64,000 nt of DNA from Aliiroseovarius halocynthiae (GTDB taxonomy: Bacteria > Pseudomonadota > Alphaproteobacteria > Rhodobacterales > Rhodobacteraceae). This document shows, one piece after another, positions 1 through 64,000 of this stretch (positions are counted from its first letter, which is position 1; every line of letters starts with the position of its first letter). The position numbers and the translations under genes were made by a program. Below the pieces are notes generated by a model that was given only the letters and a program-made list of their open reading frames with translations, did not search any database and had not been told where the DNA came from. The DNA lies in NCBI RefSeq assembly GCF_007004645.1, contig NZ_ML660019.1, forward strand, positions 888,437 to 952,436. The letters are read 5' to 3'.

Positions 1-459
1 AATGGCGGCTTTTCCGTGAAGCCGACAGTTCTGAAACAGCATCATGTCGAACGCGGCGCGCGGGTAATGAGTGAACGCTCGGCTGCCGCTGCACGCGATA
101 TGCTGCGCAAAGTGGTCACCGAGGGCACCGCCAGCTTTGGCGAGGTCGAGGGATATCTGGTGGGTGGCAAGACCGGCACAGCAGACAAGCCCAAGCCGCG
201 TGGCGGATATTATGATGATAAGGTGATCAACACCTTTGCCAGCATGTTCCCGTCGGATAACCCGAAATACGTTCTGATCGTCACGCTGGACGAACCGGTC
301 GAGACATCGGGCACCAAGCCGCGCCGCACAGCGGGCTGGACGGCCGTTCCCGTTGCAGCCACGATCATCGAACGCGTGGCGCCGCTGTTGGGCATGAAAC
401 CGCGCGAAACCCGCGTTGAACCTTTGGCCGCAACTGGGGTAACACTCACGTCGAACTGA
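1..459 (+). CDS. ftsI: Peptidoglycan D,D-transpeptidase FtsI (PBP3), C-terminal part only
   Basis: The frame is open from base 1, so this is the 3' end of a gene that starts outside the window (152 codons visible). It is a class B penicillin-binding protein, which crosslinks septal peptidoglycan in the periplasm. The transpeptidase KTG triad is seen at bases 169-177 in the context GGKTGTADKP. It is followed by the usual final strands (TFASMFPSDNPKY, then a VTLDEP segment). The upstream SxxK and SxN motifs are not in the window. Position directly before murE, in the classical division and cell-wall order, supports FtsI over another class B PBP. Only the catalytic C-terminus can be judged. Confidence 0.9.
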   Translation, partial: NGGFSVKPTVLKQHHVERGARVMSERSAAAARDMLRKVVTEGTASFGEVEGYLVGGKTGTADKPKPRGGYYDDKVINTFASMFPSDNPKYVLIVTLDEPVETSGTKPRRTAGWTAVPVAATIIERVAPLLGMKPRETRVEPLAATGVTLTSN

Positions 460-478
460 TTAGGCGGATTGCAAACAG

Positions 479-1969
479 ATGGGTGCTGAGATGGTAACGA
501 AATCCCTAGGGCAGCTGGGGCTCAGCGCCCGTTCTGGTCGCGATGTGCAGGTGACAGGGCTGTCGGTTGACAGTCGTCTGGTCAAGCCCGGCCACTTGTT
601 TGCCGCCCTTCCCGGCGCAAAGCTTCATGGTGGTGAATTTATTCAATATGCCTTGCGTATGGATGCCGCGGCCATTCTGACCGATCCTGAAGGCGCAAAG
701 ATTGCCGAGGCTGAACTGGCCGCATCCGATGCAGCTGTCGTGGTCACTGAAGACCCTCGCATGGCACTGGCCTATGCCGCAGCGCTTTGGTTTGGTGCAC
801 AGCCGGAACACATGGTGGCTGCGACGGGGACGAACGGGAAGACTTCGGTTGCCAGCTTCACACGGCAGATCTGGGCGCTTCTGGGCATCAAAGCCGCTAA
901 TCTGGGGACCACCGGCGTTGAAGGCGCGTTCACGGCACCCTTGTCACACACCACGCCTGAACCGATCACCTTGCACACAGTACTGGCCGATATGGCAGGC
1001 GCGGGCGTGACCCATGCCGCGATGGAGGCATCCTCCCACGGGTTAGCGCAGCGCCGCCTTGATGGGGTCCGCCTGTCCGCCGCCGCTTTCACCAACTTCA
1101 CGCAAGACCATCTGGATTATCACGAGACATTCGAGGAATACTTCGCCGCCAAGGCAGGTCTCTTCGCGCGCGTGCTGCCCGAAGGGGGAACCGCTGTGAT
1201 CAATATGGATGATCCGAAAGGCGCCGAGATGGCCACGATTGCCGAGGCGCGTGGCCAGAACCTGATCCGTGTGGGGCAGGGCGAGAGCTGCGAGCTGCGG
1301 CTTAAGGCGCGGCGTTTTGATGCGACCGGGCAAGAGCTGATGTTTACGTGGCAGGGCAAACCGTTCACCGCACGCTTGAACTTGATCGGAGGGTTTCAGG
1401 CAGAGAACATCCTTGCAGCCTCAGGACTGGCCATTGGCTGTGGCGCTGACCCCGAGCATGTGTTCGACACGTTCAAAGATCTTGAAACCGTGCGCGGCCG
1501 GATGCAGCACGCCGCCACCCGCGAAAATGGCGCGGCCGTGTTTGTGGACTATGCCCACACGCCGGACGCGCTGAAAACCGCTCTGCGGGCCATGCGCCCG
1601 CATGTGCTTGGGCGTTTGGTGGTTGTGTTCGGCGCTGGCGGGGATCGCGATACATCGAAACGGAAACTGATGGGGCGGGCTGCGGCCGAGAATGCCGATG
1701 TGGTCTTTGTGACCGACGACAATCCCCGCTCGGAAGACCCGGCGCTGATCCGCGCCATGGTGATGGAAGGCTGCCCCGAGGCCGTAAATGTTGGTGATCG
1801 GGCCGAAGCTATCTTGCGCGGCGTCGATGCATTGGGGCCGGGTGATACGCTTTTGATCGCTGGGAAAGGACACGAGACGGGCCAAACTGTTGGCAATGAC
1901 GTGCTGCCCTTTGATGATGTCGAACAGGCCTCGGTCGCGGTGGCTGCATTGGAAGGGCGGCTGGCATGA
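479..1969 (+). CDS. murE: UDP-MurNAc-L-Ala-D-Glu:meso-diaminopimelate ligase MurE
   Basis: Cytoplasmic ATP-dependent ligase that adds meso-diaminopimelate to UDP-MurNAc-Ala-Glu. The Mur ligase P-loop TGTNGKTS lies at residues 116-123. The DNPR motif that selects diaminopimelate rather than lysine is at residues 414-417 (DDNPRSEDP). The length of 496 aa is normal. The start at 479 has a GGCGG-like site about 10 bases upstream; an in-frame ATG at 491 is an alternative, removing four residues. The gene lies 19 bases after ftsI, and its last bases overlap murF as ATGA, so the two are probably translationally coupled within the dcw operon. Confidence 0.95.
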   Translation: MGAEMVTKSLGQLGLSARSGRDVQVTGLSVDSRLVKPGHLFAALPGAKLHGGEFIQYALRMDAAAILTDPEGAKIAEAELAASDAAVVVTEDPRMALAYAAALWFGAQPEHMVAATGTNGKTSVASFTRQIWALLGIKAANLGTTGVEGAFTAPLSHTTPEPITLHTVLADMAGAGVTHAAMEASSHGLAQRRLDGVRLSAAAFTNFTQDHLDYHETFEEYFAAKAGLFARVLPEGGTAVINMDDPKGAEMATIAEARGQNLIRVGQGESCELRLKARRFDATGQELMFTWQGKPFTARLNLIGGFQAENILAASGLAIGCGADPEHVFDTFKDLETVRGRMQHAATRENGAAVFVDYAHTPDALKTALRAMRPHVLGRLVVVFGAGGDRDTSKRKLMGRAAAENADVVFVTDDNPRSEDPALIRAMVMEGCPEAVNVGDRAEAILRGVDALGPGDTLLIAGKGHETGQTVGNDVLPFDDVEQASVAVAALEGRLA

Positions 1970-3384
1970 GTTTGTGGACTGCGAATGAGGCCGCGAAGGC
2001 CACAGGCGGCGAAGTTCGCGGTGACTGGGCGGTGTCCGGTGTCTCGATCGATACGCGCACCATCGAAGCTGGCGATCTGTTTGTTGCACTGAAAGCGGCC
2101 CGCGATGGGCACGAATTCGTGGCGCAGGCGTTGGAAAAAGGGGCCGGAGCGGCTTTGGTCAGCCATGTGCCCGACGGTGTGGCTGACGGTGCGCCGCTTC
2201 TGATTGTTGACGATGTTCTGACTGCGCTGGAAGATTTGGGTCGCGCGGCACGGGCGCGGACCAAGGCGCGCGTTATTGCGGTGACCGGGTCAGTTGGCAA
2301 AACCTCGACCAAAGAAATGCTGCGTACTGTGCTGAAGCGGCAGGGCAAAACCCACGCGGCTGAAGCAAGTTACAACAACCATTGGGGCGTGCCTCTGACT
2401 TTGGCGCGGATGCCTGCGGACGCGGATTTCGCCGTGATCGAAATCGGGATGAGTAATCCCGGCGAGATTGAACCGCTTGCCCGTATGGCCCGCCCACATG
2501 TGGCGCTGGTCACAACGGTTGCCGCAGCGCACCTTGAGGCATTTGATGATCTGGATGGAATTGCACGCGAAAAGGGATCAATCTTCAAAGGGTTAGCGCC
2601 GGAAGGCATCGCTATCGTGAATGGTGATCTGGACACGTCTTCGACCCTGAAGGCCGCAGGAGAAGGCTTCGAGACGCAAAGCTTTGGCGCAACCGCGCGT
2701 GGAAACGATCATCATCTGATCCATGTCGTGCTTAGTCCCGAGGCGACCATCTGCAAGGCGAAGGTCGCTGGGCAAGATTATTTGTTGAAAATTGCAAGCG
2801 TAGGGCGGCATTTTGCAATGAATGCGCTGGCGGTCCTGGTTACGACCCGCGCCTTGGGTGGGGATGTGACCTTGGCGGCCCGCGATATCAGCCATTGGGC
2901 GCCTCCATCTGGTCGCGGCACGCATGAAGACATACTGCTGGACGCACCTGAAGGGCTGACCTTGACGTTGATTGACGATGCGTTCAATGCCAACCCCACC
3001 TCGATGGCGGCCTCGCTCGAGGTGTTGGCGGTGTCGCAACCTGTCGATGGGGTTGGCCGGATCCTGAAGGGGCGCCGTATGGCCATTCTGGGGGATATGC
3101 TGGAGCTTGGCCCAGACGAAGCCAAATTGCACGCCGACATCGCAGATCTGCCCTTTATGGATCAGATCGACATTGTTCACTGTTCCGGCCCACTGATGCG
3201 ATCGTTGTGGGAACGGCTGTCCGGCGATCAGCAGGGAATTTACACCGAAACCGCAGCAGAGATGGCCGCGCAGGTCCACACTCTGATTGACGCTGGCGAT
3301 GTCGTTCTGGTTAAGGGCTCGAAGGGATCGCTGATCTCCAAAGCTGTTGACGCGATCCGCAAAATGAGCCAAGCGCAAGGTTAA
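1966..3384 (+). CDS. murF: UDP-MurNAc-tripeptide:D-Ala-D-Ala ligase MurF
   Basis: Adds D-alanyl-D-alanine to UDP-MurNAc-tripeptide, the last cytoplasmic step before the lipid-linked stages. The protein has 472 residues. It begins with the MurF N-terminal domain ([12 protein letters not shown], then [15 protein letters not shown]). The ATP-binding loop [14 protein letters not shown] follows near residue 106, and the C-terminal domain includes GDMLELG. The ATG overlaps the murE stop by four bases. The next gene, mraY, starts 20 bases downstream on the same strand, so this is the middle of one transcription unit. Confidence 0.95.
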
Positions 3385-3404
3385 CAAGCAGAAGGGCCCA
3401 CTTT

Positions 3405-4487
3405 ATGTTGTATTGGTTGACCGAGTTTTCGGATGGCGGCGATGTTTTCAACCTGTTTCGCTATATCACCTTCCGCTCGGGTGGGGCTTTTTTCACGGCG
3501 CTGATTTTCGGTTTTATGTTCGGAAAACCGCTGATCAATATCCTGCGCCGCAAGCAGGGCAAGGGGCAGCCAATCCGCGATGATGGCCCCGAAAGCCACA
3601 AGGAAAAACAGGGCACGCCGACTATGGGCGGGCTGTTGATCCTGTCTGCATTGCTGGTGGCCACGCTGATGTGGGCGCGACTGGATAATCACTATGTCTG
3701 GATTACGCTGTTTGTGACCTATGGCTTTGGTTTGATTGGCTTTGCGGATGATTTCGCCAAAGTGTCGAAGAACAATACCGCTGGGGTGTCGGGCAAGATT
3801 CGCCTGGCCATTGGGTTGGCTATTGCAGGGATAGCAGCCGTCTGGGCGTCCAGCGTTCACCCCGAGGGGCTTCAGTACCAACTGGCCTTCCCGGTGTTTA
3901 AAGACACGCTTCTGAACATGAGCTATTTGTTCATCCCCTTCGTGATGATCGTCATCGTCGGCTCGGCCAATGCAGTGAACCTGACGGACGGGTTGGACGG
4001 GCTGGCCATTATGCCGGTGATGATAGCAGCAGGCACACTAGGTGTGATTGCCTATGCTGTCGGCCGTGTGGACTTCACTGAATATCTGGACGTGCACTAT
4101 GTGCCCGGCACGGGTGAATTGTTCGTCTTCACCTCGGCGTTGATTGGCGGCGGATTGGGCTTCCTTTGGTATAACGCACCGCCCGCCGCCGTGTTCATGG
4201 GCGACACCGGATCACTGGCCCTTGGCGGAGCCTTGGGCGCGATCGCTGTGGCCACCAAGCACGAGATTGTATTGGCCATTGTAGGCGGTCTGTTCGTGGT
4301 CGAGGCGCTTTCGGTCATTATTCAGGTGTTGTACTTCAAGAAGACCGGTAAGCGGGTGTTCCTGATGGCGCCGATCCACCACCATTTCGAACATAAAGGC
4401 TGGAAAGAGCCGCAGATTGTGATCCGCTTCTGGATCATCTCGTTGATCTTGGCGCTTATTGGTCTGGCGACATTGAAGGTTCGCTAA
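3405..4487 (+). CDS. mraY: Phospho-MurNAc-pentapeptide transferase MraY
   Basis: Integral membrane enzyme that transfers phospho-MurNAc-pentapeptide to undecaprenyl phosphate, giving lipid I. It has 360 residues and about ten hydrophobic segments. Family signatures visible are [12 protein letters not shown] with KQGTPTMGG near residue 60, the GFADDFAKV segment, the [13 protein letters not shown] loop and the histidine-rich APIHHHFE near residue 324. These hold the aspartates and histidines of the active site. A site AGAAGGG precedes the ATG. A strong hairpin follows the gene, so at least part of the transcription of the upstream genes probably ends here. Confidence 0.96.
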
Positions 4488-4511
4488 ACGCGGTTAAACT
4501 ACTTTCCTAAG

Positions 4512-4542
4512 GCCCCGCCCATTCGGCGGGGCTTTTGTTTTT
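4512..4542 (+). terminator. Rho-independent terminator after mraY
   Basis: Perfect 8-bp GC stem (GCCCCGCC at 4512-4519 pairing with GGCGGGGC at 4525-4532), loop CATTC, then TTTTGTTTTT. It lies between mraY and murD, so murD may have its own promoter or depend on read-through. Confidence 0.85.
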
Positions 4543-4587
4543 GCGGCAAACGCATTAGCGATGGAACAACACGGACAGGAGGCACGC

Positions 4588-5994
4588 ATGATCCCGGTGA
4601 AAGGTTTTGATGGTCGCAAGGTTGCGGTTCTAGGGCTTGGACGGTCGGGTCTTGCGACGGCCCATGCGCTGGAAGCGGGCGGGGCCGAGGCACTGTGCTG
4701 GGATGACGGGCAAGAAGCGCGCGAACGCGCCGAAGGGCAGGGGCTGATCCTGCACGACCTGAACAAGGGCAACGCGTGGGAGGATGTCGCCGCCCTGATC
4801 GTCAGCCCGGGCATTCCCCACCTCTATCCCGAACCCAACAAGCTGATCGCGCGTGCGATGGAGGCTGGCGTGCCGGTCGACAATGACATTGGCCTGTTTT
4901 TTCGCAGCTTCGCAGATCAGGAATGGGATAACTTCGACACTCTGCCGCGCATCGTTGCGGTGACGGGATCGAACGGAAAATCCACCACCTCGGCCCTGAT
5001 CCATCACGTGCTGGAACATGCCGGCAAGCCCACGCAACTGGCTGGCAATATCGGACGCGGTGTCCTGGACATCGACCCTGCCCATGATGGCGAGGTCGTT
5101 GTGTTGGAGTTGTCGAGCTATCAAACCGATCTGGCCCGCTCGCTAACGCCTGACATCGCGGTTTTCACCAATCTGTCACCCGATCATCTGGATCGTCACG
5201 GCGGCAAGGGCGGCTATTTCGCGGCCAAACGTCGTCTGTTTTCTGAAGGCGGCCCCGATCGCGCAGTTGTTGGCGTGGACGAGGCGGAAGGCGTCTATCT
5301 GGCGGGGCAACTGTCCGAAGGTGCTGCGGATGATCGCGTGATCCGCATCTCGGTTGATCGCAAGTTGACCGGCCCCGGATGGCAGGTCTTTGCCCGGAAG
5401 GGCTTCCTGTCGGAATACCGAAAAGGGCGTCAGATCGCCTCGGTCGATTTGCGGGCTGTTAAGGGGCTGCCTGGAAGCCACAACCACCAAAACGCCTGTG
5501 CTGCCTATGCGGTTTGTCGATCGATTGGGTTGGCCCCCAAGGTGATCGAAGCCGCATTTAACGCCTTCAAAGGGCTGCCCCACCGCTCGCAATTGGTAGG
5601 CGAGGCAAACGGAGTGGCGTTTGTGAATGACAGTAAGGCCACCAATGTGGATAGCGCCCGCGCAGCCCTTGGGGCGTTCAAAAGCATTCGTTGGATCGCA
5701 GGTGGACTGGGCAAGGATGGCGGGATTGAAAGCCTGTCTGACGTTCTGTCACATGTGGCCAAAGCCTATTTGATCGGCCATTCGGCACGCGAGTTCGCCT
5801 TGCAGCTGCGCGACGTTCCATATGAGATCTGCGAGACCATGCAGAACGCAGTGGCGGCGGCCTCGCGGGATGCGCAATCCGGGGACACAGTTCTGCTGGC
5901 TCCCGCCGCGGCCAGCTTTGACCAATATCCTGATTTTGAAAAGCGCGGCGAAGATTTTACGCGACTGGTACAATCCATCCTTCAGGATATGTGA
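4588..5994 (+). CDS. murD: UDP-MurNAc-L-alanine:D-glutamate ligase MurD
   Basis: Adds D-glutamate to UDP-MurNAc-L-alanine in the cytoplasm. The N-terminal nucleotide-sugar domain starts [18 protein letters not shown]. The P-loop is [16 protein letters not shown]. The central domain has [14 protein letters not shown], and the C-terminal domain has FVNDSKATN and the final [17 protein letters not shown] motif typical of MurD. I chose the ATG at 4588 (MIPVKG) because CAGGAGG lies five bases upstream and homologues begin there; an upstream ATG at 4561 would add nine residues. Length 468 aa. It is cut off from mraY by a terminator hairpin. Confidence 0.95.
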
Positions 5995-6032
5995 GCGATA
6001 CCGGTATCCCGCGGTATGCTGAAAAACTCAAA

Positions 6033-6054
6033 AACCCCTTGTTTATAAGGGGTT
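6033..6054. terminator. Hairpin between murD and the DUF3422 gene
   Basis: Perfect 8-bp stem AACCCCTT / AAGGGGTT with loop GTTTAT. The A-rich run lies upstream and no T-run follows on the plus strand, so as an intrinsic terminator it would work better on the minus strand. It may still mark the end of the murD transcript. Confidence 0.4.
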
Positions 6055-6102
6055 GCAATGTGTTTCGTCTCTGCTACCACTTTGCGCGGAGGAGACACGC
6101 GC

Positions 6103-7389
6103 ATGAAGACTTTGACCGATCATCCGGGCCGTTATGACCTAGCAAACGAGCTGCACGCCCGCCCGTCCCCCGCGCTAAGTGCGCCGGGAACGGCGGCCTA
6201 TCTGGCCATTAAACGCCCGGACAACGCGGCCAATCGTGATCGCGATGCGGATCGTCAGCATTTGATTGCGCTTCTTGATCGGTTTGGTGCGCCGCATCCC
6301 AGCCCCGGATCCAATCACTATTTCGGAGAAATCGGGCGCTATCACTTGAAATGGGAGCAGCATAACGAGTTTGTCAGCTATACCGTGTTCTCTGACGGTA
6401 TCTCGTCCCGTGCGTTTGATCCGGCGGCGTTTGATGTCTTCCCGGACGATTGGCTTGCCGACGCGCCGGGCGCGCGGATCACTTCAGCCCATATCCGGGT
6501 TCAACAGATGCCGGGCAGGGAAACGGAAATGGACGAACAGGTGCGCGATTGGTTCGTATCTGAAAGCATTGCCTCGACATGGGTGCTGGACCGTGCCGCA
6601 ATGGTGGCGGGCGATTTCCGCATCGATCCGGCAGGTCACATGCGCTTTGTGGCGTTCATTTCTGAAGGGACGGGCAAGCGGCGGATTGGTCGGATCGTGC
6701 AACGTCTGTGCGAGATTGAGACCTATAAGACCATGTCGATGCTGGGCTTCCCGGAAGCGCGCAACATTCACCGCAATCTGCGCAATGTCGACGACGAGCT
6801 GACCCATCTGGTTGGCGCAATGAAGCGCGGCGATGAACCGGCCGAAGCCACGTTAAGCGAGCTTTTGTCGATCTCGGCCGAGCTGGAAGAGCTAATGGCG
6901 TCAACATCGTTCCGAATGGGGGCGACGCGGGCATATGAAGCCATTCTGAATCAGCGTATCGGTGCGCTGAGGGAAGAGCGGTTTCGCGGGCGTCAGACGC
7001 TGAGCGAATTCATGATGCGCCGCTATGATCCCGCGATGCGCACGACGAAAAGCGCTGAGTCACAGCTTGAGGTCATGGCGGCACGGGCCGCGCGTGCGGG
7101 CGAATTGTTGCGCACCCGTGTCGATGTTGAACGGGCCGAGCAAAACCAGGCGCTGCTTGAAAGCATGGATGCCCGCGCCAAGATGCAGCTGCGCTTGCAG
7201 GAAACGGTTGAAGGCCTGTCCGTCGTTGCGATCAGCTATTACGCGGTGTCGCTTGCTGGGTATCTGTTCTATCCGCTGGCGGGCGCGCTTGGCATTTCGA
7301 AAGGTACATTGACCGCTGCGCTTACGCTGCCTGTGGTGTGTCTGGTGTGGTTGTCTGTGCGCCGGATCCGGAAGTCTCTGGGGCATTGA
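6103..7389 (+). CDS. DUF3422 family membrane-anchored protein
   Basis: Protein of 428 residues with the DUF3422 pattern: N-terminal DHPGRYDLANELHARP, then FGEIGRYHLKWEQHNEF and an RTRVDVERAEQNQ segment. The central part (about residues 230-350) is rich in Glu/Leu/Arg and likely coiled coil. The last 60 residues contain two hydrophobic helices (around VVAISYYAVSLAGYLFY and LTLPVVCLVWLSV), so it is probably anchored in the inner membrane with a large cytoplasmic part. No function is established for the family as far as I know. Start at 6103 with GGAGGA nine bases upstream. Its 3' end overlaps the convergent YeeE-type gene by 68 bases. Confidence 0.85.
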   Translation: MKTLTDHPGRYDLANELHARPSPALSAPGTAAYLAIKRPDNAANRDRDADRQHLIALLDRFGAPHPSPGSNHYFGEIGRYHLKWEQHNEFVSYTVFSDGISSRAFDPAAFDVFPDDWLADAPGARITSAHIRVQQMPGRETEMDEQVRDWFVSESIASTWVLDRAAMVAGDFRIDPAGHMRFVAFISEGTGKRRIGRIVQRLCEIETYKTMSMLGFPEARNIHRNLRNVDDELTHLVGAMKRGDEPAEATLSELLSISAELEELMASTSFRMGATRAYEAILNQRIGALREERFRGRQTLSEFMMRRYDPAMRTTKSAESQLEVMAARAARAGELLRTRVDVERAEQNQALLESMDARAKMQLRLQETVEGLSVVAISYYAVSLAGYLFYPLAGALGISKGTLTAALTLPVVCLVWLSVRRIRKSLGH

Positions 7390-8386
7390 TGCGGGCATCT
7401 ACGCGGGCGGCAATCCATGCGCCCGCGATAATGGCTAACAGTGCAATCGTCGCAGCGGTGGACAGTGTTGCCACGCCTGACAAACCGGCGCCAACGGTGC
7501 AGCCGCCAGCAAATACGCCCCCAAGGCCCATCAGGACGCCGCCCGACAGATAACGGCCCATCTGACCCGCGCCCTCAAACCCTTGCCAGGCAAAGCGCCC
7601 GGCAAGCAGGGCTGACAAAGCTGCGCCCAGAACGACGCCTCCGATCAGGCCTGTGCCGAAATTGCCGCCAACGGCGCTGGACGCCGCGGTCCAAAAGAGC
7701 GTATCGGCCAGTGGAAGTGTGAAAGACAGGCTTTCCACAGCGATGGGGTCAAATTCGTCCATCAGGACCAGACCAGTCCCAAGCCACCCCAGAGGGATCA
7801 GTCCGCCCAGCAATGCTGCCAGCACGATTGTGCCCAGTTTGGGACGCGTCTGCGCAATGAAGAACGCGGCAAGAAGAACCGGCACCACAGCACCCAATAC
7901 GGGAAGCGACGGCGCTGGGATTTCGACTGCACCAAGGGTCGTGCGCAGCGGAGAGAACACGCCTTTCAGCGCGGCCTGCGCGGTCAGTGCGGCGACGCCG
8001 ATCACAACTACGGCACGCAGATTTCCCGACGATCCAAGTACAACAAGCCGTGACAGGCAGCCGCGTGTCATGACCATCCCGGCACCGAACATCAGCCCCC
8101 CGACCACTAGCGACAAGATTGGCAAAGTTGGTGCGTGATAACGGTGTCCGCTAAACTCGACCCAACCGGCCATGACGGCACCTTGAGTGCCGATGACCGC
8201 AACGGCCAGCGCCGTCAGCCAGACGGCAAGTGCTTGTCGCCCGTCAGTGCCAGAGCCGATTACGCCACGGCGCAAACAAAAGCGTGTCAGTTCGGCCAAC
8301 ACGCCAAACGCAGCGCCAAGGCCCAGCCCGAACAAGATCGAGGCTGTGCGTGGTGTCAGGGTTTCAAAACCGAGTGTCTCGAACAT
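7322..8386 (-). CDS. YeeE/YedE family transporter, thiosulfate/sulfur-compound uptake type
   Basis: Integral membrane protein of 354 residues with about nine to ten hydrophobic segments and two YeeE repeats. Three cysteine-bearing motifs are visible: ELTRFCLRRG (Cys near residue 37), MTRGCLSRLVVLGSSGN and AGGCTVGAGLSG. Cysteines in such positions line the pathway in the characterised thiosulfate transporter TsuA, so uptake of thiosulfate or a related sulfur compound is inferred; a selenium role is possible for some relatives. No TusA-like partner is adjacent. The start at 8386 has GGAG eight bases upstream; an upstream start at 8428 lacks support. The 3' end overlaps the DUF3422 gene tail to tail. 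Confidence 0.82.
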   Translation of the reverse strand: MFETLGFETLTPRTASILFGLGLGAAFGVLAELTRFCLRRGVIGSGTDGRQALAVWLTALAVAVIGTQGAVMAGWVEFSGHRYHAPTLPILSLVVGGLMFGAGMVMTRGCLSRLVVLGSSGNLRAVVVIGVAALTAQAALKGVFSPLRTTLGAVEIPAPSLPVLGAVVPVLLAAFFIAQTRPKLGTIVLAALLGGLIPLGWLGTGLVLMDEFDPIAVESLSFTLPLADTLFWTAASSAVGGNFGTGLIGGVVLGAALSALLAGRFAWQGFEGAGQMGRYLSGGVLMGLGGVFAGGCTVGAGLSGVATLSTAATIALLAIIAGAWIAARVDARINAPETSGSGAQTTTPDTPQAA

Positions 8387-8581
8387 CTTCACGTCTCCGC
8401 ATTTGGGAATATGTTCCATCTGGCGCACGAATTCTCAATCGGCAAGCTTTGAATGTGTCGATGTGTGGCGTTGTTGCGGGAAATTGTTCCATTCATGAGG
8501 TTCTGGAGGAACTTTTGACCCGATTCGAGTGTGGGCGTGGTCGTGTCGCCCGTCATGCTTTTCGTTCGGCAAAGCTTGTTC

Positions 8582-9481
8582 TTATTTGCGTCCAAAGCCC
8601 CTGCGGGGGTCCAGCGCATCGCGCAGCCCTTCGCCCAGATAATTTGCGCAAAGAACGGTCAAGGTGATCATCAAGCCGGGCCAGATGGCGCGGGCAGGGG
8701 TCAGGGTCAGGTATTCGGTCCCGTCAAACAACAATCGGCCCCATGTGGGGTGGTCCGGTGGGAAGCCCAGCCCCAGAAAGCTAAGTGCACTTTCGGTGAT
8801 GATGGCATTGGCCAGTCCCAGCGTGGCGGATACGATGATGACACCCAGTACATTGGGAAGAATATGGCGCCGGATTAGCCCCCATGGGCGAACGCCCAAT
8901 GCGGTGGCGGCGGTCACGAATTCGCGGTTTTTCAACGCCAGCACTTCGGCGCGCAAGATGCGAGCCGTCTGCATCCAACTGGTCAGGCCGATCATCGCGA
9001 CGATCAGCAGAAAGATCCCAGCCTCTGCCCCGAAGAGCATGCGCAACTTTTCGCGCCACAGCATGATCGTAACCAGAAGCAGAGGAAGGACGGGAAGGGC
9101 CAAAAACAGGTCGGTCAACCGCATGAGCGGGGCATCCAGCCAGCGGAACATGCCCGCCAGAATGCCAACGGCCGTCCCAATGGCAACCGACAGTCCCATC
9201 GCAACCAATCCCACCAATACGGTGACACGACCGCCTTCCAGGATGGCCGCGAACAGATCGCGCCCAAGGTGATCTGTGCCCATGGGATGCGCCAAGCTGG
9301 GTCCAAGGTTGCGGGCGGTTATGTTGATCTGGCCGGATGTATGAAGCCACAGGAATGGGCCAATCAGGACGGCAAACAGGATCAGTGCCAGCAAACCGCC
9401 CCCGATCACAGCCCCTTTGTGGCGTCGAAATCGCCGCCAAAACCTGTTGGTGGGGGCTCCGGTATGGGGCAGGTCAGTCAT
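8582..9481 (-). CDS. Peptide/nickel-type ABC transporter permease, DppC/OppC-like
   Basis: Inner-membrane permease of 299 residues. After the N-terminal basic segment (FWRRFRRHKGAVIGG) come the OppC-type extracellular linker, LGTD-like MGTDHLGRDLFAAIL, and five further membrane segments. The EAA loop that contacts the ATPase is near residue 205 (EVLALKNREFVTAATALG). The end AIWPGLMITLTVLCANYLGEGLRDALDPR is typical of the family. The chosen ATG at 9481 overlaps the upstream permease stop as ATGACTGA, with AAGGAT just before. It forms an operon with the DppB-like permease and the binding protein. No ATPase gene is adjacent. Confidence 0.9.
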   Translation of the reverse strand: MTDLPHTGAPTNRFWRRFRRHKGAVIGGGLLALILFAVLIGPFLWLHTSGQINITARNLGPSLAHPMGTDHLGRDLFAAILEGGRVTVLVGLVAMGLSVAIGTAVGILAGMFRWLDAPLMRLTDLFLALPVLPLLLVTIMLWREKLRMLFGAEAGIFLLIVAMIGLTSWMQTARILRAEVLALKNREFVTAATALGVRPWGLIRRHILPNVLGVIIVSATLGLANAIITESALSFLGLGFPPDHPTWGRLLFDGTEYLTLTPARAIWPGLMITLTVLCANYLGEGLRDALDPRRGFGRK

Positions 9482-10484
9482 AGCTGATCCTTGGATCCAG
9501 CAGGCCATAAGCGATGTCTGCAAATAGATTGAACAGGACGACCAGGACCGCGAACAGGAAGGTCAGGGTTTGCACCACAGGAAGATCGCCGCTTTGGATC
9601 GCGGAAATCAGAAGCTCTCCTATCCCGTTGATCTTGAATATCTGTTCGGTGATGACGGCCCCTGCCAACACTTGTGGAATGCCAAGAGCAATGACAGTGA
9701 CGACAGGCAACATAGAGTTACGGGCAACGTGACGCAGCATCACACGCCGTTCGGATGCACCTTTGGCACGGGCTGTGCGAACATAGTCGTGATGAAGATT
9801 GTCCAGCATCGAGGCGCGCATATATCGGCTGATCTGCGCGGCATTATACAGTGCAAGGATCGCGACGGGCATGACCATCTGGCGGAACTGCTCCATCAGA
9901 CTGCCCCAGTCGGTGACCCGTAGCGTCGTGTCATAGACCGAGGGAAGCCAGTTCAGTTTGACCGCGAAAACAATGATCATCACGACCCCCAGAAAGAAGG
10001 ATGGCACCGAGTAGCCGATCATCGAGATGAAGCTGCCCAAATGGTCGAACCAGCCATGCTGGCGGTAGGCGGAATAGATACCTATGGGAAGGGCAATTGC
10101 GATGCCCAGCAGATAGGACATCCCAACCACCCACAATGTTTGCGGCAGCCGCTCGGCGATCAGATCGACCACCGGCACGCGCGCAGACCAGCTGAGAACG
10201 CGCAGACGGTCTGGATCACCAAGTGCCAGCCCAGTCACATTGGTCAGCCAGTTCAGCGGTTCGTGGATGAAAAACTGTTTGCACCAAAGAAGGTAGCGGG
10301 TCAGCAGGGGATCCCCGATCCCCAAAGCCTCGCGCAGTTGGGCGCGGGTGTCCGCCGGGATCGACATGGGCAGGTTGGAGGTTGGGTCATTCGGGGCCAG
10401 ATCCATCAAAAGGAAAATGGCGAAGCTGATGAGCACCAGCACGGGGACCGAGAAAGCAAGCCTGCGCAAACAATAGGTTAACAT
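9474..10484 (-). CDS. Peptide/nickel-type ABC transporter permease, DppB/OppB-like
   Basis: Inner-membrane permease of 336 residues beginning MLTYCLRRLAFSVPVLVLIS, the standard DppB start. The family's cytoplasmic EAA segment is seen as DYVRTARAKGASERRVMLRHV, and the C-terminus is FNLFADIAYGLLDPRI. It carries a longer periplasmic loop after the first helix than E. coli DppB (about residues 30-120), which is common in this subfamily. It lies 66 bases after the binding protein gene and overlaps the DppC-like permease by eight bases. Substrate cannot be read from sequence; peptides or an opine-like compound are the default for this class. Confidence 0.9.
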   Translation of the reverse strand: MLTYCLRRLAFSVPVLVLISFAIFLLMDLAPNDPTSNLPMSIPADTRAQLREALGIGDPLLTRYLLWCKQFFIHEPLNWLTNVTGLALGDPDRLRVLSWSARVPVVDLIAERLPQTLWVVGMSYLLGIAIALPIGIYSAYRQHGWFDHLGSFISMIGYSVPSFFLGVVMIIVFAVKLNWLPSVYDTTLRVTDWGSLMEQFRQMVMPVAILALYNAAQISRYMRASMLDNLHHDYVRTARAKGASERRVMLRHVARNSMLPVVTVIALGIPQVLAGAVITEQIFKINGIGELLISAIQSGDLPVVQTLTFLFAVLVVLFNLFADIAYGLLDPRISYD

Positions 10485-10550
10485 GAGCGTAAGACGGCCT
10501 TTGGTTCCGGGACACGGCCAGAATCTGGCCGCACCCTTAGTCTAGCGGTC

Positions 10551-12260
10551 TTACTTGGCGCGGGTCCAGTCCGCGATGTTCCACAGCTCGCTATCCCATA
10601 CATTCATCCTTACGCCTTGAAGCGATGCGGCATGGGCCGAAACTTCGCCGCGATGCACAAGTGGGATCAACGCACCTGCCTGCATCAGCATGTTGTTCAG
10701 CTGTTTCGAGATTTCGATCCGTTCGCCCAAATCCACGGTGTTTCCCAGCTGTGCAACCAATGCGTCGTAATCCGGGTTGCAGTGACGTGGGACATTCATG
10801 CCCGCCCAACCGTTTTCAGGTGTCGGGATTGCAGCGCAGGTCCAGTTGTTCAGATAGGGCTCGGGATCGTTGCCGGGGAAGAAGTTGGTGAACATTTCCA
10901 GATCGGCATAGAATTTCTGATACGTATCCGGGCTGGACTGATCGCCACCGAAAAAGACAGACGGTGCAATGGCACGCAATTCCGTCTCAACCCCGATCTC
11001 TGCCCACCACGCTTTCAGCAGGTCTTGTGTGGTCTGGCGTACCGGATTGACCGAAGTCTGGAAAAGCAGCGACAGCGACACGCCATCTTTGTCGCGAATT
11101 CCATCGCCATCACTGTCGGTCCAACCCGCTTCGTCCAACAATGCGCGTGCACGGTCCAGATTTTGCGTCAGACAATCGTCATTTGCGCCAGAAGCATAAA
11201 TCGCAGGGGCGGCAAGCACGTCACAGGTTGCGCGGCCTGTATCTCCATAGGCAATGGCCACAAGCGTATCGCGGTCAACTGCCAGGGAAAGCGCCTTGGT
11301 TACGCGTGGATCTGCAAGGAAAGGATGTGCCCCACCGCCGTGCGTCGACCGGATATCGTTCAGATCAGCTGATGGGTCGGTCAGGTTAACCTGCAGCCGC
11401 TCGACTGCGGTCCCGAAATCCGTCACAACCGTGCCCCTTCCGGCGGCCTTCATTCCGGCCAGTACCTGAGGGTCAAGCTGCAGGTTCCAGGCATAGTCAA
11501 ACTCGCCCGTTTCCAGAACTGCGCGTGCCGCGCCCGAGGCATCGCCGCCACCTTTGATTGTAACGTTTGCGAAGCCCGGCTTGGCTGCGTCCCGATAGAA
11601 GGGGTTTATGTCATACGTGACGACGTCGCCGGGTTTGAATTCGGTGATCTGATATGGGCCGGTCCCGATTGGGGAAAGATTTTGCGCCGAACAGTTCAGT
11701 GCATTTGCCCCCATGCAATCTGCAAACTGTGCGGCTTGTAAAACCGGAACCTCCAAGCCAACAAACGGGGCATAGGGGTAAGGCTTTGGCTTAGAAAAGC
11801 TGATTTTTACGGTGTGTGTGTCCAATGCCTCGATCTTGTCGACATCGGTGAACTTGGCGCTTACTTGACACCCGCTGTCAGCGCTTAGGCAGTAATTTGC
11901 AGTGAACACCACGTCATTGGCAGTGAAATTACTTCCGTCTGACCATTTGATCCCTTGCTTAAGGCGCCATGTGATCGACCGCATATCAGCGGCCATGCCG
12001 CCATTGTCCATTGTTGGGATAGCCTCGGCCAGCCACGGCACCATTTGGCCCGTTTCGTCATGGCGGGCGAGGGGTTCCAGCACCAGCGAGGCAGGCTCGG
12101 AATCCTTGGGGCCAGATGCCAGGTAAGGGTTCAGAAGCGTTGGCGCCTGCCAATAAAATAGTTTCAGATCTCCCTGTGTGCCACGCTCGGCAAAGGTGGG
12201 AGTTGCCAGGGCGGAAACACTCATTGCTGCCAGTGCAGCGTTTTTGAAAACAGAAGACAT
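10551..12260 (-). CDS. Periplasmic substrate-binding protein of a peptide-type ABC transporter (SBP family 5)
   Basis: Secreted protein of 569 residues. The N-terminus MSSVFKNAALAAMSVSALA ending at TFA-ER is a Sec signal peptide. The mature part has SBP_bac_5 features: LKLFYWQAPTLLNPYL, the WRLKQGIKWSDGSNFTANDV motif (near residue 95), IGTGPYQITEFKPGD and, later, GWTDSDGDGIRDKDG, a calcium-binding-like DxDxDG loop common in the family. The open frame extends upstream to 12494, but the start at 12260 restores the signal peptide. It heads a minus-strand operon with the two permeases and faces a divergent M20 amidohydrolase, which hints that the imported compound is an amide or short peptide. 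Confidence 0.9.
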   Translation of the reverse strand: MSSVFKNAALAAMSVSALATPTFAERGTQGDLKLFYWQAPTLLNPYLASGPKDSEPASLVLEPLARHDETGQMVPWLAEAIPTMDNGGMAADMRSITWRLKQGIKWSDGSNFTANDVVFTANYCLSADSGCQVSAKFTDVDKIEALDTHTVKISFSKPKPYPYAPFVGLEVPVLQAAQFADCMGANALNCSAQNLSPIGTGPYQITEFKPGDVVTYDINPFYRDAAKPGFANVTIKGGGDASGAARAVLETGEFDYAWNLQLDPQVLAGMKAAGRGTVVTDFGTAVERLQVNLTDPSADLNDIRSTHGGGAHPFLADPRVTKALSLAVDRDTLVAIAYGDTGRATCDVLAAPAIYASGANDDCLTQNLDRARALLDEAGWTDSDGDGIRDKDGVSLSLLFQTSVNPVRQTTQDLLKAWWAEIGVETELRAIAPSVFFGGDQSSPDTYQKFYADLEMFTNFFPGNDPEPYLNNWTCAAIPTPENGWAGMNVPRHCNPDYDALVAQLGNTVDLGERIEISKQLNNMLMQAGALIPLVHRGEVSAHAASLQGVRMNVWDSELWNIADWTRAK

Positions 12261-12634
12261 ATTTGATCCGTTCCCCAGATTTGTCCACAAGCCAGCTTTG
12301 CTTAGGAAAGATAGAAAGACAGCGTAAGCTCGATCGAACGTCGCGGAAATCATACTCGCATACTGGTGTCGTGCGCTACCCGACCTGTCTACGATATGAC
12401 ACTGTGTGACAGGCCTGTTGCAAGAGGGGACATGAGGGATTCGTTGAATTTCTGCTGTTGTTGCATTTCTAATCCTGATAGAGTTCAATGACATATCGGG
12501 CAGAATTCACCTAGTCGGAAGGCAGCAGCTTCCCAAAAAGCCGCTGCAGGGGTCTTGAGTAGTCATGGCTTTCTGGACATTCTGTTCTGTGGTGCCCTCG
12601 CGCCGCCATACCTCTCTAAGAAAAGGATGAACCT
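12261..12634. promoter_or_regulatory. Divergent intergenic region between the binding-protein operon and the amidohydrolase
   Basis: 374 bases between two divergently read genes, so promoters for both must lie here. It contains the short symmetrical ACACTGTGT near 12399. I see no convincing sigma-70 boxes, no long inverted repeat and no credible small gene; open frames crossing it are extensions of the flanking genes. Confidence 0.5.
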
Positions 12635-13798
12635 GTGCCGATCAAGAACCGCTTCGCCGAACTTCACAAGGACATCACTGCATGGCGGCAGGATTTCCAT
12701 CAGAACCCCGAGCTGCTGTTTGATACGCACCGGACTGCCGGTATCGTCGCCGACAAGCTGCGTGCATTTGGCTGTGACGAGGTAATCGAGGGGATCGGTC
12801 GAACAGGCGTGGTCGGCGTCATTCGCGGGCGCGAGACGGGCTCGGGCAAAGTGATTGGTTTGAGGGCAGACATGGACGCGCTGCCGATCCACGAAGAAAC
12901 TGGGCTGGACTATGCGTCGACTGCTCCGGGGAAGATGCATGCGTGTGGCCATGATGGGCACACGGCAATGTTGCTGGGGGCCGCGCAGTATTTGGCCGAG
13001 ACCCGAAATTTCGACGGAACGTGCATCGTGATCTTCCAGCCCGCCGAAGAAGGCGGCGGCGGCGGTCGAGAAATGTGCGAGGACGGGTTGATGGACCGGT
13101 TCGGCGTGCAGGAAGTATACGGCATGCATAACTGGCCGGGGCAGCCCGCAGGGGCTTTTGCAATTCGTCCTGGCCCGTTTTTTGCGGCAGCAGATCTTTT
13201 GGACATCCAGTTCATCGGGCGCGGCGGTCATGCCGCAAAGCCGCATGACACAATTGACCCGGTGGTGATGGCGGCGCAGGCCGTCACCGCGCTTCAAACC
13301 ATCGCCTCGCGCAATGCTGACCCGACGTTGCAGCTCGTTGTGTCCATCACCTCGGTCGAGACGTCATCGACCACGTTCAACGTGATCCCTCAATCGGTGC
13401 AATTGAAGGGCACCGTGCGCACGCTGTCACCTGAAGTGCGGGATTTGGCCGAAACACGCATATCCGAGATCTGCAACGGGATTGCCGCAACGTTTGGCGG
13501 CGAAGCTAGGGTTCAGTATGGGCGGAACTATCCGGTGATGATCAATCACGACACCGAGACGACCTATGCCGCCGAGGCCGCACGCAAAGTGGCCGGAGAC
13601 TGCGAAGAGGCGCCCTATGTCATGGGAGGCGAGGATTTCGCCTTCATGTTGGAAGAGCGTCCAGGCGCCTATATTCTGATGGGCAATGGTGACACTGCAA
13701 TGGTCCATCACCCGGCATACAACTTCAATGATGAGGTGATCCCGCAGGGCTGTTCATGGTGGGCAGAGGTTGCGGAGAGTCGGATGCCGATAGCTTAG
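12635..13798 (+). CDS. M20 family amidohydrolase (hippurate hydrolase-like metallopeptidase)
   Basis: Cytoplasmic metal-dependent amidase of 387 residues, likely hydrolysing N-acyl amino acids or similar amides. Metal-binding motifs in order: GLRADMDALPIHEE, HACGHDGHTAMLLGA (near residue 107), FQPAEEGGGGGREM, the GMHNWPG histidine, and EDFAFMLEERPGAY near the end. The dimerisation domain sits around residues 190-300 (GRGGHAAKPHDTIDPV). The start is GTG at 12635 with AAAAGGA eight bases before. It is divergent from the peptide-type ABC operon; a link through a shared substrate is an inference. It ends beside a repeat element and converges on moaA. Confidence 0.88.
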   Translation: MPIKNRFAELHKDITAWRQDFHQNPELLFDTHRTAGIVADKLRAFGCDEVIEGIGRTGVVGVIRGRETGSGKVIGLRADMDALPIHEETGLDYASTAPGKMHACGHDGHTAMLLGAAQYLAETRNFDGTCIVIFQPAEEGGGGGREMCEDGLMDRFGVQEVYGMHNWPGQPAGAFAIRPGPFFAAADLLDIQFIGRGGHAAKPHDTIDPVVMAAQAVTALQTIASRNADPTLQLVVSITSVETSSTTFNVIPQSVQLKGTVRTLSPEVRDLAETRISEICNGIAATFGGEARVQYGRNYPVMINHDTETTYAAEAARKVAGDCEEAPYVMGGEDFAFMLEERPGAYILMGNGDTAMVHHPAYNFNDEVIPQGCSWWAEVAESRMPIA

Positions 13799-13802
13799 GG
13801 TA

Positions 13803-13862
13803 AGGGGCTTTGCCCCTCGGCCCTATGGGCCTCACCCCAGGATATTTGGCACAAGAAAAAGA
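13803..13862. repeat. Intergenic two-hairpin element with GGATATTTG box, copy 1
   Basis: At the convergent end of the amidohydrolase and moaA genes. Two tiny GC hairpins with 3-base loops (AGGGGC-TTT-GCCCCT at 13803-13817 and GGCCC-TAT-GGGCC at 13819-13831) precede CACCCCAGGATATTTGG and an A-rich tail. The second copy at 17102-17166 has the same layout. It is likely a dispersed element serving as a two-way terminator. Confidence 0.65.
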
Positions 13863-13871
13863 GAGCCGGCG

Positions 13872-14879
13872 CTAGCCACCTGTGTGGTTCATATGCCGGA
13901 TCGTCTGGCCGCGAATTTCTTGACGGCTATAGTCGAAATCATGGCCCTTGGGTTTGCGCCCGATCGCGGCATGGATAGCGTCGATCAAGACGGCATCGCT
14001 TTCGGATGCCCGGAGCGGTTCGCGCAAGTCAGACATGCCGTCATGGCCCAGGCAGGTGTAAAGCTGGCCGGTGCAGCTCATACGCACGCGATTACAGCTT
14101 TCGCAGAAATTGTGGCTCATCGGAGTGATGAAGCCAATTTTCTGGCCAGTCTCAGCGATGCGGACATAGCGGGCGGGGCCGCCGGTGTTTTCATCTAAAT
14201 CAGTGAGGGTCAGGCGTGTTTCCAGATGCGCGCGCAGCTGGGTCAGGGGCCAGTATTGATCCAGACGATTCTCGGTTCCCATATCGCCCATGGGCATCAC
14301 CTCGATAAAGGTCAGGTCCATGTCTTTTTGCGCACACCAGTCGGCAAGGGCGAAAACCTCGTCATCATTGAAGCCCTTCAGCGCGACCGCGTTGATCTTG
14401 ACGCGCAGCCCGGCGTTTTGGGCGGCGTCAATCCCGCGCAGAACTTGGGGCAGGCGGCCCCAGCGGGTGATTTTTGCGAATTTGTCTTCATCCAGCGTGT
14501 CGAGCGAGATGTTGATCCGGCGAACCCCTGCCGCGTACAGGTCATCTGCAAAGCGGTGGAGTTGCGAGCCGTTGGTGGTCAGCGTCAACTCATCCAGATC
14601 GCCTGTCTGAAGATGGCGGCCCATCGCGTCGAAAAAGCCCATGATGCCTTTGCGGACCAAAGGCTCGCCCCCGGTAATGCGCAATTTACGCACGCCCAGA
14701 CCGATGAAGGCTGAGCATAGGCGGTCGAGCTCTTCCAGCGTCAGCAGATCTTTCTTGGGCAGAAAGGTCATGTTTTCGGCCATGCAATAGGTGCAGCGGA
14801 AGTCGCATCGGTCCGTGACGGACAGGCGAAGATACGTCACCGGGCGGTGAAATGGGTCGATAAGCTTGGGCGTTTCCAT
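13872..14879 (-). CDS. moaA: GTP 3',8-cyclase MoaA (molybdenum cofactor biosynthesis)
   Basis: Radical SAM enzyme that converts GTP to 3',8-cyclo-dihydro-GTP, the first step of molybdopterin synthesis. The N-terminal 4Fe-4S cluster motif is Cys25-x3-Cys29-x2-Cys32 ([10 protein letters not shown]). GGEPLVRKG follows near residue 70. The C-terminal cluster cysteines are in [14 protein letters not shown]. The protein ends in the conserved double glycine (NHTGG), which is required for activity in this family. Length 335 aa is normal. A weak AGG lies eight bases before the ATG. No other moa gene is adjacent; it sits convergent to the amidohydrolase. Confidence 0.95.
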
Positions 14880-14973
14880 GAGATGAACCTAAGCACGGGC
14901 AAAGGTACGCGCAAGTCACGGCCGCGTCATTTCAACCGTTGAATGCGGCGAAGATTTGCGCCAGTTTGAGTGT

Positions 14974-15438
14974 ATGAAACAGGTTATTCTTCTTTCCGCT
15001 GTCTGTCTGGCCGTCACAGGATGTGCTGGCGTGGACATGAACAATATTTTGCCGTCGCCGCCGCATTTGCAGCGGGCGCCGGCTGGTCCCACTGTTAACC
15101 CGGATGTGCCCCCTGCGGATGCGACCACGGTTGATGAATTTGATACCGCCAGCGAAGGCGACAAGGTGGCAGCCCTTGCGTCGACCCCGACGCCGGCGGG
15201 TGCGTTGGGCACAACGGTGGCCAATCTTGGCGACCCAACGGTGCCGGGTTTCTGGGTTGAAACACCGCTGGTATCGTCAGAAGTCAACGGTCGGGTGCAA
15301 TCCAAAACCACGGGGCGCACCGTTAAGGTGACGTTGAAGCCGACGACGACGGGCGGCAGCCGAATTTCGATCTCGGCCCTGCAATTATTGGATCTGGACC
15401 TGTCAGGTCTGCATGAACTGGTGGTCTTCGGGTCGTGA
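14974..15438 (+). CDS. Small predicted lipoprotein of unknown function
   Basis: Protein of 154 residues with a type II signal peptide: MKQVILLSAVCLAVTGC, where VTGC is the lipobox, so Cys17 would be lipidated. The mature part is Pro/Ala/Thr-rich and low in complexity up to about residue 90. It ends with a compact domain (VPGFWVETPLVSSEVNGRV, then a run of basic beta-like sequence). I do not recognise a named family. Its stop overlaps the GTG start of the acyl-CoA synthetase as GTGA, so the two are probably co-translated. It is divergent from moaA across about 95 bases. Confidence 0.75.
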   Translation: MKQVILLSAVCLAVTGCAGVDMNNILPSPPHLQRAPAGPTVNPDVPPADATTVDEFDTASEGDKVAALASTPTPAGALGTTVANLGDPTVPGFWVETPLVSSEVNGRVQSKTTGRTVKVTLKPTTTGGSRISISALQLLDLDLSGLHELVVFGS

Positions 15439-17096
15439 GCCTGATCGAAGATGCGGCGTGGCTGGAACTTGGCCACGTCCGCAAGCTGGTTGCGCCTTGG
15501 GGTGCCTGGGCGAACCTGCGTTCCACGTTTCATTGGGACGTGCCCACGCATTTCAATATCGCTGAACGGTGTTGTGACAGTTGGGCCAGCATGGATCCTG
15601 ACCGGGTCGCGCTGACGCATGTGCATCAAGACGGGCGTGCCGAGGATTGGAGCTTTGGGCGTCTGAAAGATGCCTCGGACCGGTTTGCGACGGTATTGCG
15701 CGATGCGGGCTTATCCAAAGGGGACCGTGTCGCGGTTCTGTTGGGGCAGGGACCCGAGGTTCTGATTGCCCATTTCGCGGCCTATAAGTTGGGCGCGGTG
15801 GTTTTGCCTTTATTCACGCTGTTTGGGGCGGATGCGCTGGCCTATCGTTTGTCCGATAGTGGCGCGAAAATCGTGCTGACGGATGCCGATAATCTGGGCA
15901 AACTTCAAGAAATACGCGCACAACTGCCCGAGCTTGAGGCGATCTTTACCACACAGCCCAGCGACGAAGCGCAGCCGTTTTGGGAAAGGTTGAGCACTGC
16001 CGCCCCACTGACCGAGCCGATCGATACACTTGCCGAAGATCCGGCCGTGATGATCTATACCTCGGGCACCACGGGGCCACCCAAAGGAGTGCTGCACGCG
16101 CAGCGATTCTTGCTTGGTCACTTGCCGAGCGTCGAGACGTATAACGAGGATTTCCCACAAGCCGGGGACAAAGGCTGGACACCCGCCGATTGGGCATGGA
16201 TCGGTGGTTTGATGGATCTTGCGCTGCCGTTTCTTTATTTCGGTGTGCCCATTGTCAGCCACCGCATGCGCAAGTTCGATGCAGATGCGGCCTATCGCCT
16301 GATGGCCGACCACAAGCTGCGCAATCTGTTCATGCCGCCCACTGCCCTGAAGCTTTTGCGACAGTCGGATGCGGACCCCAAGGGCGTGCAGATCAGATCT
16401 ATCGGCTCGGGTGGTGAAAGCCTTGGGGCGGGGCTTCTGGACTGGGCCGACCAGGCGCTGGGCGTGAAGATCAACGAATTCTATGGACAGACGGAATGCA
16501 ACCTTGTCTTGTCCTCGGTCGCGGGCGCGATGGACGTCAAACCAGGCAGTATGGGGCAGGCCATTCCGGGGCATGACGTGGCGTTGCTTGATGAGGATGG
16601 CGCGCCGGTTGTTCAGGGTGCCATGGGCGAAATCTGTGTGAAGGCGCCGGATCCTGTGATGTTTCTGCGCTATTGGAACCTGCCCGCGAAAACCTGCGAT
16701 AAATTCCATGACGTCGCGGGCGAGAAATGGTTGCGAACTGGTGATCTGGCCAGTCAGGATGCCGATGGCTATTTCACCTTTGCAAGCAGGGATGATGACG
16801 TCATCACGTCGGCAGGATACCGCATCGGTCCAAGTGAGATCGAGAATTGCCTAATGACTCATCCTGACGTCACAATGGCGGCGGTGATTGGTGTGCCCGA
16901 TCCGCTGAGAACCGAAGCGGTTAAAGCCGTGGTGGTGTTGCGTGCGGGCTGTGATCCCAACGGCATGGACGCGGCGCTGATCCAATTGGTTAAAGACCGG
17001 ATTAGCCCGCATGTCGCACCGCGCATGGTCGAATTTGTGGATCAACTTCCGATGACAGCGACAGGCAAAATCATGCGCCGCGAGCTGAGAGGGTAG
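15435..17096 (+). CDS. Acyl-CoA synthetase, AMP-forming (medium-chain/acetyl-CoA synthetase-like)
   Basis: ANL-superfamily adenylating enzyme of 553 residues that activates a carboxylic acid as acyl-AMP and then acyl-CoA. The phosphate-binding loop is IYTSGTTGPPKGVLH near residue 208. The YGQTECN motif (A5) lies near residue 351, WLRTGDLASQDADGYF near 433, and the C-terminal catalytic lysine is in TATGKIMRREL near 546. These match the medium-chain acyl-CoA synthetase group, but substrate length cannot be read. The start is GTG overlapping the lipoprotein stop. It converges on the alkD-like gene, with a repeat element in between. Confidence 0.88.
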   Translation: MSLIEDAAWLELGHVRKLVAPWGAWANLRSTFHWDVPTHFNIAERCCDSWASMDPDRVALTHVHQDGRAEDWSFGRLKDASDRFATVLRDAGLSKGDRVAVLLGQGPEVLIAHFAAYKLGAVVLPLFTLFGADALAYRLSDSGAKIVLTDADNLGKLQEIRAQLPELEAIFTTQPSDEAQPFWERLSTAAPLTEPIDTLAEDPAVMIYTSGTTGPPKGVLHAQRFLLGHLPSVETYNEDFPQAGDKGWTPADWAWIGGLMDLALPFLYFGVPIVSHRMRKFDADAAYRLMADHKLRNLFMPPTALKLLRQSDADPKGVQIRSIGSGGESLGAGLLDWADQALGVKINEFYGQTECNLVLSSVAGAMDVKPGSMGQAIPGHDVALLDEDGAPVVQGAMGEICVKAPDPVMFLRYWNLPAKTCDKFHDVAGEKWLRTGDLASQDADGYFTFASRDDDVITSAGYRIGPSEIENCLMTHPDVTMAAVIGVPDPLRTEAVKAVVVLRAGCDPNGMDAALIQLVKDRISPHVAPRMVEFVDQLPMTATGKIMRRELRG

Positions 17097-17101
17097 GAGG
17101 G

Positions 17102-17166
17102 GGGCGGTCCCCGCCCGCCCTTTTGGGAAAAGTCAGACTCCCCCGGGATATTTGAGACTAGAAAAG
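17102..17166. repeat. Intergenic two-hairpin element with GGATATTTG box, copy 2
   Basis: At the convergent end of the acyl-CoA synthetase and the DNA repair gene. GGGCGG-TCC-CCGCCC (17102-17116) and CCC-TTTT-GGG (17118-17127) are followed by ACTCCCCCGGGATATTTGAG and then AGAAAAG. The layout and core match copy 1 at 13803-13862. Confidence 0.65.
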
Positions 17167-17208
17167 CTGGAAATTTGAAACGGAATGACGTGCGCGTATC
17201 GCGCGGGG

Positions 17209-17997
17209 TCAGCCGTCTTCGTCGCTGTCGTCCTGAGGTTTGCGACCCCAGCTTTCCTCGCGCAGCTTTCGCTTCTCCGCCCTCCACTTGTCCTTGGCTT
17301 CTTTCTGAAGCTGGGCAGGGGGCGGCAAGTGTTTCCGCGCCTCTTTCAGGGCAAAGGGTAGCAGCGTTTTTGCGTGGGGTTTCAGAAAGGCGCGGGCGCG
17401 GTCTGGGGCGTGTTTCGAGAGGTCCCGAACCCACCATGCGATGGCTTTCTGGATGAACCATTCCGGGTCACTGACATAGCCGTCAGCCCATCCCAGCACA
17501 CGGTCCCGAATGGCAAGATCTGCGTCCTTCGGGTTGTTTTGCTTGGTCCATGGCAGAGTGATGACAAGGGCCGCGCGGCGGGTCCACATGTGGTCAGATT
17601 TGGTCCATTTTTCCACATCATCAATGCGTGTTGGATCGGCCACCAGACGTTTTTGCCCTGCCATGCAGACGTGATCTGCGATGGCCCAGCTGTCGAAATC
17701 GGGAATCCAGCTTTGGATCAAATCCCACACTGCGTCATCAGGGCGAATACGCGCCTGCGTCAGCAGCTTGGCTGCCGCGATCCGCGCTTCGAACACATCA
17801 GTTTTCCAAAGCTGATCGGCCAACGCGACGCGCTCGTCAACGCTTAGTGACTGGCGCCATTCCTTGGTCAAATCATTCAGCGCCGGGTTTGGGATGCCCC
17901 AAACCTCGCGCGTTTGCTTGTGATAGGCCTTTTGCCCTTCAGCGCGGCCCGGTTCGATCTGGGCGCGCAGTTGCTCTAGGGCGTCATCCAATGTCAT
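17209..17997 (-). CDS. DNA alkylation repair protein, AlkD-like HEAT-repeat glycosylase
   Basis: Protein of 262 residues matching the DNA alkylation repair (AlkD/AlkC) family, which excises cationic alkyl-purines without base flipping. Visible features: N-terminal helices, GIPNPALNDLTKEW near residue 35, a Trp/Asp-rich central part (WIPDFDSWAIADHVC and SDHMWTRRAALV), and PEWFIQKAIAWWVRDLSKH near residue 180. The last 60 residues are strongly charged and probably disordered (KEAKDKWRAEKRK). Its ATG overlaps the stop of the upstream pyridoxamine-oxidase-like gene, so it is the distal gene of the glmU-glmS transcription unit. Confidence 0.85.
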   Translation of the reverse strand: MTLDDALEQLRAQIEPGRAEGQKAYHKQTREVWGIPNPALNDLTKEWRQSLSVDERVALADQLWKTDVFEARIAAAKLLTQARIRPDDAVWDLIQSWIPDFDSWAIADHVCMAGQKRLVADPTRIDDVEKWTKSDHMWTRRAALVITLPWTKQNNPKDADLAIRDRVLGWADGYVSDPEWFIQKAIAWWVRDLSKHAPDRARAFLKPHAKTLLPFALKEARKHLPPPAQLQKEAKDKWRAEKRKLREESWGRKPQDDSDEDG

Positions 17998-18542
17998 TCA
18001 TCATCTCCAAGGATGCCCGTGGGCAATCCGTCAATCGTGGTGGTGTTCTTTTCGACCCAATAGGGGGTCAGATCGTCACCTTTGCCCTTCAGGGCCGTGA
18101 TCAGCGTGTCGCGCTGGCTGGACAGCTCCATGCGGGGCACAGCATATCCGCAAGAGGTCTGCACCATGTCAACCGACATGTCATAGACTTGGCGTGCGCC
18201 GAACGGATCCCCGAAAGGGGCCACCAGATCCGACCAGTCCGCATCATGCGGATGTACAGTACGGGCAGTCCCATAGGCGCGCAGGATCAACGGGCGTTGC
18301 CCAAAGCTGCACCACATCATTGTCATGCGATTGGCCTGACGCAGATGCCCTGCCGTTTCATTTCCCGACCCGGTATAGTTCAACCAAATCAAGCGGTTCG
18401 GACCCGTAACCCGCAAGCTGTTCATCCCCTTGGGTGACACGTTCACGCGGCCATCGGGTGCAGCTGACCCAACGAAGAACATGGGCTGCTCTTCGATGAA
18501 GCTGCGATGCGCATCCTCGATCTTGTCAAACTGCTTTGCCAT
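17994..18542 (-). CDS. Pyridoxamine 5'-phosphate oxidase-like flavoprotein family
   Basis: Small split-barrel protein of 182 residues. It shows the FMN-binding-fold pattern: QPMFFVGSAAPDGRVNVSPKG at the N-terminus, NYTGSGNETAGHL in the middle and the later CGYAVP. This group differs from true PdxH and usually binds FMN, F420 or heme; the substrate is unknown. The start at 18542 has GAAAGG upstream, and the gene lies 17 bases after glmS on the same strand. The link to alkD by ATGA overlap suggests co-expression. Confidence 0.8.
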   Translation of the reverse strand: MAKQFDKIEDAHRSFIEEQPMFFVGSAAPDGRVNVSPKGMNSLRVTGPNRLIWLNYTGSGNETAGHLRQANRMTMMWCSFGQRPLILRAYGTARTVHPHDADWSDLVAPFGDPFGARQVYDMSVDMVQTSCGYAVPRMELSSQRDTLITALKGKGDDLTPYWVEKNTTTIDGLPTGILGDDE

Positions 18543-18559
18543 ATTGGGGCCTTTCCCGG

Positions 18560-20380
18560 TTACTCGACCGTGACTGATTTGGCCAAGTTGCGCGGCTGAT
18601 CCACATCTGTACCTTTTGCGATGGCAGTATGATAGGCCAAAAGCTGTGCGGGAATGGCGTATAGGATTGGTTGGATCAACTCGGGTGCTTCGGGCATGGC
18701 CAATGTCTGCCAGACGCCATCGCCGGCTTCCTCGGCGGCGCGGGCATCGGATACCAGCACCACACGGCCACCGCGGGCCATGACCTCTTGCATGTTGGAC
18801 ACGGTTTTGTCGAACAGCCCGTCATGGGGCGCCATCACGACGGTCGGTGTGACCTTGTCGACAAGCGCGATGGGCCCGTGTTTCAGTTCGCCCGAGGCAT
18901 AGCCTTCGGCGTGGATATAGCTGATTTCTTTCAGTTTCAGCGCGCCTTCCAGCGCCAGTGGAAACATCTGGCCGCGCCCCAGGAACAAGACATCTCGTGC
19001 TTCGGCCAGTTTGCTGGCGATGGCTTTCGTGGCAGCGTCGATGGTCAGGGCGTGGCTCATCAATCCGGGCAGTTGGCGCAGCTCGGACAGGTGTTTGGCC
19101 AGGCCAGCATCGTCCAGATGTCCACGATCATGGCCAGCTTTCAGTGCCATCACGGCGAAGCTGGTCAGTTGGCAGGTGAAGGCTTTGGTCGAGGCGACCG
19201 ACACTTCGACACCCGCGTGGATTTCCACCGCGACATCGCTTTCGCGTGCGATCGAGCTTTCGGGCACGTTAATTAGCGCGACGATCTTGTCGACCTTGCC
19301 TGCCGAATAGCGCAGTGCGGCCAGTGTGTCGGCAGTTTCGCCCGATTGGCTGACAAACAGGCCAATCGTTTTGGGTGCGAAAGGTGCCTCGCGATAGCGG
19401 AACTCGGACGCGACGTCGATGTCGACGGGCAGGCGGGCATAATGTTCGAACCAGTATTTCGCGACCAGTCCGGCGTAATAGGCGGTGCCGCAGGCGACGA
19501 TGGACAGGCGATCCACGTCGGCAAAATTAATCCCGCCCATGTCCATGGTGATCTGGTCGCCGGACACATAGGCCTCAAGCACCTCGCCAACTACGGTGGG
19601 CTGCTGGGCAATTTCTTTCGCCATATAGTGCTTGTAGCCGCCTTTTTCGATCCGCGCGGCGTCAAGTTTCACCTGTTTCATCGGGCGGTTGGCGCGGCGG
19701 CCTGCGGCGTCATATATTTCGGCGCCATCACGGGTGATGACGGCCCAGTCGCCTTCTTCCAGATAGGTGATTTTGTCGGTCATTGGGGCCAGCGCGATGG
19801 CATCGGAACCCACGAACATTTCGCCGTCCCCATGGCCGATGGCCAAGGGGCTGCCTTTGCGGGCGGCGATCATCAGGTCGTGCTCACCGTCAAACAGGAA
19901 ACACAGGGCGAAGGCGCCGTCCAACTGTGCCAAAGTGGCCTCGACGGCCTCTTTCGGGGTCTTCCCTTGCGCCACATAGCTTTGCGCCAGCAGGGCCACG
20001 GTTTCGGTGTCCGTTTCGGTCGAGAACTCCAGACCTTCGGCGGCCAGTTTCTCGCGCAGCTCGCGGAAGTTCTCGATGATCCCATTATGGACCACAGCCA
20101 CATTCCCGGCGCGATGCGGGTGGGCGTTGTCGGTCGTGGGCGCGCCATGGGTGGCCCAACGGGTATGACCAATGCCGGATTTGCCCGCCAAAGGGTTATG
20201 CACCAGCGTGTCTGACAGGTTGACCAGCTTGCCTACTGCGCGGCGGCGATCCAGCGCACCTTCTGCGTTGATCGTTGCGATGCCCGCGCTGTCATAGCCG
20301 CGATATTCCAGCCGTTTCAGGGCTTCGACCAAGATTGGCGCGGCTTCGTGATTGCCCAGTACCCCTACAATACCACACAT
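18560..20380 (-). CDS. glmS: Glutamine:fructose-6-phosphate aminotransferase GlmS
   Basis: Makes glucosamine-6-phosphate from fructose-6-phosphate and glutamine, feeding peptidoglycan and lipopolysaccharide. The protein is 606 residues. The N-terminal glutaminase domain begins MCGIVGVLG, with Cys2 as nucleophile after Met removal. The two SIS sugar-isomerase domains follow (CGTAYYAGLVAKYW; SQSGETADTLAALR; GRGQMFPLALEGALKLKE). The C-terminus LAKSVTVE is the conserved tail. The Shine-Dalgarno AAAGGA lies inside the last codons of glmU, two bases upstream, so the pair is coupled. I see no glmS ribozyme, as expected for this group. Confidence 0.97.
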   Translation of the reverse strand: MCGIVGVLGNHEAAPILVEALKRLEYRGYDSAGIATINAEGALDRRRAVGKLVNLSDTLVHNPLAGKSGIGHTRWATHGAPTTDNAHPHRAGNVAVVHNGIIENFRELREKLAAEGLEFSTETDTETVALLAQSYVAQGKTPKEAVEATLAQLDGAFALCFLFDGEHDLMIAARKGSPLAIGHGDGEMFVGSDAIALAPMTDKITYLEEGDWAVITRDGAEIYDAAGRRANRPMKQVKLDAARIEKGGYKHYMAKEIAQQPTVVGEVLEAYVSGDQITMDMGGINFADVDRLSIVACGTAYYAGLVAKYWFEHYARLPVDIDVASEFRYREAPFAPKTIGLFVSQSGETADTLAALRYSAGKVDKIVALINVPESSIARESDVAVEIHAGVEVSVASTKAFTCQLTSFAVMALKAGHDRGHLDDAGLAKHLSELRQLPGLMSHALTIDAATKAIASKLAEARDVLFLGRGQMFPLALEGALKLKEISYIHAEGYASGELKHGPIALVDKVTPTVVMAPHDGLFDKTVSNMQEVMARGGRVVLVSDARAAEEAGDGVWQTLAMPEAPELIQPILYAIPAQLLAYHTAIAKGTDVDQPRNLAKSVTVE

Positions 20381-20382
20381 TT

Positions 20383-21738
20383 TCAGGATCCTTTCTGGCG
20401 GCGCGCCTTTGCGGCCTTTAACTTTTCGAACAATTTAATGGCAAGGCCCGGTTTGATCTCGATCTTGGCGCGACCTACCGCCATGGCCCCTGCAGGCACG
20501 TCTTTTGTTACCACTGTGCCGGTCGCGGTCATCGCCTCGTCCCCGACCGAAACCGGGGCGACAAGGCAGGTGTTGGACCCGATAAAGGATCGCGCGCCAA
20601 TGTCCGTGTGGTGTTTCGAGACACCGTCATAGTTGCAGGTAATCGTACCTGCACCAATGTTCGCGCCTTCGCCCACACGTGCATCACCCACATAAGACAG
20701 GTGATTCACCTTGGCGCCTTCTTCGATCTGGGCATTCTTGATCTCAACAAAATTGCCGATCTTGGCATGTTCTGCCAGTTCTGCGCCGGGGCGCAGGCGG
20801 GCATAGGGGCCGACAACGCCACCGCGTGACACGTGGCAGCCTTCCAAATGCGAGAACGCGCGGATGCGGCTTTCGCTTTCCACAGTCACGCCGGGGCCGA
20901 AAACCACGTTGGGTTCGACCACAGCGTCGCGCCCGATAACCGTGTCATGCGAGAAATAGACCGTGTCGGCAGCGATCAGGGTCACGCCATCTTCAATCGC
21001 AGCGGCGCGGGCATTGGATTGAAAAACCCCTTCGGCTGCCGCCAGTTCGGCGCGTGAATTGATGCCCAAAGTCTCGGCCTCGTCACAAGTGACGACACGC
21101 GCGGTCAGCCCTTTGGACCGGGCCACCTCCACAATGTCTGTCAGGTAATACTCACCCGCGGCATTGTCGTTGCCGACGCCGCCAAGCAGGTCAAACAGGA
21201 CCGAGGCTTGCGCGGCGACAACACCGCTGTTGCACAGGGTGACGGCGCGTTCTGCTTCGTTTGCGTCTTTGAATTCTACGATGCGCTCTAGCACATCATC
21301 CTTCACGATCAGCCGACCGTACCGGCCGGGATCAGCAGCCTGAAATCCCAAAACGACGACATCTGCGCCCGCGCTACGCTCGGCCGCCATGGCTTCCAGC
21401 GTCTCGGGGCGAATGAATGGTGTATCTCCGTACAGAACAATCGCGTCCCCGTCGAACCCGTCCAGTGCAGGGCGGGCTTGTGCGACGGCATGACCTGTGC
21501 CCAGCTGTTCATCTTGCATGGCGATGATAATCTCGGGATCCAGATCGGCGGCAGCTTTGCCCACCATCTCGGCGCCGTGGCCAACGACCAGCACAGCGCG
21601 TTCGGGCTGAAGCGTCGCGCCCGAGGTCAACGCATGCGCAAAAAGCGGCGCGCCAGCGACCTCGTGCATTACCTTGGGTAGGTCCGAATTCATCCGTGTT
21701 CCTTTGCCAGCGGCAAGGACAATCAGGGCTGTTGCCAT
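20383..21738 (-). CDS. glmU: Bifunctional GlcN-1-P acetyltransferase / GlcNAc-1-P uridylyltransferase GlmU
   Basis: Makes UDP-GlcNAc in the cytoplasm. The N-terminal uridylyltransferase domain starts ALIVLAAGKGTRMNSDLPKV and has QDEQLGTGHAV and LYGDTPFI. The C-terminal half is a left-handed beta-helix of hexapeptide repeats (IGRDAVVEPNVVFGPGV and NIGAGTITCNYDG). Length 451 aa from the ATG at 21738; a TTG six codons upstream is possible, but its spacing to the Shine-Dalgarno site is poor. It is divergent from the phosphatase gene across about 130 bases, where the promoters must lie. Confidence 0.96.
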   Translation of the reverse strand: MATALIVLAAGKGTRMNSDLPKVMHEVAGAPLFAHALTSGATLQPERAVLVVGHGAEMVGKAAADLDPEIIIAMQDEQLGTGHAVAQARPALDGFDGDAIVLYGDTPFIRPETLEAMAAERSAGADVVVLGFQAADPGRYGRLIVKDDVLERIVEFKDANEAERAVTLCNSGVVAAQASVLFDLLGGVGNDNAAGEYYLTDIVEVARSKGLTARVVTCDEAETLGINSRAELAAAEGVFQSNARAAAIEDGVTLIAADTVYFSHDTVIGRDAVVEPNVVFGPGVTVESESRIRAFSHLEGCHVSRGGVVGPYARLRPGAELAEHAKIGNFVEIKNAQIEEGAKVNHLSYVGDARVGEGANIGAGTITCNYDGVSKHHTDIGARSFIGSNTCLVAPVSVGDEAMTATGTVVTKDVPAGAMAVGRAKIEIKPGLAIKLFEKLKAAKARRQKGS

Positions 21739-21870
21739 ATCATTCTGCTCTTTCAATTCCTTTTGGCCCGTTTTACCCCTTGGGGCGCGGCTCGCAAGGG
21801 AAACTGGTTCAATTAACCTTACGCGAGGTTACAGGCTTCGGCGGGGAATTGCCAAAGAAGGATCACAGGA

Positions 21871-22554
21871 ATGACTCAAGGCAACGGAAAACGGACAGTG
21901 ATTTTCGATCTGGACGGCACGCTGGCAGATACGTCAGGCGATCTGATCGCCGCTGCGAATGCGTGTTTTGATGGGCTGGGGCATGGGCATCTTCTGGACC
22001 CTGTTGCGGACGCCCTGACCGCGTTTCACGGTGGGCGGGCGATGCTGCGCCTTGGGTTTGCGCGCGTGAATGGCGCTGCAGACGAGGCGGATGTAGATCG
22101 CGAGTTCCCCAATCTTCTGACCGCGTATGAGGCCGATATCGACCGGCATACCGTGATCTACCCCGGGACGATGGAAGCCGTAGAGCGGCTGCATGTCGCG
22201 GGATACGCTGTTGGGATCTGCACCAATAAGCCGGAAGGTCTTGCGCGTCTGCTTCTGACGCGCCTTGGTATTCTGGATCAGTTCACATCGCTAATCGGCG
22301 CGGACACTCTGCCAACGCGTAAGCCAGACCCGGCACCCTTCATGGCGGCAGCATTGCAGGCCGGGGGTGATCCGTCCCGCGCGCTTTTGGTGGGCGATAC
22401 AGTAACAGACCGCGAGACCGCACGCGCGGCGAATGCGCCCTGTATTCTGGTCGGGTTTGGCCCAGAAGGACCGGGTGTGACCCGGTTGGAGCCTGAGGCG
22501 ATGCTGGATCACTATGACGATCTTGACGACACCGTGTCACGGCTTATCGGCTAA
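21871..22554 (+). CDS. gph: HAD-superfamily phosphatase, phosphoglycolate phosphatase-like
   Basis: Cytoplasmic phosphatase of 227 residues. HAD motifs in order: motif I VIFDLDGTLADTSGD (nucleophile Asp near residue 14), motif II ICTNKPEGLARLLL, motif III lysine in TRKPDPAPF, and motif IV LVGDTVTDRETAR. The cap domain between motifs I and II is of the Gph type. 2-Phosphoglycolate is the likely substrate, but other HAD phosphatases look similar. AAGAAGG lies about ten bases before the ATG. It is divergent from glmU and followed, ten bases after the stop, by the frame of the DegT-type gene. Confidence 0.82.
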   Translation: MTQGNGKRTVIFDLDGTLADTSGDLIAAANACFDGLGHGHLLDPVADALTAFHGGRAMLRLGFARVNGAADEADVDREFPNLLTAYEADIDRHTVIYPGTMEAVERLHVAGYAVGICTNKPEGLARLLLTRLGILDQFTSLIGADTLPTRKPDPAPFMAAALQAGGDPSRALLVGDTVTDRETARAANAPCILVGFGPEGPGVTRLEPEAMLDHYDDLDDTVSRLIG

Positions 22555-22599
22555 CCCCGTCCATTGACCTTCACGCAACGGCTGCGCACTACTACCATC

Positions 22600-23802
22600 A
22601 TGAAAGAGCGATTCACCGGAAATTTCACCCAGCAAGAACCGATCCCGGACGAGGGGATTGAGGCGGCTTTGGAGGTGCTGCGCCATGGGCGTTTGCACCG
22701 CTATAACGTGGCCGAAGGCGAGACGTCACACGCGGCCCTGTTAGAGCAAGAGTTCGCAGCCCAGATGGGCTCGAAATACGCATTGGCTGTGTCATCAGGG
22801 GGCTATGCTATTGCGACGGCCCTGCGCGCTGTCGGGGTCGAGGCTGGCGACCGCGTTCTGACCAATGCTTTCACACTGGCTCCGGTGCCCGGTGCGATTG
22901 CGTCTGTCGGGGCGAAGCCGGTATTCGTCGAAGTGACCGAGGCGCTGACCATTGATCTGGACCATCTGACCGCGTTGCTGGCTCAGTCTGATGCGCCAGG
23001 TGTTCTGCTGCTGTCCCATATGCGCGGGCATATCTGTGACATGGACCGCTTGATGCAGATCTGCGATGCGTCCGGGGTCACAGTGATTGAGGATTGCGCC
23101 CACACGATGGGTGCGCGTTGGAATGGCGTGCTGTCCGGGCGTCACGGCGCGATGGCGGCCTATTCGACGCAGACTTATAAACATGTGAATTCGGGCGAGG
23201 GTGGGCTTCTGATCTCGGATGATCCCGACCTGATGGCCCGCGCGATTATCCTGTCGGGCAGCTATATGCTGTATGAACGCCACCTTGCCGGACCTCCGCC
23301 CGAGGCGTTCGAGAAGGTGAAATACATCACCCCTAATATCTCGGGCCGCATGGACAATTTGCGGGCTGCAATCCTGCGCTCTCAGTTGGCAAAATTGGAT
23401 GCGCAATGTGCGGCGTGGAATGCCCGGTATCGCGTGGTCGAAGAGGGGCTTCGCAACACGCCGGGATTGACGGTGATCAATCGGCCTGAGGCGGAAAACT
23501 ATGTGATGTCATCTTTCCAGTTCTTGCTGTTGGACTGGTCCGAGGATGCGGTGACAACGGTTGTGGATCGATGCGCAAGCCGCGGCGTTGAGCTGAAGTG
23601 GTTTGGTGGGGCGGAGCCTGCGGGGTTCACCAGTCGATATGACAGTTGGCGATATGCGGATACACCCAGCCTTCCCAAGACTGACCGGATCCTGAAAGGT
23701 ATTCTGGATTTGCGCCTGCCGCTGACCTTTTCGATCGGCGATTGCACGATGATCGCAAGCATTATTCGTGAGGAAGTTCAAAGTTCATTTCATGAGAAAT
23801 GA
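22600..23802 (+). CDS. DegT/DnrJ/EryC1/StrS family aminotransferase
   Basis: PLP-dependent enzyme of about 400 residues of the sugar-aminotransferase type. The N-terminal part has GIEAALEVLRHGRLHRYN. The PLP site is visible as VIEDCAHTMGARWNG and the lysine in STQTYKHVNSGEGGLL. Most relatives transaminate nucleotide-linked keto-sugars for surface polysaccharides, and some have other substrates; no sugar-nucleotide partners are adjacent apart from glmU and glmS across the divergent promoter. No good Shine-Dalgarno site precedes the ATG at 22600, nor the in-frame TTG at 22564, so the start is uncertain. Confidence 0.82.
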   Translation: MKERFTGNFTQQEPIPDEGIEAALEVLRHGRLHRYNVAEGETSHAALLEQEFAAQMGSKYALAVSSGGYAIATALRAVGVEAGDRVLTNAFTLAPVPGAIASVGAKPVFVEVTEALTIDLDHLTALLAQSDAPGVLLLSHMRGHICDMDRLMQICDASGVTVIEDCAHTMGARWNGVLSGRHGAMAAYSTQTYKHVNSGEGGLLISDDPDLMARAIILSGSYMLYERHLAGPPPEAFEKVKYITPNISGRMDNLRAAILRSQLAKLDAQCAAWNARYRVVEEGLRNTPGLTVINRPEAENYVMSSFQFLLLDWSEDAVTTVVDRCASRGVELKWFGGAEPAGFTSRYDSWRYADTPSLPKTDRILKGILDLRLPLTFSIGDCTMIASIIREEVQSSFHEK

Positions 23803-23991
23803 TGTGGGCTAGGGGTTTGTATATCCTTATAAAAAAGGACAGGCATAGAGAAAATTATTGGCTTTGGCTCTATCCGTAGGATTATCTGGCCCTATTGGGG
23901 GGTGTTTTGGTGGCCTACGATGGTTCAATTCAGGCGAGAGCGGCGGAAGACCGGATACGTCTGAATGCAGAACCAAATAGGGACTCAAGTT

Positions 23992-24426
23992 ATGGAAAAC
24001 ACCGTACTTTTGGCCGTGGATGGCAGCGACGGATCTGACCGTGCGCTAGGTCATGCAATTGCCAGAGCTAAGCAAGGTGGGGCCAAAGTGGTCGTCGCTT
24101 ATGTGATCGAATGGTCGCCATATTCCTTCAACACTCCAGAAGAAAACGCCCAGCGGCACAGTCGCCGGGAATCCGAAATAGAACGCGCCAATTCCGAGAT
24201 CGTAACCCCGGCTTTGTTGCGGCTGAAGGGCGAGGATCTGGAATGCGAGGGGGTCGTGCGACACGGGCCTCCGGCGGAAACCTTGATCGACCTCGCCAAA
24301 GAATGTGGCGCGGCGCAAATCCTGATCGGACGCAGGGGCCATAGCGGCCTGAAATCGCTTCTGTTTGGCAGCGTCGCAGGGAACCTTATTCAAACCGCGC
24401 CCGTGCCGGTTGTGGTTGTCCCCTGA
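23992..24426 (+). CDS. Universal stress protein UspA family
   Basis: Single-domain Usp of 144 residues. It has the N-terminal LLAVDGSDGSDRALGHAI with the adenine-site Asp and the ATP-binding signature G-x2-G-x9-GS (GRRGHSGLKSLLFGS) near residue 117, so it is probably an ATP-binding type. Start at 23992 with GGGA upstream; an in-frame ATG at 23965 is less likely. It lies 30 bases before the alanine/glycine symporter gene on the same strand, so they may be co-transcribed. Small Usps encoded beside transporters often modulate them, but that is inference here. Confidence 0.88.
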   Translation: MENTVLLAVDGSDGSDRALGHAIARAKQGGAKVVVAYVIEWSPYSFNTPEENAQRHSRRESEIERANSEIVTPALLRLKGEDLECEGVVRHGPPAETLIDLAKECGAAQILIGRRGHSGLKSLLFGSVAGNLIQTAPVPVVVVP

Positions 24427-24456
24427 TCCTGAACTCAAGATTTCCGGAGGTGCATA

Positions 24457-25959
24457 ATGAAACGCATCCTTTTCTTGCTGCTTACGGCAGTGTTCTATGC
24501 TGGACCGGCGCAAGCTGGTATTGACGAAACTATTAACAATATAACGGCCCCGATCGCGACCTTCATCGGTCAGGTCGTCTTCTTCAAAGTGCCAATTGCC
24601 GGGGCCAACCTTCCATTGGTGGTGCTGTGGCTTGTGATCGGCGCGGTGTTCTTCACCTTCTATATGGGGTTTGTAAACCTGCGCGGCTTCAAACATGCAA
24701 TCGCCTTGGTACGCGGGGATTATGCAGATCCAAACAGCGCGGGCGAGGTGTCGCATTTCCAAGCGCTGGCAACGGCTGTGTCCGGCACGGTCGGCATCGG
24801 TAACATCGGCGGCGTCGCCGTCGCGGTGACCGTCGGCGGGGCAGGGGCCACGTTCTGGCTGATTGTCGCGGGTTTCTTGGGCATGTCGACCAAGTTCGTT
24901 GAATGTACCTTGGGCGTGAAATACCGGAACGAGAACCCGGATGGATCGGTTTCGGGCGGCCCGATGTATTACTTGCGCAAAGGCTTTGAAGAACGCGGCA
25001 TGGATGGCTTCGGCAAATTCATGGGCACTTTTTATGCCGTTGGCATCTTCATCGGCGCCTTGGGCATCGGCAACATGTTCCAGTCGAACCAAGCTTATGT
25101 GCAGCTAAACACCGTCGCCGGTGGCGCGCTGGATGGCTATGGCTGGCTGGTCGGCCTGATCCTTGCCGCTGTTGTCTTCGCTGTGATCATCGGCGGTATC
25201 AAATCCATTGCCCGCGTGACCGAGAAAGTCGTGCCATTCATGGCCGTCTTCTACTGCGTGTTCGCGATTATCGTGATCTTGATGAACTTCAGCTCGATCC
25301 CCATGGCCATCAGTAACATCTTCACCGGCGCATTCACCGGCGAAGGCGTGACCGGCGGGGCGCTAGGTGCGCTGATCATCGGGTTCCAGCGTGCCGTATT
25401 CTCAAACGAAGCTGGGATCGGTTCTGCCTCAATCGCACACGCCGCTGTGCGTACGGATGAGCCCGTAACCGAAGGCTATGTGTCTTTGCTGGAGCCGTTC
25501 ATCGACACGATCGTCATCTGTACCATCACCGCGCTTGTGATTGGCACAAGCCAAGTGGCTGACCCCAACTTTGCGGGCGATGCAACAGGTGTGGCGATGA
25601 CATCCGCCGCGTTTGAACGCCAGATCAGCTGGTTCCCGCTGCCCTTGGCCTTCGGAGCGCTGCTCTTTGCCTTCTCGACCATGATCTCGTGGTCATATTA
25701 TGGGCTGAAGGGCTGGACGTATCTGTTTGGCGAGGACCAAACGCTGCAGACGATCTATAAGCTGATCTTCTGTGCGTTTGTTGCGCTGGGCTGTGTTGTT
25801 CAGTTGGGTCCGATCCTGGATATCTCGGATGCGCTGGTCTTCCTGATCTGTGTGCCAAACATCCTTGGGCTTTACTTCCTTGCGCCCATCGTGAAGCGCG
25901 AGATGCAGAAGTATCAAGCCAAACTGGATAGCGGCGAGATCAAGAAGTTCAAACACTGA
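24457..25959 (+). CDS. Sodium:alanine/glycine symporter, AGCS family
   Basis: Inner-membrane cation:amino-acid symporter of 500 residues. It opens with a signal-like hydrophobic segment (MKRILFLLLTAVFYAGPAQA) that may be cleaved. It has about ten further helices and the AGCS signatures GTVGIGNIGGVAVAV (near residue 110) and FQRAVFSNEAGIGSASIAHAA (near residue 310), which form the substrate and Na+ site. Alanine or glycine is the family's usual substrate. GGAGG lies seven bases before the ATG. A hairpin follows the gene, 21 bases after the stop, so the uspA-symporter unit likely ends there. Confidence 0.92.
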   Translation: MKRILFLLLTAVFYAGPAQAGIDETINNITAPIATFIGQVVFFKVPIAGANLPLVVLWLVIGAVFFTFYMGFVNLRGFKHAIALVRGDYADPNSAGEVSHFQALATAVSGTVGIGNIGGVAVAVTVGGAGATFWLIVAGFLGMSTKFVECTLGVKYRNENPDGSVSGGPMYYLRKGFEERGMDGFGKFMGTFYAVGIFIGALGIGNMFQSNQAYVQLNTVAGGALDGYGWLVGLILAAVVFAVIIGGIKSIARVTEKVVPFMAVFYCVFAIIVILMNFSSIPMAISNIFTGAFTGEGVTGGALGALIIGFQRAVFSNEAGIGSASIAHAAVRTDEPVTEGYVSLLEPFIDTIVICTITALVIGTSQVADPNFAGDATGVAMTSAAFERQISWFPLPLAFGALLFAFSTMISWSYYGLKGWTYLFGEDQTLQTIYKLIFCAFVALGCVVQLGPILDISDALVFLICVPNILGLYFLAPIVKREMQKYQAKLDSGEIKKFKH

Positions 25960-25980
25960 TCGTTCCCGAAGAAAGTGAGA

Positions 25981-26010
25981 AGGCCCTCGTTGGAAAACGG
26001 GGGCCTTGTT
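25981..26010 (+). terminator. Probable terminator after the symporter gene
   Basis: 11-bp stem with one G-T pair, AGGCCCTCGTT (25981-25991) with AACGGGGGCCT (25996-26006), tetraloop GGAA, followed by TGTT. The T-run is short, so termination efficiency is uncertain. Confidence 0.65.
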
Positions 26011-26050
26011 CGTGTGGGGGGGGAAGGCAAGTTTGAACCCAAAGCATTGA

Positions 26051-26108
26051 GTGCAGTGCTTCGATACAAAGGAACCTTTGTACAGTGCGGTTCACCACGA
26101 AGCTGCAC
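26051..26108. repeat. Nested inverted-repeat structure at a convergent junction
   Basis: Outer arms GTGCAGTGCTTCG (26051-26063) and CGAAGCTGCAC (26098-26108) pair with a two-base bulge. Inside is the perfect arm pair TACAAAGG (26065-26072) / CCTTTGTA (26075-26082) around AA. It lies between the symporter terminator and the 3' end of the hydrolase gene. Origin unknown. Confidence 0.55.
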
Positions 26109-26126
26109 TCTACCATTCTGGACAAA

Positions 26127-27095
26127 CTACTTGGTCTCGACCGTAGCAACGGCGCCGCAATGTGATTGCAACGCCTCCAGCGTCTGTGCCCAACTTGGAT
26201 CGTTGCTGTAAAGATGAGAATAGAGAAACGCGGACGTGGCCCGCTGGACGACTGCGAGACGATCCGGGTCTTCGTCCCCTGTTTCTTTCGCATCGTAACC
26301 GGCGATCCCGCCAAGCCCGTGCTGTCCTTGGACAAGGTTCAACAGGTGCGATACGCCGGGGCCATCCTCATAGGCCGCGCGATACCATTCCGCACCGCGC
26401 ACAGTCATGAACGGGTTCACATCTTCATTGCCGACCACAACAAGTGATGGTGTTGAAAGGTGCGAATAGTCTGGATTGAGCTCAGAGAAGTTTTCCCGCG
26501 CGAAGTCGCTGAGATTGTCACCACCACGTCCCGGAGGGGCGAGCAGCACGCCAGCCTTGATCCGGGGGTCTATGACGGAAACGTCCGTATCCGTCGCGTT
26601 CTTAGGGTCAGTCAGCCTCGCGCCAAGCAGCATTCCAACGGTCTGACCGCCCATTGAGTGGCCGATTGCGGCGATCCGATCATGATCAAGACGACCAGCA
26701 AGCAGTGGAACCGCGCTTTCAATCTCATCCAGTTGATCAATGATGTGCTTCATTTCGTTCACACGCATCCGCCAGAACAGCGGCGCACCTAGTTGGGTGT
26801 GCGGCAACCCACCGACCTTCGAATTGGCATGGGTTGGCTGGATCACGGCAAACCCCTGGCCTGCCAGGAAGGTGGCCAATGGTCCATATCCGTCCTTCGA
26901 TGGCAGATAGAGCGACGGCCCATCCCCGTGAGAGAGCAGCACGATAGGAAGGTCTTTGCCGTCGATGGGGGCTGTGATCCGCATCACCAGCGGCTGCGAC
27001 CGGAACTGCGCATCAAGCGTCACGGGATCAATTGAGATAGTTTGCACAGGCGCGCGCATTGGCAGATGGCGTGCTTTATTGATGAGATTGTTCAT
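26127..27095 (-). CDS. Alpha/beta hydrolase (dienelactone hydrolase/chlorophyllase-like)
   Basis: Serine hydrolase of 322 residues. The nucleophile elbow is GHSMGG near residue 140 (AAIGHSMGGQTVGML). The oxyanion strand is PIVLLSHGDG, and the C-terminal catalytic histidine is probably in GQHGLGG. No signal peptide is seen, so it is cytoplasmic. The substrate is unknown; the overall pattern resembles platelet-activating-factor-acetylhydrolase and chlorophyllase-like hydrolases. AGGA lies seven bases before the ATG. It is divergent from a TetR regulator with operator-like repeats in between, so it is probably that regulator's target. Confidence 0.8.
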   Translation of the reverse strand: MNNLINKARHLPMRAPVQTISIDPVTLDAQFRSQPLVMRITAPIDGKDLPIVLLSHGDGPSLYLPSKDGYGPLATFLAGQGFAVIQPTHANSKVGGLPHTQLGAPLFWRMRVNEMKHIIDQLDEIESAVPLLAGRLDHDRIAAIGHSMGGQTVGMLLGARLTDPKNATDTDVSVIDPRIKAGVLLAPPGRGGDNLSDFARENFSELNPDYSHLSTPSLVVVGNEDVNPFMTVRGAEWYRAAYEDGPGVSHLLNLVQGQHGLGGIAGYDAKETGDEDPDRLAVVQRATSAFLYSHLYSNDPSWAQTLEALQSHCGAVATVETK

Positions 27096-27159
27096 GAGTC
27101 TTTCCTGTATGGGGTGTTCAACCGGGTTAAGATCAGATACCGGTCATTAAGTGGATCAG

Positions 27160-27221
27160 TGTTCCGATAATGTATATGGAGCATTGTTCCGATTGTGTCA
27201 ATAACCGGAACGTTGTTCCGA
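27160..27221. promoter_or_regulatory. Operator-like repeats between the hydrolase and tetR genes
   Basis: TGTTCCGA occurs three times in direct orientation: 27160-27167, 27185-27192 and 27214-27221. The last copy also forms the inverted repeat CGGAAC-GTT-GTTCCG (27206-27220). All lie in the 149-base divergent gap, the last 23 bases before the tetR start. This is the usual arrangement for an autoregulated TetR-type repressor. Confidence 0.6.
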
Positions 27222-27244
27222 AAGGTGATGGCTGAAGGTGAAGT

Positions 27245-27826
27245 ATGAGTGATACCAAGAACGATCCTGACACCACGCGGGCTTTGCGCGCAGATGCTGC
27301 ACGCAATGAAGATGCCGTGCTACAGGCCGCCAAGGAGGTCTTCTTACAGTCTGGTGTGGATGCCCCGGTTCGCGAAGTGGCCAAACGCGCTGGGGTGGGC
27401 GTCGGCACACTTTATCGCCGTTTCCCGAAACGCTCCGATTTGATCAAGGCTGTGTTTCGCCGAGAGATCGACACGTGTGCTGACGCGGCCCGAGGTCTGG
27501 AAGCGTCGCTTGACCCCGGCGATGCCGTCGCCGAATGGCTCATGCTCTATGCAGGTTTTATGGGAACCAAAAAGGGGTTGGCAGTCGCGCTCCACTCCGG
27601 AGACGACGCCTACGCCGACTTGCCCGTTTACTTTCGGGAGCGTTTCGAACCTGCACTGGCTTGCCTGCTAGAACGCGCAGAAGCCGCAAATTTGATCCGT
27701 ACCCCTGTCCAACCCTATGACCTGCTGAGGGCCATCGGGAATCTCTCCATGGCAGAGGGCGAAGATCGGGATGCACATGTGAAACATATGGTGTCTCTGA
27801 TCATCCAAGGGCTTTTGGTGCGATGA
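27245..27826 (+). CDS. TetR/AcrR family transcriptional regulator
   Basis: 193-residue repressor-type protein. The N-terminal helix-turn-helix spans about residues 20-66 (AVLQAAKEVFLQSGVDAPV, then REVAKRAGVGVGTLYRRFP, the recognition helix). The C-terminal domain matches the common SbtR-like ligand-binding type (LMLYAGFMGTKKGLAVAL). The ligand is unknown. It is divergent from the alpha/beta hydrolase gene, with three TGTTCCGA boxes between them, so it probably controls both itself and the hydrolase. Confidence 0.9.
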   Translation: MSDTKNDPDTTRALRADAARNEDAVLQAAKEVFLQSGVDAPVREVAKRAGVGVGTLYRRFPKRSDLIKAVFRREIDTCADAARGLEASLDPGDAVAEWLMLYAGFMGTKKGLAVALHSGDDAYADLPVYFRERFEPALACLLERAEAANLIRTPVQPYDLLRAIGNLSMAEGEDRDAHVKHMVSLIIQGLLVR

Positions 27827-28067
27827 TCAACAGAGTCTGCGCATGATTGGTCCCTAGCAGCGCTGCGCGCTCGTCAGAAGCGGTCACTAGCGCCTGTCAC
27901 AAATCACAGTGTCGCCCGCGTTGTGGACGTTGAGCACTCACCGTCCGGTCTTCGCAACGGAAACCCTCGCTTTGAATTGAAACACGCGCATCTGGTTATG
28001 TCATGCGCGCGCTCGACTTACGTCCCTGCGACGTCGCGTCGTTATTGACGCGAATCGTGCTTTCGGC
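27827..28067. other. Intergenic stretch before the leucine operon
   Basis: Part of a 302-base gap. It contains a hairpin-forming sequence TCGCGTC-GTTATT-GACGCGA (28034-28053), which overlaps a possible -35 box TTGACG (28045-28050), the palindrome GCGACGTCGC just upstream, and the arm pair GCGCAT / ATGCGC near 27985-28010. I see no gene in it. Confidence 0.45.
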
Positions 28068-28096
28068 GCATTAACTGAACAATCGTTCAATAATGC
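28068..28096. promoter_or_regulatory. Palindromic operator candidate upstream of the leucine catabolic operon
   Basis: GCATTAACTGAAC (28068-28080), spacer AATC, then GTTCAATAATGC (28085-28096). The arms pair over 11 of 12-13 positions with a one-base offset. The core TGAAC-N4-GTTCA resembles TetR-family operators. It ends 32 bases before the isovaleryl-CoA dehydrogenase start and lies about one -10/-35 spacing after TTGACG, so a bound protein would block transcription. Confidence 0.6.
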
Positions 28097-28128
28097 GATC
28101 TTATGATCTGACCCGAAGGAAGCGGCAC

Positions 28129-29289
28129 ATGTTCAACACCTCAATGAATTTCGACCTGGGCGAAGACGTCAATGCAATTCGCGAGATGGTGCATCGCTTT
28201 GCGCAAGACCGGATCAAGCCGATTGCAGCTGAAGTGGATCAGAAGAACGAATTCCCCAATGAGCTATGGAAAGAGTTTGGGGATCTTGGCCTTCTGGGGG
28301 TGACCACACCCGAGGAATATGGCGGGTCGGACATGTCCTATCTGGCGCATGTTGTGGCGGTGGAGGAGATCGCACGTGCCTCGGCCTCGGTGTCCTTGTC
28401 CTATGGCGCGCACTCGAACCTTTGCGTGAACCAGATCCGCCGCAATGCCACGGACGAACAGAAGGCGAAATATCTGCCGAAGCTCTGTTCGGGCGAGCAT
28501 GTTGGTGCACTGGCCATGTCGGAGGCGGGCGCTGGGTCGGACGTTGTGTCGATGAAGTTGCGGGCCGAGAAGCGCAACGGATACTACGTGCTGAATGGAA
28601 CGAAATACTGGATCACCAACGGCCCGGATGCTGATACGCTGGTGGTTTATGCCAAGACAGATCCCGATGCGGGCCCAAGGGGCATCACGGCGTTTGTCGT
28701 GGAAAAGGGCATGAAAGGTTTCTCGACCTCTGAGCATTTCGACAAGATGGGGATGCGCGGGTCGAACACCGCCGAGCTGATTTTTGAAGACGTGGAAGTG
28801 CCGTTTGAAAACGTGCTGGGCGAAGAAGGCAAAGGCGTTGCCGTTCTGATGTCCGGTCTTGACTACGAACGTGTGGTATTGTCGGGCATCGGCACGGGCA
28901 TCATGGCCGCCTGCATGGACGAAATCATGCCCTATATGAAAGAGCGCAAGCAGTTCGGTCGCCCGATTGGGGACTTCCAGCTGATGCAGGCGAAGATCGC
29001 GGATATGTACACCGCAATGAACTCGGCCCGCGCTTATGTGTACGAAGTTGCCAAAGCCTGTGACCGGGGCGAGGTGACCCGACAGGACGCCGCAGCTTGT
29101 GTGCTTTATGCGTCGGAAGAGGCCATGAAGCAGGCACATCAGGCCGTGCAGGCTATGGGTGGCGCGGGCTTCATGAATGATAGCCCGGTCAGCCGTATCT
29201 TCCGCGACGCCAAGCTGATGGAGATCGGCGCAGGGACATCCGAGATCCGCCGCATGCTGATCGGTCGCGAGCTGATGGGCGCAATGTAA
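28129..29289 (+). CDS. ivd: Isovaleryl-CoA dehydrogenase
   Basis: FAD-dependent acyl-CoA dehydrogenase of 386 residues, first dedicated enzyme of the leucine branch after the branched-chain ketoacid dehydrogenase. It shows the FAD/substrate motifs [15 protein letters not shown] and [11 protein letters not shown], and the C-terminal [20 protein letters not shown]. Glu247 in [10 protein letters not shown] sits where isovaleryl-CoA dehydrogenases carry the catalytic base, unlike short-chain enzymes that use a later Glu. GAAGGAAG lies seven bases before the ATG at 28129. It heads the operon that continues to 36814, and a palindrome lies just upstream. Confidence 0.93.
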
Positions 29290-29331
29290 GGGCGCCTGCG
29301 AAATTACACTCTTTTCGAAAGGAACATTCTA

Positions 29332-29874
29332 ATGGGTATTCTCCTTAATCTGACACTGCGGTCCGGTGCGGTTGTGTTGGCTCTGACAGGGGCCTCAAAT
29401 GCTCAAGACCTCAGCTATTCCCCGACGATCACCGAAGCATGTGAATATGCACAAGGCAGCGATGGGATCGTGTCCATGGGGCATACGCCCGCAGCAATCG
29501 AATGCATCGGTGTTGCGGCTCAGGCCTGTATGATCGACAGCCGCATTGGTGGATCTACGGCAGGGATGTCTGCCTGTTTCGGGAAAGAGCTGGACTACTG
29601 GGATGCGCGATTGAACAACGCATATTCGGCCCTGATGGAACGGCTGGAAACATCGGACGCAGAAATGTCCGAGCTGGGTTCTTCCGCCCCAAAACAGGTT
29701 CCTGCGTTGCGCGATATGCAACGTGCTTGGATCACCTTCCGCGACGCGAAATGTGATTTCGAACGGTCGAATTGGGGCGGGGGCACTGGCGGTGGACCAG
29801 CGACCTTGGCCTGCCTGATGCAAGAGACAGCCGAGCAAGCCTTCCATCTGGAAAGCCAATTGGGCGAGGGATGA
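29332..29874 (+). CDS. Secreted LprI-like (DUF1311) protein
   Basis: 180 residues with a Sec signal peptide (SGAVVLALTGASNAQ, cleavage after SNA). The mature part has the DUF1311 pattern: LDYWDARLNNAYSALMERL near residue 90, then RDMQRAWITFRDAKCDFE and an ACLMQETAEQ end. Cysteines are spaced for disulfides. Relatives include the lysozyme inhibitor LprI, but most are uncharacterised. AAAGGA precedes the ATG. It sits inside the leucine operon between ivd and mccB, though nothing in it suggests a metabolic role. Confidence 0.82.
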   Translation: MGILLNLTLRSGAVVLALTGASNAQDLSYSPTITEACEYAQGSDGIVSMGHTPAAIECIGVAAQACMIDSRIGGSTAGMSACFGKELDYWDARLNNAYSALMERLETSDAEMSELGSSAPKQVPALRDMQRAWITFRDAKCDFERSNWGGGTGGGPATLACLMQETAEQAFHLESQLGEG

Positions 29875-29943
29875 TCGGCGGTAACTAATTCACGCCAATT
29901 GATGCCGGTCATCCAAGACAACATGTTCTCGCAGGAGAAGATT

Positions 29944-31548
29944 ATGAAACTCACATCCCAAGCCACGCCCGGATCCGAGGCGTATAAAGCCAACCGCAAG
30001 GGGCATCTGGACGCATTGAAAGTGGTGGCGGATGCTGCTGAAGCTGCAGTTGGCGGCGGTGGGCAGAAATCCCGCGATCGTCACCTGAGCCGCGGCAAGA
30101 TGTTGCCGCGCGACCGCGTGTCGAACCTGTTGGATCCCGGGTCTCCGTTTCTCGAAGTTGGTGCGACTGCTGCTCATGACATGTATGACAACGCAGCCCC
30201 GTGCGCGGGTGTTGTGGCCGGTATCGGTCAGGTGCATGGTCAGGAATGCATGATCGTATGCAACGATGCCACTGTGAAGGGTGGCACCTACTACCCGATG
30301 ACCGTGAAGAAGCACCTGCGCGCGCAAGAGATCGCTGAGGAATGCAATCTGCCCTGCATCTATCTGGTCGATAGTGGTGGCGCGAACCTGCCGCAACAGG
30401 ACGAAGTGTTCCCGGATCGCGACCATTTCGGTCGCATCTTCTATAATCAGGCGCGCATGTCTGCGAAGGGCATCCCGCAGATCGCGGTGGTAATGGGGTC
30501 GTGCACCGCTGGCGGCGCTTACGTGCCGGCCATGTCGGATGTGACCATCATTGTGAAAGAGCAGGGGACCATCTTCCTTGCAGGCCCTCCGCTGGTGAAG
30601 GCTGCGACAGGCGAGGTTGTTTCCGCCGAGGACCTTGGCGGCGGCGACGTGCACACACGTCTTTCAGGTGTGGCAGACTATCTGGCCGAAGATGACGCCC
30701 ACGCGCTGGCGCTGGCCCGTCGCGCTGTGGAAAGCCTGAACCGCGAAAAGCCGATCACGGTGAAGTGGCAAGAGCCGGAAGAACCCGCCTACGACGCCGA
30801 GGAACTGCTGGGCGTTGTGCCTGCCGACCTCAAGACGCCCTATGACATCCGCGAAGTGATTATGCGCATCGTCGACGGCTCGCGCTTTGATGAATTCAAG
30901 CCGCGCTTTGGCGAGACGCTGGTCACGGGCTTTGCCCATTTGAAAGGCTGCCCCATCGGGATCATTGCCAATAACGGCGTGATCTTCTCGGAAGCCGCGC
31001 AGAAAGGTGCGCATTTCGTCGAGCTGTGCAGCCAGCGCAATATCCCGCTGGTCTTCCTGCAAAACATCACCGGCTTCATGGTGGGTCGTAAGTATGAAAA
31101 CGAAGGCATCGCGCGCCACGGTGCCAAGATGGTGACGGCCGTGGCCACCACCAACGTCCCGAAAGTGACGATGGTGGTGGGCGGCTCTTATGGCGCTGGC
31201 AACTATGGCATGGCCGGTCGCGCCTATCAGCCGCGCTTCATGTGGTCCTGGCCCAACTCGCGCATTTCCGTCATGGGCGGCGAACAGGCCGCAGGCGTGT
31301 TGGCGACGGTGAAACGCGACGGGATCGAACGCAAGGGCGGGGAATGGTCGGCGGAAGAAGAAGCCGCCTTCAAGCAACCCACTATCGATATGTTCGAGGA
31401 ACAAAGCCACCCGCTCTATGCCTCGGCGCGTCTGTGGGATGACGGCGTGATCGACCCGCGCAAATCGCGTGAAGTGCTTTACCTGTCGCTTTTGGCCGCG
31501 CTGAATTCGCCGATTGAAGAAACCAAGTTCGGCGTCTTCCGGATGTGA
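29944..31548 (+). CDS. mccB: Methylcrotonyl-CoA carboxylase, carboxyltransferase (beta) subunit
   Basis: 534-residue carboxyltransferase that moves CO2 from carboxybiotin to 3-methylcrotonyl-CoA. It has the N-terminal [21 protein letters not shown], the crotonase-like N and C halves, [15 protein letters not shown] (acyl-CoA oxyanion site) near residue 191, and [18 protein letters not shown] with [16 protein letters not shown] in the C half. These motifs match the MCC beta type rather than propionyl-CoA carboxylase. Start at 29944 with AGGAG six bases upstream; the longer frame from 29899 lacks a site. The alpha subunit follows after one intervening gene. Confidence 0.93.
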
Positions 31549-31551
31549 TCT

Positions 31552-31989
31552 GTGGACACCAACCTTGTCATATATAGCGGGCTGACGCTGTTGATCCTCT
31601 ACACGCTGGCCGAGCGCATCGCGCCGGTGCCGCGCGTCAGTGTGATCGACGGCTGTCAGCTTGGCTATGTCTATGACGGGGACACGGTCGAGCTGAAATG
31701 CCCGGACCGCAAGCGCACGGCCCGGTTGGTCGGCTTTGACACGCCCGAGACCAAGGATCCGGGCTGCCCCGGGGAAAAGGCGCTGGGCGACAAGGCCACG
31801 GCCCGCCTGCGCCAGATCGTCAAAGGGGCGGACATCACGATGCGCCATGACGGCCATGACAAATATGGTCGCGAGCTGGTGCGCCTGTCTGCGGATGGGC
31901 GCGACGTGGGCGATACACTGATCCGCGAAGGGCTGGCCTTGGCCTATCGCGGCGGCGGACGTGTCAATTGGTGTGAGAGATTGAATTGA
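31552..31989 (+). CDS. Membrane-anchored thermonuclease (SNase-like) family protein
   Basis: 145-residue protein with an N-terminal hydrophobic anchor (LVIYSGLTLLILYTL) and a staphylococcal-nuclease fold. The catalytic residues of the family can be placed: Asp in YDGDTVEL, Arg in ARLVGF, Asp-Thr-x-Glu in DTPETKDP, and Arg in DKYGRELVRL. It is therefore probably an active Ca2+-dependent nuclease acting outside the inner membrane. The start is GTG, three bases after the mccB stop. It lies between the two methylcrotonyl-CoA carboxylase subunit genes, an unexpected place for a nuclease. Confidence 0.85.
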   Translation: MDTNLVIYSGLTLLILYTLAERIAPVPRVSVIDGCQLGYVYDGDTVELKCPDRKRTARLVGFDTPETKDPGCPGEKALGDKATARLRQIVKGADITMRHDGHDKYGRELVRLSADGRDVGDTLIREGLALAYRGGGRVNWCERLN

Positions 31990-32054
31990 ATTCCCGCCCC
32001 GCGCTGGGCGGACACATGAAAGAGGGCTGAGGCCCACCCGAAGGAGGAACAGAG

Positions 32055-33995
32055 ATGTTCACGAAAATCCTGATTGCAAACCGCGGCGAGATTGCCTGCC
32101 GTGTGATCGACACTGCCCGTAAGCTGGGCGTGGCGACCGTGGCCGTTTATTCGGACGCAGATGCGAATGCGCGCCATGTACGGATGGCTGACGAAGCGGT
32201 CCATATTGGTCCGCCACAGCCCGCCCAGTCCTATTTGTTGGGTGATCGGATCATTCAGGTGGCGCTTGATACGGGCGCACAGGGTATTCATCCCGGATAC
32301 GGTTTCCTGTCTGAAAACCCCGACTTCGTAGATGCGGTTGAAAAAGCTGGTCTGACCTTCATCGGCCCGTCGGCAGATGCGATCCGCAAGATGGGTCTGA
32401 AGGATGCGGCCAAGAAGCTGATGGTCGAGGCAGGCGTACCTGTCGTTCCCGGTTACCACGGCGAAAATCAGGATCCCGGCTTCCTTGCGGCCGAGGCGGA
32501 CAAGATGGGCTATCCCGTGCTGATCAAGGCCGTTGCTGGCGGTGGTGGCAAGGGGATGCGTCGTGTGGACGATCCCGCTGATTTCGCTGACGCGCTGAAA
32601 TCGGCTCAGGGCGAGGCCCAGACCGCTTTCGGCAATGCCGACGTGCTGGTCGAGAAATACATCCTGTCGCCCCGGCACATCGAGGTGCAGGTCTTTGGCG
32701 ATGGCACCCATGCGGTGCACCTTTTTGAACGTGACTGCTCGCTTCAACGTCGCCACCAGAAAGTGATCGAGGAAGCTCCGGCCCCCGGCATGACCGAAGA
32801 GGTCCGCGAGGCGATGGGCATGGCTGGCGTTCGCGCGGCCGAGGCGATCGGGTACAAGGGCGCGGGTACGGTTGAGTTCATTGTGGACGGCGCCAACGGC
32901 CTGCGTGCAGACGGCTTCTGGTTCATGGAAATGAACACGCGCCTTCAAGTGGAGCACCCCGTCACGGAAGAGATCACCGGCATTGATTTGGTCGAATGGC
33001 AGCTGCGCGTTGCAAGTGGTGAAGGTCTGCCCATGCAACAGGACGAACTGACCATCACCGGTCATTCGTTTGAAGCGCGGCTCTATGCAGAGGACGTCCC
33101 GAAGGGGTTCTTGCCTGCCACCGGTACGCTGTCTCATCTGAAATTTCCCGAAGGTGCACGCGCTGACACGGGGGTGCGGGCAGGGGACACGATCAGCCCG
33201 TTCTATGACCCGATGATTGCCAAGCTGACCGTGCATGCAGGTTCGCGTGCGGCGGCATTGCGGATGCTGTCATCCGCTTTGTCGAAGACCGAGGTCGCTG
33301 GATCGGTCACCAACCTTGCTTTTCTTGGGGCACTGACCCGTCACGAAGGCTTTGCGAAAGGCGATGTGGATACCGGCCTGATCGACCGCGACCTTGAGGC
33401 ATTGACGCATGAGCCGGGCCCGACGATGGCAGATATCGGCGCCGCTGCTCTGTGCGCGTTGGATCTTTTGAAGCGTACGGGCACGGGCTTTACGCTTTGG
33501 GGCGGGCTGAACCATTTCGTCACGCTCTCCCATGCGGATGACACCTATGACGTGGTCGTTTCCTCCTACGGGGCGGATCGTCACGTGATCACCGTGGGTG
33601 AGGATAGCATCGAAGCCACCTGCCTGAACGGTCAGTGGAAGTTGGGCGAAGATCGCGGTCCGCGTGTCGCCAAAGCGGGCAATGTTGTGACTGTCTTTGC
33701 CCAGTCGGGGCTGGAATTCCACGTCTCTGATCCTTTGGATCAGGATGCAGGCGTAGGTGCAGGCGCGGGCGTGATCGAAGCGCCGATGCCGGGTCTGGTG
33801 AAGGCCGTCTTTGCGAAAGCAGGCCAAGAGGTGAAGGAAGGTGACCGCCTTGCGATCCTGGAAGCGATGAAGATGGAGCATTCGCTGGAAGCTGCGCGCG
33901 ACGGCGTGGTGGCCGAGGTGCTCTGCGCTGATGGTGATCAGGTCGAAGCCGGCGCGCCGCTGATCCGTTTGGAAGAGGAAGAGGGTGACGCATGA
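32055..33995 (+). CDS. mccA: Methylcrotonyl-CoA carboxylase, biotin carboxylase/carrier (alpha) subunit
   Basis: 646 residues. It has an N-terminal biotin carboxylase domain (KILIANRGEIACRVI; HPGYGFLSENPDF; ATP-grasp glycine loop KAVAGGGGKGMR; EMNTRLQVEHPVTE). A linking region follows, then a C-terminal biotinyl domain in which Lys606 of ILEAMKMEH is the biotinylation site. It uses ATP and bicarbonate to carboxylate biotin for MccB. GGAGG lies just before the ATG. The stop overlaps the GST gene as ATGA. Biotin is presumably attached by the BirA encoded at 55273-56040. Confidence 0.94.
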   Translation: MFTKILIANRGEIACRVIDTARKLGVATVAVYSDADANARHVRMADEAVHIGPPQPAQSYLLGDRIIQVALDTGAQGIHPGYGFLSENPDFVDAVEKAGLTFIGPSADAIRKMGLKDAAKKLMVEAGVPVVPGYHGENQDPGFLAAEADKMGYPVLIKAVAGGGGKGMRRVDDPADFADALKSAQGEAQTAFGNADVLVEKYILSPRHIEVQVFGDGTHAVHLFERDCSLQRRHQKVIEEAPAPGMTEEVREAMGMAGVRAAEAIGYKGAGTVEFIVDGANGLRADGFWFMEMNTRLQVEHPVTEEITGIDLVEWQLRVASGEGLPMQQDELTITGHSFEARLYAEDVPKGFLPATGTLSHLKFPEGARADTGVRAGDTISPFYDPMIAKLTVHAGSRAAALRMLSSALSKTEVAGSVTNLAFLGALTRHEGFAKGDVDTGLIDRDLEALTHEPGPTMADIGAAALCALDLLKRTGTGFTLWGGLNHFVTLSHADDTYDVVVSSYGADRHVITVGEDSIEATCLNGQWKLGEDRGPRVAKAGNVVTVFAQSGLEFHVSDPLDQDAGVGAGAGVIEAPMPGLVKAVFAKAGQEVKEGDRLAILEAMKMEHSLEAARDGVVAEVLCADGDQVEAGAPLIRLEEEEGDA

Positions 33996-34669
33996 GTTTT
34001 CGACTGCACCATGTTCAATATGGCCGCTCGGTTCGCGTGCTCTGGCTGATCGAAGAGATCGGACTGGAAGAAAAGCTTGGCGAGACGTTGGAGGTGATCG
34101 AGTACAAGATCGGCTCGCGCGAGATGTTCGAAAGCGATTTGCGCAAAATATCCCCTGCGACCCGTATTCCAGCGCTCGAAATCGGCGACATCACCATGTC
34201 GGAAAGCGGCGCGATCGTTGAATACCTGACCGAGGCTTATGCGCCCGATCTGGCTGTGGCCCCGGGCCAGCGCGAGCGTACGGACTATCTGCAATGGATT
34301 CACTATACCGAAACCATGGCCAGCCTGATCGAACAGCTGAACATGCAGATGGTGTTCCTGCGGCCTCCGGTCAAACCCAGCCCGGTTGTGATCAAGATCA
34401 ACGTGGCGCGTCTGCGTCACACGCTGGCAGGGCTTGATGCACATCTGGAAGGGCGCGCGTGGTTGCTGGACCGTGGCTTCTCTGCCGCGGATATCATGAT
34501 GGGGTTCAACATCTTTGCCGCGCCCTATTACGTGAAGCTGGATGAGTTCCCAAATATCACGGCGTATAAGGCACGGATCGAGGCCCTGCCATCTTATCAG
34601 CGCGTGGTTGCGCGCGAAGGCGAACAGCGTTTCTATGCGCAGGACTTCTATCCTGTGCCCACAGAATGA
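33992..34669 (+). CDS. Glutathione S-transferase family protein
   Basis: 225 residues with an N-terminal thioredoxin-like domain (LHHVQYGRSVRVLWLIEEIG, with Ser in the region that usually activates glutathione; SPATRIPALEIGD cis-Pro motif; MSESGAIVEYL). A helical C-terminal domain follows (LLDRGFSAADIMMG). The substrate is unknown. Its ATG overlaps the mccA stop, and its own stop overlaps an ATG just ahead of the HMG-CoA lyase, so it is tightly built into the leucine operon, perhaps to detoxify reactive acyl intermediates (inference). Confidence 0.85.
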   Translation: MSFRLHHVQYGRSVRVLWLIEEIGLEEKLGETLEVIEYKIGSREMFESDLRKISPATRIPALEIGDITMSESGAIVEYLTEAYAPDLAVAPGQRERTDYLQWIHYTETMASLIEQLNMQMVFLRPPVKPSPVVIKINVARLRHTLAGLDAHLEGRAWLLDRGFSAADIMMGFNIFAAPYYVKLDEFPNITAYKARIEALPSYQRVVAREGEQRFYAQDFYPVPTE

Positions 34670-34686
34670 CGAGGGGGACTAACCCT

Positions 34687-35538
34687 ATGGAATACGTCGA
34701 AATTTTCGAAGTCGGTCCGCGCGACGGGCTGCAAAACGAAAAGCGCCAGATCCCGACTGCGGAAAAGATTGCACTGGTCGATCTTCTGTCTGGCGCGGGG
34801 TTCAAGCGGATCGAGGTCGCCAGTTTCGTTAGCCCGAAATGGGTGCCACAGATGGCCGACAGCGCTGATGTGCTGGCCGGAATCACACGGGCGGATGGCG
34901 TATCTTATGCGGCGCTGACCCCGAACATGCGGGGGCTTGAAGGGGCCATTGCAGCCAAGGCAGACGAGATCGCAATTTTCGGATCCGCGTCCGAAGGGTT
35001 TTCCAAGGCCAATATCAACTGCACGATTGCCGAAAGCCTAGAGCGGTTCCAGCCCGTGGCCGAAGCTGCGAAGGCGGCAGGTCTTCCCATGCGCGGTTAT
35101 ATCTCTTGCGTGACGGACTGCCCTTATGATGGCAAGACCGATCCCGCGCAGGTGGCTTGGGTCGCGAAAGAACTGCTCGCCATGGGCTGTTATGAAATCT
35201 CACTGGGCGATACGATCGGGCAGGCGACGCCGGACAGTATCTCGACCATGCTCGACGCCGTGCTGGGCGAAGGCGACGCGTCGAAATTTGCAGGTCATTA
35301 TCATGACACCAGCGGTCGGGCTTGCGACAATGTTGAGGCCACGCTGGCTAAGGGCATTCGTGTCTTCGACGCGGCCGTTGGCGGGTTGGGCGGATGCCCT
35401 TATGCGCCGGGGGCGCAGGGCAATGTCGCGACCGAGGCTGTGCATGATCGCGTGATTGCGCTGGGCTATGCCACGGGATTGGATCGTGACATTCTGGATA
35501 AAGCGGCAGCGTTGGCCCGTCAGATGCGGGCTGGGTAA
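34687..35538 (+). CDS. hmgL: Hydroxymethylglutaryl-CoA lyase
   Basis: TIM-barrel lyase of 283 residues that splits HMG-CoA to acetoacetate and acetyl-CoA, the last step of leucine breakdown. The N-terminal signature is EVGPRDGLQNEK. EVASFVSPKWVPQMAD follows. The metal ligands are in HYHDTSGRACDN, and the catalytic Cys is in the loop GGLGGCPYAPGAQGN. The ATG at 34687 matches homologues (MEYVEIFEVGPRDG), with GAGGGGG about ten bases upstream. An ATG at 34666 overlapping the GST stop is an alternative. Confidence 0.93.
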   Translation: MEYVEIFEVGPRDGLQNEKRQIPTAEKIALVDLLSGAGFKRIEVASFVSPKWVPQMADSADVLAGITRADGVSYAALTPNMRGLEGAIAAKADEIAIFGSASEGFSKANINCTIAESLERFQPVAEAAKAAGLPMRGYISCVTDCPYDGKTDPAQVAWVAKELLAMGCYEISLGDTIGQATPDSISTMLDAVLGEGDASKFAGHYHDTSGRACDNVEATLAKGIRVFDAAVGGLGGCPYAPGAQGNVATEAVHDRVIALGYATGLDRDILDKAAALARQMRAG

Positions 35539-36042
35539 ATGATCAAGCTGTTTGAGCTTTCGGAACGTGTGATGAAAATGGATGCGGCCACATGGCAGCG
35601 ACACGCAAACCCGTGGTCAGTGTACTCCCGTATGACGATCCTTCCTTTGCTGGCGCTGGCGGTTTTTAGTCGCGTTTGGCTGGGGGCGTGGGCATGGTTG
35701 GCTGTGGCGCTGGTGCTGTTGTGGGTCTGGGTGAACCCACGGCTGTTTTCGGCACCTCAAAGTCTTGATAACTGGGCGTCGCGTGGCGTGCTGGGTGAAC
35801 AGATTTTGCTGCGGCGATCTGATGAATTGCCGCGTCATCATAAACGCTGGGCAATGGGATTGGGCTTGGCATCCGTTCCGGGTCTCGCCCTGATGGTGTG
35901 GGCGCTTTGGCAGCTTGATGCGTTATTGATTGTCGCGGCAGTCATTTTGGCGATGGGGCCGAAACTCTGGTTTCTGGATAGAATGAACTGGCTTTACGCC
36001 GATTGGTGTCACGCGCATGGGAAGGACTTGGGCGATGTATGA
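35539..36042 (+). CDS. Small integral membrane protein, DUF6653-like
   Basis: 167 residues that start directly after the HMG-CoA lyase stop (TAA then ATG). The N-terminus has WQRHANPWSVYSR. Hydrophobic segments follow at about residues 33-63 (one or two helices) and 105-140, so the protein spans the inner membrane several times. HANPWS and the Trp-rich helices recall the DUF6653 family; I give that from memory. A second in-frame ATG pair (codons 12 and 14) could be the real start. No function is known. Its stop overlaps the start of the hydratase by eight bases. Confidence 0.65.
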   Translation: MIKLFELSERVMKMDAATWQRHANPWSVYSRMTILPLLALAVFSRVWLGAWAWLAVALVLLWVWVNPRLFSAPQSLDNWASRGVLGEQILLRRSDELPRHHKRWAMGLGLASVPGLALMVWALWQLDALLIVAAVILAMGPKLWFLDRMNWLYADWCHAHGKDLGDV

Positions 36043-36814
36043 AACGATCCGAATTGACACGGACGGGCGCGGTGTTGCGACGTTGCTGTTGGACCGCGCC
36101 GAGAAGCACAACGCCATGTCGGCCCAGATGATTGAAGAGCTGACGGACGCTGCGCATAGGCTTGGCGCGGATGACGCGGTGCGCGTTGTTATCCTGACTG
36201 GAGACGGCAAAAGCTTCTGTGCGGGCGGCGATCTGCGCTGGATGCAGGACCAAATGGCGGCAGACCCGGTGACTCGCGGTGTCGAGGCCAAGAAACTGGC
36301 CATGATGTTGAACGCATTGAATGAAATGCCCAAACCCCTGATTGCGAAGGTGCAAGGGCAGGCGTTCGGGGGCGGGGTTGGTATGGCCTCGGTGTCGGAT
36401 GTGTCAATCGGTGTGCAAGGGGCAAAGTTCGGACTGACTGAAACCCGTTTGGGTCTGATCCCGGCCACCATCGGCCCCTATGTTCTTGCCCGTTTGGGCG
36501 AGGCGATGGCGCGCCGTGTCTTTATGTCGGCCCGGATCTTTGATGCGAATGAGGCTGTAACGCTGGGCCTTCTGGCCAAGGCCGTCGCGCCTGAAGATCT
36601 GGATTCCGCGGTCGAGGCAGAAGTTAAACCCTATCTGTCCGTCGCCCCCGGCGCCGTGGCCGAAGCCAAAGCCTTGGCCCGCCGTCTTGGTCCGCCCATC
36701 ACGGAAGAGATCATCGACGAAACCATCGCCGGTCTTGTCGCGCGCTGGGAAAGCGCCGAGGCGCAGGAAGGCATTGCAGCCTTTTTCGCGAAAGAAAAGC
36801 CGAGCTGGGCTTAG
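36035..36814 (+). CDS. liuC: Enoyl-CoA hydratase/isomerase, probably methylglutaconyl-CoA hydratase
   Basis: Crotonase-fold protein of 259 residues. The oxyanion-hole segments are KSFCAGGDLRWMQD (near residue 60) and KVQGQAFGGGVGMASVSDV (near 107). The second catalytic Glu region is FGLTETRLGLIPATIGPYV. The closing set of ivd, mccA, mccB and HMG-CoA lyase in the same operon makes hydration of 3-methylglutaconyl-CoA to HMG-CoA the likely reaction. The ATG at 36035 has AAGGA upstream and overlaps the preceding gene. This is the last gene of the operon. Confidence 0.88.
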   Translation: MYETIRIDTDGRGVATLLLDRAEKHNAMSAQMIEELTDAAHRLGADDAVRVVILTGDGKSFCAGGDLRWMQDQMAADPVTRGVEAKKLAMMLNALNEMPKPLIAKVQGQAFGGGVGMASVSDVSIGVQGAKFGLTETRLGLIPATIGPYVLARLGEAMARRVFMSARIFDANEAVTLGLLAKAVAPEDLDSAVEAEVKPYLSVAPGAVAEAKALARRLGPPITEEIIDETIAGLVARWESAEAQEGIAAFFAKEKPSWA

Positions 36815-37170
36815 TCCACTGGGGTGAGCCATTGCACAAGAGTGCCTGTACCGCGCCGGAGGATCCGATTGGTCCTCGGCGCAGTAGGGGATGATGTGCA
36901 TTGCGCGTCTGAATCTGGTCTGGCGTACCGTCAGTGGCCGTACGAGATGCACGGCAAAGTGAGTCTTTCATGGGAGAGATTTTTCCGAGTTCAAGATAGC
37001 ACGAATGGAAATTCGACCATCTTCCGCAGGATTTTTCCTTAACGCGTTATTGAATTTGTTAGGGGCCCGAGCAGAAAGCCATGATCTTATCCCAGTAAAT
37101 AAGGGGTATTGATCGTTTCTGAATTCAGACGACAAACACATTCAGAAAAAAGCATGATTGCGCCATTCGG
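36815..37170. other. Intergenic region between the leucine and complex I operons
   Basis: The first part has an imperfect GC-rich hairpin (GCGCCGGAGGATCC at 36853-36866 against GGTCCTCGGCGC at 36871-36882) that could end the leucine transcript, but no T-run follows. The remainder is relatively AT-rich (for example around 36990-37120), with no credible gene; a 72-codon open frame here has no Shine-Dalgarno site and no recognisable protein. Confidence 0.5.
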
Positions 37171-37199
37171 TTGACCCTTCGCACACGCGGCGGTAAACC
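37171..37199 (+). promoter_or_regulatory. Candidate sigma-70 promoter of the nuo operon
   Basis: TTGACC (37171-37176), a 17-base spacer, then TAAACC (37194-37199), placed 50 bases before the nuoA start. The -35 box is good and the -10 box weak. Other promoters in the AT-rich stretch upstream cannot be excluded. Confidence 0.35.
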
Positions 37200-37248
37200 G
37201 CACATAGCTAGCGAAAGGCGGCTTGTCCGCTTTCATAAGGAGCCACAC

Positions 37249-37614
37249 GTGGAAGATCTTCTCCGGGAATACCTCCCCATCATCATTTTCCTCGGACTCG
37301 CCATTGTTATCGGACTTGTTCTGATCCTCGCCGCCGTCGTGCTGGCAGTCCGCAATCCTGACCCCGAAAAACTCAGCGCTTATGAATGTGGCTTCAACGC
37401 CTTCGATGATGCGCGGATGAAATTCGACGTCCGATTTTACCTGGTGTCGATCCTGTTCATCATTTTCGATCTGGAAATCGCCTTCCTGTTCCCTTGGGCC
37501 GTCGCCTTCAAGGATGTTGGGCTTTTGGGTTTCTGGTCGATGATGGTGTTTCTGGCCGTACTGACCATCGGCTTTGCTTACGAATGGAAGAAAGGTGCGC
37601 TGGAATGGGAGTGA
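37249..37614 (+). CDS. nuoA: NADH-quinone oxidoreductase subunit A
   Basis: Small membrane subunit of complex I, 121 residues, three helices. The signature loop [20 protein letters not shown] contains the conserved Cys that is exposed in the deactive form of mitochondrial ND3. It continues [26 protein letters not shown]. The start is GTG at 37249 ([10 protein letters not shown]) with AAGGAG six bases before; the open frame extends upstream to 37171 without a site and through the candidate promoter. It overlaps nuoB by ten bases. Confidence 0.95.
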
Positions 37615-38138
37615 TGACAGGAGCCAATACGGCAGGCGGTGACCGCGAACACGCGACCCGTCTTCTGAACGATCAGCTGGCCGATAAAGGCTTTCTGCTG
37701 ACCACCACAGACGACATCATCAACTGGGCCCGTACCGGGTCGCTGCACTGGATGACCTTTGGTCTGGCCTGCTGCGCGGTCGAGATGATGCACTCGGCTA
37801 TGGCGCATTACGACCTTGAGCGTTTTGGGACCGCCCCGCGTGCGTCCCCGCGCCAGTCGGACCTGATGATTGTGGCCGGCACTCTGACCAACAAGATGGC
37901 GCCCGCGCTGCGTAAGGTTTACGACCAGATGCCTGATCCGCGCTATGTGATCTCGATGGGATCCTGCGCAAATGGTGGTGGCTATTATCACTATTCCTAT
38001 TCGGTGGTGCGTGGCTGTGACCGCATTGTGCCGGTCGACGTTTATGTCCCCGGCTGCCCCCCGACCGCAGAAGCGCTGCTTTACGGCATCCTGCAACTGC
38101 AACGCAAAATCCGCCGTACCGGCACGATTGTGAGGTAA
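37605..38138 (+). CDS. nuoB: NADH-quinone oxidoreductase subunit B
   Basis: Carries the terminal 4Fe-4S cluster N2 next to the quinone site. Length 177 residues. Cluster cysteines are visible in [22 protein letters not shown] and [14 protein letters not shown]. The ATG at 37605 has AAAGG nine bases before and overlaps the nuoA end; the ATG at 37614 is an alternative start three residues later. An upstream open frame to 37494 is antisense-like overlap with nuoA and was not used. nuoC follows after three bases. Confidence 0.95.
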
Positions 38139-38141
38139 GCG

Positions 38142-38753
38142 ATGAGCGAAGCCCTGAACGAACTTGGCGCCACCATCGAGGCCAAGCGCCCTGACTGTGT
38201 CCTGAGCTGGGATGTCACGTTCGACGAACTGACCGTGAATGTGCCGCTGTCGGGCATTCCGGCGTTTATTGAGTTTCTGAAGGCGGATAATGCCTGTAAG
38301 TTCTCGACGCTGGTGGACATCACCGCGGTTGACCATCCCGAGCGTGAGGCCCGTTTCGACGTCGTCTATCATTTCTTGTCGATGTACACGAACCAACGCA
38401 TCCGCGTAAAAGTGGCCGTGCGCGAGGACGAGATGGTGCCCTCGATCACCGAAGTCCACAAATCCGCCAACTGGTTCGAACGTGAAGTCTTCGACATGTT
38501 CGGGATCTTGTTCTCGGGCCACCCGGATCTGCGCCGCATCCTGACGGATTATGGCTTCCGTGGCTTTCCGCTGCGCAAGGACTTCCCGACCACCGGTTAT
38601 ACTGAAGTGCGTTATGACGAAGTCGAGAAGCGCGTGGTCTATGAACCCGTGACCCTGACGCAGGATTACCGCCAGTTCGATTTCATGTCCCCGTGGGAAG
38701 GTGCAAACTATATCCTGCCTGGTGACGAGAAAACGGAAGAAGCCAAAGGCTGA
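38142..38753 (+). CDS. nuoC: NADH-quinone oxidoreductase subunit C
   Basis: Peripheral-arm subunit (30 kDa type) of 203 residues, without cofactor. Family signatures: [20 protein letters not shown] near residue 60, [26 protein letters not shown] near 107, then [14 protein letters not shown]. NuoC and NuoD are separate proteins here, unlike the E. coli CD fusion. An unrelated sulfotransferase gene lies between this gene and nuoD. Confidence 0.95.
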
Positions 38754-38758
38754 ACCTG

Positions 38759-39616
38759 ATGATCGAGCAAACCTTCATATTCTGCGTTGGGGCGACAAAG
38801 GCTGGGACAAGTTGGCTGTATGACTACCTCAATTCGCATCGGGAGTGTCAGCTTCCGGCCGTGAAGGAGCTTCACTATTTTGATGCGCTTGAGCATGGAA
38901 GTGGTGCCTGGCACCGCAAGCAGCTTGAAGGACGGCTGGAAGGTGTGCGGTCACGATTGGACGCAGCCGACTCTCTAAATCTGCATCAGGAACGTCTGCT
39001 GACGGATGGCGAAGGTTGGCTGAATACGTTTGACGGGGAAACCCGTGATGATGATGCCTATTTGCAGTTTGTCCGAAACGCCGCAGGCGATGCCAAGCTG
39101 ATAGGTGATTTCACCCCGGCCTATGGCATGCTGAAAGAAGCGACCTTCCGTACTATGGCGGGGCTTACAGACAAGGTGCGCTTCGTCTTTTTGATGCGCG
39201 ATCCGGTGGAGCGCATCTGGTCGAATATCCGCATGATTGCGGGGCAGGACGGGCCTGCCACTTTGGAGGCCAAGATCAAGGGCGTTCTGGACGGGACGGC
39301 CACGAATATCCTTGAGAGGTCGAACTATCGCCGCACTCTGAACCGTCTCAGCGCGGCCATGCCGACCGAGATGTTTCACATTGAGTATTACGAACGGCTG
39401 TTCACACCTGATGCAATATCGCGTCTCTGTGCCTTTCTGGGGATTACCCATGAACCTGCACAGTTTGAGCGCGTGGTGCATCGCAGCGCGCCCGCAGATT
39501 TACCAGCGGCCCAGCGGGCCCAGCTGCAAACAGCACTTAAACCGCAATACAATTTCGTTGAGAAGTTCATGGGTGAGCTTCCAACGGAATGGACCCAGAA
39601 GATGGTGAGCGTATGA
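38759..39616 (+). CDS. Sulfotransferase family protein inserted between nuoC and nuoD
   Basis: 285-residue PAPS-dependent sulfotransferase-fold protein. The 5'-phosphosulfate loop is [15 protein letters not shown] (residues about 10-24). The 3'-phosphate site is [15 protein letters not shown] near residue 144. The C-terminal part has [10 protein letters not shown] and the [10 protein letters not shown] strand. The acceptor is unknown; relatives act on carbohydrates, lipids or proteins. It starts five bases after nuoC and overlaps the nuoD start as ATGA, so it is translated as part of the operon. Its codon use looks less biased than that of the flanking nuo genes, which fits later acquisition (inference). 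Confidence 0.87.
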
Positions 39617-40836
39617 TGGACGGATCCAAGACCTTCGATGACGCCCTAAACGGCGAACAGAAGATCCGAAACTTTAACATCAACTTCGGGCCTCAGCACC
39701 CGGCGGCACACGGCGTGCTGCGCATGGTGCTTGAGCTGGACGGCGAGATTGTCGAGCGGGCTGACCCGCATATCGGCCTTCTGCACCGCGGCACCGAAAA
39801 GTTGATGGAAAGCCGCACCTATCTGCAGAACCTGCCGTATTTCGACCGGCTGGACTATGTGGCGCCGATGAACCAGGAACACGCTTGGTGTCTGGTAATC
39901 GAAAAGCTGGCCGGTGTCGAAGTGCCGCGCCGGGCACAGCTGATCCGCGTTCTGTATTCGGAAATCGGTCGTATCCTAAACCACCTTTTGAACATCACCA
40001 CACAGGCGATGGACGTTGGTGCGCTGACTCCGCCTCTGTGGGGGTTCGTAGAGCGCGAAGCGCTGATGGGCTTTTATGAGCGCGCCTGTGGTGCCCGTCT
40101 GCACGCAGCCTATTTCCGTCCCGGCGGTGTGCATCAGGACCTGCCACCCGAGCTGATCGACGATATCGAGACTTGGGCGCATCATTTCCCGTCGCGGATC
40201 AAGGATCTGGACGAGCTTCTGTCTGAGAACCGCATCTTCAAGCAACGTAATGCTGACATTGGTGTGGTGAACGAACAGGACATTCTGGATTGGGGCTTCT
40301 CGGGCGTGATGGTCCGTGGATCCGGTCTGGCATGGGATTTGCGTCGTGCGCAGCCTTACGAATGCTATGACGAGTTCGACTTCCAGATCCCGGTTGGCAA
40401 AAACGGTGACTGCTATGATCGCTATCTGGTGCGGATGGAAGAGATGCGCCAGTCACTGTCGATCATCCTGCAAGCTGTTGAAAAACTGCGTGCCCCTGAA
40501 GGGCAGGGCGATGTGATGGCGCGGGGCAAGCTGACCCCACCTAAGCGCAGCGATATGAAAACGTCGATGGAAAGCTTGATCCACCATTTCAAGCTGTACA
40601 CCGAAGGCTTCAAGTTACCCGAAGGCGAGGTCTATGCCGCCGTTGAAGCGCCCAAGGGTGAGTTCGGCGTCTATTTGGTCTCGGACGGGTCCAACAAACC
40701 CTACCGCTCGAAAATTCGCGCACCCGGATTCTTGCATCTTCAGGCCATGGACTATGTGGCCGGGGGCCACCAACTGGCCGACGTCGCCGCCATCATCGGC
40801 ACAATGGACGTCGTGTTTGGGGAGATTGACCGCTAA
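39613..40836 (+). CDS. nuoD: NADH-quinone oxidoreductase subunit D
   Basis: 49-kDa-type subunit of 407 residues that forms the quinone pocket with NuoB and NuoH. Signatures include [14 protein letters not shown] with the quinone-site His, [26 protein letters not shown] and the C-terminal VFGEIDR. Start at 39613 overlapping the sulfotransferase stop; the adjacent ATG at 39616 is equally possible. Its stop overlaps nuoE as TAATG. Confidence 0.95.
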
Positions 40837-42005
40837 TGCTTCGCCGTTTGCATCATGAACAGCCCGAAAGCTTTGCTTTCACACCAGCCAATCTTGCATG
40901 GGCGGAAGGGCAGATTACGAAGTTCCCCGAGGGGCGTCAGGCCTCGGCGGTGATCCCGCTTTTGTGGCGTGCGCAGGAACAGGAAGGCTGGCTGACTAAG
41001 CCTGCGATTGAAGCTGTCGCTGACATGCTGGGTATGGCCTATATCCGCGTGCTGGAAGTCGCCTCGTTCTATTTCATGTTCCAGCTGCAACCGGTTGGAT
41101 CTGTTGCGCATATTCAGGTTTGTGGCACCACCGGCTGCATGATTTGCGGCGCAGAAGATCTGATCGCCATTTGCCGCGAGAAGATCGCCGATAAGCCGCA
41201 TGTTGTGTCCGATGACGGCAAGCTGAGTTGGGAAGAGGTCGAGTGCCTTGGATCCTGCACCAACGCGCCGATGGCTCAGATCGGTAAGGATTATTACGAA
41301 GACCTTACGGCTGAGACTTTTGGCAAGATCATTGACGAGCTGCGTGCTGGAAATGTGCCCACGCCCGGCCCGCAAAACGGTCGTTACGCGGCCGAACCTC
41401 TGTCGGGTCTGACCTCGTTGACCGAATATGACAGCGGTAAGACGCAGTATAACGCGTCGGTTCAGCTGGCAGCGGATATCGGGGATACCGTGAAGCGCAT
41501 CGACGGGACGGAAGTTCCGCTGTTGACGCCGTGGCTGGGCAAAGACGGCAAGGTTGCTGGTCGTGACGCTGCCGCGCCGACACCAAGAGCGCCTGCGACC
41601 GGCAAGACAGCCGCGCAGCAAGCCAAGCCGGCCGCCAAGAAAGCCGCACCTAAGAAAACCGCCGCAAAAGCGCCCGCTAAGGCGACGAAAGCCGATGCTG
41701 CCCCCGCAGCCACAGGCAAGGCGAAAAAACCGCGCACTATGAAGGCCCCCCGCAAAGCGGGTGCGGACGATCTGAAACAGCTGAAGGGCGTTGGTCCGAA
41801 GTTGGAAGGCGTCCTGAATGGCCTTGGCTTCTGGCATTTCGACCAGGTTGCCAAATGGGGTGCAGACGAGATTGCCTGGGTTGACGATCAACTGTCCTTC
41901 AAAGGACGGATTGAGCGCGACGGTTGGGTAGAGCAAGCCAAGACTTTGGCAGAAGGTGGCGAGACCGAGTTCTCGTCCAAGGTCAAGAAGGGCAAGATCT
42001 ACTAA
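40836..42005 (+). CDS. nuoE: NADH-quinone oxidoreductase subunit E with a C-terminal linker and helix-hairpin-helix-like domain
   Basis: Residues 1-175 are a normal 24-kDa NuoE, which holds the 2Fe-2S cluster N1a through Cys96, Cys101, Cys137 and Cys141 ([15 protein letters not shown]). The protein is 389 residues, more than twice the length of a minimal NuoE. Residues about 190-245 are a further segment. Residues about 250-296 are a Lys/Ala/Pro-rich linker ([15 protein letters not shown]), and residues 297-389 form a compact domain with the helix-hairpin-helix core [12 protein letters not shown]. That domain is repeated in the next gene. A nucleic-acid or protein docking role for the tail is inference. 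No frameshift joins the parts. Confidence 0.95.
41724..42002 (+). repeat. Duplicated 93-residue domain, copy 1 (C-terminus of NuoE)
   Basis: Codes for residues 297-389 of NuoE, from [11 protein letters not shown] to VKKGKIY. By my count 85 of 93 residues match copy 2 at 42681-42959, while many third codon positions differ. The duplication is therefore not recent and the protein sequence has been kept by selection. Confidence 0.9.
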
Positions 42006-42027
42006 GCACTGCGTAGGAAAACCAGGT

Positions 42028-42138
42028 ATGTTCATGAACGCGACAGATCATAAGTGTATGAGAAGGCAGCAAAAAGCCACCGCACCTGTGCGTTCTTTCT
42101 TTGTGTCCAACATCAACAACAGGGTTAAGGGACAATGA
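42028..42138 (+). CDS. Possible small ORF in the gap after nuoE (36 or 34 residues)
   Basis: ATG at 42028 or 42034 (the latter with AGG seven bases upstream). It runs in frame to a TGA that overlaps the next gene's ATG as ATGA (42135-42138). The product is basic (HKCMRRQQK near its middle). It may be a coupling ORF or chance; the frame is also open upstream of these starts. Confidence 0.25.
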   Translation: MFMNATDHKCMRRQQKATAPVRSFFVSNINNRVKGQ

Positions 42139-42962
42139 GTAAAGAGACTGGATTTCCAAGCTGTAAACAAACTTGCTGGATCGTCGGCGGAATAATTGGC
42201 ATCGCACTTTGGTTGACGATTTCGGGCATTATGGGCCTGATTATCGGTCTGATTGCTGCCGTTTTTCTGGCGATTGTTATGCAAAAACTGTTCTGCGGTG
42301 ACGTCGAAGAGACAATTAAGCCTGTCGCGTCGACGACGCCTGCACGGGCAGCCTCGGATGCGACATCGACCACGCAGGCAGCGCCCGCGATGGCGGTCGC
42401 AGACGTGGCTGCAGAGGCGTCAGCATCTGAAGCTTCTGTTCAGGCAGAAGCCGTTCAAAAAGATGCGGTTGTTGAAGCACCTCGTGTGACCGAGGAGCCG
42501 GCAGAAGACGCACCGGCACCAGCTGAGAAGCCCGCGCCTGCATCGAAGAAACCTGCGGCGAAAAAGCCAGCGGCGGCTGCGAAGAAGCCTGCGACGAAAA
42601 AGAAAGCTCCGGCGAAGAAAACCACGACCAAGGCGACGGCTGCGAAATCCACCGCATCGGTCGAGGTGACCGGGAAGCCCAAGAAACCACGTACAATGAA
42701 AGCGCCACGCAAAGCCGGGGCAGATGATTTGAAACAGTTGAAGGGTGTCGGCCCGAAGCTTGAGCAGACCCTAAACGGTCTTGGCTTTTGGCATTTCGAT
42801 CAGATCTCGAAGTGGAATGCGGATGAGATCGCCTGGGTGGACGACAACCTAAGCTTCAAAGGCCGGATCGAACGGGACGGCTGGGTAGAACAGGCCAAGA
42901 CCCTGGCGGAGGGCGGAGAGACTGCATTCTCGTCCAAAGTCAAAAAGGGCAAGGTCTATTAA
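42135..42962 (+). CDS. Membrane-anchored protein sharing the NuoE C-terminal domain
   Basis: 275 residues in three parts. Residues about 13-52 are strongly hydrophobic and form one or two helices (CWIVGGIIGIALWLTISG, then GLIIGLIAAVFLAIVM), placing the rest most likely in the cytoplasm. Residues about 60-180 are an acidic Ala/Val/Glu stretch that turns into a Lys/Ala/Pro repeat (KKPAAKKPAAAAKKPATKKK), reminiscent of histone-H1-like tails. Residues 183-275 are a near-identical copy of the NuoE tail domain with the LKGVGPKLE helix-hairpin-helix core. I know no established function. Its place inside the nuo operon suggests a role with complex I assembly or positioning (inference). Confidence 0.82.
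   Translation: MSKETGFPSCKQTCWIVGGIIGIALWLTISGIMGLIIGLIAAVFLAIVMQKLFCGDVEETIKPVASTTPARAASDATSTTQAAPAMAVADVAAEASASEASVQAEAVQKDAVVEAPRVTEEPAEDAPAPAEKPAPASKKPAAKKPAAAAKKPATKKKAPAKKTTTKATAAKSTASVEVTGKPKKPRTMKAPRKAGADDLKQLKGVGPKLEQTLNGLGFWHFDQISKWNADEIAWVDDNLSFKGRIERDGWVEQAKTLAEGGETAFSSKVKKGKVY
42681..42959 (+). repeat. Duplicated 93-residue domain, copy 2 (C-terminus of membrane-anchored protein)
   Basis: Pairs with copy 1 at 41724-42002. Differences are scattered single residues (for example GV to QT after GPKLE, and VAKWG to ISKWN). Both copies follow a Lys/Ala-rich linker. Confidence 0.9.
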
Positions 42963-42971
42963 GGAATGGAA

Positions 42972-43196
42972 ATGGCAACCGACCCACAGAACAACAAGAC
43001 ACGTCAGGGGCGTTTGGCGGCACTCGTCATCGCGGCGACCGGTGTGTTGTGGGTCGGGGGCACTTTTGCTGGCAATTCACTTGGGTGGTCCAACCGGACG
43101 ATGGCCCTGATGGATCTTCTGGCATTGGCCGGTTTCGTTTTCGGACTGGTTGTAACGTATCGGATCTGGCGTCAGCGCCAGACGGATGAAGGATAA
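42972..43196 (+). CDS. DUF5337 family small membrane protein
   Basis: 74 residues with two predicted transmembrane helices (LAALVIAATGVLWVGG and LMDLLALAGFVFGLVV) and a short charged C-terminus (YRIWRQRQTDEG). The family is known to me only from complex I operons of Rhodobacteraceae, so it may be an accessory subunit or assembly factor. Start at 42972 with AAGGA six bases upstream; the ATG at 42966 is too close to that site. nuoF follows six bases after the stop. Confidence 0.8.
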   Translation: MATDPQNNKTRQGRLAALVIAATGVLWVGGTFAGNSLGWSNRTMALMDLLALAGFVFGLVVTYRIWRQRQTDEG

Positions 43197-43202
43197 AAGC
43201 GA

Positions 43203-44498
43203 ATGCTGCAGGATAAAGACCGGATCTTTACCAACCTCTATGGCATGCACGAGCGCACCCTTGCAGGTGCAAAGCAACGCGGCCACTGGGACGGCACAGC
43301 CGGGATCATCAAAAAGGGTCGCGAGTGGATCGTTGAACAGATGAAAGCCTCGGGTCTTCGTGGTCGCGGTGGGGCTGGTTTCCCGACCGGTCTGAAATGG
43401 TCCTTCATGCCGAAGGAAAGCGATGGGCGTCCGGCTTATCTGGTTATCAATGCGGATGAATCCGAGCCCGGCACCTGTAAAGACCGCGAGATCATGCGCC
43501 ATGACCCGCATACGCTGATCGAGGGCGCGTTGATCGCCTCTTTCGCGATGAACGCGAATACGGCTTATATCTATATTCGCGGCGAATTCATTCGCGAGCG
43601 TGAAGCGCTGCAAGCGGCGATTGATGAAGCTTATGACGCGGGTCTTTTGGGCAAGAACGCTGCGAAATCCGGCTGGGATTTTGATCTGTTCCTGCATCAC
43701 GGGGCAGGGGCCTATATCTGCGGTGAAGAAACCGCGCTGATCGAAAGCCTTGAAGGCAAGAAAGGCATGCCGCGCATGAAGCCGCCTTTCCCGGCGGGTG
43801 CAGGTTTGTACGGCTGCCCGACCACAGTGAACAACGTGGAATCGATCGCTGTTGTACCGACCATCCTGCGCCGTGGGCCAGAGTGGTTTGCATCGTTCGG
43901 TCGCCCCAACAATGCGGGCACCAAACTGTTTGGCATTTCGGGCCATGTAAACAACCCCTGCGTGGTGGAAGAAGCCATGTCGATCAGCTTTGAAGAGCTG
44001 ATTGAGAAGCATTGCGGCGGCATTCGTGGCGGTTGGGATAACCTGAAAGCGGTTATTCCGGGCGGATCTTCAGTGCCCTGTGTGCGCGGCGAAAACATGC
44101 GCGACGCGGTGATGGATTTCGATTATCTGCGCGGCGAGCTGGGCTCGGGTCTTGGGACTGCGGCAGTGATTGTGATGGACCAGTCCACCGACATCATCAA
44201 AGCCATTTGGCGGCTGTCGAAATTCTATAAACATGAAAGCTGCGGTCAGTGTACGCCGTGCCGCGAAGGCACCGGCTGGATGATGCGCGTGATGGATCGT
44301 TTGGTGAAGGGCGAGGCGGATGTCGATGAAATCGACATGCTGTGGGACGTGACCAAACAAGTCGAAGGCCACACGATTTGTGCGCTGGGGGATGCGGCTG
44401 CATGGCCAATCCAGGGCCTGATCCGCAACTTCCGTGATGAAATCGAAGACCGTATTCGCGTGAATAAACAGGGCAAAGTCAGCATCGCTGCTGAGTGA
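43203..44498 (+). CDS. nuoF: NADH-quinone oxidoreductase subunit F
   Basis: 51-kDa subunit of 431 residues that binds NADH, FMN and the 4Fe-4S cluster N3. The NADH/FMN glycine-rich loop is [16 protein letters not shown] near residue 55. [14 protein letters not shown] follows near residue 82, then [15 protein letters not shown]. The N3 cysteines are in [15 protein letters not shown] near residue 345, with the fourth in [13 protein letters not shown]. Length is normal. The 146 bases after it hold a small ORF and two hairpins before the DUF5333 gene. Confidence 0.96.
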
Positions 44499-44528
44499 GT
44501 CAACGATTGATAGGGTAGAGGCCAGGAA

Positions 44529-44648
44529 ATGAACGTGAAGTACAACATACTGAAAACCGGCGATTTATCGCCCGTTTTGGCGTGTTGTTATTGCATGACA
44601 ATGCCTGACATACCCATCTCCTTTGTAAACAAAGGAGTTTTGACATGA
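44529..44648 (+). CDS. Possible 39-residue leader ORF between nuoF and the DUF5333 gene
   Basis: ATG at 44529 with GAGG seven bases upstream (44518-44521). The frame is open for 39 codons and stops at TGA 44646-44648, overlapping the DUF5333 start as ATGA. It contains Cys-Cys-Tyr-Cys codons at 44583-44594. Both the terminator-like hairpin (44553-44578) and the ribosome-site hairpin (44618-44637) lie inside it, so translation of this ORF would open both. The coding status is unproven. Confidence 0.35.
   Translation: MNVKYNILKTGDLSPVLACCYCMTMPDIPISFVNKGVLT
44553..44578 (+). terminator. Terminator-like hairpin after nuoF
   Basis: AAAAC + GGCGA (44553-44563), loop TTTA, TCGCC + GTTTT (44568-44578), with one C-C mismatch between the two stem halves. 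The arm ends in TTTT, and the A-rich left arm makes it two-directional. It lies inside the operon, so partial termination or attenuation is plausible. Confidence 0.55.
44618..44637 (+). promoter_or_regulatory. Hairpin that pairs with the DUF5333 ribosome-binding site
   Basis: Perfect 8-bp arms CTCCTTTG (44618-44625) and CAAAGGAG (44630-44637) with loop TAAA. The right arm is the Shine-Dalgarno sequence AAAGGAG, seven bases before the ATG at 44645. When folded, the site is fully hidden. TTTT follows directly, so it could also act as a weak terminator. Confidence 0.65.
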
Positions 44649-45058
44649 TGAGTACACGAACTGTTCTTCTGGCCGCTGGCCTATCCGTAACTGCTGGGAT
44701 GGCGTCGGCCACAGATTATGATGCGCTGCGTAAAGATAGCCGCATGCATAACGAGCTGTTGGGCGCGTCAATTGCGTATTTGATTGACGAGAACTGTTCG
44801 TCGCTGACGCTGCGGAAATTCCGCCTGCTGAACAAGGCGTTTTCGCTGCGCAGCCATGCGGTTGGGTTGGGATATTCGACCCGCGAGGTCATGGATTATG
44901 TGGACAGTAAGGCCGAGCAGGATCGCTTCCGCGCGATTGCCGAACCGATGCTGGCCAAACGCGGTGCGAAGCCGGGAAATGAAGCAAGCTATTGCGCCAT
45001 CGGGCGCGAGAATATGGAAAAAGGCACCTTCTCGGGCACATTGCTGACCGAGGGATAG
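44645..45058 (+). CDS. DUF5333 family secreted protein in the nuo operon
   Basis: 137 residues with a Sec signal peptide (TRTVLLAAGLSVTAGMASA, cleavage before TDYDALRKD). The mature domain has two cysteines, IDENCSSLTLRK and ASYCAIGREN, which may form a disulfide, so it is probably periplasmic. I recall this family from Rhodobacteraceae complex I operons; its function is unknown. The Shine-Dalgarno AAAGGAG is excellent but is sequestered in a hairpin. The ATG at 44648 is an alternative start. nuoG follows after 59 bases. Confidence 0.8.
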   Translation: MMSTRTVLLAAGLSVTAGMASATDYDALRKDSRMHNELLGASIAYLIDENCSSLTLRKFRLLNKAFSLRSHAVGLGYSTREVMDYVDSKAEQDRFRAIAEPMLAKRGAKPGNEASYCAIGRENMEKGTFSGTLLTEG

Positions 45059-45117
45059 GCGCCAAAGACGTGCGGGATCGGGGACAACCCCGGCCCGCGA
45101 AATGAAAAGGGACCGTG

Positions 45118-47139
45118 ATGAGCGACCTGAAAAAGATCGTCATTGACGACATGGAAGTTGAAGTTGATGGCGCGATGACGCTGATCCAGGCATGTGAAGT
45201 GGCCGGGATCGAAGTTCCGCGTTTCTGCTATCACGAACGTCTGTCGATTGCGGGTAACTGCCGCATGTGTCTGGTCGAGGTCGTCGGCGGTCCGCCCAAG
45301 CCGGCGGCAAGTTGTGCGATGCAGGTGCGCGATTTGCGTCCCGGTCCGGAAGGTCAGCCGCCGGTTGTGAAAACCAACTCGCCCATGGTCAAGAAGGCCC
45401 GCGAAGGCGTGATGGAATTCATGCTGATCAACCACCCGCTGGATTGCCCGATCTGTGACCAAGGTGGCGAGTGTGATCTGCAAGATCAGGCCATGGCTTA
45501 CGGCATGTCCGGCACCCGCTTTAACGAGATGAAGCGCTCGGTCGATGATCTGGATCTGGGGCCGCTGGTTGGCACGGCGATGACCCGTTGCATCAGCTGT
45601 ACGCGCTGCGTTCGCTTTACCTCAGAAATCGCAGGTATCACGCAGATGGGCCAAACCGGTCGCGGCGAAGATGCCGAGATCACCAGCTATCTGAACCAGA
45701 CTCTGAACAGCAACCTTCAGGGCAACATCATTGACCTGTGCCCGGTCGGTGCGCTGACCTCGAAACCTTACGCCTTCACCGCCCGTCCGTGGGAACTGAC
45801 CAAGACCGAAACCATCGACGTGATGGACGCGCTGGGATCGAACATCCGCGTCGACACAAAAGGCCGCGAAGTCATGCGCGTGCTGCCGCGCAACCATGAC
45901 GGCGTGAACGAGGAATGGATTTCCGACAAGACGCGCTTCATTTGGGACGGCCTGCGTCGTCAGCGTCTGGATGTGCCTTACATCCGCGAAAACGGCAAAT
46001 TGCGCAAAGCCACCTGGGGGGAGGCTCTGACGAAAACTGCCGAGGCGATGAAGGGTGCGAATAAGGTTGCCGGTCTGATCGGTGATCTGGCCTCGGCCGA
46101 GGCGGCATTTTCGCTCAAGACCATTGTTGAAGGCCTGGGCGGCAACGTCGAATGTCGCACCGACAACGCGCGCCTGCCGATTGGCAACCGTTCGGGCTAT
46201 GTCGGTACCGCGGCGATCGAAGACATTGACAACGCCAAGTTCATTCAGTTGATCGGCACCAACCCGCGTGTTGAAGCACCGGTTCTGAACGCTCGGATCC
46301 GCAAAGCGTGGCTGAACGGGGCCGAGGTCGGTCTGGTCGGTGAAGCCGCCGATCTGACCTATGATTATGCGCATGTCGGCAATGACCGTGCGGCGTTGGA
46401 TAGCATCGTGGGCAAGGATTATGGTGCTGTCAAAGACGCGCCGTCCGTCGTGATCGTGGGGCAGGGTGCCCTGCGCGAGGCCGATGGCCTGGCCGTGTTG
46501 TCGAACGCGATGAAACTGGCCGAAGACACGGGTTCCAAGCTGATGATCCTGCACACCGCTGCGGGTCGTGTGGGCGCTATGGATCTGGGTGCCGTGACCG
46601 AAGGTGGTTTGGACGCCGCGACTGCTGGCGCTGACGTCATCTTCAACATGGGTGCGGATGAGATCGAAATCGGCGACGGTCCGTTTGTGATCTATCAGGG
46701 CAGCCACGGTGACCGCGGTGCAATGCGTGCTGACGTGATCCTGCCGGGCGCTGCCTATACCGAGGAAAGCGGGCTTTTCGTCAATACCGAAGGCCGCCCG
46801 CAAGTTGCTTTGCGTGCCAATTTCGCGCCGGGTGAGGCCAAGGAAAACTGGGCAATCCTGCGGGCTTTGTCGGCCGAGCTGGGCGCGACACTGCCGTGGG
46901 ACACGCAGGCCGGTCTGCGCCGCGCGATGGTCGAATCTGCTCCTGTTCTGGGCGGTGTTGATCAGGTGGCAGAAAACGAATGGCAGCCGCTTCCGGTCGA
47001 AAAGATGGGCAACGCGTCCTTCCGCTATGTGATTGGTGATTTCTATCTGACCAACCCGATTGCGCGGGCGTCGGAAGTCATGGCCGAACTGTCTGCGCAG
47101 GCGCGCGCCCGCACGGCAGCATCGCTGGCTGCTGAATGA
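45118..47139 (+). CDS. nuoG: NADH-quinone oxidoreductase subunit G
   Basis: 75-kDa subunit of 673 residues that carries clusters N1b, N4 and N5. It has an N-terminal 2Fe-2S ferredoxin domain ([20 protein letters not shown]), the His-Cys3 site of N5 ([19 protein letters not shown]) and the 4Fe-4S domain ([12 protein letters not shown] and [10 protein letters not shown]). A molybdopterin-oxidoreductase-like part without catalytic cofactor follows. This is the short alphaproteobacterial/mitochondrial form. The ATG at 45118 is five bases after AAAAGGGA; a GTG at 45115 is adjacent. A GC-rich hairpin (arms GCGGG / CCCGC, about 45072-45099) precedes it. Confidence 0.96.
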
Positions 47140-47175
47140 AATATGATTACCTACGGTCTGAGGGCTTGAAGAGAT

Positions 47176-48213
47176 ATGTATGAATTCTTCACCACAACAA
47201 ATCTGGGCATCGCGCTTTTGATCATTGGTCAGTGTCTGCTGATCGTGGTCCCACTTCTGGTGGCGCTGGCCTTTCTGCTCTATTTCGACCGCAAGGTCTG
47301 GGCGGCTGTTCAGCTGCGCAAGGGTCCCAACGTGGTTGGCGCATTTGGCGTCTTGCAGTCCTTCGCGGACTTCCTGAAATATGTGCTGAAGGAAATCGTG
47401 GTGCCCGCAGGCGCGGACCGGTTTGTCTTCATGCTGGCCCCGATGCTGAGCTTTGTGCTGGCCATGGTCGCCTGGGCGGTGATCCCGTTCAACGACGGCT
47501 GGGTTCTGGCCGATGTGAACGTGGCGATCCTGTTCGTCTTCGCGGTCTCCTCGCTTGAGGTGTACGGCGTGATTATGGGCGGCTGGGCATCGAACTCGAA
47601 ATACCCGTTCCTTGGCTCGCTGCGCTCGGCTGCGCAGATGATTTCCTATGAAGTCTCGATCGGTCTGATCATCATCGGTGTGATCATCTCGACCGGATCG
47701 ATGAACTTTGGTGACATCGTGAACGCGCAAGACGGTAAGGGATTGCTCAGCTGGTATTGGCTGCCACACTTCCCGATGGTCTTCCTGTTCCTGATCTCGG
47801 CCTTGGCGGAAACCAACCGCCCGCCGTTTGACTTGCCAGAAGCGGAGTCGGAACTGGTGGCAGGCTATCAGGTGGAATACTCGTCCACGCCCTTCCTTCT
47901 GTTCATGATTGGTGAATATGTGGCCATCGTTCTGATGTGTACACTGATCTCGATCCTGTTCTTCGGCGGCTGGCTGTCCCCGGTCGAGGCGCTGCCGGAT
48001 GGTATCCTGTGGCTGTTTGCGAAGATCTTCTTTTTCTTCTTCGTCTTCTCGATGGTCAAGGCCATCACGCCGCGCTACCGCTATGACCAACTGATGCGCA
48101 TTGGCTGGAAAGTCTTCCTGCCCCTATCGCTGGGCTGGGTCGTTCTGGTCGCATTCTTCGCCCAATACGGGGCATTCTGGGGCGCTTATGCCCGCTGGAC
48201 TGTGGGGGGCTGA
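47176..48213 (+). CDS. nuoH: NADH-quinone oxidoreductase subunit H
   Basis: Membrane subunit (ND1 type) of 345 residues and about eight helices that completes the quinone tunnel. Signatures: [24 protein letters not shown] near residue 34, [36 protein letters not shown] near residue 205, and [18 protein letters not shown] near the end. GAAGAGA lies before the ATG. nuoI follows after three bases. Confidence 0.96.
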
Positions 48214-48216
48214 TCG

Positions 48217-48708
48217 ATGGTATTTGATTACGCACGCGCAACAAAATACTTCCTGTTGATGGACTTCTTCAAAGGGTTCCAATTGGGTCTGAAATACTTC
48301 TTCTCGAAGAAGGCGACGATCAACTACCCGTTTGAAAAGGGTCCGCTCAGCCCACGTTTCCGTGGTGAACATGCGCTGCGCCGTTACCCCAACGGGGAAG
48401 AGCGCTGCATCGCTTGTAAACTATGCGAGGCGATCTGCCCTGCACAGGCCATCACCATCGACGCGGAACCCCGAGACGATGGCTCGCGCCGCACCACGCG
48501 CTATGACATCGACATGACCAAATGCATCTATTGTGGCTTCTGTCAGGAAGCCTGCCCGGTGGATGCGATCGTCGAAGGTCCGAATTTCGAGTTTGCCACC
48601 GAAACCCGTGAAGAGCTGTTCTATGACAAGGAAAAACTTCTTGAGAACGGCGAACGTTGGGAAGCCGAGATCGCGCGCAACATCGAACTTGATGCGCCCT
48701 ATCGCTAA
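48217..48708 (+). CDS. nuoI: NADH-quinone oxidoreductase subunit I
   Basis: 23-kDa (TYKY) subunit of 163 residues with two 4Fe-4S clusters, N6a and N6b. The two ferredoxin motifs are [14 protein letters not shown] near residue 67 and [15 protein letters not shown] near residue 107. An amphipathic N-terminal helix ([17 protein letters not shown]) would contact the membrane. An AhpD-like gene follows after nine bases, before nuoJ. Confidence 0.96.
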
Positions 48709-48717
48709 GGAAACCCA

Positions 48718-49125
48718 ATGAACGACTTTTCAAAAAAATACGCCGAGATGATGGAGCAGGGCACCTTGATGCTTCGCGCCTTCAATCCAGCGCTCGAGAA
48801 GTTCGTTCCTGAAGGTCTCGACAAGCTGATGCCCACCATGCCGAAAGACATGATGGACATGATGTTCGGCAATACGTTCAACAAGGACGGGCTGGACGCC
48901 AAAACCCGCATGTTGGTGGCCCTTGCTGGTCTGGTTGCGGCTGGCGCGCAAACTGGTCCGCAGATCAAAGTCACCGTGCGCCATGCTTTAGAAGCAGGCG
49001 CGTCCGAGAAAGAGATCGCGGAAGTGATCTATCAAATGTCCATGTTGGGCGGCCTTCCGGCGATGAACCGGGCGCTTGAAGAAGCGCAAGCCGTCTTTGA
49101 CGAAAATCAGGAGGGGGACGCATGA
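48718..49125 (+). CDS. Carboxymuconolactone decarboxylase/AhpD-like protein inside the nuo operon
   Basis: 135 residues, all-helical, matching the carboxymuconolactone decarboxylase fold ([18 protein letters not shown], then [24 protein letters not shown]). It contains no cysteine at all, so the CxxC of peroxidase-active AhpD proteins is missing and a redox role is unlikely. A Met-rich loop ([14 protein letters not shown]) lies near residue 40. The ATG follows nuoI by nine bases, and the stop overlaps nuoJ as ATGA, so it is translated with complex I. The function here is unknown. Confidence 0.83.
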
Positions 49126-49736
49126 GCGTTGCCGATTTCGCCTTTTACCTCTTTGCCCTGACCACCGTGGTCGGCGGGTTCTTTACTGTTGTGTCAAGAA
49201 ACCCCGTCCACTCGGTCCTATGGCTGATCACCGCCTTCATCGGCGCAACGGGCTTGTTCGTCCTTTTGGGCGCCGAGTTCGTGGCGATGCTTCTGATGAT
49301 CGTCTATGTGGGCGCGGTCGCGGTGCTGTTCCTATTCGTTGTCATGATGCTGGACGTGGACTTCGCAGCCCTAAAGGCCGAGATGTCGAAATCTCTGCCG
49401 CTGGCGCTGTTGATCGGTGTGATCCTTCTGATGGAGCTGGGCACGATCTTCGGTGTCTGGCAGTTCTCGGACGGGGCAATGGCGGCGCGTGTTTCGGTCA
49501 CGCCCGCACTGGATGTCGCCCATAACACGCAGGCGCTGGGGCAGATCCTTTACACCGACTACATCCTGCTTTTCCAACTGGCAGGCCTAATTCTGCTGGT
49601 CGCCATGATTGGCGCCATCGTCCTGACCCTGCGCCACCGTACCAACGTGAAGCGTCAGAACGTGGTCGCCCAGATGCACCGCGACCCGGCCAAAGCGATG
49701 GAGATCATCGACGTGAAACCGGGGCAGGGGCTTTGA
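49122..49736 (+). CDS. nuoJ: NADH-quinone oxidoreductase subunit J
   Basis: Membrane subunit (ND6 type), 204 residues, five helices. Signature features are [28 protein letters not shown] in two parts and the pi-bulge region [23 protein letters not shown] cytoplasmic tail follows ([13 protein letters not shown]). The start overlaps the AhpD-like gene. A 79-base gap with a possible small ORF separates it from nuoK. Confidence 0.95.
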
Positions 49737-49744
49737 GGGCTGAG

Positions 49745-49816
49745 ATGAGCATTTCTAAGAATACAGGGGTCAACTGCACCGGCAGTGCGGCCCGGAATGG
49801 AAGGGAAGACATCTAA
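49745..49816 (+). CDS. Possible 23-residue ORF between nuoJ and nuoK
   Basis: ATG at 49745 with GAGGG five bases upstream; 23 codons ending in TAA whose last base is the first base of the nuoK ATG (TAATG). The same stop-start overlap joins nuoD-nuoE and nuoL-nuoM. The product is polar and matches nothing I know. It may couple nuoK translation to nuoJ. Confidence 0.3.
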
Positions 49817-50121
49817 TGGTAGGTCTTGAACATTATCTCGCAGTTGGTGCGGCGCTGTTCGTCATCGGCATTTTCGGGCTCTTCCTGAACCGTAAGAACG
49901 TCATCATCCTTCTGATGTCGATCGAACTGATGCTTCTGTCCGTGAACATCAACCTTGTCGCGTTCTCGGCCTATCTGGGCGATCTGACGGGGCAGGTTTT
50001 CACGCTGTTTGTTTTGACTGTGGCCGCTGCTGAAGCTGCCATTGGTCTGGCGATCCTTGTCAGCTTCTTCCGCAACCGCGGCACGATTGCTGTCGAAGAC
50101 GTCAACGTGATGAAAGGCTAA
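49816..50121 (+). CDS. nuoK: NADH-quinone oxidoreductase subunit K
   Basis: Membrane subunit (ND4L type) of 101 residues and three helices. The conserved membrane glutamates of the proton path are in [16 protein letters not shown] (near residue 37) and [14 protein letters not shown] (near residue 72). AAGGGA lies nine bases upstream of the ATG. nuoL follows after six bases. Confidence 0.96.
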
Positions 50122-50127
50122 AGGCAA

Positions 50128-52290
50128 ATGACACAGATCATCCTTTTTGCCCCCCTTATCGGCGCGCTGATCGCGGGCTTTGGTCACCGGTTTATCGGGG
50201 ACAAGGGCGCGCAAATTCTGACGACGGGGCTGCTGTTTTTGGCCGCCGCGTTGTCGTGGATCACATTCCTTGGGTTGGGGTCTGAAACACAGACCATTCA
50301 CCTGATGGATTGGGTGCAGTCGGGCTCCTTAAGCGTTGACTGGTCGATCCGGTTGGATCGCCTGACCGCGATCATGTTGATCGTTGTGACCTCGGTCTCG
50401 TCGCTCGTTCACCTTTATTCCATGGGCTACATGGCCCACGATCCGCAGTTTGAGGGCGAAAGCTATCGTCCCCGTTTCTTCGCCTATCTGTCCTTCTTCA
50501 CCTTCACCATGTTGATGCTGGTGACCTCGGACAACCTGCTTCAGATGTTCTTTGGCTGGGAAGGCGTGGGTGTGGCCTCGTATCTGCTGATTGGCTTTTA
50601 CTATAAGAAACCCTCGGCCAACGCGGCGGCGATCAAAGCCTTCGTGGTCAACCGTGTGGGTGACTTCGGCTTCGCGCTTGGCATCTTCGGCCTGTTCTAT
50701 CTGACCGACAGCATCCGCTTTGACGATGTCTTCGCAGCCGCCCCGGCTTTGGCCGAGACCGAGCTGCACTTCCTATGGCGCGACTGGAACGCGGCCAACC
50801 TTCTGGCCTTCCTGCTGTTTGTCGGAGCCATGGGTAAATCGGCGCAGTTAATCCTGCACACGTGGCTGCCGGACGCGATGGAAGGCCCGACCCCTGTGTC
50901 GGCGCTGATCCACGCTGCAACCATGGTGACCGCCGGTGTCTTCTTGGTCTGCCGCATGTCGCCGCTGATGGAGTATGCTCCTGAAGCCACAGGTTTCATC
51001 GTCTTCCTTGGTGCCACCACCGCGTTCTTCGCGGCCACCGTGGGTCTTGTGCAAAACGACATCAAACGCGTGATCGCCTATTCGACCTGTTCGCAGCTGG
51101 GCTATATGTTCGTGGCGGCTGGCGTCGGTGTCTACTCGGTCGCCATGTTCCACCTGTTCACCCACGCCTTCTTCAAGGCGATGCTGTTCCTTGGGGCCGG
51201 TTCGGTCATCCACGGGATGCATCACGAACAGGATATGCGCAACTATGGCAACCTGCGTAAGAAATTGCCCATCACTTTTTGGGCGATGATGATCGGCACG
51301 CTGGCCATCACCGGCGTCGGCATTCCGCTGACCACCATCGGCTTTGCGGGCTTCCTGTCGAAAGACGCGATCATCGAAAGCGCTTATGCAGGCACGCAAG
51401 GCGGTTATGCCTTCTGGATGCTGGTCATTGCCGCGCTGTTCACCAGCTTCTATAGCTGGCGCCTGATGTTCATGACCTTCTATGGCAAGGCGCGCGGCGA
51501 CAAGCACACGCATGAGCACGCACATGAAAGCCCGCTGGTCATGACCATCCCGCTGGGTGTTCTGGCCTTGGGCGCGATCTTTGCTGGCATGATCTGGTAT
51601 GGATCGTTCTTCGGGAAAGAAGAGCAGGTGCAGAAGTTCTTTGGCATCGAGGCGCATGTTTCCGCCAACCATGGCGAAGCTGCTGACAGCCACGGTGACG
51701 ATCATGCAACCAACGATCACGCAGCGGATGACCACGGCCACGATGACGCGGCCCACGCCACGGACGAGGCGCATGCCGAAACCATGGCAGACCCGTCCCA
51801 CGCACCCGTTGCTGCTGCCCATCACATAGAAGCCCCGAAAGGCGCAATCTTCATGGCAGCCGACAACCACGTCCTGCATGACGCGCACTATGTTCCGAAA
51901 TGGGTCAAGGTCTCGCCTTTCATCGCCATGATCATCGGTTTCGTCACGGCGTTCTGGTTCTACATCGTGAACCCGTCGTTGCCCAAACGCCTCGCAGCGA
52001 CGTTCCCGATTATCTATCAGTTCCTTCTGAACAAATGGTACTTCGACGAGATCTACGACATCCTTTTCGTCAAGCCCGCCTTTGCAATCGGACGGTTCTT
52101 GTGGAAACGCGGCGACGGCAATGTGATTGACGGCTTCCTGAATGGCGTGGCGATGGGCATCGTGCCTTGGTTCACCAAACAGGCGGGCCGCGCACAGACC
52201 GGTTACGTCTTCTCTTATGCCTTCGCGATGGTCCTTGGCATCGTCGCTTTGGTGACAATCATGATCCTCTTCTCGGGTGGTGCGCACTAA
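50128..52290 (+). CDS. nuoL: NADH-quinone oxidoreductase subunit L with a His-rich loop
   Basis: Distal antiporter-like proton-pumping subunit (ND5 type), 720 residues. Core motifs: [16 protein letters not shown] with the key Glu near residue 147, then [24 protein letters not shown] and [13 protein letters not shown]. The long lateral helix is in the C-terminal third. Residues about 455-470 ([10 protein letters not shown]) and 508-580 (for example [20 protein letters not shown]) form a His/Asp-rich loop between helices, which adds length relative to E. coli NuoL (about 613 residues). The stop overlaps the nuoM start as TAATG. Confidence 0.95.
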
Positions 52291-53834
52291 TGAATAACCT
52301 GCTTTCCATCATCACCTTCCTGCCGCTGGTTGCAGCGGTGATCCTTGCGCTGTTTCTGCGCGGCGAGGATGAGGCGGCCAATCGCAACGCGAAATACCTT
52401 GCGCTGGCGGCGACGGTGGCGACCTTCCTGTTCTCGCTTCTGGTGATCATTGGCTTTGACCCCGCCGATACGGGCTTTCAGTTCGTGGAAGAGGGCGAGT
52501 GGATCATGGGCCTGAAATACAAGATGGGTGTCGACGGGATCTCGGTCCTGTTTGTGATGCTCACCACCTTCATGATGCCACTGACCATCTGGGCCAGCTG
52601 GGGCGTCACGTCCCGCGTGAAGGAATACATGATCGCCTTCCTGCTGCTCGAGACCCTGATGCTGGGCGTCTTCATGGCGCTGGATCTGGTGCTGTTCTAC
52701 TTGTTCTTCGAAGCAGGCCTGATCCCGATGTTCCTGATCATTGGTATCTGGGGCGGCAAGGACCGCATCTATGCGTCCTTCAAGTTCTTCCTATACACGT
52801 TTCTGGGCTCGGTCCTGATGCTGGTCGCGATGATCTATATGTTCGTCGATGCGGGCACCACGGATATCCCGACCCTGATGAACCACAGCTTCGGATCCGA
52901 GGATTTCAGCCTGCTGGGCATCCAGATCGTGGGTGGCGCGCAGACGCTTCTGTTCCTTGCCTTCTTTGCAAGCTTCGCCGTGAAGATGCCGATGTGGCCG
53001 GTGCACACCTGGTTGCCTGACGCACACGTCCAAGCGCCGACCGCTGGTTCGGTCGTGTTGGCTGCGATCCTTCTGAAAATGGGTGGCTATGGTTTCCTGC
53101 GTTTCAGCCTGCCAATGTTCCCGGTCGGGGCGGACGTTATGGCGTGCTTCGTCCTGTGGATGTCGGCGATTGCCATCGTCTATACCTCGCTGGTCGCGCT
53201 GGTTCAGGAAGACATGAAAAAGCTGATTGCCTATTCGTCGGTTGCCCACATGGGCTATGTCACCGCCGGTATCTTCGCGCTGAACCAGCAAGGTCTGGAC
53301 GGGGCGATTTTCCAGATGATCAGCCATGGTTTCATCTCGGGCGCTCTCTTCTTGTGTGTTGGCGTCATTTATGACCGCATGCATACCCGCGAAATCGACG
53401 CCTATGGCGGCCTTGTGAACCGCATGCCAGCTTACGCGCTGATCTTCATGTTCTTCACCATGGCGAATGTGGGCCTTCCGGGCACCTCGGGATTCGTTGG
53501 TGAATTCCTGACGCTGGTCGGCATGTTCAAGGCCAACACATGGGTTGCTCTGGTTGCGACCTCTGGCGTGATCTTCTCGGCCGCTTATGCGCTTTACCTC
53601 TATCGCCGCGTCGTCTTTGGCGACCTGATCAAGGAAAGCCTGAAGTCGATCACCGAGATGAATGCGCGCGAAAAAGCAATCTTTGCACCGCTCGTCTTCA
53701 TGACCTTGCTTCTGGGTGTCTATCCGTCGCTGGTCACGGACATCATCGGCCCCTCGGTTGAGGCGCTGTTGATCAACTTCCACGCCGCCATTCCTGCAGA
53801 TGCTGCAGAGATGGCTCAGGCCGCATCGCATTAA
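52290..53834 (+). CDS. nuoM: NADH-quinone oxidoreductase subunit M
   Basis: Antiporter-like proton-pumping subunit (ND4 type) of 514 residues and about 14 helices. Key Glu in [20 protein letters not shown] near residue 144. Lys-containing helix [20 protein letters not shown] near residue 235, then [14 protein letters not shown] and [14 protein letters not shown]. The start at 52290 shares one base with the nuoL stop; the frame is open further upstream but would run inside nuoL. Confidence 0.96.
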
Positions 53835-53846
53835 GGAGAGCGAAAG

Positions 53847-55283
53847 ATGAGCTCTGTTGATATTCAAACGGTTCTGCCTGAGCTGATCCTGGCGGTCTAT
53901 GCGATGGTGGCATTGCTGGCTGCGGTCTATACATCGAAGGATGGGATGGCCAAGCCAATCACGTGGATCACGGGTGCCGTCATGGTCGTCGTGGCCCTGA
54001 TGGTCGCAGGCGGAGACGGAAACACCGCGGCATTCAACGGGATGTTCCTTGATGACGCCTATTCGCGTTTCGCCAAGGTTGCGATCCTGCTGGCCGCCGC
54101 TGCGGTTCTGGTTATGGGCGAAGCGACCATGGCGCGTCGTGGTCTTCTGAAATTCGAGTACCCGATCCTTGTGACACTGGGCACCGTCGGCATGATGGTC
54201 ATGGTGTCGGCAGGCGACCTGATGACGCTTTACATGGGGCTCGAACTGCAATCGCTGTCGCTTTACGTCGTTGCATCGCTGAACCGTGACAGCGTGAAGT
54301 CGACCGAAGCCGGTCTGAAATACTTCGTGTTGGGTGCGCTGTCCTCCGGTCTGCTTCTGTATGGTTCGTCACTGGTCTATGGCTATTCTGGCACCACGCT
54401 GTTCTCGGGCATTATTGGTGCGGCGAATGACGGGCATGTGGGACTGGGGCTGTTGATCGGTCTGGTCTTCGTGACTGCCGGTCTGGCCTTCAAGGTCTCG
54501 GCCGTGCCGTTCCACATGTGGACCCCGGATGTGTACGAAGGCGCGCCGACCCCGGTCACGGCCTTCTTCGCCACCGCACCGAAACTGGCTGCGATGGGCC
54601 TGTTTGCCCGCGTGCTGTTTGACGCATTCGGTCAAGCTGTTGGTGATTGGCAGCAGATCATCGCGCTGCTGGCGGTCCTGTCCATGTTCCTTGGTGCGTT
54701 CGCCGCGATTGGCCAAACCAACATCAAGCGCCTGATGGCATATTCGTCGATTGCCCATATGGGCTTCGCCCTGCTGGGGCTGGCTGCAGGCAGTGAATAT
54801 GGTGTGCAATCCATGCTGCTGTACATGGCGGTCTATCTGACCATGAACATCGGCACCTTCGCTTTCATTATGTCGATGGAGCGTGATGGCCGTCCGGTTG
54901 CTGATATCGCTTCGTTGAACCAGTTTGCTGTGAAGGACAAAACCAAGGGTCTGGCAATGCTGATCCTGCTATTCTCGCTTGCTGGTGTTCCGCCAATGCT
55001 GGGTTTCTTTGCCAAATATGGTGTGTTGATCGCTGCAGTTCAGGCCGGGATGGCATGGCTGGCGGTCGCTGGTGTGATCGCGTCGGTAATCGGTGCCTTC
55101 TATTACCTGCGCATCGTGTACTTCATGTATTTCGGTGAGGAAGGCGAGGGCATCGAGCTGAACATGTCGCCTGCTGCATGGGTTGCTCTGATGGGATCGG
55201 CTGCGATCATCCTGCTGGGCGTTGTGAACTTCTTTGGCATTGAAGGCGCGGCGGCCGCCGCTGCAGAAGCTCTTGTCAGATAA
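53847..55283 (+). CDS. nuoN: NADH-quinone oxidoreductase subunit N
   Basis: Third antiporter-like subunit (ND2 type), 478 residues and about 14 helices. Motifs: [21 protein letters not shown] with the key Glu near residue 133, then [23 protein letters not shown] in two parts and [20 protein letters not shown] lies before the ATG. The 3' end overlaps the birA start by 11 bases, so the operon continues beyond complex I. Confidence 0.95.
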
Positions 55284-56040
55284 CGGACTGCCCAAATGGC
55301 CTGATGGCGTTGAAAAACGCATTCTGGCCAGTGTGGACAGCACCAATGAAGAGGCCCGGCGTATCGCGCCGGGCCTTTTGGGGCCCACATGGGTGCTTGC
55401 GCTGGAACAAACCGCCGGGCGCGGACGTCGGGGCAGGCCATGGGCAGCACCACGCGGCCATTTCTCGGCCACGTTGGTTATGCGCCCCAATGAAACCCCG
55501 GATCAGGTCGCGCTGCGCAGCTTTGTAGCATCCTTGGCGCTTTATGATGCATTCGCGACGGCCACTGGGCGCGTATCGGGCTTATCCCTTAAGTGGCCCA
55601 ACGATGTGCTGCTAAATGGCGGCAAGGTTGCAGGTATCCTTCTGGAAAGTGCGGGCCTTGCAGGCGGACACGTCAGTCACATCGCCATCGGGATCGGTGT
55701 GAATCTAATCGATGCGCCGCAGACGGCACAGGTCGAAGCCAAAGCCGTCGCGCCGGTTAGTTTGGCAGGCGAGACCGGAGTGCAGCTTACGCCAGAAGAG
55801 TTTCTGAGCTTTCTGGCCCCTGCCTATCAACACTATGAAACCCAGTTCACCACATATGGGTTCGATCCAATCCGAGAGGCCTGGCTGACCCGCGCCGCCC
55901 GTCTGGGCGAGGTTATTACAGCCCGCACCACCCGAGACGAGTATGTGGGACGATTTGAAACAGTAGACGCGGCTGGCAACCTTGTCTTATCAACGGCCAA
56001 AGCGCGTGAGGTGATCCCCGCGGCCGAGATCTTTTTCTAA
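55273..56040 (+). CDS. birA: Biotin:acetyl-CoA-carboxylase ligase BirA (monofunctional)
   Basis: Attaches biotin to acceptor lysines of carboxylases through biotinyl-AMP. About 255 residues. Motifs: [14 protein letters not shown], the biotinyl-AMP loop GRGRRGRPW near residue 55, [19 protein letters not shown] near residue 105, and a short SH3-like C-terminal domain. There is no N-terminal helix-turn-helix, so it is not a repressor. No ATG is available; the TTG at 55273, overlapping nuoN, is the best start. Likely clients include the MccA biotin domain encoded at 32055-33995. Confidence 0.9.
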
Positions 56041-56051
56041 AGGAGTGGCTC

Positions 56052-56831
56052 ATGCTTCTGGCCATTGACTGCGGCAATACGAACACCGTCTTCTCGATCT
56101 GGGATGGCGAGAAGTTTCTGTGCACGCTCAGAACCTCGACCCACCATTCGCGCACGGCAGATGCCTATTTCACGTGGTTCTCGACGCTAATCAGTCACTA
56201 CAAGATTGACCCGCAGATCACCGGGGTGGCGATCAGCTCGACCGTGCCGCGCGTGGTTTGGAACTTGCGTGTCTTTGCTGATCGCTTCTTTGGCTGTCGC
56301 CCCCTTGTGGTGGGCAAGCCGGACTGCCTTTTGCCTGTCGCCCCACGCGTGGATCAGGGCACCACGCCCGGTCCCGACCGCCTGGCCAACGCGGTGGCCG
56401 GGTTCGAACGCTATGGCGGCGATAGTATGGTGGTGGATTTCGGAACCGCCACAAACATCGACGTCGTGGCCCATGATGGCGCCTATATCGGCGGCGTGAT
56501 TGCACCCGGCGTGAACCTGTCGCTTGAAGCATTGCACCAAGGTGCCGCCGCCCTTCCACATGTGGATGTGACCCAACCCGAAAAGGTGATAGGGACCAAC
56601 ACAGTGGGCTGCATCCAATCTGGCATTTTCTGGGGTTATGTGGGCCTTGTGCAGGGGCTGGTCCAGAAAGTGAAAGACGAATACGGCCTTCCCATGAAGG
56701 TCATCGGCACAGGAGGGCTTGCGCCGCTCTTTGAACAAGGCGCGCAACTATACGATAAGATCGATGAAGATCTGACCATGCACGGGCTTGTGCGCATCTA
56801 CGATTACAATAAGGAACAGGGCAACATATGA
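56052..56831 (+). CDS. coaX: Type III pantothenate kinase CoaX
   Basis: First enzyme of coenzyme A synthesis; phosphorylates pantothenate and is insensitive to CoA feedback. 259 residues of the ASKHA fold. The phosphate motif is LAIDCGNTNTVFSIWDG at the N-terminus. The pantothenate-site segment is PDRLANAVAGFERYGG near residue 112, then MVVDFGTATNIDVV and the ADP-site GTGGLAPLF. AAGGAG lies six bases before the ATG. The stop overlaps the RNase J start as ATGA. Confidence 0.94.
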   Translation: MLLAIDCGNTNTVFSIWDGEKFLCTLRTSTHHSRTADAYFTWFSTLISHYKIDPQITGVAISSTVPRVVWNLRVFADRFFGCRPLVVGKPDCLLPVAPRVDQGTTPGPDRLANAVAGFERYGGDSMVVDFGTATNIDVVAHDGAYIGGVIAPGVNLSLEALHQGAAALPHVDVTQPEKVIGTNTVGCIQSGIFWGYVGLVQGLVQKVKDEYGLPMKVIGTGGLAPLFEQGAQLYDKIDEDLTMHGLVRIYDYNKEQGNI

Positions 56832-58489
56832 GTGCTGACCGTCTGATTTACCTCCCATTGGGGGGCGCCGGCGAGATCGGCATGAACGCCTATGTCTATG
56901 GCTATGGCAAGCCCGGTAAGGAACGTCTGATCCTTGTGGATTTGGGCGTGACCTTCCCGGATATGGACACGACGCCGGGTGTGAACCTGATCATGCCCGA
57001 TATTTCGTGGCTGGTTGAAAATGTTGACCGGCTGGAAGCCATCTTCATTACCCATGCGCACGAGGATCACGTGGGCGCAGTGGGGCGTCTGTATTCGAAG
57101 CTGAACGTGCCGATCCATGCACGCCCCTTCACCCGCTATCACGCGCAGCGCAAGCTGGAGGAGGCGGGTCAGGTGCCCGAGGTCGTGATCACCGCTGATG
57201 TCTATCCGCAGGTGATCGATGCAGGACCGTTCAAAGTCAGCTATCTGCCGCTTAGCCACTCGATCCCGGAAAGTGCGGGGCTGGTGATCGACTCGCCCGC
57301 GGGCCGCGTGGTGCACACAGGTGACTTCAAGCTGGATGAAACCCCAGTTCTGGGCGATGCGTTCGATGAAGAGCTGTGGCGTGAAGTGGCAAAGCCGGGC
57401 GTGAAGGCTCTGGTCTGCGATTCCACCAACGTGTTTTCGCCTGCGCCGGGCCGATCAGAGGCCGAAGTTGGTCCCGAGTTGACCCAGTTGATCAAGGATG
57501 CGCCGCAGATGGTTGTGGCGACCACCTTTGCGTCGAATGTCGCGCGGGTAAAGCAATTGGCGGATGCAGGGAAGGCCGCAGGCCGCTCGGTCTGTCTGTT
57601 AGGTCGGGCCATGCGCCGGATGATCCAGGCAGGGATTGAAACCTCAGTTCTGCATGATTTCCCAACCACAGTGACGCCGGAAGACGCCCGTGATATCCCG
57701 CGCGAAAACCTGATGCTGATCGTGACCGGCTCGCAGGGCGAACGCCGTGCGGCCTCGGCCCAACTGGCGCGTGGCAAGTATATGGGGCTGAAAATGGCGG
57801 AAGGGGATATGTTCCTGTTCTCGTCCAAGACAATTCCGGGCAACGAGCGCGGCGTGATCCGCATCATGAACGCATTCTCGGAAATGGGGGTGGAACTGGT
57901 GGCCGAGAACGACCGCTATCATGTCTCGGGCCATGCCAATCGCCCGGATTTGCTACGCGTGCATGACATTATCAATCCGCAGATGGTCATTCCGATGCAT
58001 GGCGAACACCGCCATCTGCGCGAACATGCGAAGCTGGCAGAGCAAAGCGGCCGTGCTTCGATGGTCGTGGTGAACGGGGCAGTTTGTGATCTGACAGGCG
58101 ATGCGCCTCGTGTGGTCGAACATGTTGAAACGGATCGGATTTATCTGGATGGCGACATTCTGATCGGCGCTTTGGACGGGATCGTCCGCGATCGGATCCG
58201 ACTGGCGCTGAACGGTCATGTGATCGTGAACGTTATTCTGGACGGGGATGAGCCATTGGGCGAGCCGTGGGTCGAACTGATGGGCTTGCCCGAGGTTGGG
58301 CATTCAAAAGCGCCGCTGGTTGACGTGCTGGAAGAGGATCTGGGCCAATTCCTAATGCGAGCCTCGAACAAAACGTTGCGCGATGAAGATAAGCTGGCGG
58401 ATGAACTGAAGCGTATTGCCCGCAAAACCACCAATGACGAAATCGGCCGCAAACCTGAGGCGACGATTGTGGTGAGCAGGTTAGAGTGA
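56828..58489 (+). CDS. rnj: Ribonuclease J
   Basis: Metallo-beta-lactamase/beta-CASP RNase of 553 residues with 5'-3' exo- and endonuclease activity on RNA. The zinc ligands are His76, His78, Asp80 and His81 (THAHEDHVG). Further motifs: SHSIPESAGLVI, VHTGDFKLDETPV, CDSTNVFSPAPGRSE (near residue 200), the beta-CASP SGHANRPDLLRV, and MHGEHRHLREHA near residue 391. Alphaproteobacteria use RNase J in 23S rRNA 5' maturation and mRNA decay. It is the last gene of the nuo-birA-coaX strand. Confidence 0.95.
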   Translation: MSADRLIYLPLGGAGEIGMNAYVYGYGKPGKERLILVDLGVTFPDMDTTPGVNLIMPDISWLVENVDRLEAIFITHAHEDHVGAVGRLYSKLNVPIHARPFTRYHAQRKLEEAGQVPEVVITADVYPQVIDAGPFKVSYLPLSHSIPESAGLVIDSPAGRVVHTGDFKLDETPVLGDAFDEELWREVAKPGVKALVCDSTNVFSPAPGRSEAEVGPELTQLIKDAPQMVVATTFASNVARVKQLADAGKAAGRSVCLLGRAMRRMIQAGIETSVLHDFPTTVTPEDARDIPRENLMLIVTGSQGERRAASAQLARGKYMGLKMAEGDMFLFSSKTIPGNERGVIRIMNAFSEMGVELVAENDRYHVSGHANRPDLLRVHDIINPQMVIPMHGEHRHLREHAKLAEQSGRASMVVVNGAVCDLTGDAPRVVEHVETDRIYLDGDILIGALDGIVRDRIRLALNGHVIVNVILDGDEPLGEPWVELMGLPEVGHSKAPLVDVLEEDLGQFLMRASNKTLRDEDKLADELKRIARKTTNDEIGRKPEATIVVSRLE

Positions 58490-58520
58490 TTGGGCTCCGC
58501 GTTTCAGCGGCGTTGCGACT

Positions 58521-59186
58521 CTATTCGTAACTGGGTTTGCGCCGGATCATCCACTGACCGGCGGGCCCACAGATCATAATTTCCCAGTCGCTTTCAGATG
58601 TGAATTTCTGCACGGCGCGATAGACGCCGTGTTGAAAGCTGGTCGGGTCGGGGCGCCAATCATCGCCAAGGATAAGCCCGCCGGGCTTAACCTGTGTCGC
58701 AAGTGCCCGCACTTCGCGATATGTGTCCTCGAACGCGTGGCTTGCGTCCAGATAGGCCCAATCCAGTGGTTCATCGATCATGTCGGCGCAATCGGGGTAG
58801 AAGCCCTCGATAATGCAACACTCTGTGCTGGGATGTCGCGCGCACCGTAAGGTCGTTTCCTGCCGCGCAAGTTCAGTGGTCAGTTCACCACCATTTAGGT
58901 AGACACCTTTTCCCCAACCGAAAGTCTCGCCCAGCAGGGTCCAAGGATCGATCAAATAAAGCGTCCTTGGTTGGACATGCTTGCAGATGAGCTCGGCAAA
59001 ATGCCCACGGAAGACACCGATTTCGGCGCCGACCGAGTTTTTCGGTAGCTGATCAAGGATATAGCGCCGCCTGCTCAGGCGGTTGACCTCGGATTGTGGA
59101 AAGGGCAGAGCTGCGTTTGTCAGTGCAAGCGAGGCTTCGCAGTCATCTGGAAGAAGCCCCGCTGGGATCGCAATCCTTTGCGCCAT
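58521..59186 (-). CDS. Class I SAM-dependent methyltransferase (Methyltransf_24 type)
   Basis: 221 residues. SAM-binding motif I is VGAEIGVFRGHFAELI near residue 52, followed by the acidic LYLIDPW. DWAYLDASHAFEDTYREV and GGLILGDDWRPDP match class I methyltransferases found near sugar and surface-polymer genes. The substrate is unknown. Its ATG begins directly after the helicase stop codon (TAA then ATG), so the two genes are one unit. It converges on RNase J with a gap of 31 bases. Confidence 0.82.
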   Translation of the reverse strand: MAQRIAIPAGLLPDDCEASLALTNAALPFPQSEVNRLSRRRYILDQLPKNSVGAEIGVFRGHFAELICKHVQPRTLYLIDPWTLLGETFGWGKGVYLNGGELTTELARQETTLRCARHPSTECCIIEGFYPDCADMIDEPLDWAYLDASHAFEDTYREVRALATQVKPGGLILGDDWRPDPTSFQHGVYRAVQKFTSESDWEIMICGPAGQWMIRRKPSYE

Positions 59187-60602
59187 TTAGCCCGCGCGAC
59201 GCTCTTCAAAGCTTTTGGCGATGAACTCAGGCAGGTGATCGCCCATACCGACAACCTTATTACCACTGCCACGCTGATTACGGCTACGTGGTTTGTTGCG
59301 ATCGTTGCGCTCTGGCTTGGCTGCGGGCTGCGGCTGCTCTGCAGGCGCGGCTTCAACCACGTCGTCTTTGGGCTTATCGCTTCTGCGCTTACGGGCGGGC
59401 TTCTCAGTTTTTCCCTCGTCCGATTTTGCGCGGCTGCGCTTGGGCTTTTCGTCTTTCAGGGGGCTTTCGATACGCGGGATCTCTTTCTCGATCAGGCGCT
59501 CGACAGCATCCATATTCTTTTCGTCGCGCGGTTCGCAGATCATGATGGCTTTGCCTTCACGCCCAGCCCGACCAGTACGGCCAATGCGATGGACATAATC
59601 TTCGGCGTGCCCCGGCACATCATAGTTAAACACGTGGCTGACATTCGGAACATCAAGCCCGCGTGCGGCCACATCTGATGCACATAAGAACCGAAGCGTG
59701 CCAGCACGGAACCCATCCAGAACTTCCATGCGTTTGGATTGTTCCAGATCCCCGTGGATCGGGGCGGCGTCATAGCCATACTTGCTTAAAGATTTCGCGC
59801 AGATATCCACGTCTGTCTTCCGATTGCAGAAGATGATCGCGTTGGTGCATTTGTCGCCCTCACGGTCGATCAATGCGCGCAAAAGTTTGCGTTTCTCAGA
59901 AGCCGCACGATCACGCCGCGAGGCTTTGAACATGCACAATTCCTGCGTGATCGTCTCGGATGTCGTCGCCTGACGAGCAACCTCGATCCGCTCGGGGTTC
60001 GACAGGAACGTGTTGGTGATCCGTTCGATCTCGGGCGCCATTGTAGCCGAGAAGAACAGGGTCTGGCGGGTGAAGGGTGTTAAGCCGAAGATGCGTTCAA
60101 TGTCGGGGATGAACCCCATGTCGAGCATCCGGTCGGCTTCATCCACCACCATGATCTGAACACCGGTCAACAACAGCTTGCCGCGTTCGAAATGGTCCAA
60201 AAGACGGCCCGGCGTGGCGATCAAAACGTCGACCCCGCGGTCGATCAACTGATCCTGTTCTTTGAAGCTGACACCACCGATCAGAAGGGCTTTGGTCAAT
60301 TTTACATGCTTGGCGTAAACGTCAAAGTTTTCTGCCACCTGGGCAGCCAGCTCGCGCGTTGGGCACAGCACCAGCGACCGTGGCATACGCGCACGTGCGC
60401 GCCCGCGCGCAAGGGCGGAAATCATGGGCAGCGTGAACGAGGCTGTTTTACCTGTACCGGTCTGGGCAATGCCCAGCACGTCGCGGCCTTCAAGGGCCGG
60501 AGGGATCGCACCTGCCTGAATGGGGGTGGGGCTTTCATAGCCCGCTTCGTCAATAGCTTTCAGCACCTTGGGGCTGAGTTTCAAGTCAGAAAATTTGGTC
60601 AT
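59187..60602 (-). CDS. DEAD-box ATP-dependent RNA helicase, RhlE-like
   Basis: 471 residues. Helicase motifs in order: Q motif (SPTPIQAGAIPPAL), I GIAQTGTGKTASFTLP, Ia PTRELAAQV, II VDEADRMLDMGF, III FSATM, V ARGLDVPNVSHVFNYD, VI HRIGRTGRAGREG. The last 100 residues are a Lys/Arg/Glu/Pro-rich disordered tail (KPKRSRAKSDEGKTEKPARK) that likely binds RNA. RhlE-type helicases act in ribosome maturation and mRNA decay, the latter shared with the nearby RNase J. AGGA lies just before the ATG. Confidence 0.93.
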   Translation of the reverse strand: MTKFSDLKLSPKVLKAIDEAGYESPTPIQAGAIPPALEGRDVLGIAQTGTGKTASFTLPMISALARGRARARMPRSLVLCPTRELAAQVAENFDVYAKHVKLTKALLIGGVSFKEQDQLIDRGVDVLIATPGRLLDHFERGKLLLTGVQIMVVDEADRMLDMGFIPDIERIFGLTPFTRQTLFFSATMAPEIERITNTFLSNPERIEVARQATTSETITQELCMFKASRRDRAASEKRKLLRALIDREGDKCTNAIIFCNRKTDVDICAKSLSKYGYDAAPIHGDLEQSKRMEVLDGFRAGTLRFLCASDVAARGLDVPNVSHVFNYDVPGHAEDYVHRIGRTGRAGREGKAIMICEPRDEKNMDAVERLIEKEIPRIESPLKDEKPKRSRAKSDEGKTEKPARKRRSDKPKDDVVEAAPAEQPQPAAKPERNDRNKPRSRNQRGSGNKVVGMGDHLPEFIAKSFEERRAG

Positions 60603-60779
60603 GTATGTCCTGTTTCACGGACATCCTGCGCCCGTGCGGCTTAACGAGGGAGGCCCGTGTGGCGTGCGCTTTCGCGTCCCTCTCTGATGAGGTTGTGCCT
60701 AAAGAAAAAAGGCGCTGTGGTCAATGACATGGGTCAGATTGCGCAATTTGTGGCTGAAAACGTGCCACTGTTGCACGGA

Positions 60780-61403
60780 TCACGCGGTGTGATGCAGTTT
60801 GGGGCGAAAGCCCGCGCGCAGGGCGGCGACAGTTGGGGCAGGGGTCAGGACGTCGGTCAAACGTGTCGGGCGGGGTACTGCCGCGCCATACCCATCGGGT
60901 CGATACGGGTGTGCCATATCCCCGATCAGTACATAGGGCTGGCCAGCAATCAAGACCAACACGCCGTCGGGCAGGGTGGTGCAGTCTGCCTGATGTCGAA
61001 TTTGATGACGCCTACGCGTCACACGCGCTTGGTGCAGCATTCGGTCCATGGCCAGATGCCCCATTGCGCCGTGCGCTGTGGCCCAAGCCGCTTTGAACGT
61101 CTGATAAGATTTCGGGCGACAATAGGCGCAGGGACGATGACCTGCGGCCAGCCCGACGGCCTCATCAAGAAAGAACAAAGGTGTCCACGCCCGCGCAGGC
61201 ATTGGCCCGTGATAGCGCCCTTTGGGATGTTTCAGATCACAGATGATCCAGTGCTGGTGCTTCCAGCGTGATACACCCAGCTTGCCATCCGTGAAAGTCA
61301 GATTGCCCCGGTTGCCGGTAAACATCCCGCGTGCGGGATCCGCCACGATCTCGCCCGTTGGCAAAACACGGTTTTGCAGGGGCGAGGGGCGCGGCGGGCA
61401 CAT
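60780..61403 (-). CDS. Conserved protein of unknown function with an HRPCAYCR motif
   Basis: 207 residues. It starts MCPPRPSPLQNRVLPTGEI, then ARGMFTGNRGNLT, WIICDLKHPKGRYHGPM, and FFLDEAVGLAAGHRPCAYCR near residue 90. The Cys-x2-Cys with nearby His/Arg suggests metal or nucleic-acid binding, and the GHRPC segment recalls the Ada N-terminal domain, but I know no assigned function. The pattern is one I have seen as a conserved hypothetical in many bacteria. It starts three bases after the prfC stop, so it is probably translated from the prfC transcript. Confidence 0.75.
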   Translation of the reverse strand: MCPPRPSPLQNRVLPTGEIVADPARGMFTGNRGNLTFTDGKLGVSRWKHQHWIICDLKHPKGRYHGPMPARAWTPLFFLDEAVGLAAGHRPCAYCRPKSYQTFKAAWATAHGAMGHLAMDRMLHQARVTRRRHQIRHQADCTTLPDGVLVLIAGQPYVLIGDMAHPYRPDGYGAAVPRPTRLTDVLTPAPTVAALRAGFRPKLHHTA

Positions 61404-61406
61404 GGA

Positions 61407-63014
61407 TTAGACCATCATTTCCTTGGTGGCCGACAGTTTCAGATCCGGATAGTCACGTTCAACACGGTCGATATCCCATTGCAGGCGCGTCAAAAACACC
61501 GGGTCACCGTCATTGTCATGGGCGATGTGCTGTTTGTTGGCATTTACCAGCTTCTCGACTTCGTCCTTGTCGCCGATAATCCAACGAGCGGATGTGAACT
61601 GTGATTGCTCGAAACGAACCGGCAGGCCGTATTCCAGCTCGATCCGGCTGGCGAGCACTTCGAACTGAAGCGCGCCGACAACTCCAACAATGAAGCCCGA
61701 TCCGATGTTCGGTTTGAAGACCTTGGCAGCCCCTTCTTCGGCAAACTGCATCAGCGCCTTTTCAAGGTGTTTGGCCTTCATCGGGTCGCCTGCGCGGACG
61801 GTCTGCAGAAGTTCGGGTGCGAAGGAGGGAATGCCGGTGGCGCGGATCATCTCGCCCTCGGTCAGCGTATCGCCGATACGCAGCTGTCCGTGGTTCGGGA
61901 TGCCGATGATGTCGCCTGCCCATGCCTCTTCCGCCAGTTCGCGGTCGGATGCGAGGAACAGCACTGGATTGGACACGGCCATCGGTTTTTTCGAGCGCAC
62001 ATGGGTCAGCTTCATCCCACGTTTGAAGTGGCCCGAGGCCAAACGCATGAACGCCACGCGGTCGCGGTGCTTCGGGTCCATATTGGCCTGAACCTTGAAG
62101 ACGAAGCCGGCGACCTTCTTTTCCTCTGGCGCAATCGCGCGAGGATCAGCTTGCTGTGGCTGCGGTTCGGGGCCATAATTCGCGATGCCTTGCATCAGTT
62201 CCTGCACACCAAACGAGTTGATCGCCGAGCCGAACCAGATCGGCGTCATGTGGCCTTCCAGTACCGATTGCGGGTCGAGCGTGGGCAGAAGCTCCTTCGC
62301 CATCTCGACCTCTTCCAGAAACTTCTCAAGCAGATGCTCAGGCACATGTTCGGCCAATTTCGGATCGTCTAGACCGTTGATCTCGATCGTTTCGGCGACG
62401 ACGTTTCGGTCGGCGCGGTCCATCAGCTCCAAACGGTCATTCAGTAGGTCATAGGTGCCCATAAAGTCGCGGCCCATGCCGATGGGCCAACTTGCAGGCG
62501 ACACATCAATGGCCAGGTTTTCTTGAATTTCATCAATGATATCAAAAGTGTCCCGGCTTTCGCGGTCCATTTTGTTACAGAAAGTCAGGATCGGCAGGTC
62601 GCGCAGGCGGCAGACCTCGAACAGTTTTTGCGTCTGGCTTTCCACGCCTTTCGCCCCGTCGATCACCATCACGGCCGCGTCTACGGCGGTCAGCGTGCGA
62701 TAGGTGTCTTCCGAGAAATCCGAGTGGCCGGGCGTGTCCACCAGATTGAAGCGGTACTTGCCGAAATCAAACGACATGGCAGATGCCGAGACCGAGATCC
62801 CCCGGTCCTGTTCCATCTTCATAAAGTCCGAGCGCGTGCGCCGCGCTTCGCCCTTTGCGCGCACCTGACCCGCCATCTGAATGGCACCACCATACAGAAG
62901 GAATTTCTCGGTCAGGGTCGTCTTGCCAGCATCCGGGTGGCTGATGATCGCAAAGGTGCGACGACGCGCAATCTCGGGCGGCAATTCGGGGCGGTTTGTG
63001 TTCGTATCCAACAT
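61407..63014 (-). CDS. prfC: Peptide chain release factor 3
   Basis: Translational GTPase of 535 residues that recycles release factors RF1 and RF2 from the ribosome. GTPase motifs: ISHPDAGKTTLTEKFL (P-loop near residue 22), RGISVSASAM (switch I), VDTPGHSDFSEDT, and TFCNKMDRESRD (NKxD). The RF3-specific C-terminal part includes GVVGALQFEVLASRIE and FTSARW. Start at 63014; the frame is open to 63050 without a better start. It is divergent from the SDR gene across 105 bases and followed immediately by the HRPCAYCR protein gene. Confidence 0.96.
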   Translation of the reverse strand: MLDTNTNRPELPPEIARRRTFAIISHPDAGKTTLTEKFLLYGGAIQMAGQVRAKGEARRTRSDFMKMEQDRGISVSASAMSFDFGKYRFNLVDTPGHSDFSEDTYRTLTAVDAAVMVIDGAKGVESQTQKLFEVCRLRDLPILTFCNKMDRESRDTFDIIDEIQENLAIDVSPASWPIGMGRDFMGTYDLLNDRLELMDRADRNVVAETIEINGLDDPKLAEHVPEHLLEKFLEEVEMAKELLPTLDPQSVLEGHMTPIWFGSAINSFGVQELMQGIANYGPEPQPQQADPRAIAPEEKKVAGFVFKVQANMDPKHRDRVAFMRLASGHFKRGMKLTHVRSKKPMAVSNPVLFLASDRELAEEAWAGDIIGIPNHGQLRIGDTLTEGEMIRATGIPSFAPELLQTVRAGDPMKAKHLEKALMQFAEEGAAKVFKPNIGSGFIVGVVGALQFEVLASRIELEYGLPVRFEQSQFTSARWIIGDKDEVEKLVNANKQHIAHDNDGDPVFLTRLQWDIDRVERDYPDLKLSATKEMMV

Positions 63015-63119
63015 GGTTTCGCGTATAGCGGCGGGGGCAGGGGCGCGCAATATGCAGGTTGCGTCTTGGTGTGTCTGCCCGCAAGGTGTCGCCCAAGGGA
63101 ATTTAGCGTGGAGGCCGTC

Positions 63120-63899
63120 ATGGATATGGGAATTAAAGGCAAGAAGGCGCTCGTATGTGCGTCGTCAAAGGGGCTTGGCTTTGGCTGTGCTCAGGCATTG
63201 GCGCGTGAAGGCGTGGATCTGGTGATGAACGCGCGGACGGAAGGGCCGTTGTTAGAGGCTGCCGAGAAAATCCGCACAGAGACCGGAGTCGACGTGGTGA
63301 CCGTCGCCACGGATGTGACAACTGAACAAGGGCGTGCGAAGCTGCTGGCCGCAGCAGGGCAGGCGGACATTCTGGTCACCAATGCGGGCGGGCCGCCCCC
63401 CGGCATGTGGTCGGATTGGAGCCGCGAAGATTTCATTGCCGCGTTTGACGCCAATATGCTGACGCCGATTGCGTTGATGCAGGCTTTGATGCCCGGCATG
63501 GCCGAACGCGGTTGGGGCCGCGTGGTGAATATTACCAGCCAATCCGTGAAGGCTCCTATTCCGGTTCTTGGCTTGTCCAATACCGCGCGCACGGGGTTGA
63601 CAGGCTTTGTGGCTGGCACCGCGCGTCAGGTGGCCGCACAGGGTGTGATCATCAACAACCTTCTGCCCGGCATCCACGACACAGACCGTGCTATCGCGTT
63701 GGACACCGGCGTGACGCAGGCGCAAGGCATCACGATGGACGAAGCACGCGCGCAGCGATCGGCGGCCATCCCTGCTGGGCGCTATGGGACGCGCGAAGAA
63801 TTCGGCGCGACCTGCGCCTTCCTGTGTTCGCAGCACGCGGGTTTTATGGTTGGCCAGAACGTCCTTTTGGATGGCGGCGGCGTGAACGCGACCATCTGA
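63120..63899 (+). CDS. Atypical short-chain dehydrogenase/reductase (SDR) family protein
   Basis: Rossmann-fold protein of 259 residues. The cofactor loop is VCASSKGLGFGCAQAL (residues about 12-27) instead of TGxxxGxG. ILVTNAGGPPPG matches the NAG motif. VVNITSQSVKAPIPVLGLSN shows the expected Ser, but the catalytic Tyr-x3-Lys is replaced (LSNTARTG). It ends GQNVLLDGGGVNATI. It matches the FabG-like SDR subgroup with an altered active site, so oxidoreductase activity is uncertain. GGAGG is five bases before the ATG. The open frame extends upstream over prfC antisense and was not used. Confidence 0.87.
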   Translation: MDMGIKGKKALVCASSKGLGFGCAQALAREGVDLVMNARTEGPLLEAAEKIRTETGVDVVTVATDVTTEQGRAKLLAAAGQADILVTNAGGPPPGMWSDWSREDFIAAFDANMLTPIALMQALMPGMAERGWGRVVNITSQSVKAPIPVLGLSNTARTGLTGFVAGTARQVAAQGVIINNLLPGIHDTDRAIALDTGVTQAQGITMDEARAQRSAAIPAGRYGTREEFGATCAFLCSQHAGFMVGQNVLLDGGGVNATI

Positions 63900-63984
63900 T
63901 CGCGCATATGGGTGGCCGGGGCTTGTGCAATGCCTTGGCGCCCTTACTTAATCCCAACACGAAGCGTTTCCACGGAGAACCCGC

Positions 63985-64000
63985 ATGCGGATGAACACAC
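63985..64000 (+). CDS. Possible start of the next gene, cut by the window end
   Basis: ATG at 63985 (or 63991) with ACGGAG seven bases upstream, 85 bases after the SDR gene. Only about five codons are visible, so nothing can be said about the product. Confidence 0.3.

Follow-up and report, generated by a model that had tools for sequence, protein, structure and literature searches.

Why does a subunit of respiratory complex I end in a domain that recurs in the membrane protein encoded by the next gene? The question is raised by nuoE in the window, that is, the whole stretch of 64,000 nucleotides of Aliiroseovarius halocynthiae DNA that was analysed. An earlier note, made from the sequence alone, had pointed out the NuoE extension and its duplication in the neighbour, and both were borne out, with the same tail closing the two proteins. 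The features of the locus are the following:

40836-42005, + strand: NuoE gene, 389 residues
40836..41546, + strand: NuoE core, residues 1-237, the [2Fe-2S] thioredoxin-like complex I subunit (PF01257, 2.3e-49; residues 1-236 similar to 8qby_E, 3.1e-113)
41547..41732, + strand: Lys/Ala/Pro-rich NuoE linker, 62 residues, net charge +13
41733..42002, + strand: NuoE tail, a 90-residue helix-hairpin-helix-type domain by NCBIfam matches and by an AF2 model of its protein-O paralog (pLDDT 87.5)
42006..42134, + strand: intergenic stretch of 129 nt between NuoE and protein-O, containing two short inverted repeats, seen again elsewhere in the genus (read by eye)
42135..42962, + strand: protein-O ortholog, 275 residues (matches to 8yy9_O; gene order as in Dinoroseobacter shibae)
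42162..42296, + strand: protein-O membrane hairpin, residues 10-54 (profile, model and comparison with D. shibae)
42303..42689, + strand: long protein-O linker, 129 residues, net charge +6, the first part acidic (-9) and the second Lys-rich (+15)
42690..42959, + strand: protein-O tail
42966..43196, + strand: DUF5337 small membrane protein (PF17272, 6.8e-30)

NuoE and its neighbour

The NuoE of the window is an ordinary member of the tailed-NuoE model NF009040 (PRK12373), from which it shows no difference (620.5 bits against a cut-off of 514, residues 1-386 of 389), and the name of the model is silent on the extension; the PF01257 domain covers residues 26-169. Unlike it, the solved complex I chain 8qby_E, presumably from Paracoccus, is a NuoE of 239 residues that has no tail, and NuoE was scored as tail-less at 27 of 147 family loci (one of them, G093, cut by a contig end), so catalysis does not need the tail and its function is dispensable. 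Among the open-access papers listed by literature searches, none showed a function for the NuoE tail.

The gene after nuoE and before nuoF is, by sequence and locus, an ortholog of protein-O. This protein entered the literature in 2025 as a newly found subunit of a photosystem, to which no function had been assigned. In the RC-LH1 of D. shibae it forms a two-helix hairpin between the RC and the LH1 ring, with a Cys10/Cys59 disulfide and a cytoplasmic C-terminus, and the structure's authors already pointed out its nuoE/nuoF location and the domain that it shares with NuoE (PMC12079452). The identity of the neighbour with this protein was missed in the earlier note. Both D. shibae protein-O (8yy9 chain O; Protein LRC in 9lts) and the window protein lie between nuoE and nuoF and contain an N-terminal hairpin with Cys at both ends, a long linker and the same C-terminal domain. 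They differ in the linker, which in the window is Lys/Ala/Pro-rich and by eye lacks the RKGxWxY-type motif of 8yy9_O, a motif that 27 of 92 protein-O sequences contain, and in the genome around them: no PF00124 (reaction centre) match was found in that of the window, which is 99.99% complete. The window protein therefore cannot be an RC-LH1 subunit and is not filed as one.

Homology to 8yy9_O is significant for the C-terminal domain (2.4e-32) and, by a profile of 60 hairpins with the window's placed first, for the hairpin (5.4e-12), the direct pairwise score of the two hairpins being 0.3 bits and not significant. Helices are predicted at residues 10-28 and 32-54 (weak model: pLDDT 70.4, pTM 0.38), and together with the D. 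shibae structure this points to a two-helix hairpin instead of the single transmembrane segment that had been proposed. The hairpin holds Cys10, Cys14 and Cys54, which apparently correspond to the Cys10/Cys59 region in D. shibae. A Foldseek search with the hairpin model gave nothing significant, with D. shibae chain 9lts_A ranked first (E 2.2). From hairpin set A3, loci L165, L169, L183, L187, L189 and L218 were removed by hand (four outside nuo, two with doubtful starts), and loci that contained a stop or were not long enough were dropped as well; L192 was left out of set A2 for its stop codon, and L263 and L264 are outside the analysed sets. The hairpin profile missed 4 of 93 tailed protein-O sequences (G043, G076, G086 and G130, the last at a locus split over two contigs). 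The DUF5337 family, encoded in the window just after protein-O, is found between nuoE and nuoF at 132 of 147 loci.

Similarity and apparent recombination of the two tails

The two window tails are identical at 82 of 90 residues, or at 85 of 93 over a longer span, the count that the earlier note had also reached. Its observation that synonymous positions have diverged under a conserved protein holds as well: third codon positions are equal in 43 of 90 cases, with a saturated pS of 0.81 and a pN of 0.074 by Nei-Gojobori. The note's assignment of the copies, the first to the NADH arm and the second to a membrane protein, is likewise supported; both are constrained at the protein level. Nor is the domain absent from relatives, a prospect raised in that note, as the 90-residue tail was found in 137 of 150 family genomes at E <= 1e-6. 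Across 82 genomes, tails of the same genome are 66.29% alike, against 62.27 +/- 0.42% for shuffled pairs (0 of 5000 shuffles); this makes the suggested common partner plausible, but gene conversion alone could yield the likeness.

A recent duplication or conversion behind the 91% identity in the window genome is ruled out, because synonymous sites are saturated and the tails of the genus group by kind (86.2% within genomes, 93.0% NuoE-NuoE, 92.0% O-O; 11 genomes, the pattern having missed the NuoE tail in a twelfth, G340). In two other genomes the tails look like products of recent gene conversion: those of G094 are 97.7% alike in amino acids and equal at 38 of 38 fourfold sites, and those of G132 are 88.2% alike and equal at 74% of 42 such sites.

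Among 21 genomes of the genus, 12 encode both tails at this locus, 8 the NuoE tail alone and one, 56% complete, neither. In the 8, NuoE directly precedes the type of flank found after protein-O in other genomes. When G346 is compared with G340, its 3' flank is like the protein-O flank at 97 of 100 nt and like the NuoE flank at 27 of 100, while its tail is nearer the NuoE tail (265/300) than the protein-O tail (236/300), which is best read as a loss of protein-O by recombination between both tails, near their 3' ends. Set against the 11 two-tailed genomes, the single tails are nearer the protein-O type in amino acids (8/8) and in nucleotides (8/8), and in fourfold sites in 3/8 only; these counts do not all agree with deletion by recombination, and the other seven single-tail genomes may instead go back to an ancestor with one tail. 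With two apparent recent conversions and an apparent loss of protein-O, NuoE and protein-O tails show signs of recombination.

Relatives of the tail and a putative tether

Each of 25 scanned tails gave a match to the PhaH model NF045508, the window tail at positions 166-233 of 234 (1.1e-20), and these matches show homology of the tail with the C-terminal part of the phasin PhaH. NuoE and protein-O are not PhaH phasins themselves, as their whole-protein scores (79.0 and 73.5) are below the cut-off of 250. PhaH of Caulobacter crescentus, known here as an NCBIfam model, thus shares the C-terminal helix-hairpin-helix domain and differs in its N-terminal part, whose place is taken here by NuoE or a membrane hairpin; according to a review, that N-terminal end binds PHB granules, and PhaH binds DNA non-specifically and places the granules on the nucleoid. 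The same tail ends ribosomal protein L21 in the window genome (L003), as the earlier note had stated for relatives, and in others, as well as an ABC ATPase and, read by eye, short membrane proteins of other families. It is also shared with the NCBIfam models of bL21 (NF008915) and uS2 (NF008966), both ribosomal proteins. From this spread and its presence in PhaH, the tail appears to be a general module.

We tentatively favour, at somewhat less than an even chance, the reading that each tail flexibly tethers its protein to a cytoplasmic partner common to both, most likely DNA. The tail would be a mobile, flexibly linked helix-hairpin-helix-type binding module of Alphaproteobacteria, hanging in NuoE off the cytoplasmic NADH arm of complex I and in protein-O off the membrane hairpin, on the cytoplasmic side. 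A shared binding partner would explain why both copies are kept, and the conserved GVGPK and FKGRxxR hairpins would make the non-specific contacts with DNA. Respiratory complexes and the membrane that bears protein-O, including the RC-LH1 core in phototrophs, may thereby be tethered to the nucleoid, as PhaH does with PHB granules.

A DNA tether is suggested by the PhaH matches and by the canonical GxGPK hairpin and conserved basic residues in a set of 120 NuoE and 92 protein-O tails: K23 is kept in 107/120 and 79/92, and R59 and R62 each in 119/120 and 92/92. A Foldseek search with the tail gave no significant match (best E 0.14), and the top matches include RadA recombinases and NusA AR2, proteins with helix-hairpin-helix domains. 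Tethering is further favoured by the tail on other proteins and by protein-O being kept where there is no reaction centre. Nucleic acid, one of the partners named in the earlier note, is the best candidate because the tail is homologous to the PhaH domain, which the review reports as DNA-binding. An acidic net charge in the typical genome argues against DNA. Family medians are -1 for NuoE tails (n=119) and -3 for protein-O tails (n=91), with linker medians of 0 and -3 (positive in 57/119 and 29/91), so the window tails (+2 and +3) and their Lys-rich linkers are not typical; the L21 tail of the window genome is at -2. Also against DNA, the most strictly kept residues, W42, W49, W65, Q38 and Q68 among them, fit a protein interface equally well, the window tail is below the Pfam gathering cut-offs (HHH 14.1 against 24, Cdd1 17.2 against 25.5), and NuoE can be tail-less. 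The L21 tail of the window genome does pass HHH_5 (28.6 against 27).

A broader version, in which complex I and, in phototrophs, the RC-LH1 core are leashed to the chromosome by DNA-binding tails in most Rhodobacteraceae, with energy-converting membrane patches held against the nucleoid, is somewhat unlikely. No report of a PhaH-type tether on respiratory or photosynthetic complexes was found among the open-access papers listed.

Alternative explanations

The main rival to a DNA tether is docking, in which the tails would bind each other or a common protein and link complex I to protein-O as a supercomplex or assembly tether, extended in phototrophs through the protein-O hairpin to RC-LH1. Helix-hairpin-helix folds also mediate protein-protein contacts, and docking would account for the same domain on two partners encoded side by side, the same-genome likeness of the tails, the strictly kept Trp and Gln residues and the acidic charge. 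We consider it unlikely all the same, since 13 genomes have a tail-less protein-O hairpin (two of them weak) and 10 combine a tailed protein-O with a NuoE that was scored as tail-less, so the two tails need not occur together. Moreover, finding the tail on L21, on an ABC ATPase and in the PhaH model speaks for a broader partner than complex I, and homogenisation by conversion could give the likeness with no contact.

Another explanation, in which translation is brought to the membrane site of complex I assembly by a tail that binds RNA or ribosomes, is suggested by the tails of L21 and of the S2 model and appears quite improbable, given that PhaH, the one member of the tail family with a reported activity, is DNA-binding according to the review.

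Least probable is that protein-O is a photosystem subunit placed in the nuo operon by chance, with the tail as a passenger: its position in the D. shibae structure, the protein-U-like assembly role speculated on by the authors (PMC12079452), homologs in the reaction-centre entries 8yy9, 9lts and 9wqv (no paper on the last was found in the literature search) and a somewhat higher frequency of tailed copies in phototrophs (42/56 against 51/91, p 0.023 by a statistic that ignores relatedness) favour it, but protein-O, in tailed and short forms, occurs in 62 of 92 genomes that have no PF00124 match and in 44 of 55 that have one (Fisher p 0.13), and the Cys pair is commoner in non-phototrophs (39/51 against 22/41). 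The hairpin also looks constrained in a genus with no phototrophs (PF00124 in 0 of 21 genomes, the window's included), with pN/pS of 0.10-0.28 in the ten pairs that have the smallest pS and means of 0.59 for pS and 0.20 for pN over all 66 pairs. A role in photosynthesis only is rejected on this spread and on the genus test.

Significance

The presence of protein-O in non-phototrophs, the homology of the tail to PhaH and the signs of recombination between tails are new here, the location and the shared domain having been known (PMC12079452). Protein-O is not specific to photosynthesis, an exclusive role in which is already contradicted: two out of three sampled genomes of the family that have no reaction centre encode it, so photosynthesis is not its sole reason, and its spread points to complex I or the nucleoid. 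As it is kept in non-photosynthetic bacteria, it probably serves a broader purpose, for example holding membrane machinery to the chromosome. Homology to a nucleoid tether, reported as such in the review, gives a testable function to NuoE and protein-O, and to the tails on L21 and other proteins. If the tether is real, how respiration, photosynthesis and the chromosome are coupled in space in Alphaproteobacteria would become an experimental question with defined genes.

Tail domain of NuoE and its neighbour

Two consecutive ORFs of the window end in the same helix-hairpin-helix-type domain (the tail), which follows a Lys/Ala/Pro-rich linker.

40836-42005, NuoE, 389 aa, ending in a 90-residue tail domain
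42135-42962, 275 aa, next ORF after NuoE, ortholog of protein-O (an RC-LH1 subunit of Dinoroseobacter shibae), same tail at the C-terminal end

The tails share 82 of 90 residues, or 85 of 93 over the longer span counted in the earlier note, while third codon positions are equal in 43/90 and the synonymous and nonsynonymous difference proportions are pS 0.81 and pN 0.074; both the identity and the synonymous divergence under protein-level conservation claimed there are thus reproduced. The window NuoE passes an NCBIfam NuoE model that also covers the tail (620.5 vs cut-off 514). Among named relatives, Aliiroseovarius sp. S1123 has the most similar tail (91%, locus L152), and there only NuoE is tailed.

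An AlphaFold2 model of the tail is a compact helical domain (pLDDT 87.5, pTM 0.73), for which Foldseek ranks RadA recombinases and NusA AR2 highest, without any significant match. In a scan of 25 tails, every one matched the NCBIfam models for the phasin PhaH, for L21 and for S2, the window tail aligning at the C-terminal ends of these models. The PhaH model, NF045508, matched in 2 of 14 named control genomes (Caulobacter vibrioides and Methanocaldococcus jannaschii, one of the two over cut-off) and exceeded its cut-off in 0 of 191 class genomes; by this control, what is held in common is the tail and not the phasin. According to a review, the homologous PhaH domain of Caulobacter crescentus binds DNA without sequence specificity and positions granules on the nucleoid (PMC13052382). 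No report of the likeness between tail and PhaH was found in the open-access literature searched. The NuoE and protein-O tails both retain the lysine of the GVGPK hairpin and the arginines of FKGRxxR.

Searching alphaproteobacterial genomes, as the earlier note had proposed, found the tail in 137 of 150 family genomes (one per genus, completeness at least 90) and in 17 of 191 class genomes, three of the latter from the window's family. ORFs read by eye carry it on NuoE in other families (genomes G200, G312, G313 and G317), and also at the end of L21 and of a number of short membrane proteins; the L21 of the window's own genome also ends in it, a fusion that the earlier note had mentioned for relatives. 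Further bearers are a membrane protein adjoining a protein with OmpA/BON-like sequence (labelled by eye) and, in a Hyphomicrobiales MAG (L231:3801-6225), a fusion protein that by eye is an ABC ATPase of the dipeptide type and carries both the Lys/Ala/Pro linker and the tail. Another tailed short membrane-anchored protein (MFREWGFLLTE...) lies near 5660-6270 in loci L165, L183, L187 and L189, where nuoE/nuoF were not found.

Protein-O and phototrophy

A PDB sequence search matched the neighbour, via its tail, to chain O of 8yy9 (2.4e-32) and chain a of 9wqv (1.3e-27), and a profile of 60 hairpins, the window's first, matched 8yy9_O (5.4e-12), 9lts_A ('Protein LRC', 3.3e-11) and 9wqv_a (4.3e-4). 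Entry 8yy9 is the RC-LH1 core of D. shibae (PMC12079452), the title of 9lts names the same complex, and 9wqv also contains a reaction-centre L chain. According to PMC12079452, the hairpin of D. shibae protein-O lies between RC and LH1, a disulfide links its Cys10 and Cys59 at the cytoplasmic face, and its flexible C-terminal domain resembles that of NuoE; the paper gives the function as unknown and places the gene between nuoE and nuoF. Protein-O, its locus and its resemblance to NuoE are already published, and since that paper covers both the gene and the NuoE-like domain, the pair noticed earlier is partly in print. In family genome G030, protein-O equals 8yy9_O in N-terminus and length.

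The synteny check over Rhodobacteraceae found the NuoE core in 147 of 150 family genomes (missing in G028, G120 and G139). NuoE is tailed in 120 of these 147 loci. Downstream of NuoE lies a tailed protein-O in 93 loci and a hairpin without the tail in 13, two of which match weakly (E 0.006 and 0.0024). The remaining 41 have neither; they include G093, where the contig ends inside the locus. The reaction-centre family PF00124, used as phototroph marker, was found in 56/150 genomes. Protein-O of any form occurs in 44/55 phototrophs vs 62/92 others (Fisher p 0.13), and tailed protein-O alone in 42/56 vs 51/91 (p 0.023), a mild tendency towards phototrophs in a statistic that ignores relatedness. 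The cysteine pair is present in 22/41 phototroph vs 39/51 non-phototroph sequences; the disulfide is therefore no photosynthetic adaptation. PF00124 is absent from the window's genome (99.99% complete) and from 21/21 genus genomes, one of these merely 56% complete. The cysteines are kept in all 12 protein-O sequences extracted from the genus, with pN/pS of 0.10-0.28 in the ten lowest-pS pairs (66 pairs overall: mean pS 0.59, pN 0.20). Protein-O is not solely a photosynthesis protein, and no report of its presence in non-phototrophs was found in the open-access literature searched.

Surroundings in the nuo operon

Further genes lie in gaps of the operon.

38759-39616, + strand, sulfotransferase-family gene, nuoC-nuoD gap (PF13469, 4.6e-13)
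44645-45058, + strand, DUF5333 gene, nuoF-nuoG gap (1.9e-27)
48718-49125, + strand, carboxymuconolactone decarboxylase-family gene, nuoI-nuoJ gap (1.7e-16)

The gap between nuoE and the protein-O gene (42006-42134) holds two short inverted repeats, GGCA...TGCC-like and CGCAC-CT-GTGCG, which recur, by eye, in most of 12 genus sequences and perhaps have a role in RNA processing or regulation. A second linker motif, approximately (V/L)xPSxxLxGxxELxxRKGxWxY, occurs in D. shibae and in the short protein-O of G005, G027, G033, G067 and other genomes; its RKGxWxY end is found in 27/92 protein-O sequences and also terminates several tail-less forms. Unlike D. shibae protein-O, that of the window, by eye, lacks an RKGxWxY-type motif. 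An extra tailed ORF, with a weaker membrane segment or none, lies between nuoE and nuoF in G002, G010, G019, G022, G042, G048, G060, G073, G079 and G114.

Evolution of the two copies

Across the 82 genomes with both tails, same-genome NuoE and protein-O tails are 66.29% identical vs 62.27 +/- 0.42 for shuffled partners, and 0 of 5000 shuffles attained the same-genome value; without the four most alike genomes the figures are 64.95 vs 62.19 +/- 0.41. Between genomes, identity is near-equal for NuoE-NuoE (62.7), NuoE-O (62.2) and O-O (63.8), and the two tails are reciprocal best partners in just 5/82 genomes. Those of G094 and G132 look recently converted. Within the window's genus they form distinct, stable types, and the absence of protein-O from 8 of 21 genus genomes is best read as loss via recombination between tails, a clear case in G346 and a possible one in the other 7.

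Possible role of the paired tails

A conserved, mobile domain is attached to complex I at a cytoplasmic arm and, in the neighbour, to a membrane hairpin, both copies being constrained. We infer that the two tails would bind one common partner, most likely the nucleoid, against which count the acidic net charge of the tail in a typical genome, the strict retention of its aromatic residues, and its dispensability. The protein-O hairpin can sit within RC-LH1, as PMC12079452 describes; in non-phototrophs, the obvious candidate for its partner is complex I.
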